A stretch of DNA of 37,167 nt from a virus. The number at the start of each line of letters is the position of its first letter. Position 1 is the first letter of the stretch. This document shows positions 1 through 37,167 of this stretch, one piece after another. The notes under the pieces are model-generated. The model ran no database searches and was not told where the DNA came from. It worked only from the letters and a program-made list of their open reading frames with translations. The stretch covers positions 1 through 37,167 of the IMG/VR virus record IMGVR_UViG_3300025647_000011; one strand, given 5' to 3'. Position numbers and translations under genes: made by a program.

Positions 1-73
1 ATGGATCGCATTGAAACCCTAGAGGCAAAAGTAACTGCCCTAGAAAACGCTTAATCGTAACCAGTCAGAAAAG
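1..73. repeat. Direct terminal repeat, copy 1 (circular-contig overlap)
   Basis: Bases 1-73 are identical to 37095-37167. They contain the last codons of the tail-fibre gene and its stop. Merging the copies gives an uninterrupted fibre gene followed by an AAGGAG ribosome binding site for the gene at 83, so the window is a circular (or terminally redundant) molecule of about 37,094 unique bases. An assembler overlap is more likely than a true short terminal repeat, because the repeat lies inside a coding sequence. Confidence 0.95.
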
Positions 74-82
74 GAGAAAGAC

Positions 83-586
83 ATGACTGATACACCAACT
101 GCGGAACTGTACGAACTAGCCCATCAGATGTTTAAATACAATGATGGTGATCTTGTTCGCAAGGTACAGAGCCGCCGTGGTAAAGTCGGCATGTCTGCTA
201 TCTATAAGTCTGGCAGGTACGCAAAGACACGGATCAAAGGAAAGCAATACCAAGCGCATCGCATCGTATTCTTGATGAAAAAAGGCTATTTGCCAGAGAT
301 CATTGACCATATTGATGGTAATGCTTTTAACAACCGTATTGAGAATTTGCGTGAGGCAACGCAGCAGCAGAATAGTCTAAACAGACGGTTGCGTTCCGAC
401 AATAAATGCAAAGTGCCTAATGTCTATTGGCACAAGAATCATGCAAAGTATGGTGTTCAGGTCAGTGTTGATGGAAAGCAGAAACACTTTGGATACTATG
501 ACGATGTTGAAACCGCCGCTGTTATAGCAGAACAAGCTAGGCAGCAGCATTATGGTAGTTTTGTCTATAAAGGAGAAAGAACATGA
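83..586 (+). CDS. HNH/AP2 homing-type endonuclease
   Basis: A 167-aa protein with an HNH_3-like core at about residues 58-95: AHRIVFL, then IIDHIDGNAFNNRIENLREAT. The C-terminal segment (about 112-160, YWHKNHAKYGVQV, then HFGYYDDVETAA) resembles the AP2 DNA-binding domain that often accompanies phage HNH homing enzymes. It probably nicks or cuts DNA and spreads itself between phages. It follows AAGGAGAAAGAC and overlaps the next gene by 4 bp (ATGA). Its ribosome binding site and first six residues (MTDTPT) nearly copy those of the next gene, suggesting insertion at that gene's start. Family assignment is strong; activity is inferred. Confidence 0.85.
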   Translation: MTDTPTAELYELAHQMFKYNDGDLVRKVQSRRGKVGMSAIYKSGRYAKTRIKGKQYQAHRIVFLMKKGYLPEIIDHIDGNAFNNRIENLREATQQQNSLNRRLRSDNKCKVPNVYWHKNHAKYGVQVSVDGKQKHFGYYDDVETAAVIAEQARQQHYGSFVYKGERT

Positions 587-804
587 CAGACACACCGACA
601 GTAGAAGAGATTGCCCAGCATTATGTCGCAATGGGTCACTCTGTTGACCTGCTAAACGCTGGGCAACCAGAGGGCATGGACGATGCTGATTGGGCTGACA
701 CTGTGTCACGCAACGTAGAGCATCTACAGCTAATGGTTGCAAAAGACTTCTGGACAACGGAAGATATGACTGCGGTAAACGCTGCAATCGCAGCCAACTC
801 TTAA
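583..804 (+). CDS. Small acidic protein of unknown function (MTDTPT start)
   Basis: A 73-aa soluble acidic protein, probably mostly helical, with no recognised catalytic motif. It is preceded by AAGGAGAAAGAAC and starts on the ATGA overlap with the HNH gene. Its first six residues, MTDTPT, match the HNH protein start. It lies just after the tail fibre in the circular map and before the 827 gene, a position where tailed marine phages often carry short conserved hypotheticals. Translation signals make it a credible gene; its role is unknown. Confidence 0.75.
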   Translation: MTDTPTVEEIAQHYVAMGHSVDLLNAGQPEGMDDADWADTVSRNVEHLQLMVAKDFWTTEDMTAVNAAIAANS

Positions 805-826
805 CCCCAACTGAAAGGAGACCGTT

Positions 827-1048
827 ATGAGTAAAAACGAAAAGAACCTCATCACAGTCAACGACATCGAATACAACATCGAAGAATTCACTGACGCACA
901 GAAGACTATGCTTAACCATGTGCAAGACCTAGATCGAAAGCTGGGCAATGCTCAGTTTAACTTGGATCAGCTTTCAGTGGGTCGCGAGGCGTTTGTTAAG
1001 ATGCTAGCTGACTCTTTGGAAGCACCAGCGGAAGACGAAGCTGAATAG
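827..1048 (+). CDS. Small DUF6447-like protein
   Basis: A 73-aa protein with the pattern of a short family recalled as DUF6447: a lysine-rich start, 'VNDIEYNIEEFTD', then one long helix (about residues 22-65) that could form a coiled coil, and an acidic tail (EDEAE). Ribosome binding site AAAGGAG lies 8 bases before ATG. A strong terminator at 1070-1092 closes this transcription unit. Function is unknown; members commonly sit beside tail genes. The family name is from memory. Confidence 0.75.
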   Translation: MSKNEKNLITVNDIEYNIEEFTDAQKTMLNHVQDLDRKLGNAQFNLDQLSVGREAFVKMLADSLEAPAEDEAE

Positions 1049-1069
1049 CTTGCACAACATAACGCAACT

Positions 1070-1092
1070 GGCCAGCTATATGCTGGCCTTTT
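1070..1092 (+). terminator. Rho-independent terminator after the fibre/HNH unit
   Basis: A perfect 7-bp stem GGCCAGC/GCTGGCC with loop TATAT is followed by TTTT. It ends the unit carrying the tail fibre and the three small genes, immediately before the next promoter. Confidence 0.85.
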
Positions 1093-1118
1093 GCATATTT
1101 GGTACAATGTGCTATATT
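1091..1118 (+). promoter_or_regulatory. Sigma70-like promoter for the virion operon
   Basis: TTGCAT at 1091-1096, a 16-base spacer and TATATT at 1113-1118 form a good -35/-10 pair. It directly follows a terminator and lies 30 bases before the first gene of the long structural operon. The -35 box overlaps the terminator T-run. Confidence 0.7.
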
Positions 1119-1147
1119 GGCCGCAATGCGTTTTCCGAGAGGCGACA

Positions 1148-2629
1148 ATGGCTTTAATTGATCTAAACATTCCAGCTGGCGTCTATCGCAACGGCACTGA
1201 CTTGCAGAGCATGGGCCGTTGGCGTGATGCAAGCCTTATTCGCTGGCATGACGGCGTTATGCGCCCGGTAGGCGGGTGGCGCACGCGCAACAACAACGCT
1301 GCAAACGCAAGCATACGCGGCATAACCACTTGGATCACAAATAGCAGCGACCGCTGGATTGCCGCTGGCACATACAACAAACTTTATGCTTGGGCTGAGA
1401 CTGGCGCTCGATATGACATTACCCCGGTTGGATTAACTGCTGGGCGTGAGGACGCAATATCTTTCACAGGCTACGGCGGCGCGGAGTTTGGCGCATACGC
1501 ATACGGCATTGCTCGGCCTGACACAGTTCGCATTCAGCCAGCGACCAGCTGGGATTTGGAAACGTGGGGCGAATACTTGCTGGCGTGCAACGAGGACGAT
1601 GGCAAGATTTACGAATGGCAGCTCGGCACAGGTACGCCCGCTGCGGTTTTGTCTAACGCGCCGACAAGCAACCTTGGTTGCGTTGTAACTGAGGAGCGTT
1701 TTTTGTTTGCGCTTGGCGCGGGTGGCAATCCTCGCAAAGTGCAGTGGTCTGACCGTGAGGATAACAATTCATGGACGCCAGCCGCTACAAACGAGGCGGG
1801 TGATCTTGAGCTAAACACGTCTGGCGCATTGATGAAGGGCGTGACTGTTGCCGGGCAAACCTTGCTTTTGACAACGCGCGATGCCCACGTTGCCAACTAC
1901 ATTGGCCCGCCATACGTTTACGGCATTGAGCGCGTTGGCACGTCCTGCGGGCTTGCAGCAAAACAGGCTGCCGTTGTTGTGGATGCTGGTGCATTCTGGA
2001 TGGGCGTTAATTCGTTTTACGTTTACACGGGTGGTCAGGTTCAGGAGTTACCTTGCGACGTGTCAGATTATGTCTTCAACGACATCAACCGTGGCCAGAT
2101 CAGCAAAGCGTTTGGCATGTCTAATTCCATGTTTGGCGAGATTACTTGGTTTTACCCAAGCGCGGCATCAACGGAAAACAATCGTTATGTGACGTTTAAC
2201 TACACAGAAAACACATGGTACATTGGCGAGCTGGCTCGCACAGCTGGCGTTGACCGCAGCGCATTCCGCCAGCCAATGATGGCTGACCCAGCGGATTACA
2301 AGATTTACGAGCATGAGATTGGCTTTGATTACGGTGCGTTGACACCTTACGCCGAGACGGGTCCGTTCCGCATTGGCGCTGGGGATCAAGTTATGAGCGT
2401 GACTGAGCTTCTGCCGGATGAAAAGTCGCAAGGTGACGTAAATGCCGTCTTTAAGACGCGCTTTTACCCGAATGGCACTGAGCGGTCATACGGACCTTAC
2501 TCCATGAGTAACCCGACATCTGTGCGGTTTACCGGGCGTCAAGTGCGGATGCGCGTTGAAGGTCAGCGTTTGTCTGATTGGCGTGTTGGCATTAATCGGC
2601 TTGAAGCTGTTGGCGGTGGCCGTCGATGA
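1148..2629 (+). CDS. Virion tail/stabilisation protein (beta-rich)
   Basis: A 493-aa protein starting MALIDLNIPAGVYRNG, followed by 'GRWRDASLIRWHDGVMRPVGGW', a signature shared by podovirus structural proteins annotated as stabilisation (P22 gp10-like) or tail tubular B-like. Repeated short beta segments and Trp/Gly turns suggest a propeller-like tail knob component. A longer in-frame start at 1091 overlaps the promoter and lacks a binding site, so ATG 1148 (after GAGAGGCGACA) is preferred. The stop overlaps the next start (ATGA). Structural role is well supported; the exact position in the tail is inferred. Confidence 0.8.
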   Translation: MALIDLNIPAGVYRNGTDLQSMGRWRDASLIRWHDGVMRPVGGWRTRNNNAANASIRGITTWITNSSDRWIAAGTYNKLYAWAETGARYDITPVGLTAGREDAISFTGYGGAEFGAYAYGIARPDTVRIQPATSWDLETWGEYLLACNEDDGKIYEWQLGTGTPAAVLSNAPTSNLGCVVTEERFLFALGAGGNPRKVQWSDREDNNSWTPAATNEAGDLELNTSGALMKGVTVAGQTLLLTTRDAHVANYIGPPYVYGIERVGTSCGLAAKQAAVVVDAGAFWMGVNSFYVYTGGQVQELPCDVSDYVFNDINRGQISKAFGMSNSMFGEITWFYPSAASTENNRYVTFNYTENTWYIGELARTAGVDRSAFRQPMMADPADYKIYEHEIGFDYGALTPYAETGPFRIGAGDQVMSVTELLPDEKSQGDVNAVFKTRFYPNGTERSYGPYSMSNPTSVRFTGRQVRMRVEGQRLSDWRVGINRLEAVGGGRR

Positions 2630-3285
2630 CGCAGCAAAACCGTCCACCAGAGCCGCGAGATAAGGACTGGCAGACGTGGGGTCGGCGCATGATGTCGTAC
2701 CTCTCGCAAACCCGTTCTGCGCTGGTTCAGCAGACTGGCGACGAAAGCGCTGCCGATGATGGCACGTTAATGTGGGACAGGGAAAACTTGTATCCGGTCG
2801 TGAGTAAAAATGGCGAGTGGGTTCAGGTTGTGTTAGAGGACGGCAATGCCAGCGGCTCAATTACAACTGACCAAACAGCTGTTGCGATAAACACAGCGTA
2901 CGCTTTAACGTACACTTTATCATCATCTGATGGCATTACTAGCGGCACACCAGCCTCGCGCTTGGTATTCGAGGAAGCTGGCGAGTACATGATTAGCTTT
3001 TCGGCGCAGATTTCGTCCACATCCAGTTCAACTGTAAACTTCTGGTTTTGGCCTCGCGTCAACGGAGTTGACCTTGCTGGTTCAACTATGAAAAACGCTT
3101 TGCATCAAAATGGCGCAACTCTTGTGGTCAGCCGATCTGCAATACTTGACCTTTCCGCTGGAGATTACTTGGAGGCCATGTGGGCCGTTGACAACATTAA
3201 CGGTTTTCTTGATGCGACTGCGGCAACGGCGTTTGCACCCGCAGCACCAGCGTCCACTATTGCAATAACGAGGTTGCACGGATGA
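2626..3285 (+). CDS. Virion protein with C-terminal jelly-roll-like domain
   Basis: A 219-aa protein. Residues 1-75 are polar with a 'W.DREN.YPVV..NGEW' strand pair. Residues 80-219 are Thr/Ser-rich beta strands (AGEYMISFSAQISS, FWFWPRVNGVD, LDLSAGDYLEAMW) typical of C1q/TNF-like phage appendage domains. It overlaps both neighbours by ATGA, so it is translationally coupled to the tail protein upstream and the small protein downstream. Likely a tail or head decoration component. Confidence 0.7.
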   Translation: MTQQNRPPEPRDKDWQTWGRRMMSYLSQTRSALVQQTGDESAADDGTLMWDRENLYPVVSKNGEWVQVVLEDGNASGSITTDQTAVAINTAYALTYTLSSSDGITSGTPASRLVFEEAGEYMISFSAQISSTSSSTVNFWFWPRVNGVDLAGSTMKNALHQNGATLVVSRSAILDLSAGDYLEAMWAVDNINGFLDATAATAFAPAAPASTIAITRLHG

Positions 3286-3644
3286 GTGAAGAACTAGCGC
3301 GCTGCAAGCCTTGGATTGAGGCAGCTTTAAGCTACAGCGGTGGCACTCATAACTTTGAGGATGTGGTTGTCGGCTTGCAAAAGGGTACGATGCAGTTGTG
3401 GCCAACGCCAAAGGGGTGCATAGTAACTGAAATCGTGGTATATCCGCGAAAGAAAGTTTTAAACGTGTTCCTTGGCGGCGGTGAATTGGAGCAAATTTTG
3501 GATATGCACAACGATGTGATAGAGTGGGCAAAAGCGCAAGGATGCGCGGCCCTAACCATGACTGGTCGCTTTGGCTGGAAAAAACCATTGGCGAAGCATG
3601 GTTGGAAGCCACTGCACACGTCGTATGTTAAGGAGTTTGAATAA
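3282..3644 (+). CDS. Small GNAT-like conserved phage protein
   Basis: A 120-aa protein with the layout of a reduced acyltransferase fold: 'KGCIVTEIVVYPRKKVLNVFLGGGELEQI' followed by a helix 'VIEWAKAQGCAALTMTGR' and 'GWKPLHTSYVKEF'. Similar short proteins sit among internal virion genes of T7-like and marine podoviruses. The classical acetyl-CoA loop is not obvious, so it may be structural rather than enzymatic. Coupled by TAATG to the next gene. Confidence 0.65.
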   Translation: MSEELARCKPWIEAALSYSGGTHNFEDVVVGLQKGTMQLWPTPKGCIVTEIVVYPRKKVLNVFLGGGELEQILDMHNDVIEWAKAQGCAALTMTGRFGWKKPLAKHGWKPLHTSYVKEFE

Positions 3645-5020
3645 TGTCAAAAGGTGGATCAACCTCTTCAACGGTTGCAGTCCCAGAGTACATTGAGGAC
3701 GCGGCTCGGCGCAATCTGACCGAAGCTGATAAAATCAGAAGGTTGGGATTTATCCCTGAGTATGGCCCAACCGTTGCTGCGTTTACTCCTATGCAGGAAG
3801 CTGCGTTTCAAGGCACGGCACAAGCAGCTGGCGCTTTTGGCCTGCCCGGTGGCGGAATGTCAATGCAAGATATTTCTGGTGGTATGCCTGAGCCTACGAC
3901 TTACGCAGGCGGTGTGCGTGGTTATTCCTCACTGCCAATCTATGAGCAAGCCCTTGAGGCTTTTGGTCAAGCTCGACCCGGACAAAAGAGATATGCAGAA
4001 AGTTTCTTTATTGACCCAGTTACAGGCCTTCCCGGCTCAAACATGCAAGCTCCAGTTGACTACACCGTAGCGTCCACTCCGGGTGACTTGGGTGGGATTG
4101 GCGCTGGAGGTGGTGTTGCTACTGGTGGTGGCGCTGGTGGTGATAGTGCGTATTTCCCAGAAACTATTACAGGTACGCCTACCGCGCCAACCGACGGAAC
4201 TGTTTACACCTCAACTGATTATGCGGGTAGTGAAGCGCCGTACACAATAGTAACACCTACTGATGTAAGGCCGCCGGGGTATATTGATAATACGCCGTCA
4301 ACTTTTACCGAGCAGCGCCAGTATTATGATTCAAGCCCAATGTTGCCGGGCGGCCCAGCCGTAATTCAATATGATGATGGCACGTCAATAGATCTTGGTT
4401 ACGACCTTGGCCCCTCAGTAGCGGGCGGACGAGGGACAATTGTTCCAGCTCAACCTACATATACAGCCCAGCCAACTCAGGAGCAGCTTGATTACGCAAA
4501 AACTAGCCTAGACCCATTTGGCGGCGCTGGACCTGACGTTACCTCTGGCCCCATTGCTGGTTTAGTATCTGGCGGCGGCGCTGACGGAGTTGGTAACTTT
4601 GGCCAAGTGGGCGACTTCTTTGGCGACCTTCTTGGTGGCTTAAACGTAACGGGTCCACCAGTGGAGAATAAAGTTACCTCATATTCCCACTCAACGGACA
4701 ATGACAAACCCGCTGGGCCGGGCGACTCTGGTTGGGAGCAAGATAGGTACTTGGAGGCTCTTCAGAGCGGCGGCACTGGTATCATATACAAGGATGACCG
4801 CCGTGAAGTTTATTTAGATGGGGTTTTAATCGGCAAGCCCAAGAGGGCTGAAACGGCAGAAAAGATGCTGCGCGAGGCGAAAGAGGAAAAAGCAGCGGCT
4901 TCCCAACCCTCCACGCTGTCTGCTGACACGTCTACTTCGGCGGGCATGGAAGTAAGAGCGCTGCCAAACGGTACTGAATATTTTGTTGACGCCGCAGGCA
5001 ACTTCGCAGGTTTAAAATGA
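3644..5020 (+). CDS. Internal virion/structural protein, Gly-Pro-rich
   Basis: A 458-aa protein. Residues 1-60 (PEYIEDAARRNLTEADKI, then YGPTVAAFTPMQEAAF) form the conserved N-terminal part seen in phage structural proteins next to ejection proteins. The middle (about 140-370) is low-complexity Gly/Thr/Pro/Asp. The C-terminal 100 residues contain a charged helix (KAEKMLREAKEEKAAA-like). The Gln/Ala-rich partner follows; in related phages the two segment types can occur in one protein, so these may be a split pair. Virion location is inferred from context. Confidence 0.65.
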   Translation: MSKGGSTSSTVAVPEYIEDAARRNLTEADKIRRLGFIPEYGPTVAAFTPMQEAAFQGTAQAAGAFGLPGGGMSMQDISGGMPEPTTYAGGVRGYSSLPIYEQALEAFGQARPGQKRYAESFFIDPVTGLPGSNMQAPVDYTVASTPGDLGGIGAGGGVATGGGAGGDSAYFPETITGTPTAPTDGTVYTSTDYAGSEAPYTIVTPTDVRPPGYIDNTPSTFTEQRQYYDSSPMLPGGPAVIQYDDGTSIDLGYDLGPSVAGGRGTIVPAQPTYTAQPTQEQLDYAKTSLDPFGGAGPDVTSGPIAGLVSGGGADGVGNFGQVGDFFGDLLGGLNVTGPPVENKVTSYSHSTDNDKPAGPGDSGWEQDRYLEALQSGGTGIIYKDDRREVYLDGVLIGKPKRAETAEKMLREAKEEKAAASQPSTLSADTSTSAGMEVRALPNGTEYFVDAAGNFAGLK

Positions 5021-5065
5021 TTATGACGCATAAGTTAAAAGCTCGAATAAAGAAAGGCGTGTAAG

Positions 5066-5809
5066 ATGGCAGGACCAGCTCCAGCACCAACAATGGCAGC
5101 GCAGCCTACTGCACAGCCCAACGCAACATATCAGCCAGCACCAATGGCTCCACAGCCGGGTTTTAACGTAAACCAAGCCGCTGCTGGAGCGTTGCAGGGG
5201 GCAATCGGCGGTACGCAGCGCGCAATGCAGGCTCCACTTCAAGTCGGAGCGTACGCAAACCCGTACACTAGCGAGGTTATTGACCGCACTCAGCAAGACA
5301 TTGAGCGTCAGCGTCAGATGGCGATGAACACGCTTGGCGCGCAGGCAACTGCGGCCAACGCATTCGGCGGGTCTCGCCAAGGTGTTGCTGAAGGTGTGAT
5401 GGCTGGCGAATATGGCCGCATGGCAGGCGACATGGCAGCGCAGCAGCGTCAGCAAAACTACAGCCAAGCGTTGCAGGCTGCGATGGCAGATCGTCAGGCT
5501 CGCCTTGGCGCCGCGTCTCAAATGGGTCAACTCGGCCAGCAGGCATTTGGCACAAGCCAAGCAATTCAGCAGCAGCAAGCCCAGCAGGGTCTGTTGCAGC
5601 AAGGCATCCAGCAAGCGTTAATCGACGCGGCGAGACAGCAATACGCCGGCTACACTGGCGCGCCAGCTCAATCGATTCAAGCACCGCTTAGCGCGCTTGG
5701 CATTGCTCAGCAAGGTGGGGCAAACACTAAAACGGAAACTGAAAACCAAGGTTTGCTTGGGTATCTACAGTCCGCATTAGGTGTGGCCAGCTCCCTGAAA
5801 AAGTTTTAG
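5066..5809 (+). CDS. Gln/Ala-rich internal virion (ejection) protein
   Basis: A 247-aa protein, Pro/Ala-rich for 50 residues, then a conserved helical core 'NPYTSEVIDRTQQDIERQRQ' and 'AFGGSRQGVAEG' (about 75-115), then a Gln-rich helical stretch and a hydrophobic C-terminus. This matches podovirus proteins thought to enter the host with DNA. Start follows AAAGGCGTGTAAG. It is 5 bp from the lysozyme-containing gene. High-copy amphipathic helices suggest assembly inside the capsid; the exact role is not shown. Confidence 0.7.
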   Translation: MAGPAPAPTMAAQPTAQPNATYQPAPMAPQPGFNVNQAAAGALQGAIGGTQRAMQAPLQVGAYANPYTSEVIDRTQQDIERQRQMAMNTLGAQATAANAFGGSRQGVAEGVMAGEYGRMAGDMAAQQRQQNYSQALQAAMADRQARLGAASQMGQLGQQAFGTSQAIQQQQAQQGLLQQGIQQALIDAARQQYAGYTGAPAQSIQAPLSALGIAQQGGANTKTETENQGLLGYLQSALGVASSLKKF

Positions 5810-5814
5810 AAGCT

Positions 5815-7467
5815 ATGCCACAAGGTTTCATCCCACTATCAAAGCAAATGGACTTTCTCTGGAATGAAGTGCAGGGAAAGGAAAAGTCTGGCTTTGGCAA
5901 GTTCCTCCAAGCCGATGCGTCTTCGCCGGAAGACTACGCAACTTTGTGGGATAAATACTATGAGCGCTCTGGCGGCGCTGGCGACGAAAAGGCTCGCAAC
6001 TACGCGAGCAGCGTTTACGCAGCAATGGCCGATGGCACATCCAACGAGGCTTTAATATCGCCAAACGCCAAGTTTGCTTATGGCTACCTCACGCAAAAGG
6101 GTCTCACTCCGCAGCAAGCAGCCGGCATCACTGGCCGCCTGATGGCTGAGAGCTATGAGGATATGAACCCAGACGCACGCAACACTCTTGCTGGCGGAAA
6201 AGGCACATACGGCATTGCGCAGTGGCGTGGTTCTCGCTTGCAGGATTTGGCCGACTTTACTGGCGCTGACATTGGCGACATAACATCACTGCCCGCGACT
6301 AAGCCCGGCGGCGGTTTACTTACAAGCAATCAAGGGGGTCAGACTATGCCCGATCGAAGCAAACTTCCATATATGATGGGCGGCGAGCAAACTTACAATG
6401 CACCCAACATGCGGCAACCAGCGCCACAGCAGGCTCAGCAGGGTGGGCTGCGCGGCCTTCTTTCAACAATTTCTGATAGGGCGATGGAGGTTAATCCCAA
6501 CACGGGCATGACACGGCTGGAGCAGTTTGCTGTTGCACTTGATCCACTAATAAAAAGCGACCTCCGTGGTGGTGGTGCAATTGAAAAGCGCGGGCAGCAG
6601 AGGCTTGCGGCGAGCAACAAGAACAAAACCATTGAGATGTTGCGAGCCAGAGGTCGAGATGATCTGGCTGATATGCTTGCGCGCGGTATGATTTCTGGCA
6701 CTGATGCGGCTAGTCAGTTGTTGGCCACTCCAAAGGAAAAAGGAAAAGTTGTTGACGCTTCAGTCTTGCGTCAAATGTTTCCGGGCGCGAAGATAGACGA
6801 CGGACTATACAATCTAAAACCTGATGGCACTGCAAATAAAATTGGCGGCGGTGGAGTTAGCGTTCAAAATGTTATTGGCTCGGGCGAGAAAAAGTTTGAA
6901 GAAAAGTTTGCGGAGCTTGACGCAAGAGCATTGGCTGATGTTGCTAAGGTTGGCTCAACTGCCTCCAGAAGCCTTGCGCAAATTGGCCGTCTTGAGGCCT
7001 TACTAGGAAACATTGACAGCGGCATGGGCGCGAGTATTCAGCAATTCGCAGGTAATTTCGGCATCCAGACTGAGGGTCTTGATGACATACAAGCGGCGGC
7101 GGCACTTATAAACGCCCTTGTCCCAGCGCAGCGGCCTCCGGGGTCTGGCCCAATGTCCGACGCAGATTTAGAGTTGTTTAAGCAGTCTCTGCCCCGGTTA
7201 ATTAACTCGCCGGGCGGCAACCAAATTATTATTAATACAATGCGCGGTCTTGCTGAGTATGATGCAGAGGGCGGCAGAATTGTGCAAATGCTTCGCAGCA
7301 AGAAAATTACGCAGTCGGAAGCATTTGAAATGCTAAATAACCGCGCAGACCCGTTTGCAGCTTTCAAAGCCCCAACTGGCGAAGGGTCATCGGCCCCAAG
7401 AGGCGCGCGCGAGAAGAGATGGAACCCGTCGCTAAACAACGGCGCTGGAGGCTTTGATAATGGTTGA
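5815..7467 (+). CDS. Internal virion protein with permuted tail-lysozyme domain
   Basis: A 550-aa protein. Residues 83-145 (NAKFAYGYLTQKGLTPQQAAG, MAES, YGIAQWRGSR) match the N-terminal half of the Phage_lysozyme2 (tail lysozyme) domain, with the probable catalytic Glu in MAES. Residues 8-70 (LSKQMDFLWNEVQG, then DKYYERSGG) look like the C-terminal half of the same domain, so the halves are in reversed order. The remainder is polar and helical. It would cut peptidoglycan during DNA entry. Its stop overlaps the start of the next gene by 8 bp. Domain family is confident; activity of the permuted form is inferred. Confidence 0.8.
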   Translation: MPQGFIPLSKQMDFLWNEVQGKEKSGFGKFLQADASSPEDYATLWDKYYERSGGAGDEKARNYASSVYAAMADGTSNEALISPNAKFAYGYLTQKGLTPQQAAGITGRLMAESYEDMNPDARNTLAGGKGTYGIAQWRGSRLQDLADFTGADIGDITSLPATKPGGGLLTSNQGGQTMPDRSKLPYMMGGEQTYNAPNMRQPAPQQAQQGGLRGLLSTISDRAMEVNPNTGMTRLEQFAVALDPLIKSDLRGGGAIEKRGQQRLAASNKNKTIEMLRARGRDDLADMLARGMISGTDAASQLLATPKEKGKVVDASVLRQMFPGAKIDDGLYNLKPDGTANKIGGGGVSVQNVIGSGEKKFEEKFAELDARALADVAKVGSTASRSLAQIGRLEALLGNIDSGMGASIQQFAGNFGIQTEGLDDIQAAAALINALVPAQRPPGSGPMSDADLELFKQSLPRLINSPGGNQIIINTMRGLAEYDAEGGRIVQMLRSKKITQSEAFEMLNNRADPFAAFKAPTGEGSSAPRGAREKRWNPSLNNGAGGFDNG

Positions 7468-9664
7468 TGTGACGCTTCCCGACGGGACAATACTGCGGGA
7501 CATACCCGACACCATGAGCGCGGCGGAGCAAGAGGCAGTGGTCCGTCAATACCTGATGGACAACCCCATTGAACCCGAAAAAGGCGCAATGCAGAGCGCG
7601 ATTGATTGGGCTAAAGGTGGCCAGCGTGAGGAAAACATCCCGCTGGCTTTCCAAGCGAACTTGGGTTTGCCGGAAGATAAAGCCGCAAAGATGACTGCGC
7701 TACTTGCCACAACGGCCACTGATGAGCGGCTGAAGTCCGGCATTTCAGAAATCTTGCCGGGTTCAACCTTTGACAAAGATCAATATGGAAACTTGGTTGT
7801 CACAACGCCAATTTACAGAAATGGCGAAAGGACGGAGCAGGTAAATCGCTTTTATCCCAATCCATATGGGTTGGATATGACGGACTTGATGCAGGGCGCT
7901 GGCGTTGTAGCGTCTGCCACTGGCCTTGGTAAGGTTATGAAGATGGCTGGTCTGCCCATGTCTGGCTATCTTGGGGCAACAACACTTGGTGCGACTGAAG
8001 CTGGCCTAATTGAGGCTGCAAGCTCAAAGCTATCTGGCGCTGATTTTAAGTTTAGCGACGTTCCCTTGGGCGCACTTGGCGGCGCTGCTGGCTTAAAAGC
8101 TGGTCAAATTTTATCGCGGGTTGCGGATTTATTCAAGCGAACTCCTGAGTCGGTCATGCTGCCCAATGGCCAGCTGAGGCCAGAAATAAGGCAGCAAATG
8201 GAAGCCGCTGGGATTAATGCCGATCAAGCCACGGCTGAGATGGCTGCCGCAATGCAGCAGCAAGTTGCGCGCGGGGTTGATCCGACTGAAGCGGCCCGCT
8301 TGTCGGCGGCTGAGACGTTGCCTGTGCCTGTGCCTCTAACTAGGGGCGCAACCACTGGTTCGACTGGTCAGCAATTATTTGAAGATATGGCTCGCAAAGG
8401 CGCATATGGTCAAGTTGCAGAAGCAATGATGACTTCTGCGGAAAAGAGAACCCTTGAGGCACTTCAGCAAAACTTACCAGAAATTCAGCAGAAGATAGCT
8501 GGTCAGGGGCCATTGATTCAGCGCGGCACAGGTGGCGCAGCCGCACAGGAAGCATTGTCTGCGCAGAGGCAGGCCGCGCAGGCTGAGGCAAATAGATTAT
8601 ATGATGTTGCGCGAGCTACTGGTCCAGCCTCTATGGCTGAAGACACGGCTGGCGCACTTGCTGACACAATGAGAGCATCTATTCGAGACTTCACGCCAGC
8701 ATCTCGCCCAGTCACTACAAGCATTATGGATGAGATTGATGACATTTTGGGGCAAGGTGGCGACATTAAAATGCTTTTCCAAAAGCGCCAGCAATTATCC
8801 AACGCAGGCGCGCAAGGAACGCCAGAGCAGGCGGCGGCGACAGCGGCAAGAAGGGCGCTGGATGATTCCTTAGCTGACCTAGTACAAAAGTCGCTCATTG
8901 AGGGTGATGATACAGCCATTGCGGCATGGTCTAACGCAATCAAAAACTACGCTGACTTTAAATCCACTTGGTCAAGCAAGGGCGGAATACTTAACGCGCT
9001 GACAGAAACCGTCACGCGCGATGGTGACTTAGTTCTAAAGCAACCTCCAGAGGCAGTAGCCAACTATATACTTGGCGCGTCAAATGCAAAATTACTCAAA
9101 CCGGGAAATGTATCACGAGACCTTTTGAAGCTAAAAAAGTTTCTCCCTGCGGATGAATGGAACCAAATTCGGCAGGAGGCTTTTATCAACTTAACTGATA
9201 AATCTGTCGCATCACGCGCTGGTCAGGATATGTTTTCTGGCGTAAACTTTTTGAAATCATGGAAAGACATGACGACAAAAAACCCAGAGGCGATGAAGGC
9301 ACTGTTTACAAAGGAAGAGCGTGACTTGATTGGGCAATTCGCCAGTGTGTCTGCAAGGGCCACTGGGGGTGCAGTTAATGCGTCAAACTCTGCCGCTGCC
9401 GCATCTGGCTTGATACAGCGGATTGCGGCGGCTTTGGGTTCAACAAACCTTGCGCAGTTCGCGTCAAGAGCTGTCGGCGGCAAAATGGTTCGTGAGGCTT
9501 ACGGCGGCGCAAGGGCGGTGAGCGCCATGCGTGGTGGTGCTACCCCGCAGCCTAGCACGATTTCTCCCGGTGTTGGCGGGGCAGCCTCAACAAGCGAGCC
9601 GGTTCGAGACCCTGTGCGTGAGCAAATTGAGCGCACAACTGGCTTTCGCTTCGGCGCACTCTAA
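7460..9664 (+). CDS. Large internal virion protein
   Basis: A 734-aa protein. The N-terminus (VDVTLPDGTILRDIPDTMSAAEQEAVVRQYL) is the 'DGT.L.DIPD' module found at the start of many phage virion proteins. A Gly/Ala-rich hydrophobic stretch at about 145-210 could be membrane-active, and the rest is long Ala/Gln/Glu-rich helices. An in-frame TTG at 7454 exists, but ATG 7460 is preferred. Position between the lysozyme protein and portal supports an ejection-protein role. No enzyme motif seen. Confidence 0.7.
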   Translation: MVDVTLPDGTILRDIPDTMSAAEQEAVVRQYLMDNPIEPEKGAMQSAIDWAKGGQREENIPLAFQANLGLPEDKAAKMTALLATTATDERLKSGISEILPGSTFDKDQYGNLVVTTPIYRNGERTEQVNRFYPNPYGLDMTDLMQGAGVVASATGLGKVMKMAGLPMSGYLGATTLGATEAGLIEAASSKLSGADFKFSDVPLGALGGAAGLKAGQILSRVADLFKRTPESVMLPNGQLRPEIRQQMEAAGINADQATAEMAAAMQQQVARGVDPTEAARLSAAETLPVPVPLTRGATTGSTGQQLFEDMARKGAYGQVAEAMMTSAEKRTLEALQQNLPEIQQKIAGQGPLIQRGTGGAAAQEALSAQRQAAQAEANRLYDVARATGPASMAEDTAGALADTMRASIRDFTPASRPVTTSIMDEIDDILGQGGDIKMLFQKRQQLSNAGAQGTPEQAAATAARRALDDSLADLVQKSLIEGDDTAIAAWSNAIKNYADFKSTWSSKGGILNALTETVTRDGDLVLKQPPEAVANYILGASNAKLLKPGNVSRDLLKLKKFLPADEWNQIRQEAFINLTDKSVASRAGQDMFSGVNFLKSWKDMTTKNPEAMKALFTKEERDLIGQFASVSARATGGAVNASNSAAAASGLIQRIAAALGSTNLAQFASRAVGGKMVREAYGGARAVSAMRGGATPQPSTISPGVGGAASTSEPVRDPVREQIERTTGFRFGAL

Positions 9665-9679
9665 TAAAGGACACGGCAC

Positions 9680-11761
9680 ATGGAACTTAAACCAAAATCA
9701 CGCACCGAAATTGAGGCCATTGTTCAGGACGCAATCTCAAGTGCAGTGGACTTCATTGAGAGCGAGATCAGCGATGACCGGATCAAGGCTCAGCGCTACT
9801 ACGACGGCGAGGTTGATCTTGGCTATGAGGATGGACGCAGCAAGGTTGTAGCCACAAAAGTACGGGATACTGTACGTTCCGTGAAGCCAAGCCTGATGCG
9901 CATATTCCTCAGCACAGCCAAACCAGTTGAATTTGTGCCGCGTGGCCCAGAGGACGTGGCGATGGCCGAGCAGGCCACTGAGTTTATGCACCACGAGTTT
10001 ACCCGCTTAAACGGATACCGCGTCATTAATGACGCCTTCCAAGATGCGCTGGTCAAAAAGCAAGGCATTGTGAAGGCATACTGGATGACATATCCAGAGG
10101 CCGAGATTTTCACATTCACCGACCTATCCGACGATGAGTACACATATCTGGTGGACGATGACAACGTAACTGTGCTTGAGCATAGCGTTGAGATGGCAAT
10201 CTCGATGGATCAGATGGGCATGGAGATTGAGCTGCCCGTGCATAGCGTAAAGCTAAGCCGCCAGAAAGAAATGGGCGAGCTGTGCATTGAGAGCGTCCCG
10301 CCGGAAGAGTTCTTCATCAACCGTGACGCACGCAGCTTTAACGATGCGTATATAGTTGCGCACCGCACAGACATGCGCGCTGGCGATTTGATCGCAATGG
10401 GCTACGATCCTGACGTTGTTCTCAAGCTAGATAGCTTGGAGAGCGGGTCAGAAATGACAGAGGCAGAGGTGTATGAGCGCCGTGGCTATGACATGGATAC
10501 CTCTGACGATGATGAGCAAGACCCGACGATGCGCAACGTCACTGTGACGGAAGCGTATATGCGCATTGATGCTGACGGAACTGGCGTGCCAATTCTGCAC
10601 AAGCTCACATGCGGTGGCACTGCCTATGAGTTGCTGGACGTTGAGCCATGCGATGAGTTGCCGTTTGCCAAGTTTGAAATCGACCCAGAGCCACACACCT
10701 TCTACGGCCGCTCACTGGCCGAAATCGTTATGGATGACCAAGACGCTGCCACATCTGTGCTGCGTTCAATCCTTGATAACGTGGCGATGACAAACAACCC
10801 TCGCCTTGGCATCGTTGAAGGCGCAGTTAATATTGACGACGTTCTAAACAACGAGATTGGCGCAATCGTGCGTATGCGCCAGCCCGGCTCAGTTCAAGAG
10901 TTGTCCGTTCCATTTACTGCCGGGCAGACACTTGGCGCGCTGACATACCTAGATGGCCTCGTAGAGAGCAAGACAGGCGTTTCCAGAGCCTCAATGGGCC
11001 TCGACCCAGATGCAATGCAGTCAACCACAAAGGCTGCTGTGCAGGCCACTGTGCAGGCCGCAGCGGGTCAGGTTGAAGTTATGGTGCGCAACCTTGCCGA
11101 TGGTATGCGTGATCTATTTGGCATCATGCTGCGCTTGATGAGCAAGAATGTTGACGAAGAGCAAATGATGCGGATGAACGGCTCGTTTGTGCCTGTTGAC
11201 CCGCGCGTTTGGGATCAGTCAATGGACGTGAGCATTAACGTGGGCCTCGGCACTGGCCGTGAGGAAGAGAAGGCGATGGCACTCAGCCAAGCCCTCCAGA
11301 TGCAAACAATGGTTTACCAAACATACGGCCCGATGAATGGTTTGGTGAGCCTGACCAACATCCGCAACACGCTGGCAGATCAGCTGGCTGTTGCAGGCAT
11401 ACGCAATGCCGACCGCTACTTTGCACCAATCACGCCAGAGATTGAAATGCAGATGTTGCAGATGCAGCAACAGGCACAAGCCCAGCAGGGTCAGGCCGCC
11501 GATCCAAACGCTGCGTTCTTGCAGGCTGAGCAAATGAAGGCTCAGACAAAGGCGCAGACAGACATGGCTAAGTTGCAACTTGAAATGCAGAAGGCTGCCG
11601 CAAATGATGATCTCAAACGGGATCAGATGGCGCAGGACTTGCTGGTTGATGCCGCCAAAATCTATGGCGAATACGGCACAGCGGTTGACGTTGCCCGCGT
11701 TCAGGCTGAGCAGGATAAAATGCGCATGATTGGCGGCATGGCTCAGGGAGTGCCGCAGTAA
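9680..11761 (+). CDS. Portal protein, P22-like
   Basis: A 693-aa protein with portal features: an N-terminal 'RYYDGE.DLGYEDGRSKVVATKVRDTVRSVKPSLMRIF' segment, a wing/stem region with 'NPRLGIVEGAVN' and 'SKTGVSRASMGLDP' (about 435-455), and a C-terminal Gln/Ala-rich helical barrel (about 590-660). It forms the dodecameric DNA channel at the capsid vertex. Start follows AAAGGACACGGCAC. TAATG coupling joins it to the next gene, and scaffold and capsid genes follow. The long barrel is typical of P22-type portals. Confidence 0.9.
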   Translation: MELKPKSRTEIEAIVQDAISSAVDFIESEISDDRIKAQRYYDGEVDLGYEDGRSKVVATKVRDTVRSVKPSLMRIFLSTAKPVEFVPRGPEDVAMAEQATEFMHHEFTRLNGYRVINDAFQDALVKKQGIVKAYWMTYPEAEIFTFTDLSDDEYTYLVDDDNVTVLEHSVEMAISMDQMGMEIELPVHSVKLSRQKEMGELCIESVPPEEFFINRDARSFNDAYIVAHRTDMRAGDLIAMGYDPDVVLKLDSLESGSEMTEAEVYERRGYDMDTSDDDEQDPTMRNVTVTEAYMRIDADGTGVPILHKLTCGGTAYELLDVEPCDELPFAKFEIDPEPHTFYGRSLAEIVMDDQDAATSVLRSILDNVAMTNNPRLGIVEGAVNIDDVLNNEIGAIVRMRQPGSVQELSVPFTAGQTLGALTYLDGLVESKTGVSRASMGLDPDAMQSTTKAAVQATVQAAAGQVEVMVRNLADGMRDLFGIMLRLMSKNVDEEQMMRMNGSFVPVDPRVWDQSMDVSINVGLGTGREEEKAMALSQALQMQTMVYQTYGPMNGLVSLTNIRNTLADQLAVAGIRNADRYFAPITPEIEMQMLQMQQQAQAQQGQAADPNAAFLQAEQMKAQTKAQTDMAKLQLEMQKAAANDDLKRDQMAQDLLVDAAKIYGEYGTAVDVARVQAEQDKMRMIGGMAQGVPQ

Positions 11762-12003
11762 TGACAACAGAAATACGCATAGAGGCCGATGAGGCACGTC
11801 GCTTGAAAAGCGACACTGCATTTAAGCAGTTCATGCAGAGTGTGCGCGAAAATCAAATGCAGATTTTCGCGAGCAGTGGGGCGGCTGACGTAGCCGCCCG
11901 TGAGGAGGCGCACGCGATAATCCGTGCGCTTAACCAGATCGAAGTGAACCTTGACGCCGCGCTTGCGGCAGAGACACTTTTGGATCGCAAACAGAGGAAG
12001 TAG
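11761..12003 (+). CDS. Small helical protein between portal and scaffold
   Basis: An 80-aa, mostly alpha-helical, charged protein (EADEARRLKSDTAFKQFMQSVRENQ). Short proteins with the pattern 'ARRLK.D.AF..F...VR..Q' commonly lie between portal and scaffold in marine podoviruses. It may be a head-assembly accessory. Starts on the portal stop (TAATG) and ends 5 bp before the scaffold gene. Confidence 0.7.
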   Translation: MTTEIRIEADEARRLKSDTAFKQFMQSVRENQMQIFASSGAADVAAREEAHAIIRALNQIEVNLDAALAAETLLDRKQRK

Positions 12004-12008
12004 CACCG

Positions 12009-12998
12009 ATGGAATCGACTACCCTAGAACAAGCCGCAGAAAGCCTGCTGGCAACCTCCGAGGAAGTATCCGCAGGAGGAGATAATCTTGACGCAGCCGT
12101 TGATGAAATTACTGAACCCGATGACGATCAGGTTGAGGAAGTTGAAGCCAGCGGTGAAGAGCAAGATGACGTTGAGGCATCCAGCGAAGATCAGGATGAG
12201 TATGATCTTGATGATGTCGAGGTTGACGACGAAGACCCTGTAGAGGCTACTGAAGACACCACTGTTTTCTCCGTCAAGGTTGACGGCAAGGAAGAACAGT
12301 GGACACTGGATCAGTTAAAGCAATCTGCTGCGGGACAAGCGGCAATTAATAAGCGGTTTCAAGAAGTTGCTGAGGCGCGTAAGCAAATTCAGCAACATGC
12401 AGCCGCATTGCAACAGCAGCAACAGCAAATCATGCAGCTGCACCAGCAAGCGCAAAACGGTGGACTGCAAGCTCCAACCCCGCCAACACGCGAGCTATTT
12501 GAAAGTGACCCAATCGGGTACATGGAAGAAAAGCTCAAGTATGACGAGGCTCACGCACAGTACGCCCAAAATATGCAGCAACTAAACCAAGTGCAGCAGC
12601 AACGGACGCAGGCTCAAGAACAGGCACGTCAAGCCTACCTTCAAGAGCAAGCCGAAATTCTGCAACGGCACATTCCTGAATTTGCCGACCCCGATAAGGG
12701 AGACAAGCTCAAGAATAGTTTAGTCCAAACTGGCGTTCAGTACGGCTTTACGGAGCAAGAAATGGCGGCAGTTACAGACTCACGTTATGTGCGGGCATTA
12801 AATGATGCGCGCAAGTATCGAGAGCTGGTTGCGAAGCGCAAGTCAGTACAGGCCAAAGGCGAGAAAGCCCGGCCAGTGGTGAAGGCTGGAGCGAAAAAGC
12901 GAAATGATGGCAACGCTGCAACTCGTAACAAAGCGAAAACTCGCTTGCAGAAAACTGGCTCAATCGACGACGCATTGAGCTTGATCTTAAATCAGTAA
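12009..12998 (+). CDS. Capsid scaffolding protein
   Basis: A 329-aa protein with a strongly acidic first 90 residues, then 'VKVDGKEEQWTLDQLKQ', a central Gln-rich coiled coil (about 115-215) and a basic C-terminus rich in Lys/Arg. This profile and its place between portal and major capsid protein are those of podovirus scaffolds, which guide capsid assembly through a basic C-terminal helix. Identified by context and composition rather than a catalytic motif. Confidence 0.85.
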   Translation: MESTTLEQAAESLLATSEEVSAGGDNLDAAVDEITEPDDDQVEEVEASGEEQDDVEASSEDQDEYDLDDVEVDDEDPVEATEDTTVFSVKVDGKEEQWTLDQLKQSAAGQAAINKRFQEVAEARKQIQQHAAALQQQQQQIMQLHQQAQNGGLQAPTPPTRELFESDPIGYMEEKLKYDEAHAQYAQNMQQLNQVQQQRTQAQEQARQAYLQEQAEILQRHIPEFADPDKGDKLKNSLVQTGVQYGFTEQEMAAVTDSRYVRALNDARKYRELVAKRKSVQAKGEKARPVVKAGAKKRNDGNAATRNKAKTRLQKTGSIDDALSLILNQ

Positions 12999-13018
12999 GT
13001 CTTTGAAAGGACACACTA

Positions 13019-13975
13019 ATGGCACAGCCAGCAAACACATTCGACAGCTATGATTCTGTCGGCATCCGTGAAGACCTCAGCAATGTTATTCATAACATTT
13101 CACCAGAGGAAACTCCATTTTACAGCAAGTCTGCTAAAAAATCTGCCAAGAACACTTTGGTAGAGTGGCAGACAGATAGCCTTCGTGCTTCCGCTGCAAA
13201 CGCTCACATTGAGGGTGACGCAACAGCAGGCGAAGCTCGCTCTGCAACAACACGTCTCGGCAACTACACACAAATCTTCAAAAACGCTGTTGTCGTTCCA
13301 GACACAGACGAAGGTTTGGACAAAGCTGGTCGTGCAAAAGAAGTTGCATACCAAACTTTGAAAATCGCCAAAGAGCAAAAATTGGACATCGAAAAAGCAC
13401 TTTTCGACAACAATGCTCGCGTTGCTGGTAACTCCACCACAGCCCGTGAACTTGCTGGCGCTCCTGCATGGATCACCACCAACACCGACTTCGGTGCTAA
13501 CGAAGGTGCTGACCCAACTGGCGACGGTACAGACGCTCGTACAGATGAGACCACAACTTTGATTGCGTTCTCGCAGGATCGTTTCGACGGCGTTATGCAG
13601 TCCATCTGGGAAGAAGGCGGCAAGCCAGACACAGTTTACTTGTCTGCTTTCCAAATGAACAAAGCTCTGGGCTTCACAGGTAACAACAACCAGCGTTCAG
13701 CAGTACAAGCTGGCGATGAGCGTGTTATCAAATCAATGGCAATTTACGTCACCCCATGGGGTACGGTAAGCTGGATGCCATCCCGGGAGAACCGTTCCCG
13801 TGACATTTTCATCATGCAAGATGATCTGTGGGAAATCGCATCCCTGCGCGGCACGAAGAACGTAGCTTTGGCAAAAACTGGCGACAACACTACTCGCCAA
13901 GTTGTGACAGAGCTTACACTTTGCGCCAAAAATGAAGCCGGTAACGGCGGCATCTTCGACAACACAACTTCTTAA
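13019..13975 (+). CDS. Major capsid protein, SU10/DUF5309-like
   Basis: A 318-aa protein with the motifs of the SU10-type major capsid family: 'VIHNISPEETPFYS' near residue 22-35, 'EWQTDSLR', 'VVPDTDEGLDKAGRAKE', 'SWMPSRENRSRDIFIMQ', and a C-terminal 'VTELTLCAKNEAGNGGI'. An HK97-fold shell protein present in hundreds of copies. Good ribosome binding site (GAAAGGA). Codon use looks more optimised than in neighbours, as expected for the most abundant product. A terminator follows. Confidence 0.93.
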   Translation: MAQPANTFDSYDSVGIREDLSNVIHNISPEETPFYSKSAKKSAKNTLVEWQTDSLRASAANAHIEGDATAGEARSATTRLGNYTQIFKNAVVVPDTDEGLDKAGRAKEVAYQTLKIAKEQKLDIEKALFDNNARVAGNSTTARELAGAPAWITTNTDFGANEGADPTGDGTDARTDETTTLIAFSQDRFDGVMQSIWEEGGKPDTVYLSAFQMNKALGFTGNNNQRSAVQAGDERVIKSMAIYVTPWGTVSWMPSRENRSRDIFIMQDDLWEIASLRGTKNVALAKTGDNTTRQVVTELTLCAKNEAGNGGIFDNTTS

Positions 13976-13986
13976 TTGTGTAAATT

Positions 13987-14011
13987 GGGGGCGGCCTGTG
14001 TCGCCCCCTTT
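13987..14011 (+). terminator. Terminator after the capsid gene
   Basis: A 7-bp GC stem GGGGGCG/CGCCCCC with an 8-base loop and a short TTT tail, 11 bases after the capsid stop. The short U-tract suggests partial termination, allowing reduced read-through into the lysis region. Confidence 0.7.
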
Positions 14012-14029
14012 CACCATCTGGAGGCTTAA

Positions 14030-14281
14030 ATGAAAAAAGTTATTGTGAATGCGCTGAAAATGAAGTGCAGCAAAGGCCGGATCGAGAAGGGCGAAACAGT
14101 CATTCTCTCCGACGAAGAAATTGAGAAAATCACCAAAATTCGCCCAGCCATCTTAACTGTGCTGGAAGACGTAAAGCCAGTGGCCGCTGCGCCAGCTAAA
14201 CCCGCAAAAACCAATGGCGCAAAGGTTGCCAAAAAGCCAACGAAAAGGTCGATCAATGTTAAAAGCAAATCACTCAACTAA
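14030..14281 (+). CDS. Small basic protein downstream of capsid gene
   Basis: An 83-aa protein: a short N-terminal domain (VNALKMKCSKGRIEKGETVILSDEEI) and an Ala/Lys/Pro-rich basic tail (PAKPAKTNGAKVAKKPTKR). The first part resembles small strand-rich head accessory proteins placed after capsid genes. A GGAGG binding site lies 6 bases upstream. It overlaps the next gene by 26 bp. A head-completion role is possible but not shown. Confidence 0.65.
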   Translation: MKKVIVNALKMKCSKGRIEKGETVILSDEEIEKITKIRPAILTVLEDVKPVAAAPAKPAKTNGAKVAKKPTKRSINVKSKSLN

Positions 14282-14564
14282 GGTCTCTGAAAAGTTTACC
14301 GTTGACGATGATAAGATCATTATCAAGAAAACCTTTGACGCATCCCACATGCTCAAGGACGCGGCGCAAGCGCGTGAGGTAACGCAAAACAGCTTTGGCT
14401 CGGACTACAAGCATGTGGGCAACGTAGACATGGGTTTGCTGTCCATATGGCTTAAAGAGGCGGGCGTATCATGGACTGATACACAAGCGGTCAAAGATGT
14501 GATAAAACGTAAGTTAATGAGCAACGAATTTAGCGCCCTTCGGGTCTGGGAAGGCAGTTACTAA
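14256..14564 (+). CDS. Conserved small phage protein
   Basis: A 102-aa protein, 'VSEKFTVDDDKIIIKKTFDASHMLKDAAQAREV', then 'HVGNVDMGLLSIWLKEAGVSW'. Start 14256 is chosen over the in-frame 14214 because AAAGG lies 7 bases upstream and the first residues of the longer form look like shadow sequence. Similar proteins occur next to capsid/lysis genes of marine phages. Function unknown. Confidence 0.7.
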   Translation: MLKANHSTKVSEKFTVDDDKIIIKKTFDASHMLKDAAQAREVTQNSFGSDYKHVGNVDMGLLSIWLKEAGVSWTDTQAVKDVIKRKLMSNEFSALRVWEGSY

Positions 14565-14565
14565 T

Positions 14566-14799
14566 ATGGAAATGGACGCGATCTTGAATATACTATTCGG
14601 AGTTGTCATCGCTGGCATTGGCTGGTGGTTAAAGACGCAACGCGAGGAGCTGGATCGCCTTCGTATTCTGCTTAATCGAACCCGCGAAGAAATGGCTAAA
14701 GAATACGTCACAAAGTCTGACAGCTCTGAGGTTCTTTCTCAAATTATGAATAAGTTTGATCGGCTTGAAGAAAAAATTGACCGACTAATGGAGCGGTAA
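14566..14799 (+). CDS. Membrane-anchored coiled-coil protein (spanin/hemolysin-like)
   Basis: A 77-aa protein with one N-terminal membrane segment (about residues 6-22, ILNILFGVVIAGIGWWL) and then a charged helix with leucine spacing typical of a coiled coil (EELDRLRILLNRTREEMAKEY to IDRLMER). The layout resembles XhlA-type or inner-membrane spanin proteins. It starts the first of two similar membrane-gene clusters. Role in lysis is inferred from context. Confidence 0.6.
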   Translation: MEMDAILNILFGVVIAGIGWWLKTQREELDRLRILLNRTREEMAKEYVTKSDSSEVLSQIMNKFDRLEEKIDRLMER

Positions 14800-14800
14800 G

Positions 14801-15274
14801 ATGATTGAGGTTCTCGCTCTCGCAAGTGCGGTTAGCACTATCGCAGGCGGGATCAGCTCCGCCGTTCAGGCCGGCAAGGACGTTGGCTCTGTGCTGCCGC
14901 AGTTTGGCAAGCTGGCCAAGCTTGAGGCTGACATTCACCTCGCGGAGCAAGGCCGACACAAAGGCCCGCTGGGCAGGCTTACCTCTACTGAGGAGGAAGG
15001 CTTCGCAATTGCCAATGCCAAGATAAAACATAAGGAAGCTATGGATACCCTTCGCAGCCATTGCCAGCTATACGGTCCACCGGGTATGTGGGAGACGGTG
15101 CAACGTGAGATGGGCGCAGCCAGAGCGCGGCAGAAACGTGCGCTTGAGGAGCAAGCCGCTAAACGTGACCGCATCTTTTACTTCATTACGATTGCGGTCG
15201 CCTGCATAGTTTTTGCCGTGGGCAGCGGCGGCTTGTTTTGGGTTGCAGCGTTGCTTGCGGATGAGGTCAGATAA
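14801..15274 (+). CDS. Putative membrane protein with C-terminal anchor
   Basis: A 157-aa protein. N-terminal Ala/Gly-rich hydrophobic patch (1-30), a central charged helical region (about 35-125), and a strong C-terminal membrane segment (about 128-150, FYFITIAVACIVFAVGSGGLFWV). Found as a hypothetical next to holin genes in marine phages. Its stop overlaps the next start (TAATG). Probably part of the lysis or envelope-interaction set. Confidence 0.65.
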   Translation: MIEVLALASAVSTIAGGISSAVQAGKDVGSVLPQFGKLAKLEADIHLAEQGRHKGPLGRLTSTEEEGFAIANAKIKHKEAMDTLRSHCQLYGPPGMWETVQREMGAARARQKRALEEQAAKRDRIFYFITIAVACIVFAVGSGGLFWVAALLADEVR

Positions 15275-15438
15275 TGTGGGTGCTTCTTTGGTTTCAGCTT
15301 TCTGCAAGCGTCATTCACTTCGAGGTTGGCCAGTATAGCTCTGAAAAAGATTGCACGGATGAGCTGCGCAGGGCGTCTGTTCTGGTGACGAAAAACAATG
15401 AGTATCTGCAATGCTTAAAAATTACGAAAGGTAAATAG
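15274..15438 (+). CDS. Small exported cysteine-pair peptide A
   Basis: A 54-aa ORF with a hydrophobic N-terminus (MWVLLWFQLSASVI) like a short signal peptide, then two cysteines about 20 residues apart (KDCTDELRRA, LQCLKI). It overlaps the upstream stop by TAATG and ends one base before the next ATG, so it fills an otherwise empty slot. It resembles the 62-aa peptide at 16454 in layout. Likely periplasmic with a disulfide; role unknown. Confidence 0.65.
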   Translation: MWVLLWFQLSASVIHFEVGQYSSEKDCTDELRRASVLVTKNNEYLQCLKITKGK

Positions 15439-15439
15439 A

Positions 15440-15691
15440 ATGGCACACACGATACTTGATGACTGGAAAGTTCTGCCGCGTTTGATGATGCTGGCGGTTA
15501 CTGTGCTGACCTATCAGGCGGTGCATTGGTTTATGGGGCTAGATGATCCCAGCGTTGCTCAGTCAGGGCTTGTCAGCGTCTGTATGGGCGCTCTCACAGG
15601 CTGCTTTGGCATCTGGATGGGTAAGGAGTCCAAAACGAGCGTAACCAACACTGGTTCAAGCTCAAAAGTAGAGTATGAGGTGGGGCAATGA
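15440..15691 (+). CDS. Two-segment membrane protein, possible holin
   Basis: An 83-aa protein with two predicted membrane helices (about 12-31, LPRLMMLAVTVLTYQAVHWF, and 41-59, GLVSVCMGALTGCFGIWMG) and a polar C-terminal tail (KVEYEVGQ). Size and topology fit a small holin or antiholin. AAAGGTAAATAGA precedes ATG, and it overlaps the 3TM holin gene by ATGA. Confidence 0.6.
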   Translation: MAHTILDDWKVLPRLMMLAVTVLTYQAVHWFMGLDDPSVAQSGLVSVCMGALTGCFGIWMGKESKTSVTNTGSSSKVEYEVGQ

Positions 15692-16089
15692 GCTTTCTCA
15701 GCGACCTGATAGCGCCAGCCACAGAGTTGGCAGGAAAATTCATCCAAGACAAAGATCAGGCCGCACGGCTCGCGCATGAGTTAAGCACGATGGCCGACAA
15801 GCACGCCCAAGAAGCCATGCTTGCGCAGATCGAGGTCAACAAGGCTGAAGCGGCCAGTGGCTCAGTATTTAAGGGCGGCTGGCGTCCTTTTATCGGATGG
15901 GTTTGCGGCGCTGCTTTTGCATACCACTTTGTCCTCCAGCCATTCATCGTCTTCGGCGTTACCGTTGCTGGCGTCGAGATACCGGAGCTGCCTACATTTG
16001 ACATGGGCAGCTTGATGACCGTTATGATGGGAATGCTCGGCTTGGGCGGTCTCCGCAGCTACGAAAAGAAACAGGGGCTAACGAAGTAA
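15688..16089 (+). CDS. Holin, 3TM gene-transfer-agent type
   Basis: A 133-aa protein matching the GTA_holin_3TM pattern: an N-terminal amphipathic helix (ATELAGKFI to ARLAHELSTM), 'EVNKAEAASGSVFKGGWRPFIGWVCG' and two to three membrane segments (about 68-92 and 100-122), ending 'GGLRSYEKKQGLTK'. Holins form inner-membrane pores that release endolysin; this family is best known from alphaproteobacterial gene transfer agents and phages. The GH19 endolysin lies 1 kb downstream. Confidence 0.85.
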   Translation: MSFLSDLIAPATELAGKFIQDKDQAARLAHELSTMADKHAQEAMLAQIEVNKAEAASGSVFKGGWRPFIGWVCGAAFAYHFVLQPFIVFGVTVAGVEIPELPTFDMGSLMTVMMGMLGLGGLRSYEKKQGLTK

Positions 16090-16454
16090 TGGAAAACATC
16101 AAACTACCTCTGGCCCTTGTGGCAGCTATGGCCGTGCAGTTAGCGGCGGGTGTCTGGTGGGTAAGCCAGCAGGCTGCAACTATTGCCAGCCTAGAAGAGA
16201 CTGTCGGTCAAATAGGCTCTCGCATGGCCATTGAGGACAATATTAACCTCAAGCGTGACGTGCAGGACAATGCTATGGAGCTTCAATATGCTTTCGATGA
16301 GATTGACGACCTCTGGGATGAGCTGGGGTCTATGACAATGGCCATTGGCGAGATCAACAAAATCAAGCAAAGGGTTGCTCTTATCGAGAACGATTTGAAA
16401 TATATTAACCGTGACCACAACGGCATCATGGATATGAAAGGCGGAATGAAGTAA
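16089..16454 (+). CDS. Membrane-anchored coiled-coil protein, possible i-spanin
   Basis: A 121-aa protein with an N-terminal membrane segment (about 5-25, KLPLALVAAMAVQLAAGVWW) and a long acidic coiled coil (30-110). This is inner-membrane spanin topology, and it directly follows the holin by TAATG. No separate lipoprotein o-spanin with a lipobox is evident; the cysteine peptide at 16454 is the nearest exported partner. Spanin role is inference. Confidence 0.6.
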   Translation: MENIKLPLALVAAMAVQLAAGVWWVSQQAATIASLEETVGQIGSRMAIEDNINLKRDVQDNAMELQYAFDEIDDLWDELGSMTMAIGEINKIKQRVALIENDLKYINRDHNGIMDMKGGMK

Positions 16455-16642
16455 TGTTCCTCGCGGCCCTCCTGATATGCTCAACATTGGAGGCGCAATC
16501 CTGTGTGGTCGTCGCAAATACGAACAATATATGGTACAACGAGGCTAAGTGTCAGGCAGACGCGATGAACTTGGCGCTTGAACTGGTTGACAAGGGTTTT
16601 GCTGTAAGGCCGTATTGCTTCAAAGTTGGAGAAAACACATGA
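16454..16642 (+). CDS. Small exported cysteine-pair peptide B
   Basis: A 62-aa protein with a hydrophobic leader (MFLAALLICSTLEAQS) and cysteines at C17, C33 and C55; the last pair is spaced like that in the 15274 peptide (NEAKCQADAM to RPYCFKV). Probably secreted or membrane-tethered. TAATG overlap with the gene before and ATGA with the gene after place it in the lysis operon. Function unknown. Confidence 0.7.
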   Translation: MFLAALLICSTLEAQSCVVVANTNNIWYNEAKCQADAMNLALELVDKGFAVRPYCFKVGENT

Positions 16643-16899
16643 GTAGAGCTACACCAGCGAAGGGCAAAGCCCGAGTTAAAGTTACATCAAGCGGGCGTAA
16701 AGTCAGCTACGGGCAGGCGGGCAAGGCGAAAGATGGCGGGCCACGGGTCAAGCCCGGCACATCCAAGGGCGATGCGTATTGCGCACGTTCTGCCGCGCAG
16801 AAGAAAAAGTTTCCCAAGGCTGCGGCTGATCCAAACAGCCCGCTAAATCTTTCACGCAAGCGCTGGAAATGCTCCGGCACTAAATCGAAGAGGACTTAA
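16639..16899 (+). CDS. Small basic DUF6321-like phage protein
   Basis: An 86-aa protein starting MSRATPAKGKARVKV, with 'GQAGKAKDGGPRVKPGTSKGDAYCARSAAQKKK' and 'NSPLNLSRKRWKCSGTKS'. The 'DAYCARS' and 'PLSRKRWKC' patterns recur in a family of short basic phage proteins, recalled as DUF6321. The longer in-frame start at 16615 lies inside the previous gene; ATG 16639 overlaps its stop by ATGA and is preferred. Possibly nucleic-acid-associated or a virion component. Confidence 0.75.
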   Translation: MSRATPAKGKARVKVTSSGRKVSYGQAGKAKDGGPRVKPGTSKGDAYCARSAAQKKKFPKAAADPNSPLNLSRKRWKCSGTKSKRT

Positions 16900-16903
16900 T
16901 GAA

Positions 16904-17053
16904 ATGGGACTGTATTCAAACATCGCAAAAAAGCGTGCGCGCATTAAAGCCGGAAGCGGAGAGAAAATGCGCAAGCCCGGCACTAAAGGAGCGCCAACGG
17001 CCAGTGCATTTAAAGCGGCTGCCAAGACAGCAAAGAAAAAGGCTAAAAAATGA
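16904..17053 (+). CDS. Tiny basic phage protein (MGLYSNIAKKRARI family)
   Basis: A 49-aa, very basic Lys/Ala-rich protein: MGLYSNIAKKRARIKAGSG, then MRKPGTKGAPTASAFKAAAK and a poly-Lys end. This short conserved pattern often follows the DUF6321-like gene in marine phages. A longer ORF in another frame (16899-17081) spans it but looks like shadow sequence. The stop overlaps the endolysin start (ATGA). Function unknown. Confidence 0.75.
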   Translation: MGLYSNIAKKRARIKAGSGEKMRKPGTKGAPTASAFKAAAKTAKKKAKK

Positions 17054-17670
17054 GCAAGGCAATGGCAACGCTCCAAGCTAAAATCGGCGCAACAGCCGAT
17101 GGCGAGTTTGGCCCAAATACAGCGCGAGCAATCGCAAAGCACTTCAACCTATCCCCGGCGCGTGGCGCTCACTTGATGGGGCAGGCATCGCATGAGAGTG
17201 GTGGCTTCAAGCGCACCCGTGAAAGCCTGTATTACAGCACGCCAGAGCGCATCCAAGCTGTCTGGCCTTCGCGCTTCCCAACTGTTGCCGATGCAGAGCC
17301 GTATGCCAAAAACCCAACCGGGCTTGCTGGCAAGGTTTACGCTGGCCGCATGGGCAATGAGAATGAAGCGCAGGCCAGCCTGTACATTGGTCGGGGATTT
17401 CTTCAGTTGACCGGGCGGAATAATTATCGGGCGTTTGCGTCCGACATGGGCGTGCCAAAGGTTATGACAGACCCAGACTTGGTGGCTAACGAATATGCCT
17501 TCGAGACTGCGCTGTGGTTCTTCAATAAGAATGGATTGTTTGCCATTGCCGACGAGGGTGTGACGGACGACGCTATCAAGCGCATAACCAAGCGCGTGAA
17601 CGGCGGCTATCATGGCTTGGATGATCGAAGCAACCAGAGCAAGAAAATCCACACTTGGCTCATGGCTTAG
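17050..17670 (+). CDS. Endolysin, GH19 chitinase-like
   Basis: A 206-aa protein. Residues 1-33 (LQAKIGATADGEFGPNTARAI) resemble a peptidoglycan-binding 1 repeat. The catalytic region has 'GQASHESGGFKRTRESLYYS' with Glu49 and Glu58 at the spacing of GH19 catalytic glutamates, 'RIQAVWPSRFP', 'GNE.E..A.LYIGRGFLQLTGRNNY' and 'KRVNGGYHGLDDR'. It degrades the glycan strands of peptidoglycan at lysis. No signal peptide, so it would need the upstream holin. Confidence 0.9.
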   Translation: MSKAMATLQAKIGATADGEFGPNTARAIAKHFNLSPARGAHLMGQASHESGGFKRTRESLYYSTPERIQAVWPSRFPTVADAEPYAKNPTGLAGKVYAGRMGNENEAQASLYIGRGFLQLTGRNNYRAFASDMGVPKVMTDPDLVANEYAFETALWFFNKNGLFAIADEGVTDDAIKRITKRVNGGYHGLDDRSNQSKKIHTWLMA

Positions 17671-17688
17671 TCTAGCCAAGTTAGCTAA

Positions 17689-18072
17689 GTGGCCAAGCAA
17701 GATCAAAAAGCCAGCGCGGCGGTAGGTAGGGCCGGAGAGCATTTAGCTCTCGCCTACTTATCGCTTGCTGGATACATCTGCACGCTCTGCCAGATCAAAG
17801 ATCACGATGCGTATATACAGACGGATACACAGACGTTGACCTTGCAAGTGAAGACCGCCAGCAAGACGCATAAGACTAGCAATAGATACGCATTCCACAC
17901 GCCGAAAAAGAATGTCGATGTTTCAGACGTGTTTGCGTTTGTGGCAATTGAATTAGGCGCTGTGATTTTCCGCCGGGGTGATGAGCTGACCTCCGTTACG
18001 ACATACATTTCGCCAGAGGAATTTATGGATGAAAAGCAGTCGATGCAAAAAACATTCGACAGCTTCAAATAA
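17689..18072 (+). CDS. PD-(D/E)XK-like nuclease, small
   Basis: A 127-aa protein read from GTG 17689. 'AAVGRAGEHLALAYLSLAGY' (Glu17), an acidic pair (Asp38/Asp40) and 'TLQVKTA' (Gln53, Lys55) fit the PD-(D/E)XK fold of small phage and intron-associated endonucleases, with Gln in the usual Glu position. No ATG and a weak binding site make the start uncertain. It is convergent with the leftward operon. Nuclease family likely; substrate unknown. Confidence 0.65.
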   Translation: MAKQDQKASAAVGRAGEHLALAYLSLAGYICTLCQIKDHDAYIQTDTQTLTLQVKTASKTHKTSNRYAFHTPKKNVDVSDVFAFVAIELGAVIFRRGDELTSVTTYISPEEFMDEKQSMQKTFDSFK

Positions 18073-18229
18073 CCGCTTGTGACCGAGTGCGGCTTTGATT
18101 ACAAAGTTCGAGTGGGTGGCTATCATCGCAAGATAAAATCGACTTACCACGGGAATGGTGGTTGTTTAGCCTAGTGTGACGTTGCTACCAAATGTGCCAG
18201 CATTCACTTCAACGGCCACCCACACGACT

Positions 18230-18340
18230 TCAAAATATAATGCCCACCGCCGCCATGAGGCCAGCGCCGCATATGAAGCCAATGGCGCATCCAAGTGCGC
18301 CTGCAATGTGCAATTTGCGCTCCAGCTCTTCGTCAGTCAT
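18230..18340 (-). CDS. Tiny membrane peptide after the methyltransferase
   Basis: A 36-aa ORF: acidic N-terminus MTDEELERKLHIAG, then one Gly/Ala-rich membrane helix (about 15-36). It starts inside the methyltransferase end (the ATG overlaps the TGA by 8 bases) behind a GGAGAG site, so it is translationally coupled. Last gene of the leftward operon. Downstream (18073-18229) I see no gene and no clear terminator. Confidence 0.5.
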   Translation of the reverse strand: MTDEELERKLHIAGALGCAIGFICGAGLMAAVGIIF

Positions 18341-19646
18341 CTAAACTCTCCACCATTTGTATTCTCTCGCCAATCCAGCGCATAACCGGAACAGCCATTG
18401 AGTTGCCCATCGCTTTGTATCGAGGGCCATCTGGGCAGTCCTCTGCTGGCTTATTGCGCCACGGTATCTGCGTGAAGTTGTCAGGGAAGCCTTGCAGTCG
18501 TTCACATTCTGTTGGGGTTAGGCGACGGACTTGTGGCGTTAACAGCGGCGGATGTTGCCCGCTTGCTAAAGTAAAAACAGGGTCGCCCGGCTTTGGGTTT
18601 GAACCATTTGTAGGGCTTGTTATATTCGTCGTGTCGTATGCCACCGCATGTTGGCTGCCTACGTCAAGAGTGTACATTGGCCCGTCAGTTGTTATCCCCA
18701 ATCCATTTTGCGATGCACCTCTAGTGGCGTTCTGTATCGCCACCGCAGGCGTCTTGCTTTTATCCAGCGTTGGCGTGACTTCAGTTGACACGCTGTCGCC
18801 TTGGTTGGCGCTGTTTTGCGCGCCAAAGGCTATTGGCAATGTTTTTGTTGTCGGATCGTATGCGCTGCCAGTGCGTGTGGTCAGACATTGGGCCACAATA
18901 GTCTCACTGCCTCCACCTAAGTCGCCACCCGCGGCCCTAACTGTTCCAACGCCTTCGTGATATCCCCCAAAGCTGCTTGATGTGTACCCCGTAGCCACAA
19001 TAGCTTCCGCCTCTACTCGCTGGTTTCCTGTGCGACTGAATGGAGCGCCTTGTGTAACTGTGGGGGCAGCTTTTTGCCCCGCTTCTCGGCTCGGCGCAGG
19101 ATGCCCTGACAGGCTTTCGCGCTCAAATAGAACCGCTGCGGCACGTCGCCAGTCTCCAAGGTATCCGACAACAAACACACGGCGGCGTCGCTGGGCCACT
19201 CCGAAGTATTGAGCGTCAAGCACTCTGTAGGCGAACCCATACCCGAGCTGGCCCAGCGCCCCGAGGAAGGTTCCAAAATCCCGTCCTCGTTGGCTAGACA
19301 AGACGCCGGGGACGTTCTCCCAAACCAGCCACTTGGGCTGATATTGTGCAGCAATGGCAAGATAGGTGAGCATGAGATTTCCCCTTGGGTCATCAAGTCC
19401 CTTGCGAAGTCCTGCGACTGAAAAACTTTGGCAGGGGGTTCCTCCGACCAAAAGGTCAATTGATCTGTCAATGGGCCACTCCTTAAATTGTGTCATGTCG
19501 CCAAGGTTAGGGACATCTGGGTAATGATGCGCCAGCACGGCGCTTGGGAACTTTTCTATCTCGCTGAACCACTGCGGCTCCCAGCCAAGTGGATGCCACG
19601 CGGCGGTGGCGGCTTCAACGCCAGAGCAAACTGAGCCGTATTTCAT
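18333..19646 (-). CDS. C5-cytosine DNA methyltransferase
   Basis: A 437-aa protein with ordered C5-methyltransferase motifs: I 'YGSVCSGVEAATAAW', IV 'GGTPCQSFSVAG' (catalytic Cys72), VI 'WENVPG' (110-115), VIII 'QRRRRVF' (152-158), IX 'RLTPTECERLQGFP' (about 375-388), X 'GNSMAVPV' (414-421). The region 180-370 is a long, repeat-prone target-recognition segment. It probably protects phage DNA from restriction. The start overlaps the upstream HTH gene stop by ATGA. No cognate endonuclease adjoins. Confidence 0.95.
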   Translation of the reverse strand: MKYGSVCSGVEAATAAWHPLGWEPQWFSEIEKFPSAVLAHHYPDVPNLGDMTQFKEWPIDRSIDLLVGGTPCQSFSVAGLRKGLDDPRGNLMLTYLAIAAQYQPKWLVWENVPGVLSSQRGRDFGTFLGALGQLGYGFAYRVLDAQYFGVAQRRRRVFVVGYLGDWRRAAAVLFERESLSGHPAPSREAGQKAAPTVTQGAPFSRTGNQRVEAEAIVATGYTSSSFGGYHEGVGTVRAAGGDLGGGSETIVAQCLTTRTGSAYDPTTKTLPIAFGAQNSANQGDSVSTEVTPTLDKSKTPAVAIQNATRGASQNGLGITTDGPMYTLDVGSQHAVAYDTTNITSPTNGSNPKPGDPVFTLASGQHPPLLTPQVRRLTPTECERLQGFPDNFTQIPWRNKPAEDCPDGPRYKAMGNSMAVPVMRWIGERIQMVESLDD

Positions 19647-20413
19647 GTGTCACCCTCATCAAAGCAGTTATTCAACGGCTGAATGGGTTGCTTACTAAAC
19701 ACCCATCGCCACTGCCGCTTGGTGTAACCCGGAACTTCCACGAAATCACGCACACGATAAACCTTGTTCGCTTGCCACATTTTCTTGAGATAGCTTGACG
19801 TGCGAGGAATGCTGTCACCCAGCAGCTCAGCCGCCTCTGCTGCCGTCACGCGCTGGTCATACGGGATCAAAGAAAACAGGCGATTGCCTTGGTCAATGCT
19901 GTGCTGTCTGCTGGCATCGGCTGCACGCTGCATAGATGGGGCCACAGTTGTCGGCCTGCGCGGTCCAGATGGTAGAGCTTCACGTTTGCGCTGGCGATAC
20001 ATGAGCGTTTCAAACTCCCACAGGCAATGGCCGTATGTGATCTCAAAGCGCTCATGCTTATTAGTAACGCCCTCCAGCTTGGCCCTCAATCGCTCTGCTG
20101 CGTCTTTTTCATATCGCGCTTTAGCAGATCGAGAAGCGCTTGCTGCTCTTCCAGCCGCTGCTTTAAGTTTGGCCTCATCGCCGTCTTCTGCTCCGTCAGC
20201 ATTATGCTGTTGTTGCGCTCCAGCCTTTTTATAATAATCTGAGTTTGGTCCGTACTCACGTTTTTTCCTTTCAAGTTTTATGTTCGCAGCCGAGCATATG
20301 CGGGCTATTGTTGACGGTGATACGCGCAGCAATTCTGCGGTTTCGATTTGTGACATGCCCTGTTGAGCGCAGTCAAGAACGTGGCGGGTGAGCGCATCTG
20401 GATCGTATTTCAT
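19643..20413 (-). CDS. Two-HTH DNA-binding protein
   Basis: A 256-aa protein. N-terminal HTH at about 12-40 (CAQQGMSQIETAELLRVSPSTIARICSAANIKL region), a basic helical middle rich in Ala/Lys/Arg (about 60-110), and a C-terminal winged-helix-like segment (VTAAEAAELLGDSIPRTSSYLKKM and RVRDFVEVPGYTKRQWRWVF). Start 20413 is chosen because it overlaps the upstream stop by ATGA; the longer in-frame version lacks a signal. Probably a regulator or DNA-processing accessory of the leftward operon. Confidence 0.75.
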   Translation of the reverse strand: MKYDPDALTRHVLDCAQQGMSQIETAELLRVSPSTIARICSAANIKLERKKREYGPNSDYYKKAGAQQQHNADGAEDGDEAKLKAAAGRAASASRSAKARYEKDAAERLRAKLEGVTNKHERFEITYGHCLWEFETLMYRQRKREALPSGPRRPTTVAPSMQRAADASRQHSIDQGNRLFSLIPYDQRVTAAEAAELLGDSIPRTSSYLKKMWQANKVYRVRDFVEVPGYTKRQWRWVFSKQPIQPLNNCFDEGDT

Positions 20414-21144
20414 TCGTCTTCCTCGCAAAATAAGCCACAGTCGGGCATAGTTTTCAGTGGGCGACCCTTCGCCTTGGGGTCAAGTTCATCAAGAAAGATG
20501 CGCTCATTCTTTACGCGCACAAGCCTTGCTCCAAGCCTGCGTGATTGCTCTGCACGCTGGTCAAAGACTTCTGGAAATTCGCGGCGTACCAAATTCCAAT
20601 ATGTCGGGCTGGTCGCCTTTACACAGCCAATGCAGTTAGCGTTTGGAAACCCGCGCCCGTAAATCTCAGGCAACTTTATGCCAGCGGCACGGATCATGTC
20701 GGCGCAATCATTCTTTGTCATGTTGGCGTCGATCAGAATCGGCAATACATTATCCCGCTCAGTCATAACAAACCTTTCGTGCCTGTTGCGCTCATCAACG
20801 GTAAAGCCAAGAACATGCCAATCAACTGGATGGCTTTCCTCCCACTCTTGGCGAGCGCGTTTTTTAAGCTCAACCGTACATGGTGCGCCGTGTGGGAAAG
20901 CCATGCCCTTGCGGCGGTCAAATACGTCAACCACAGATGCCAATGGATATTTTGAATTGACTGCGTATTGAATATCAATGCCAACCCATTTGGCCACATC
21001 TTCAGCAAAACGCTTGTTATCGTGATGCTCCTCAATGACAGGATTGTTGACAGCGTACACATTGTCAGCGCCATACTTGTCAACGGTTAGCTTGAGTGCC
21101 GCCGCACTGGCCGCACCGCAAGAAAACCAGACTGCAATTTTCAT
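20410..21144 (-). CDS. PAPS-reductase-like ATP pyrophosphatase
   Basis: A 244-aa protein with an altered PPi loop 'SCGAAS' (8-13; SGGKDS in classical members), 'GAPCTVELKKR' (Cys89), 'NANCIGCVKATSPTYW' (Cys171, Cys174) and a C-terminal 'PDCGLFC' (Cys236, Cys240) resembling the ECGLH catalytic region of PAPS reductases. The four late cysteines could bind an Fe-S cluster. Candidate roles are sulfate/cysteine metabolism or sulfur transfer to nucleic acid, as in DndC relatives. Start 21144 overlaps the zinc-ribbon stop (ATGA) after GGAGGAAGACGA. Confidence 0.85.
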   Translation of the reverse strand: MKIAVWFSCGAASAAALKLTVDKYGADNVYAVNNPVIEEHHDNKRFAEDVAKWVGIDIQYAVNSKYPLASVVDVFDRRKGMAFPHGAPCTVELKKRARQEWEESHPVDWHVLGFTVDERNRHERFVMTERDNVLPILIDANMTKNDCADMIRAAGIKLPEIYGRGFPNANCIGCVKATSPTYWNLVRREFPEVFDQRAEQSRRLGARLVRVKNERIFLDELDPKAKGRPLKTMPDCGLFCEEDE

Positions 21145-21308
21145 TCGTCTTCCTCCAAGGGGTCTATCTGGCCTATGCCACCACAGTTGTCGCAATCTTC
21201 CATGACGGACTCAAAGTCGCCATGCCAAGTTGAGCTTTGGCGAACCCAAACATCGCGCTCAACCTCGCCCTCGCCATCGCATTCAGGGCATTTGATTATA
21301 TTAGTCAT
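21141..21308 (-). CDS. Small zinc-ribbon protein with two CxxC knuckles
   Basis: A 55-aa ORF: 'IIKCPECDGEGEVERDVWVRQ', then 'DCDNCGGIGQIDPLEEDE'. CxxCxGxG and CxxCGGxG are the DnaJ-type zinc-finger signatures. Start ATG 21308 overlaps the preceding membrane peptide (ATGCTATGA) and the stop overlaps the PAPS-reductase-like start. Likely a zinc-binding accessory for its neighbours. Confidence 0.75.
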   Translation of the reverse strand: MTNIIKCPECDGEGEVERDVWVRQSSTWHGDFESVMEDCDNCGGIGQIDPLEEDE

Positions 21309-21394
21309 AGCATTGCGCTCCTGATGAACAATGGCACTGCAAACAGAGCCAAGAGGAATGTGATTTCGGCGGCGATTTCTAGCTTATGTTTCAT
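21305..21394 (-). CDS. Tiny single-span membrane peptide
   Basis: A 29-aa ORF, MKHKLEIAAEITFLLALFAV then PLFIRSAML: basic start and one membrane helix. GGGAGA lies 8 bases before ATG and the stop overlaps the zinc-ribbon start. Coupled placement supports translation; function unknown. Confidence 0.55.
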   Translation of the reverse strand: MKHKLEIAAEITFLLALFAVPLFIRSAML

Positions 21395-21416
21395 TGCTGG
21401 TTCTCCCGGTTTGGGT

Positions 21417-21434
21417 GGGGAGCCGAAGCTCCCC
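21417..21434 (-). promoter_or_regulatory. TTCG-tetraloop hairpin between leftward genes
   Basis: On the minus strand GGGGAGC-TTCG-GCTCCCC forms a perfect 7-bp stem with the extra-stable C(UUCG)G loop. There is no T-run, so it is not a normal terminator. It may stabilise the upstream 3' end or attenuate transcription between the 21442 gene and the membrane peptide. Confidence 0.6.
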
Positions 21435-21441
21435 GGTTGTG

Positions 21442-21756
21442 TTAAATGTAAAATTTGCCTGCGCCGCCACCAATGTCTGAGAACCGTCTATCAGCGCGCA
21501 AAACTTTTTTCCCACCGCGCGGGCCGATAACAACAGACAAGGTGGTGGCGTATAACGTGCCTTCCCCGAAGCAGCAGAAGCTGGCGTATGAGCCATGATC
21601 GGATACATCAATGCGTAAGTCATACTCTGGAGCATCTCCTTCGATTGAACTCTGCGTGTTTTTCTTCATTGCAGACATCAAGCGAAGTGCTGCTCGCTTT
21701 TGAGACATGTTGAGTTTTGATGCGTCGATTTTTTCGATTGCTGTTGCGATTGTCAT
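21442..21756 (-). CDS. First leftward-operon protein, unknown function
   Basis: A 104-aa protein: an N-terminal helical pair (TIATAIEKIDASKLNMSQKRAALRLMSAM) then a beta region 'YDLRIDVSDHGSYASFCCF' and 'LSVVIGPRGGKKVLRADRRF'. Start 21756 follows AAAGGAGCACGGAT; the in-frame 21780 start has none. As the first gene after the divergent promoter it is likely expressed early. No family recognised. Confidence 0.65.
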   Translation of the reverse strand: MTIATAIEKIDASKLNMSQKRAALRLMSAMKKNTQSSIEGDAPEYDLRIDVSDHGSYASFCCFGEGTLYATTLSVVIGPRGGKKVLRADRRFSDIGGGAGKFYI

Positions 21757-21782
21757 ATCCGTGCTCCTTTGTTTATACAATC

Positions 21783-21858
21783 ACTTTAATCCGCAAATCA
21801 TCCTATGTAAATACTAAAGATGCACTTGCATAAACTTTTTTTAGGATGTAACGTCCTA
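21783..21858. promoter_or_regulatory. Divergent early promoters with TAGGAT operator half-sites
   Basis: Leftward: TTTACA (complement of 21806-21811), 17-base spacer, TAAAGT (complement of 21783-21788). Rightward: TTGCAT 21826-21831, 17-base spacer, TAACGT 21849-21854. A 17-bp near-palindrome TAGGATGTAACGTCCTA (21842-21858) covers the rightward -10, and an inverted TAGGATGA half-site lies in the leftward spacer. The -10 boxes are weak, suggesting regulation, perhaps by the RHH protein at 21882. Confidence 0.55.
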
Positions 21859-21881
21859 TCAAATTAACCTTGGAGGGTGAC

Positions 21882-22043
21882 ATGAAGAAAGAAAGTCGAG
21901 TGGTCTTAACTGAAGCCCAGCATGAGGCGCTGACGTTAGCCGCCGAGCGTGCTGGCATGGCGCTGGCCACGTTTATTCGGTCGGCGGCTATTAACGCTGC
22001 GGCCAACGTAGGGATTTACGCCGAACAGCCGCGAGCTGACTGA
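21882..22043 (+). CDS. Small RHH-type DNA-binding regulator
   Basis: A 53-aa ORF: 'KKESRVVLTEAQHEALTLAAERAGMALATFIRSAAINAA' has the strand-helix-helix spacing of CopG/Arc ribbon-helix-helix proteins, with 'RVVLTEAQ' as the DNA-contacting strand. Ribosome binding site TGGAGGGTGAC. First gene of the rightward operon, 24 bases after an inverted repeat, so autoregulation is plausible. The stop overlaps the next ATG (TGATG). Confidence 0.7.
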   Translation: MKKESRVVLTEAQHEALTLAAERAGMALATFIRSAAINAAANVGIYAEQPRAD

Positions 22044-22432
22044 TGGTCAACGGGCGCAATAAGGGCGCATCATTTGAGCGGGAGGTTGCCAACATGCTGC
22101 GCGATGAGCTGGGCATAGGCTTCAAGCGCGACCTTGAGCAATACCGGGCAGGCGCTCATGCTGACCTGATCCCAGACGATCCGGCATTCCCGTTTACTTT
22201 GGAGCTAAAACGCTACAAGGACGGCCCAATCGGCGGTGCGCCTGCATGGTGGGAGCAAGTTAAAACCGCCGCCGAGCGTGAGCAAAAGATGCCGTGCCTG
22301 ATTTACAAATACGACCGTAAGCCAATGCGATGCGTGATCCCGCTGGCTGCGCTAACCGATTGTGATCACGATTACACAGTAGAGGTCGATTTTGAGACCT
22401 TCTGCTATATTGCTAGGGAGGCAATGCAATGA
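22043..22432 (+). CDS. Holliday-junction-resolvase-like PD-(D/E)XK nuclease
   Basis: A 129-aa protein with 'NKGASFEREVANMLRDELG' (Glu12), 'GAHADLI' (Asp41) and 'FTLELKRYKDG' (Glu54-x-Lys56): the E...D...ExK arrangement of Hjc/RecU-like resolvases. It would resolve branched recombination or replication intermediates before packaging. Coupled by overlaps to both neighbours in the recombination operon. Confidence 0.8.
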   Translation: MVNGRNKGASFEREVANMLRDELGIGFKRDLEQYRAGAHADLIPDDPAFPFTLELKRYKDGPIGGAPAWWEQVKTAAEREQKMPCLIYKYDRKPMRCVIPLAALTDCDHDYTVEVDFETFCYIAREAMQ

Positions 22433-22872
22433 CTAGGCCGACCTATGAAAGCTCAGGCGACCGCAGCGCCGAGACTGTTGCTGTTAAAAAGTTTATTGAC
22501 AGCTTCGGCGGTGAAGTTGATTTCATTAAGCTGCCCATGCAATACAAAATGGACTTTGCCCTCACACGCAATGGCGTCATCACGGCATTGGTTGAGGTTA
22601 AATGCCGTAGGAATAACAAGCACGCATATCCAACTTACATGATTTCCATGTCAAAACTGGTGGCCGCCGCTGGGTATCGCAACATCGGTATCAATTGCAT
22701 TTTACTGGTGCAGTGGGCTGATAGCATGGGCTGGGTGCAGATGAGCAATGAGGAGTGGAGCGTTAGAGTAGGCGGCAGAAAAGATCGCAACGACTGGCAA
22801 GACATTGAGCCAGTTACTCACATCCCAATCAGCGAGTTTAAAGACGTAATTAAAGTGGAGGATACAAAATGA
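22429..22872 (+). CDS. Second small PD-(D/E)XK-like nuclease
   Basis: A 147-aa protein with Glu15 in 'RSAETVAVKKFI', 'QYKMDFALTRNG' (Asp42) and 'ITALVEVKCRRN' (Glu56-x-Lys58). This is the core of a compact PD-(D/E)XK nuclease distinct from the 22043 product. The C-terminal half has Trp-rich strands (VQWADSMGWVQM). Overlaps neighbours by ATGA at both ends. Possibly a nickase or structure-specific endonuclease. Confidence 0.65.
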   Translation: MTRPTYESSGDRSAETVAVKKFIDSFGGEVDFIKLPMQYKMDFALTRNGVITALVEVKCRRNNKHAYPTYMISMSKLVAAAGYRNIGINCILLVQWADSMGWVQMSNEEWSVRVGGRKDRNDWQDIEPVTHIPISEFKDVIKVEDTK

Positions 22873-23666
22873 TGATCCCAGCCGACAGACTAACCAACAC
22901 GGAATACCATGCCAAAAAGGATCACATATCGTCATCTGACGTTAAGATGGTCCACAGCAAATCGCTGGCACATTGGAAGGCGAAGACATACAGCCCAAGC
23001 CCAGTGTTTGATATGGGAACCGCCGTACACGCAATGGTGCTAGAGGATGGCAAGGGTATCATCCGTGGGCCAGAAACCCGCCGGGGTAAGGCTTGGACGG
23101 AAGCACATGAAGAAGCACAGGCAAACGATCAGACCTTGCTGACCACCGCCGACTATGACCTTGCGCGGAATATTGCCGATAGCGTACTGTTTCATCCAGC
23201 GGGTCAACGCATGGCTGGCCCGACAACGGTCAACGAGGCCAGCTTTTTTGCCACTGACCCTGAGACTGGGCTGAAAATCAAGTGCCGCCCAGATAGCTAT
23301 TGGGATGCCAAAGGTGTCCTATACGATCTCAAGACGTGTCAGGATGCTTCACCTAGAGGCGTGGCGAAGGACATGATTTCGTACAACTACGCGATACAGC
23401 AAGCCTTTTACATGCACTGCATTGAGCAGGCTGGATATGAGGCGTCACAATTTGTATTTGTTCACGTCGAGAAGTCTGGAGCGTTTGCAGTCTCGACAAA
23501 TATAATACATGAGGAATATCTTGACTGGGCCAAGGGCGAAATGCACATGACCCTGCGCAAGATTGCTAAAGCCAACGAGGCCCAGAGGTGGGACACTGGT
23601 TGGTCAGATCAAACTAATGTGATTGATCTGCCACGATGGCTGCGCTTAGATGCAGTCGAACTTTAA
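22869..23666 (+). CDS. RecE/lambda-exonuclease-like nuclease
   Basis: A 265-aa protein: 'ISSSDVKMVHSKSLAHWKAK', 'FDMGTAVHAMVLE' (His54), 'IKCRPDSYW' (Asp142), 'VLYDLKTCQDASP' (Asp153-L-Lys155) and 'SYNYAIQQAFYMH' (Tyr174, Gln178). This is the DUF3799/exonuclease VIII pattern, a 5'-3' dsDNA exonuclease used in single-strand annealing. The SSB-like protein follows 18 bp downstream; no separate annealase is obvious. Confidence 0.85.
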   Translation: MMIPADRLTNTEYHAKKDHISSSDVKMVHSKSLAHWKAKTYSPSPVFDMGTAVHAMVLEDGKGIIRGPETRRGKAWTEAHEEAQANDQTLLTTADYDLARNIADSVLFHPAGQRMAGPTTVNEASFFATDPETGLKIKCRPDSYWDAKGVLYDLKTCQDASPRGVAKDMISYNYAIQQAFYMHCIEQAGYEASQFVFVHVEKSGAFAVSTNIIHEEYLDWAKGEMHMTLRKIAKANEAQRWDTGWSDQTNVIDLPRWLRLDAVEL

Positions 23667-23684
23667 TAGCTTGGAGAAAAACAG

Positions 23685-24329
23685 ATGGCTAAAACAGACT
23701 TTAAACCCGTAATGATCCGCAATGTGGAATTTAAATATCCACGGCTCAACGCCTGTTACCGTTACAATACTTCGGAAAAGAAGAGCGAAGAGTGCGCGCC
23801 AACAGCGTCAAACGCGGCTTACTCTATCGCTTGGGAGATGTCAGCTGATGACGCTAAAACGCTGCACGCCGATCTGAAGGCACATTATGAGACGTGCCAG
23901 ACAAAAGCGCCATTCGGTAAGATTTTCGGCATGAAGAAACTTGACAGCGGCAACTATGAGTTCCGCGCCAAGCGCAACGGCACGAATAGCCAAGGCCAGC
24001 AGAACGAAAAGCCTCGCGTCATTGATGGCATGAAGCAGCCGTTGGCCGACACAGCTTTCTGGGGTGGCTCAAAGGGCAGCATCAAGGTGACAGCGTATCC
24101 CGTGACTGATCCAGACGGCAACGGTGGCATATCGCTGCTGATCGACACCGTGCAGGTCACTCACGCAGTCTACGGCGGCGGCGGCCTCGATGACTTTGAC
24201 GAAGTGCCGACAACAATGGCTGGCGGTGTTGACGCATCGCTAGATGACTTTGGCCCAGCCGCCGCACCAGCTCAGTCACCAGCGCAGGACATGGCCGACG
24301 CGCTTGACGGGGACGAAATTCCCTTTTGA
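23685..24329 (+). CDS. Single-stranded DNA-binding protein
   Basis: A 214-aa protein with an OB-fold-like core (FKPVMIRNVEFKYPRL, APFGKIFGMKKLDSGNYEFRAKRNG region, GSIKVTAYPVTD, ISLLIDTVQVTHAVYGGGG) and an acidic tail ending DGDEIPF, as in T7 gp2.5-type and bacterial SSB proteins, where the tip recruits partners. Likely coats ssDNA during replication and annealing. GGAGAAAAACAG precedes ATG. A hairpin follows the stop. Confidence 0.8.
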   Translation: MAKTDFKPVMIRNVEFKYPRLNACYRYNTSEKKSEECAPTASNAAYSIAWEMSADDAKTLHADLKAHYETCQTKAPFGKIFGMKKLDSGNYEFRAKRNGTNSQGQQNEKPRVIDGMKQPLADTAFWGGSKGSIKVTAYPVTDPDGNGGISLLIDTVQVTHAVYGGGGLDDFDEVPTTMAGGVDASLDDFGPAAAPAQSPAQDMADALDGDEIPF

Positions 24330-24338
24330 GCATAAGAA

Positions 24339-24370
24339 AACCCCCGGCAGTTGGGACGCTGCCGGGGGTT
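24339..24370. terminator. Strong hairpin between SSB and primase-helicase genes
   Basis: A perfect 12-bp stem AACCCCCGGCAG/CTGCCGGGGGTT with an 8-base loop. In the rightward direction no T-run follows, so it would pause or protect RNA rather than fully terminate; leftward it is followed by TTTTCTT. Probably reduces primase-helicase relative to SSB. Confidence 0.65.
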
Positions 24371-24413
24371 AAAGTGAAAGCGAACCCACGATTGGATGGA
24401 GAAAGGTCCGAAC

Positions 24414-26717
24414 ATGCACAGACTAACAAAGACAAGCGACGTTGGCAAGAAAGAGCTGCTACTTGCAGCCGGTGCGCGCGACACTCGCATTAATCAAACC
24501 GGGTCAGAGTACGACGGCATCACAATCGGCAAAATAGCTAAGCTCGTCAGCGAGCCACAGGCGACCGAAAAGGCCGACGCATTATTTTTCATTCCGTCAA
24601 CTTACCGCGAACACGATGGCAGAAGCCACGCGACACAGCGCGAGCATGGAGAGTATTGGATGCTGGCCGTTGATGTTGACGAGGGCGACCCATCGCTCAC
24701 TGAGGTCAAGTCAGCCGTTGAGCGAGTCACAGGCAACGCATCCTCACTGATCTATTCGTCATCCGGGGCAACAGAAGACAATCGCAAGTGGCGTGCGCTT
24801 ATCCCGCTGTCAGAGCCGATCAGCGGTGAGGACTACGTTGACGCCCAGCTGGCACTGTTTGACCTTATGCAGCAGGAAGGCATCACTTGTGATGCAGCCC
24901 TCTCACGCACTGGTCAGCCGATCTATCTGCCAAATGTGCCGCCAGCTCGACGTGATAACTTCGGACAGCCAGAGTTTTATCACGGGCTGCGCAATCGAGG
25001 TGAGGGTCTGCTTATCCCAACCGAGAGCAAAATCTGGGCAAACCTTGAGTTTCGCCGCAAGAATGAAGCCATCGCAGCAGAACGCGCCGCCGCCGAGCGT
25101 CAAGTTCGTGCGCAAAATCGTGCGCAACAGAGAAAAGATTTCGATGACGTTGATCCAGTTGCCGAGTTCAACCGTAATAATACAATAGCCGACATGATGC
25201 TGCGCCACGGCTACGAGAAACTTGGCCGATCAGACAGCTACCGCTCCCCAATGCAAACGTCTGGCTCACACGCCACTAAAGATTTTGGCACGCATTGGGT
25301 CAGCCTGTCAGGCTCAGACCGGGCGGCTGGCATTGGCCAGACCAGCGCAGAGTTTTGCTGGGGCGATGCCTTCGATCTTTACTGTTACTTTGAACATGAC
25401 AACGACATGCGAGCCGCCGTGCGAACTTACGCCGCCGAGCTGCGGCCCAGTAAGTTTGATGAGGTCAACCAACAGTTACCTGAGCCAGATGACGGGCTGG
25501 ATGACTTTGACACTATACCCGACCCCGAGATTGAGCCTGAGAGCCAACCTGAGCCTGTACAGAGGCTTGAATGGCCGACTCCGGTCGGAACTATCGACGA
25601 GGCAAGTTTACCTCGCAGGCGGTGGATTTACGGGCATCACCACATTCGCGGCTTCGTCAGCGTCACGGCGTCAGCTGGTGGCATCGGCAAAACCTCGCTC
25701 ACAATGGTTGAAGCGCTGGCTGTGGTCACTGGTCGGCCACTGCTGGGCGAGAAGGTGCATGAGCCAACAAATGTTTGGATCGTCAACCTAGAAGATGACA
25801 TGGCCGAAATGCAAATCAGGCTGGCCGCCGCCATGAAGCAACATAACGTCACGCACCCGGAGATAGCTGGCAAACTATTCATGGATGCGGAAGACACAAT
25901 TGGCATCACGCTGGCTGCGGAAACCAGAGACGGCATCGAGACCAATGACGCCTTCCTGAGCCACATGCGAGACAAGATAAAAGCCAACGACATCGGCCTT
26001 GTGATAATTGATCCATTCATCTCAACGCACGAAGTCAACGAGAACTCGAATATGAGTGTGCAGAAGGTGGTCGCAATGCTGCGCCAGCTGGCCAGAGAGG
26101 CTGGCTGTGCCGTGCATGTGGTTCACCATGTGCGCAAAGGCAACGGAGAGGATGCCGATATTGACAGCGTGCGCGGCGCAGGCTCACTGATTGGGGCGTG
26201 TAGAGCAGCTAGAATAATCAACAAAGTTAAGTTTGAGGACGCCGTGGCGCTCGGTGTGCCAGAGGCCAGCGCGACAGGTGTGTTCCGGGTAGATGACGGG
26301 AAGGCCAATCTCAGCGCACCTCTGCCAGCTGACAAGGCAATCTACCGGCGCATGGTCAGCACAAAGCTCGACAACGGAGACTCGTGCGGCGTGGCCGTTG
26401 AGTTCAAGCTGCCCGATCAGTGGGCGGGCATGACGACCCGTGTGGTCAACAACATGCTCGATCTGATCGACAAAGGCCCAGAGGACGGCGAGAAGTATTC
26501 TATCAGGCCGCAGGACAAGCAGCGCTGGGTTGGCTCGGTCATCACAGGTTACAGGTTCTCAGACCTAGACCACACAAAGACAGCAGGGCAGGCAAAGGCA
26601 ATCCTGCGCCAGTGGAATGACGAAGGTCTGCTGGAGGAAATTGTCTATCACAGCCCAAGCCAGCGCAGGGAGCGCAAGGGCGTCGTATCGACGGGCAGAG
26701 TTGGGGAGGTAAACTGA
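24414..26717 (+). CDS. Primase-helicase replication protein (RepA-like AAA ATPase)
   Basis: A 767-aa protein. The N-terminal domain has 'YWMLAVDVDEGDP' (Asp87, Asp89) and 'WRALIPL', with 'CDAALSRTGQPIYLPNVPP' near 160-178, resembling an archaeo-eukaryotic-type primase. The C-terminal ATPase has Walker A 'ASAGGIGKTS' (419-428) and Walker B 'GLVIIDPFIS' (528-537), as in RepA/KaiC-like hexameric helicases. Start 24414 is chosen over 24396 because GGAGAAAGG lies 8 bases upstream. Candidate initiator at the downstream repeats. Confidence 0.85.
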   Translation: MHRLTKTSDVGKKELLLAAGARDTRINQTGSEYDGITIGKIAKLVSEPQATEKADALFFIPSTYREHDGRSHATQREHGEYWMLAVDVDEGDPSLTEVKSAVERVTGNASSLIYSSSGATEDNRKWRALIPLSEPISGEDYVDAQLALFDLMQQEGITCDAALSRTGQPIYLPNVPPARRDNFGQPEFYHGLRNRGEGLLIPTESKIWANLEFRRKNEAIAAERAAAERQVRAQNRAQQRKDFDDVDPVAEFNRNNTIADMMLRHGYEKLGRSDSYRSPMQTSGSHATKDFGTHWVSLSGSDRAAGIGQTSAEFCWGDAFDLYCYFEHDNDMRAAVRTYAAELRPSKFDEVNQQLPEPDDGLDDFDTIPDPEIEPESQPEPVQRLEWPTPVGTIDEASLPRRRWIYGHHHIRGFVSVTASAGGIGKTSLTMVEALAVVTGRPLLGEKVHEPTNVWIVNLEDDMAEMQIRLAAAMKQHNVTHPEIAGKLFMDAEDTIGITLAAETRDGIETNDAFLSHMRDKIKANDIGLVIIDPFISTHEVNENSNMSVQKVVAMLRQLAREAGCAVHVVHHVRKGNGEDADIDSVRGAGSLIGACRAARIINKVKFEDAVALGVPEASATGVFRVDDGKANLSAPLPADKAIYRRMVSTKLDNGDSCGVAVEFKLPDQWAGMTTRVVNNMLDLIDKGPEDGEKYSIRPQDKQRWVGSVITGYRFSDLDHTKTAGQAKAILRQWNDEGLLEEIVYHSPSQRRERKGVVSTGRVGEVN

Positions 26718-27043
26718 TGAGACGTGAGTGGACGGGCGATTACAGCGATTGCTTTTACAGATACAATGACGGCGAAGAAGAGCAGAACGCGATGGAGTTC
26801 GCCGACTTTGCCAACGCTAACCCGCATGTGAGTTTCTACTGGCCAAATCACGAGGTCGCGCCGTGGCACTTGCAATGTATAATCGAGATCAAGGGCGAGA
26901 TCACAGAGCTGAACTTCTGGCCACACAAGTCAAAGGGCCAGTTTAAGTATGAGAAAGCCATTGAGCCGCTAAGCAAGTTTATTGATGAGTTTAACAGCAG
27001 GCTGCAACCAAACGACGAGGATGATTTCGATGTTATCGAGTAG
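26717..27043 (+). CDS. Small acidic protein after primase-helicase
   Basis: A 108-aa protein: 'DYSDCFYRYNDGEEEQNAMEFADFA', aromatic strands 'HVSFYWPNHEVAPWHLQCIIEI', and an acidic end (NDEDDFDVIE). Starts on the primase-helicase stop (TGATG). Its last codons abut the first of the TGACGC repeats. No family recognised. Confidence 0.7.
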   Translation: MRREWTGDYSDCFYRYNDGEEEQNAMEFADFANANPHVSFYWPNHEVAPWHLQCIIEIKGEITELNFWPHKSKGQFKYEKAIEPLSKFIDEFNSRLQPNDEDDFDVIE

Positions 27044-27210
27044 TGCGTCAGTGGAAAATTTCAGTGACGCATGTGTGACGCGCAGTGACGCATTGCTGAA
27101 ATCAGGTCAATTTGTGGGTGATTCGGAAATCGAGCAAACCCCTTATTTATATAGTGCGTCAGTGGATTTGCTGAATTTTCCTACGGAAAATTTACCTCCA
27201 GTGACGCACT
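27042..27210. repeat. TGACGCA/TGCGTCA repeat cluster, candidate origin
   Basis: Six copies of a TGACGC core in both orientations: 27044-27050, 27065-27071, 27076-27082, 27086-27092, 27155-27161 and 27202-27208. Longer forms AGTGCGTCAGTGG (27042, 27153) and CCAGTGACGCACT (27198) are near inverted copies. GGAAAATTT appears twice and an AT tract TTATTTATATA lies at 27143-27153. The stretch 27044-27363 has no supported gene. Iteron clusters plus AT tract beside a replication initiator suggest an origin; a regulator operator is the alternative. Confidence 0.65.
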
Positions 27211-27233
27211 TTGTCAAGGCGCAGGTCTTAAAA

Positions 27234-27265
27234 AGAGTTCGCAAAAGCGAACACTCTCTTTTTTT
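27234..27265 (+). terminator. Terminator after the replication operon
   Basis: Stem GTTCGC/GCGAAC with loop AAAA, extended by AGAG/CTCT around a small bulge, then a run of seven T. It lies 190 bases after the last replication gene. Confidence 0.8.
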
Positions 27266-27272
27266 GAGACGA

Positions 27273-27353
27273 CCAGCAGCTCCACTGTCCCGCCTTCCTT
27301 CGCTGGCGCGAAGTCGGGCCAGAGGCGCAGCTTTGCGTCCTAACTCCTGCTGG
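27273..27353 (+). ncRNA. Candidate three-way-junction RNA
   Basis: An outer 7-bp pair CCAGCAG (27273-27279)/CTGCTGG (27347-27353) encloses two hairpins: CTTCGC-tggc-GCGAAG (27298-27313) inside CCCG/CGGG (27289-27318), and GGCGCA-gctt-TGCGTC (27324-27339). It follows a terminator and precedes the gene at 27388 by 34 bases, so it may be a leader element or small RNA. Not a tRNA. Alternative pairings exist. Confidence 0.35.
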
Positions 27354-27387
27354 CAGGGTTATCATGGCTTACGGGAGCTGGTCCACA

Positions 27388-27981
27388 ATGGTTAAAAAAG
27401 CAAAAGCCAAGTCGGATAAGGCTAAAGCGGCGATGGCCAATCGTGGCACGTTTGAGAGCAAGCATACAAACTATGGCAAGCCGATCCACTACAAGGTAGC
27501 AGCAGCGGTCGAGCCGTTTAGCTTTGCGTCAGCGGCGGCGGCTAAGGTGTGGGGAGATACGCTGGTTGATTGCGTGCCGCCAGCATATGCGCTGCGTTAC
27601 CGTGAGCTGAGAGGTAATCTGGAGGCCGCAATGGTCGCAGAAGATTACACGCTGTGTGTCGAGCTGGCCACAAGCCTGATTAAAGCGCTCAAGATGATGA
27701 ACGTGAAGGCGAGACAGGATGGACATGAGCCGCCGAAGGTTGACGGGCATATAGCCGAGTTTAAGGGGAAGACATACTGCTTCCTCGCCAGCGGCGATCT
27801 AGCAGCTGTCAGGCGCAAGTATCCAACGTGGGCCGTGTATCATATCAGCGAAGTCTGCGCCGTCATGAGCGTGCGCACAGATGAGATGATGGCAGCTGTG
27901 ACGAAAGAGTTTGCCGGGGCGAAGGTTGTAGAAGTCCGGGTGTTTGATGATGAAATTAACTTTGAACCAACAGGAGAGTGA
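27388..27981 (+). CDS. Unknown protein downstream of candidate origin
   Basis: A 197-aa protein from ATG 27388: a Lys/Ala-rich basic N-terminus (KKAKAKSDKAKAAMANRG), then an alpha/beta body with 'YALRYRELRGNLEAAMVAEDYTLCVELA', 'IAEFKGKTYCFLASGDLAAVRRKYPTWAVYHISEV' and an acidic C-terminus. ATG 27364 is an in-frame alternative; GGGAG lies 11 bases before 27388. No family recognised. The basic tail could contact nucleic acid. Confidence 0.7.
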   Translation: MVKKAKAKSDKAKAAMANRGTFESKHTNYGKPIHYKVAAAVEPFSFASAAAAKVWGDTLVDCVPPAYALRYRELRGNLEAAMVAEDYTLCVELATSLIKALKMMNVKARQDGHEPPKVDGHIAEFKGKTYCFLASGDLAAVRRKYPTWAVYHISEVCAVMSVRTDEMMAAVTKEFAGAKVVEVRVFDDEINFEPTGE

Positions 27982-27982
27982 G

Positions 27983-28279
27983 ATGACGAAGAATGTACGC
28001 ACGACGGTGCTGGAGGAAGCCATCGGGCTGATTAACGGGCCAAGACAAGCTCACTATGGGACGCCGCAGGAGAACTTCGGTGCAACGTCGCATATGTGGT
28101 CAGCATATCTGGGCATCAAGGTGTCGCCCGGCGACGTGTGCAGGCTCATGTGCTTGCTCAAGCTGGCTAGGCTGCGCAATGGGCCGCATCACGATAGCAG
28201 CTGCGACGGCGCTGCATACTTGGCGCTCGGCTGTGAGCTGGATGAGGGTATGCTTGACGTGCCGACAGAGCAGCCTTAA
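27983..28279 (+). CDS. DUF6378-like protein
   Basis: A 98-aa protein with 'VLEEAIGLINGPRQAHYGTPQENFGATSHMWSAYLG', 'VSPGDVCRLMCLLKLARL' and 'DGAAYLALGCE', the layout of a helical phage family recalled as DUF6378 (distantly like MazG-type helical proteins). Start 27983 is selected because AGGAGAGTGAG precedes it; the longer frame begins inside the previous gene. Possible nucleotide-related role; not demonstrated. Confidence 0.75.
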   Translation: MTKNVRTTVLEEAIGLINGPRQAHYGTPQENFGATSHMWSAYLGIKVSPGDVCRLMCLLKLARLRNGPHHDSSCDGAAYLALGCELDEGMLDVPTEQP

Positions 28280-28319
28280 CGTAAGCAGCAGGCAGCGCAT
28301 CCTCCCGCGCTGTCCAACT

Positions 28320-28366
28320 TGCCCTCGACGGTTTTTGCATCCAGTTTGTCCGTCGGGGGCATTTTT
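28320..28366 (+). terminator. Terminator with large loop
   Basis: TGCCCTCGACGG (28320-28331) pairs with CCGTCGGGGGCA (28350-28361), 12 bp with one G-T pair, 18-base loop, followed by TTTTT. It ends the 27388-28279 unit. Confidence 0.8.
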
Positions 28367-28383
28367 GTATCTGGGGTAAACGT

Positions 28384-28593
28384 ATGACGTACAGAATTAG
28401 ACTGAGCCTTGACGTGGCCTGCGAGGATGATGACGCAGCGGAGGCAGAGCTGACATGGCTGGCGGAATACGTTGAAGAGCGGCTCAATCATGGAGCAGAC
28501 ATGCAGCGCGTTGTGCAAGCAATGGTCGAGGCTCTCGTTGAGCTTGGGGAAGATGCAGGGCTGATGGCTGGGGTAAATGATACCATACACTGA
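28384..28593 (+). CDS. Small acidic helical protein
   Basis: A 69-aa protein: 'YRIRLSLDVACEDDDAAEAELTWLAEYVEERLNHG' then 'VVQAMVEALVELGEDAGLMAG'. Acidic, mostly helical. It follows a terminator with only a GGGG-type binding site and no clear promoter, so expression may depend on read-through. No family recognised. Confidence 0.55.
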   Translation: MTYRIRLSLDVACEDDDAAEAELTWLAEYVEERLNHGADMQRVVQAMVEALVELGEDAGLMAGVNDTIH

Positions 28594-28962
28594 GCGAGGC
28601 TGTGCGTGAGCGTGCTGAAGCTCTCTGCAACACTGGTTGGCATCGACGCGCTGGGTGCGCTCGCTTAATTGAACGCTTGTTCAATTACAAGCCCTCAATA
28701 CTACATGTTGTGTTTGATGGTGCTGGCGCAGTTAACAATAACGCCGAAACAAGCTAAGTCACTGTAAACATTGATGGCATGATTTTACATATGATGGATT
28801 ATGGCATTTTTCTGTTAAACGACACCCCAAATAGCCCCCCCGGTCAGCGTTTCGACGGGGGAGTGTGTGTGTAGTTTTCCGCACGCACGCTCGCAAAAAA
28901 ATGTTGACCACCTATTCCAAAACAATTAACTGTTAAACGACACCAGATGGAGGATATGTCAA
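28594..28962. promoter_or_regulatory. Gene-free regulatory gap before HNH/terminase operon
   Basis: Holds a 15-bp direct repeat CTGTTAAACGACACC (28812-28826, 28930-28944), a C-rich/G-rich pair around 28835-28863, and a promoter candidate TTGACC 28904-28909, 17-base spacer, TAACTG 28927-28932, close before the HNH gene. No convincing gene. Its position before the terminase genes makes it a candidate region for the packaging site (cos/pac), but no such site is proved. Confidence 0.45.
28666..28687. repeat. Perfect inverted repeat, 9-bp arms
   Basis: TAATTGAAC (28666-28674) and GTTCAATTA (28679-28687) around GCTT. AT-rich symmetry is more like a repressor operator than a terminator because no T-run follows. 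Confidence 0.5.
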
Positions 28963-29559
28963 ATGTGCAGTAATTGTGATCGAGATGATGTCATGTCGCG
29001 TGGGTTGTGTTCGGCCTGTTATATGCGTGCGCGCCGCATACAGCAGAAAGGTGGCTTAGAGTTTCGCCGCCCGCGTGGTGAGAATGAGGCTCTAGCGCTG
29101 GCTAATAAGCGGCTCTGGCTGCATAGGTTTACGAGCAAGATCGTTGCGGCGGGCGACGGCTGCCACGAGTGGACGGGCGGCAAGACGAAGGGTGGCTACG
29201 GTATGTTTAACGCTATGGACCGCTCGATCTTGGCGCACCGCATGGTTTACCGCCTCGCGGGCAATGGTTTTCATGATGTTGTTATGCACACATGCGATAA
29301 CCCGAGTTGCTGCAATTTGGCCCACCTGCGCGGCGGTAGCTACAAGGACAACACGGCTGACATGGATGCGAAGGGGCGGCGTCGGCTTGGACGATCTGAC
29401 CACTTGCGTGATCGAGCGAGCCACCCTCGTGCTCGCGCAGTATTTACGCCGCTGGGTGAGTTTGCCTCTGCCGCGTTGGCCGCTGACGCGCATGGGCTTG
29501 CCGCTGGCACGGTTCAGCGAAAGTGCCGCGATGGTGAGGCTGGGTACGGTTACATTTAG
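28963..29559 (+). CDS. HNH endonuclease beside terminase
   Basis: A 198-aa protein: an N-terminal zinc-knuckle (CSNCDRDDVMSRGLCSACY), 'GCHEWTGGKTKGGYG', and HNH core 'AHRMVYRLAGNGFHDVVMHTCDNPSCCNLAHLRGG' followed by 'DNTADMDAKGR'. HNH enzymes next to terminase can assist cos cleavage and packaging (HK97 gp74 type), or be mobile. GGAGG lies 9 bases upstream. The stop codon lies in a 12-bp repeat shared with 28832-28843. Confidence 0.85.
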   Translation: MCSNCDRDDVMSRGLCSACYMRARRIQQKGGLEFRRPRGENEALALANKRLWLHRFTSKIVAAGDGCHEWTGGKTKGGYGMFNAMDRSILAHRMVYRLAGNGFHDVVMHTCDNPSCCNLAHLRGGSYKDNTADMDAKGRRRLGRSDHLRDRASHPRARAVFTPLGEFASAALAADAHGLAAGTVQRKCRDGEAGYGYI

Positions 29560-29628
29560 CCCCCCCGGCCCCCTCTTGCCAACCGACGCTCACTCAGAGT
29601 AAAATTTAAAAAAACGGGAGTTACCACG

Positions 29629-30132
29629 ATGGCTGGGAAGGCTTTACGCAAAAAGATATTAACGGAGGTCGCCAAGAATGGCGGCGCTGAGTATATATTC
29701 GATCGCCTGTCGTCTGGCACTACGCTGACGGCGATGGCCAAGGAGTTTGAGTGCAGTCGGGAATATTTGCGCAACAGTTTGCATACTGTGCCTGAGTACA
29801 AGACTGCGATGGAAAATGCCAAGTTGACGGCAGCTGACGCGCTGGTTGAGCAGGGCTTGGAGATGGTTGACGCGCTAGACGGCGGCAGCTCAACGCAGGA
29901 GATTGCTGCCACGCGCGAGAAGGTGCAGTGGCGCAAGTTTATGGCTGGCTCGTATAATCAGGAGCGCTACGGCAATCGGCCTCAGACCAATGTTACGATT
30001 AGCGTGAGCGACATGCACTTGGACGCGCTGCGCAAGGTTAATGCTGACTTGGCTCAGATTGATGCTGAGGACCGCCAGCGCGAGGCGATGGCTATTGACG
30101 CGGATTACGAGGATGTCACCGATGAGCAATGA
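29629..30132 (+). CDS. terS: Terminase small subunit
   Basis: A 167-aa protein with an N-terminal HTH-like region (about 22-58, IFDRLSSGTTLTAMAKEFECSREYLRNSLHTV), a helical middle (AMENAKLTAADALVEQGLEMVDAL) and acidic C-terminus. Small terminases bind the packaging site as a ring and load the large subunit. It overlaps the large subunit gene by 11 bp, giving tight coupling. Preceded by GGGAGTTACCACG. Confidence 0.82.
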   Translation: MAGKALRKKILTEVAKNGGAEYIFDRLSSGTTLTAMAKEFECSREYLRNSLHTVPEYKTAMENAKLTAADALVEQGLEMVDALDGGSSTQEIAATREKVQWRKFMAGSYNQERYGNRPQTNVTISVSDMHLDALRKVNADLAQIDAEDRQREAMAIDADYEDVTDEQ

Positions 30133-31522
30133 TAATCCGCTTGAGGAGTTTGTGCTGCGTTACCGCGATGACCCTGCGTTGTTTGTGCAGGAGGTGCTGG
30201 GCGCTACTCCGCACGATTATCAGGCTGAGTTTTTGCGGGCTGTTGCAGACGGTGAGCGCAAGGTTAGCATCCGCAGTGGCCACGGCACGGGCAAGTCCAC
30301 GTCGGCTAGTTGGATTATGCTGTGGTTTGTTTTGCTGCGTTTTCCAAATAAGGTTGTTGTGACAGCCCCCACATCCGGCCAGTTGTTTGATGCTTTGTTT
30401 GCCGAGCTAAAGCGTTGGATTAACGAGCTGCCGCCTCAGTTGAAGGTTTTGCTTACGGTTAAGTCTGACCGGGTTGAGTTGAACGCGGCTCCGAGCGAGG
30501 CTTTCATTTCGGCTAGGACGAGCCGTGCGGAGACGCCGGAAGCGTTGGCTGGGGTTCACTCGGAGAATGTGCTGTTAGTTGTGGACGAGGCTTCTGGTGT
30601 GCCTGAGAAGGTGTTTGAGGCTGCTGCTGGTTCAATGTCTGGCCACGCGGCTACTACAATTTTGCTGAGCAACCCGACGCGCTCGTCCGGCACGTTTTAC
30701 GAAAGTCAGACGCGGATGGCAGACAGCTGGTGGACACGGCGTTGGTCGTGCATAGATAGCCCGCTTGTGTCTGACGAGTTTGTTGACGAGATGCGCGCGA
30801 GGTATGGCGAGGAAAGCAATGCGTTTCGCATTCGTGTGCTTGGCGAGTTTCCTATGGCGGATGACGACACGATCATTCCGTTTCACTTGGTTGAGAGCGC
30901 GATACATCGTGATGTTGAGGTGACGCCTGACGTTAAGCCTATTTGGGGCTTGGACGTTGCGCGCTTTGGTTCGGACAAGACTGCGTTGTGCAAGCGGTAT
31001 GGCAATGTTGTGACTGAGATTACGTCTTGGCAGGGCTTGGATTTGATGCAGACTGTCGGCCGCGTTATGGCCGAATACGAAGGCTTATCGCCTTCTATGC
31101 GGCCCAGCGAGATACTAGTTGACAGTATTGGCGTTGGCGGCGGTGTGGTTGATAGGCTGCGCGAGCTTGGCGCGCCAGTCAGGGGCATTAACGTGGGCGA
31201 GGCTCCTGCTATGGGCAAGACGCACATGAACCTACGCAGCGAGCTTTGGTTTAAGACAAAGGGTTGGCTTGAGGATCGGTCGTGCAAGCTGCCAAACAAC
31301 GACCAGCTTCTCGCGGAGCTAACTGCAATACGCTACTCGTTTACATCGTCAGGCAAAATGAAGGCTGAAAGTAAAGATGAGATGCGCAAGCGCGGGTTGA
31401 GGTCGCCTGACCTTGCGGATGCGCTCTGCCTGACAATGGCCAGCGACGCTGCGACTGCGTTATCTGGCGCGATGTCAAGTTGGAAGCAATCTATTAAACG
31501 CAATTTGAAGGGTATCGCATGA
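30122..31522 (+). CDS. terL: Terminase large subunit
   Basis: A 466-aa protein. ATPase: Walker A 'SGHGTGKST' (52-60), Walker B 'LLVVDEASG' (151-159), coupling motif 'LLSNPTRSSGTF' (181-192). Nuclease: 'WGLDVARFGSD' (Asp278), 'ILVDSIGVGGGVVDRL' and 'SPDLADAL' (near 436). It pumps DNA into the prohead and cuts concatemers. Start 30122 is inside the small-subunit gene; the longer in-frame start at 30041 is not supported. All catalytic motifs appear intact. Confidence 0.95.
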   Translation: MSNDNPLEEFVLRYRDDPALFVQEVLGATPHDYQAEFLRAVADGERKVSIRSGHGTGKSTSASWIMLWFVLLRFPNKVVVTAPTSGQLFDALFAELKRWINELPPQLKVLLTVKSDRVELNAAPSEAFISARTSRAETPEALAGVHSENVLLVVDEASGVPEKVFEAAAGSMSGHAATTILLSNPTRSSGTFYESQTRMADSWWTRRWSCIDSPLVSDEFVDEMRARYGEESNAFRIRVLGEFPMADDDTIIPFHLVESAIHRDVEVTPDVKPIWGLDVARFGSDKTALCKRYGNVVTEITSWQGLDLMQTVGRVMAEYEGLSPSMRPSEILVDSIGVGGGVVDRLRELGAPVRGINVGEAPAMGKTHMNLRSELWFKTKGWLEDRSCKLPNNDQLLAELTAIRYSFTSSGKMKAESKDEMRKRGLRSPDLADALCLTMASDAATALSGAMSSWKQSIKRNLKGIA

Positions 31523-31707
31523 AGCCAGTTCCGTTCCACAAGCTGTCACCAAAGATGAAAAATATCCGCATGAACCAGTGGATCAAAACTTACATTGGGA
31601 AGGGTTTGAGTTTAGAGGAAGCGCAATTTGCTGCTCGCTGGCGCGCTGGCCATTGGAAGCTGAGTGCGCGTATGGAAAAGATTATGGATGACTTGGGCGA
31701 ATTGTGA
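31519..31707 (+). CDS. Small basic helical protein after terminase
   Basis: A 62-aa basic protein (KPVPFHKLSPKMKNIRMNQW, then 'LSLEEAQFAARWRAGHWKLS'). Starts on an ATGA overlap with terL, so it is co-translated. Possibly a packaging or head accessory; no family recognised. Confidence 0.65.
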   Translation: MKPVPFHKLSPKMKNIRMNQWIKTYIGKGLSLEEAQFAARWRAGHWKLSARMEKIMDDLGEL

Positions 31708-31773
31708 TATGCGGCTTGGATGGCCATTTGCAAACAAATGTGCTAATGTGCAGAAAAGTTAGAGGATGATGAC

Positions 31774-31854
31774 ATGAAACCATGTAAAGGTTGCCCCACC
31801 CCTGCGGCGTGTAAGCGTGCTGGAACTTGTCTCGCGAAAAAATACGGGAAGTAA
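31774..31854 (+). CDS. 26-aa four-cysteine peptide
   Basis: MKPCKGCPTPAACKRAG then TCLAKKYGK: cysteines spaced C-x2-C-x5-C-x5-C in a basic 26-aa peptide. AGAGGATGATGAC precedes ATG. Similar tiny 'KPC.GCPTPA.C' peptides recur in phages. The spacing could bind one zinc ion. A weak motif CAAATGTGCTAATG upstream (31734-31747) resembles the 1091 promoter region. Confidence 0.6.
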   Translation: MKPCKGCPTPAACKRAGTCLAKKYGK

Positions 31855-31857
31855 GTT

Positions 31858-33249
31858 TTGGTTGGATTGCTATCTCCCGCCGCCTACGCTGGTTATGCTG
31901 ACGAGGGTCGCAGGCTTGCCGTTGACGTGCCGAATGTCACGCCGATGGACGCCGCTCGCTTTATAGCTGAGGCCACGCCGATCATTGGCGATGCGATGGC
32001 TGCCAAAGAGATTTACGACGAGGCCACGTCAGAGAACCCTAACTGGGCGATGGTCGGCGCACTTGGCGGTGCGGCTGTGTTGGGTTTATTCCCCGGCATT
32101 GGTGACGCGGCTGCGAAGGCTGTTAAGTCTGGTGCGCGTGGCTTGCTGGATACGGCGAAGCGCGTTGAGGTTGATCCGAACGCGATGGGTTCGCTGTTGG
32201 GTAATGTGCGGTTGAAGCCTGCGAGCAAAGCAAACAAATCCGACCTTGACCCGCTTGGTTATCAGAAAACCAGAATGAAAGATGTATATCTTTCTGACAC
32301 TGATGTAAGGGCAACGGACACTGGCGAAAATCTTGCTCGCCGCCCTATGTCTTGGGAAGAAACTGAAGGTAAGGTTGTCCTTCCATTTTACGGCGACAGA
32401 ACATCACGGGGGCTGCTTGTTGAGGGTGTTAATGACGTAAATTTTGACCAGCCCGTTTATACTGAAGGCGGGGTTGATTTTATGGTTGGGCCAGCGGCTC
32501 AGGCAGATAACTCTATATGGGCATCCAATCAAAACATTATTACCCGCATTGATAAAGAGGCCGCCAAAGCCGCCCAAGAATTTGAAGGTGCAGACATTCT
32601 CGGCCTTACGGGCAGTATGGCCCCTGACGCCAACGATTTTGCTACCATGACTGGCGCAGCAATGGCTGAGTTGGTTAAGGGTGCAAAGATAACTAAAAAG
32701 TCAGCCAAAGAGTTTGACGATATTATGAAATCAATTGACCCTGACTTTGTGGGCGTTTTGTCTCCAAAGATTAGGGAGTGGGCTGAGACAACAAGTTCAC
32801 CAAAGCGTAAATCCTTTATTCGTTTGATGGATAGCGCGCCCATGCAAGCCAAAGGCTTTCCAAGCCCAGCAGAAGCGCGTTACAGCGTTACCGATCCAAC
32901 CCAACGCGACATGCCAGCTGGAATGTTTGGCCTTGGCGCAGCGAGGGTTGATACATCGTCGCCGTTAATGTTTAATTCTCCGAAGGGGAATTTGCCTCAA
33001 GCGAGTGTGCCGCACTCAACATATAATACCCAAATTGCTGGTGAATATCTTGGCTCCTTGCCTCCTGTGCCGCAGGGCTTGCTTTTCCGAGACGTTTATG
33101 ACGCCATGGAAGGCAAAGTCACCAAAAGTGGTCAACCCTTGAATGAAGCTCACAAAACTCACGCTATAAAAACAAAAATGCCCGCGCAAAAAATTACGCC
33201 GGAAATTTTAGAAAGTATTCTGAGTTATTTATCTAGGATGGAAAAATGA
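31858..33249 (+). CDS. Large protein of unknown function (TTG start)
   Basis: A 463-aa protein read from TTG 31858 (GGGAAG 8 bases upstream). A Gly/Ala-rich hydrophobic helix (about 58-85, WAMVGALGGAAVLGLFPGIGD) lies near the N-terminus. The remainder is mixed alpha/beta: 'RGLLVEGVNDVNFDQPVYTEGG', 'FGLGAARVDTSSPLMF' and 'STYNTQIAGEYLGSLPPVP'. It resembles modules of large polyvalent or internal phage proteins, but no catalytic motif is certain. An alternative ATG is Met30 (MDAARFIAE). Confidence 0.6.
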   Translation: MVGLLSPAAYAGYADEGRRLAVDVPNVTPMDAARFIAEATPIIGDAMAAKEIYDEATSENPNWAMVGALGGAAVLGLFPGIGDAAAKAVKSGARGLLDTAKRVEVDPNAMGSLLGNVRLKPASKANKSDLDPLGYQKTRMKDVYLSDTDVRATDTGENLARRPMSWEETEGKVVLPFYGDRTSRGLLVEGVNDVNFDQPVYTEGGVDFMVGPAAQADNSIWASNQNIITRIDKEAAKAAQEFEGADILGLTGSMAPDANDFATMTGAAMAELVKGAKITKKSAKEFDDIMKSIDPDFVGVLSPKIREWAETTSSPKRKSFIRLMDSAPMQAKGFPSPAEARYSVTDPTQRDMPAGMFGLGAARVDTSSPLMFNSPKGNLPQASVPHSTYNTQIAGEYLGSLPPVPQGLLFRDVYDAMEGKVTKSGQPLNEAHKTHAIKTKMPAQKITPEILESILSYLSRMEK

Positions 33250-33379
33250 GTGGATCTGCATCTTCAATTTCAAGCATTTTGCACACAACTGCATCAAGGC
33301 TTTCTAATTGCTCTTCATCCAATCCTAAGTCTTTCGCCTTCAGGACAATCAGTTCTCTGGCCAAATCCACATCAATCAT
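33233..33379 (-). CDS. 48-aa acidic protein, moron-like
   Basis: MIDVDLARELIVLKAKDLG, then 'DEEQLESLDAVVCKMLEIEDADPLIF': a small acidic helical protein on the strand opposite all late genes. GGGAG lies 8 bases before ATG 33379; the longer in-frame form is not supported. Its end overlaps the 31858 gene by 17 bp. It has its own promoter at 33407-33435. Function unknown; could be a host-takeover or anti-defence peptide. Confidence 0.6.
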   Translation of the reverse strand: MIDVDLARELIVLKAKDLGLDEEQLESLDAVVCKMLEIEDADPLIFPS

Positions 33380-33406
33380 GATAACATCTCCCAAGCATGA
33401 TGTTGA

Positions 33407-33435
33407 ATTATAGCTGAGGCTTAATCTAATGGCAA
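33407..33435 (-). promoter_or_regulatory. Near-consensus leftward promoter for the 48-aa gene
   Basis: On the minus strand TTGCCA (33435-33430), a 17-base spacer and TATAAT (33412-33407). This is the best sigma70-like match noted in the window. It lies 27 bases before the 33379 start and overlaps the adaptor gene start on the other strand. Confidence 0.7.
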
Positions 33436-34049
33436 TCACAACTTACGCAGAGCTGCAATCAGCCATCACGGATTTTCTCAACCGTGATGACTTGGCTGCT
33501 ATTGCGCCGACTTTCATCTCGATGGCGGAAGCTGACATGCAGCGTCAAGTCCGTCACTGGCGTCAAGAGAAGCGCAGCACTGCTGAGCTTGATACGCAGT
33601 ATAGCGCCATCCCGGCTGACTTTCTTGAGGATATTCGGTTTTACATCACTTCGGGCGATACTAGACCGTTGGAGAAGATCAGCCAGTTTGAGTTGCTTGA
33701 CCGCAAGTTTCGCAATCTCAACACCAGCGGCCAGCCTGCGTACTATGCTTTGACTGCTGGCGAGATTGAAGTTTACCCTGTGCCAGATGGAACATACACA
33801 GCTGAGTTGTATTATTACTCTGAGATTGAGGCGCTGTCTGACAGCAACACGTCAAACTGGATGTTGCAGTATTTTCCCGACGCATACTTGTACGGCTCAC
33901 TGATACATTCTGCGCCGTATTTGAAGGATGACGCGCGTTTGCAAATTTGGGCGGCTTTGTATCAAAGTGCGATTGATGCTATAAACTTGTCAAGTGATGC
34001 AGCAAAATATGGCGGATCAGGCCGCCGCATGAAAATAAGGGCGTACTAA
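33429..34049 (+). CDS. Head-tail adaptor (P22 gp4 / T7 gp11-like)
   Basis: A 206-aa protein: 'TYAELQSAITDFLNRDDLAAIAPTFISMAEADMQRQVRHWRQE' then 'IPADFLEDIRFYI', 'PAYYALTAGEIEVYPVPDGTYTAELYYYSEIEAL' and 'YLYGSLIHSAPYLKDDAR'. These are the signatures of the phage adaptor family that rings the portal. Helical bundle plus beta domain. Its gene is separated from portal by the tail genes in the circular map, an unusual order. Confidence 0.88.
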   Translation: MAITTYAELQSAITDFLNRDDLAAIAPTFISMAEADMQRQVRHWRQEKRSTAELDTQYSAIPADFLEDIRFYITSGDTRPLEKISQFELLDRKFRNLNTSGQPAYYALTAGEIEVYPVPDGTYTAELYYYSEIEALSDSNTSNWMLQYFPDAYLYGSLIHSAPYLKDDARLQIWAALYQSAIDAINLSSDAAKYGGSGRRMKIRAY

Positions 34050-34050
34050 C

Positions 34051-34431
34051 ATGAGCTTATCCAATACCTTCGAGACGCACACACTAAACTATTTGTTTAC
34101 GGCTACGTCAGTCACGCGGCCAACTGCTTGGTATGTTGCGTTGTTTACCAGCAATCCAGATGAGGATGCGTCAGGCACGGAAGTATCCGGCGGCGCATAC
34201 GCTCGGCAGTCTGTTGCGTTTACTGTGTCTGGCAACACTGCGTCAAACTCAGCTGCGATTGAGTTTCCGACTGCGACCGCTCCGTATGGCACGGTCACGC
34301 ACATCGGCGTGTTTGATGCGTCATCTGGCGGCAACTTGATTGCGTATGCTGCGCTAACAACCAGCAAGGCAATTGACACGGGCGACGTGATGCGCATTCC
34401 TGCATCTGACCTTGACGTGACTATGGACTAA
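34051..34431 (+). CDS. Small tail protein
   Basis: A 126-aa beta-rich protein: 'LSNTFETHTLNYLFTATSVTRPTAWYVALFTSNPDEDASGTEVSGGAYARQSVAFTVS' and 'GTVTHIGVFDASSGGNLIAYAAL'. This is a recurrent phage tail/fibre-base family (the 'HIG.FDA.SGG' motif). It lies 1 bp after the adaptor gene and precedes the repeat protein and fibre. Likely part of the tail hub or fibre attachment. Confidence 0.75.
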   Translation: MSLSNTFETHTLNYLFTATSVTRPTAWYVALFTSNPDEDASGTEVSGGAYARQSVAFTVSGNTASNSAAIEFPTATAPYGTVTHIGVFDASSGGNLIAYAALTTSKAIDTGDVMRIPASDLDVTMD

Positions 34432-34435
34432 GCCA

Positions 34436-35161
34436 ATGGCTGACACCACATACAGGACTGGCTTTGGCACTGGTGCATTCGGTGTCAGGGCTTACGGCGT
34501 TGATGGTGTTTTAAGAGACGGTGAAGCCATTGTCATTGGCGTCACCTCTACTGCGGCAGCAAATGTTCGCGTTAGGCTTTCTGGGTCGATCATTGCATCC
34601 AGCTCCAGCAACACGTCAGACGCCACAAGAGTGCGCGAAGTTAGCGCGTCTGCCTCAGTGTCAGCGAGCAGCACTTCCGCAGCCCAGCGCGTTCGTGAGA
34701 GCGCGTCAGAGGTATCTGCAAGTGCAACTGGCTCTACAACTGTTGAGCGCGTGCGTGAGCAGAGTGCAGCATCGAGCATTGCCGCGAGCAACACGGCGGC
34801 CTGCGAAAGAGTGCGTGAGCAAAGCGCGGCAACAGTGTCCAGCGCGTCAGCAAGCGCAAACGCAATTACAATTGTCAGCGCTGCCTCAATTATATCTGCC
34901 GTTACTACAAATGTTGCAACGGTCAACCGCGTGCAGTTTAGCGGTGCTTTGATTAGTGCTGTCAGTAGTATTACTTGCAATGCTATTGAAAAGTGGGAGC
35001 CTTTGCCCGGCACGGCTGAAGTGTGGACGGAGGTTGATCCTGCGTCTGAAATATGGCAAGGTGCATCTAACGCAACCGAAAGCTGGTCTGCGGTTTCCCC
35101 TGACAATTCAGAATGGACACCAGCCCCGGCGACAGGTGAAACATGGGCTGACGCCGCATAG
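34436..35161 (+). CDS. Tail protein with 20-residue and 10-residue repeats
   Basis: A 241-aa protein. Residues 1-43 form a head domain (RTGFGTGAFGVRAYGV). Residues 44-183 are seven 20-residue repeats, with RVRE at 65, 85, 105 and 125 and related RVR/RVQ positions at 45 and 165. Residues 185-241 are six 10-residue repeats of the form ExWxxxxxxx, with Trp at 187, 197, 207, 217, 227 and 237. Regularity suggests a beta-solenoid or fibrous shaft. It lies between the tail hub protein and the main fibre. Confidence 0.75.
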   Translation: MADTTYRTGFGTGAFGVRAYGVDGVLRDGEAIVIGVTSTAAANVRVRLSGSIIASSSSNTSDATRVREVSASASVSASSTSAAQRVRESASEVSASATGSTTVERVREQSAASSIAASNTAACERVREQSAATVSSASASANAITIVSAASIISAVTTNVATVNRVQFSGALISAVSSITCNAIEKWEPLPGTAEVWTEVDPASEIWQGASNATESWSAVSPDNSEWTPAPATGETWADAA

Positions 35162-35191
35162 GCTAACGCCGCATAAGGCTGACGCCGCATA
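35146..35191. repeat. Tandem triplication of a 15-bp gene-end unit
   Basis: Three copies of GGCTgACGCCGCATA (35146-35160, 35161-35175, 35177-35191; second copy has A at position 5, followed by one extra A). The first copy encodes the end of the repeat protein and its stop. The last copy abuts the AGGAGAAT binding site of the fibre gene. Confidence 0.85.
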
Positions 35192-35201
35192 GGAGAATAT
35201 C

Positions 35202-37148
35202 ATGGCTGATACAACCACCACAACGCTAGGTTTAACCAAACCAGAGGTCGGCGCTTCCGAGGATTCTTGGGGCGAAAAAATCAATACTAACTTTGACTTA
35301 GTAGACGACGCGCTTGATGGAACAACGGCTGTATCACTTGACATTAACGGCGGCACAATTGACGGCGCAGTGATTGGCGGCGCAACACCTGCTGCTGGCA
35401 CGTTTACAACGCTGACTGCAAACACAAGCCTTGGCGGCACTTTGTCCACAGCGGCTCAGCCAAACGTAACATCTGTTGGCACGCTGACTTCGCTAACTGT
35501 AGCTGGCAACGTGTCAGTCGATGGCGGCACGATCAAGCTCGATGGGAATTATCCTGCTGGTACACGCAACGTAGCTTTGGGTGACACGGCACTTGATAGT
35601 TTGGATGCATCTAGCCCGGGCGGGGATAACGTAGCTATTGGAGCCAACGCCCTTACTGCCAACACTACTGCGTCTTACAATACTGCCGTGGGTGCTTATG
35701 CACTTTCTGCTAACACCGCTGGTGTTTGGAATACAGCAACTGGTCGTGAGGCTTTATCTGCCAACACAGGTAGCTACAACACAGCTTTTGGCGCACAAGC
35801 ACTCATCTCCAACACCACCGCCTCCAACAACACTGCCGTGGGGTATTATGCTTTACAATCCAACACTGCTGCTAACAATGTCGCATTGGGTTATGGCTCT
35901 GCTTATCAAAACACTTCTGGTACATCAAATACGGCCCTTGGATATTATGCCTTACAATCCAACACCACCGCCAGCAACAACACGGCGGTTGGGTATCAGG
36001 CAGGGTATTATAGTACAACGGGTTCACCTAATACTTTTGTAGGTTATCAAGCAGGTTATAGTAATTCTACTGGGTCAAACCTAACAGCATTGGGTTCTTC
36101 TGCTTTATATAGTAATACTACAGGTCAATTAAATGCTGGAACAAGCCAAAATGCTTTATATAGCAATACTACAGGAGGTAGTAATACTGCCACTGGTGTT
36201 AACTCAATGTACTCTAACACGACAGGATCAAATAATGTAGGTTTAGGTAAAGATGCACTCCGCAACAACACCACCGGAATCGACAACACTGCCGTTGGGT
36301 ATCAGGCGGGGTATTCTAACACCACCAATTCATACAACACCTACTTGGGCGACAGCGCTGGATACGCCACTACCAGCACAAGAAACACATTCCTTGGTCA
36401 TGCTTCAGGTGAAAGCATGACTACTGGTGAAAGAAACACTATTCTTGGTCGTTTTTCAGGCAACTACGGCGGCTTGGACATCCGCACCTTAAGCAACAAC
36501 ATCGTGCTGTCGGATGGGGATGGTAATCCTAGGATGTGGGTTAACGATAATGGGTATTCCAACTTCTCAAATACTACCTCGTGGCAGTCTGGTGGAATTG
36601 CTGTTCACTCTTTTGAGCAGAGCGATGGGACGCAAGATGTTCTTCACCTTAGACATCCCGCTGTTAGCGGCGGCTATGGTTTGTTTGTAAAATTAGATGG
36701 TAATCCAAACAACACCACAAATTACTTTATCCAAGCCAGTGATACTACCGCAGCAAAATTTAAAGTTTACTCAAATGGTAATGTCGTAAACACAAACAAC
36801 AGCTATGGCTCTATTTCAGATGTAAAGTTAAAAGAAAACATTGTTGATAGCGGCTCACAGTGGGATGACATCAAGGCTTTAACTGTTAGAAAATACAGCA
36901 TGAAGGCGGATAACCTTGATGCACCTAATATGCTTGGGGTTATTGCTCAAGAAGTTGAGACGGCTGGCATGGGGGGTCTGGTGATAACAAGCCCAGACCT
37001 TGATCCTGAAACCAAAGAAGATTTGGGAACAGTCACCAAGCAGGTCAACTACTCCATCCTCTACATGAAAGCAGTCAAGGCACTGCAAGAGGCAATGGAT
37101 CGCATTGAAACCCTAGAGGCAAAAGTAACTGCCCTAGAAAACGCTTAA
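35202..37148 (+). CDS. Tail fibre with S74 intramolecular chaperone
   Basis: A 648-aa protein. N-terminal attachment part 'TTLGLTKPEVGASEDSWGEKINTNFDLVDDAL' is a common fibre start. Residues about 120-430 are YadA-head-like repeats of about 14 residues (NTAVGYQAG, NTALGYYALQSNTT). The C-terminal S74 peptidase/chaperone has 'SDVKLKENI' with Ser539 and Lys544 forming the expected self-cleavage dyad, then 'NMLGVIAQEVE' and a coiled coil (MDRIETLEAKVTALENA). It trimerises, then releases about 110 residues. Host-receptor binding is inferred. Confidence 0.92.
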   Translation: MADTTTTTLGLTKPEVGASEDSWGEKINTNFDLVDDALDGTTAVSLDINGGTIDGAVIGGATPAAGTFTTLTANTSLGGTLSTAAQPNVTSVGTLTSLTVAGNVSVDGGTIKLDGNYPAGTRNVALGDTALDSLDASSPGGDNVAIGANALTANTTASYNTAVGAYALSANTAGVWNTATGREALSANTGSYNTAFGAQALISNTTASNNTAVGYYALQSNTAANNVALGYGSAYQNTSGTSNTALGYYALQSNTTASNNTAVGYQAGYYSTTGSPNTFVGYQAGYSNSTGSNLTALGSSALYSNTTGQLNAGTSQNALYSNTTGGSNTATGVNSMYSNTTGSNNVGLGKDALRNNTTGIDNTAVGYQAGYSNTTNSYNTYLGDSAGYATTSTRNTFLGHASGESMTTGERNTILGRFSGNYGGLDIRTLSNNIVLSDGDGNPRMWVNDNGYSNFSNTTSWQSGGIAVHSFEQSDGTQDVLHLRHPAVSGGYGLFVKLDGNPNNTTNYFIQASDTTAAKFKVYSNGNVVNTNNSYGSISDVKLKENIVDSGSQWDDIKALTVRKYSMKADNLDAPNMLGVIAQEVETAGMGGLVITSPDLDPETKEDLGTVTKQVNYSILYMKAVKALQEAMDRIETLEAKVTALENA

Positions 37149-37167
37149 TCGTAACCAGTCAGAAAAG
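37095..37167. repeat. Direct terminal repeat, copy 2
   Basis: Identical to bases 1-73. Contains the end of the fibre gene and the start of the binding site of the HNH gene at 83. Confidence 0.95.

Follow-up and report, generated by a model that had tools for sequence, protein, structure and literature searches.

CDS 5815-7467 of the window (the whole stretch of viral DNA analysed here, 37,167 nucleotides, IMG/VR record IMGVR_UViG_3300025647_000011) very probably encodes a natural circular permutant of a phage tail lysozyme, which would be ejected with the DNA to open the peptidoglycan. Domains with the swapped order form a diverse branch of this lysozyme family that has apparently not been described before.

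The lysozyme halves are in reversed order

The CDS encodes 550 residues when read from 5815, the earliest start codon in frame. When the whole protein was compared with PF18013 (Phage_lysozyme2, phage tail lysozyme) by hmmscan, the score was 82.5 bits, split over two stretches. The two parts were also scanned alone. Residues 8-71 matched profile positions 75-140 (33.6 bits, E 5.2e-8), and residues 84-154 matched positions 2-71 (57.8 bits, E 1.8e-15). Because both halves separately exceed the curated cut-off of the family (28.2 bits), each of them is callable as PF18013 by itself. The earlier note had placed the C-terminal half at residues 8-70 and the N-terminal half at residues 83-145, in the reverse of the usual order. 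These ranges were accurate, with the domain extending to about residue 154 (base 6276), and the HMM match of each half gave the same reversed order. An ordinary PF18013 member matches in a single stretch over positions 1-140. In the window protein positions 75-140 precede positions 2-70, so it is described as belonging to a permuted subfamily rather than as an ordinary member. PF18013 was the only family matched in this protein at E up to 1, and SLT (PF01464) was not matched.

A PF18013 search over the whole record yielded exactly two pieces, 5836-6027 (profile 75-140) followed by 6064-6279 (profile 2-71), and there was no stop codon between 5836 and 6279. No second copy or any further piece was detected elsewhere in the record, in agreement with the earlier reading that no missing half is present upstream or downstream. 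The features are listed in Table 1.

Table 1. Positions of the permuted lysozyme gene, its parts and the neighbouring genes in the window
Feature	Position	Strand	Evidence or remark
Ejection-type protein with N-terminal permuted tail lysozyme and long body	5815..7467	+	550 aa; phage-protein homologues
First half in the chain, canonical C-terminal part of PF18013 (profile 75-140; residues 8-71)	5836..6027	+	HMM
New linker from old C-terminus to old N-terminus, residues 72-83	6028..6063	+	HMM gap, model
Second half in the chain, canonical N-terminal part of PF18013 (profile 2-70; residues 84-154), containing the catalytic motif MAES	6064..6276	+	HMM
Glu112, proposed catalytic acid	6148..6150	+	Aligned with phi29 gp13 Glu45; invariant in 30 permuted domains
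Glu50 in the YERSGG motif, within the half placed first	5962..5964	+	Invariant across the aligned permuted domains
Protein body, about residues 205-525	6427..7389	+	Common to proteins with other N-terminal wall-cutting domains or none
Upstream gene, DNA ejection protein family	5066..5809	+	phrog_4287
Downstream 736-aa ORF, candidate further ejection protein	7454..9664	+	Position only; 14-base overlap with the lysozyme gene

The swapped order recurs in many relatives

The order of C-half then N-half is kept in close relatives from IMG/VR. Half-domain HMMs were built from eight canonical-order proteins only, so that this order test was free of any presupposed permutation, and they gave the reversed order in the relatives too. 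More distant permuted domains were found by scanning with an alignment of N-halves of both orders (A9). Among the sequences fetched, 77 distinct ORFs with 66 distinct domains were permuted and 43 were canonical; these counts also rest on half-HMMs from the permuted alignment and come from a sampling aimed at the permuted subfamily, so they give no frequency in nature. The permuted domains diverge down to about 32% identity, and in all permuted ORFs the HMM halves lie 4-9 residues apart. The domain is N-terminal in proteins of about 400-550 residues (about 400-540 in L228, L231, L295, L298 and L316) and of about 870-1,090 residues (L230, L237, L242, L265 and L330), and internal in proteins of 1,111-1,492 residues (L218, L219, L224, L297 and L305). 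Three-half intermediates (CNC or NCN) were absent among the ORFs examined.

The permuted alignment was also run against 385 genomes from the class of a Devosia genome, where it matched weakly three times, always in canonical order. No permuted example was confirmed in named phage records, and the matches checked there were canonical, SLT or without a clear domain. Colinear, permuted-looking tblastn matches in Caulobacter phage Cr30, PMS3 and VL10 proved canonical on Pfam scan. The Rhizobium phage homologue of the window protein, used as a whole-protein query, returned zero IMG/VR loci. In the part of the literature that was available, no natural circular permutant was found to be reported for phage lysozymes, for muramidases or for lytic transglycosylases, which is not proof of absence.

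The two halves are predicted to form one domain with a conserved putative active site

AlphaFold2 models were built from alignments that contained permuted rows only. With 25 close rows, the model reached a pLDDT of 72 and a pTM of 0.75, and with 30 diverse rows the values were 91.3 and 0.89, with one compact domain. Since the pTM of 0.89 covers the whole construct, the halves are placed confidently relative to each other. The two parts are predicted to fold as one compact domain, as the earlier note had suggested for a true permutation. The 30-row model contains helices at residues 8-20, 24-32, 38-50, 57-72, 83-94, 99-113, 139-149 and 153-157, and short strands between 122 and 138. Its confidence is lower mainly at the new linker (block 71-80, with the lowest pLDDT of 69) and at the C-terminal end.

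In VIA-align, the first model was matched over its residues 1..72 with residues 81..159 of phi29 gp13 (3csq; Z 2.2, rmsd 3.7, 69 aligned), and the second model over its residues 77..156 with gp13 residues 10..88 (Z 2.9, rmsd 3.8, 76 aligned, 25% identity). Both matches show the permuted correspondence; they are weak, were obtained with one model each and ranked below unrelated helical chains. Named matches in BFVD (probability 0.94-1.00) included a gp13-like protein and several tail lysozymes of phages, with about half of the model covered. No tail lysozyme was among the Foldseek matches to PDB for either model. An aligner that follows the chain in order cannot span both halves of a permuted fold and is expected to see only one of them, which may explain this absence.

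Glu45 of phi29 gp13 has been suggested as the catalytic residue, its counterpart in a GH184 muramidase is essential by mutation, and gp13 Gln54 has been suggested to stabilise the substrate (PMC10394673). In the PF18013 profile alignment, Glu112 of the window protein, in the MAES motif, falls on gp13 Glu45. In the 30-sequence permuted alignment (A10), Glu112 and Ser113 do not vary, and neither do Glu50 (YERSGG motif) and Asn123, the latter aligned with gp13 Gln54. Based on these alignments, Glu112 is proposed as the catalytic acid of the permuted domain.

The domain tree favours a single permutation

A tree of 61 domains was calculated from an alignment in which the halves had been aligned separately and their columns then concatenated. 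One branch (support 93/75), which occurred in 92% of the bootstrap trees, split the permuted from the canonical forms; when the order labels were shuffled on this tree, about 19 changes were needed. Trees of the single halves, which have few columns and poor resolution, gave two changes, so it is the concatenated alignment that speaks for one origin. The simplest reading, with moderate support from these sequence trees, is a single permutation after which the domain spread into several architectures. Canonical domains carried by homologous bodies are not adjacent to the window family on the 61-domain tree, and the body may have received a domain that was already permuted.

The gene lies among ejection and head genes, and its N-terminus is an apparent exchange slot

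The gene order around the lysozyme is a DNA ejection gene (phrog_4287), CDS 5815-7467, the 736-aa ORF, and then the portal and capsid genes of SU10 type. The window phage is SU10-like. The context is therefore that of an ejection protein, with an ejection gene upstream and a SU10-type portal and capsid downstream. The 736-aa ORF showed no convincing match in Pfam, PHROG or NCBIfam. A separate endolysin-like gene (phrog_181) is present at 17050-17670, which leaves the lysis role to a protein other than the window lysozyme. A C-5 cytosine DNA methylase is encoded at 18333-19646 on the minus strand, among genes that are mostly on the plus strand.

The body of the window protein is shared by ORFs of L082, L090, L105, L109, L128 and L131. 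In the same N-terminal slot, homologous bodies (window residues 205-525) carry SLT in L082, L090 and L131, Hydrolase_2 (a cell-wall hydrolase) in L105 and an M15 peptidase in L109. Two further body homologues, L107 and L120, show no N-terminal enzymatic domain. In the 1,339-aa protein of L297, the permuted domain occupies the position of SLT in the 'internal virion protein D' of MW202675, and the two proteins align on both sides of the slot with 61% and 31% identity. This 'internal virion protein D' (L336:2971-6528, MW202675.1) has Peptidase_S74 and SLT in one protein. As judged from sequence comparison, domains are exchanged at the N-terminus of this ejection-type family, in a slot which holds SLT, Hydrolase_2, M15, a canonical or permuted lysozyme, or no domain that could be seen. 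The interchange of wall-cutting domains in the slot argues for a wall-cutting function during entry. T7 gp16-type proteins are packaged in the virion and ejected. By analogy with them, and from the gene order and the annotation of the homologues, the window protein would likewise be packaged in the virion and ejected with the DNA.

Proposed mechanism and alternative explanations

According to the explanation that we favour, the N-terminal ~160 residues would be a PF18013 domain that was circularly permuted in nature; the lysozyme domain of phi29 gp13 belongs to the same family. The chain would have been opened at the canonical junction of the halves, at about profile position 71-75, so that the old C-half comes first and is followed, after a short linker, by the old N-half. 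The halves would refold into one lysozyme domain with Glu112 as the catalytic acid, and this domain would serve as the enzymatic head of the protein encoded between the DNA ejection gene and the portal gene. Most likely, the protein would be packaged in the virion and delivered with the genome, and a local cut in the peptidoglycan would permit DNA passage. From the evidence above we infer both the enzymatic activity and the timing of its action.

The earlier note had left the choice between a true permutation and the remnant of a tandem duplication, in which the C-half of copy 1 and the N-half of copy 2 survive in a degenerate or inactive domain. The true permutation gained support from the swapped order in 77 distinct ORFs of several architectures, the compact predicted domain and the invariant Glu. 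Permutation by duplication is a usual route to a swapped order, and no complete canonical copy is left in the record, as a remnant would have it. However, an extra half was present in none of the ORFs, the halves are conserved over 66 distinct domains down to about 32% identity with Glu50 and Glu112 invariant in the aligned set, the linker length is nearly constant, and a single domain is confidently predicted; as the present state, a remnant is thus very improbable. As the historical route to the permutation, duplication followed by trimming is likely, and no intermediates of it were found among the ORFs examined. A mis-assembled or chimaeric contig that joins pieces of two lysozyme genes could be suspected because the record is a single virus contig, but dozens of separate IMG/VR contigs, and distant proteins as well, show the identical order, which refutes this and leaves it almost no probability at all. 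An artefact or a chance match was likewise excluded, as each half scores above the PF18013 cut-off and the reversed order is seen again on separate contigs.

Two other alternatives accept the order of the halves and concern how they work. The C-half of one subunit could pair in trans with the N-half of its neighbour, by domain swapping in a virion oligomer. Ejection proteins are usually oligomeric, and the prediction, made for a monomer, is compatible with swapping. The monomer pTM of 0.89 and the short linker, however, fit pairing within one chain, and the domain is also found in the middle of long proteins, which makes pairing in trans decidedly unlikely. The fold could also be kept as a wall-binding or structural module instead of an enzyme, and the body homologues without an enzymatic domain (L107 and L120) fit such a role; yet the catalytic Glu is invariant and the slot otherwise holds wall-cutting enzymes of unrelated families, so we regard a non-enzymatic module as unlikely, though less so than pairing in trans. 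The natural permutant therefore remains the preferred explanation. It is conceivable, if rather doubtful, that the permuted lysozymes all belong to one old, successful subfamily and that the permutation was kept in it as an adaptation to delivery, through the attachment of the body relative to the active-site lobe or through the order of threading and refolding once the enzyme has passed the tail. If this is true, the permutation is no neutral accident.

Lysozymes that were circularly permuted in the laboratory are well known. A natural and diversified permuted branch, with both orders found on homologous bodies, is a natural experiment on the evolution of fold connectivity, and it bears on whether connectivity matters for proteins that pass the phage tail and refold. 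Annotation sees the permuted proteins as two half-hits and may fail to recognise a cell-wall enzyme in them. The different N-terminal enzymes on homologous bodies also show the slot to be an exchange point for wall-cutting domains.

Comparison with canonical tail lysozymes and known systems

The canonical order was found by Pfam in Cr30, PMS3, Moonbeam, ET-ABTNL-9, Bcep781 and VL10, and by half-HMMs in Twort, Bobb, phi17:2, XapPhi1 and WC36-2. The body of the window protein is homologous to a 'putative tail protein' of Rhizobium phage RHph_I3_18, and canonical PF18013 is present on homologous bodies in this phage, L064 (Devosia pacifica), L065 (a Hyphomicrobiales MAG) and L042. RHph_I3_18 and L065 share the body with about 36-44% identity over long stretches, and in these two and L064 the lysozyme domain lies in the N-terminal part, as in the window protein. 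The two genes upstream in L065 resemble, as read by eye, the window's own upstream genes. In contrast to the window protein, the domains of RHph_I3_18, L064 and L065 have the canonical order and are placed elsewhere among the 61 domains of the tree, and the permuted domain of the window protein therefore need not have arisen from theirs in place. In L103:4582-5280, L104, L135:3227-3892 and L136, the canonical lysozyme has a small ORF of its own, which lies upstream of the body gene and is not fused to it. L102:4786-4983 and L100:4645-4809 are very similar, except that the canonical C-half of L102 contains an extra stretch, GLPVQGVENLPFFG.

The closest named PF18013 halves are those of the Herelleviridae tail lysins (Twort, Moonbeam and Bobb, 'tail associated lysin'), which share 38-46% identity with the window protein over the N-half. 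Unlike the window protein, they have the canonical order and lie within tape-measure or tail lysin proteins. In the T7 gp16-like internal virion protein D, as would be expected by analogy for the window protein, the wall-cutting part belongs to an ejected virion protein; that part is an SLT transglycosylase, whereas the window protein has no SLT. In the phi29 gp13 lysozyme domain (PDB 3csq and 3ct5), both halves match PF18013 as they do in the window protein, QSES aligns with MAES and Glu45 with Glu112, and the window domain is predicted to be, like gp13, mostly helical with a small beta lobe. The two differ in that the halves are reversed in the window protein, whose body is attached after the canonical N-half and not after the C-half, and in that the window protein is of the ejection type, whereas phi29 gp13 is a tail-tip protein.
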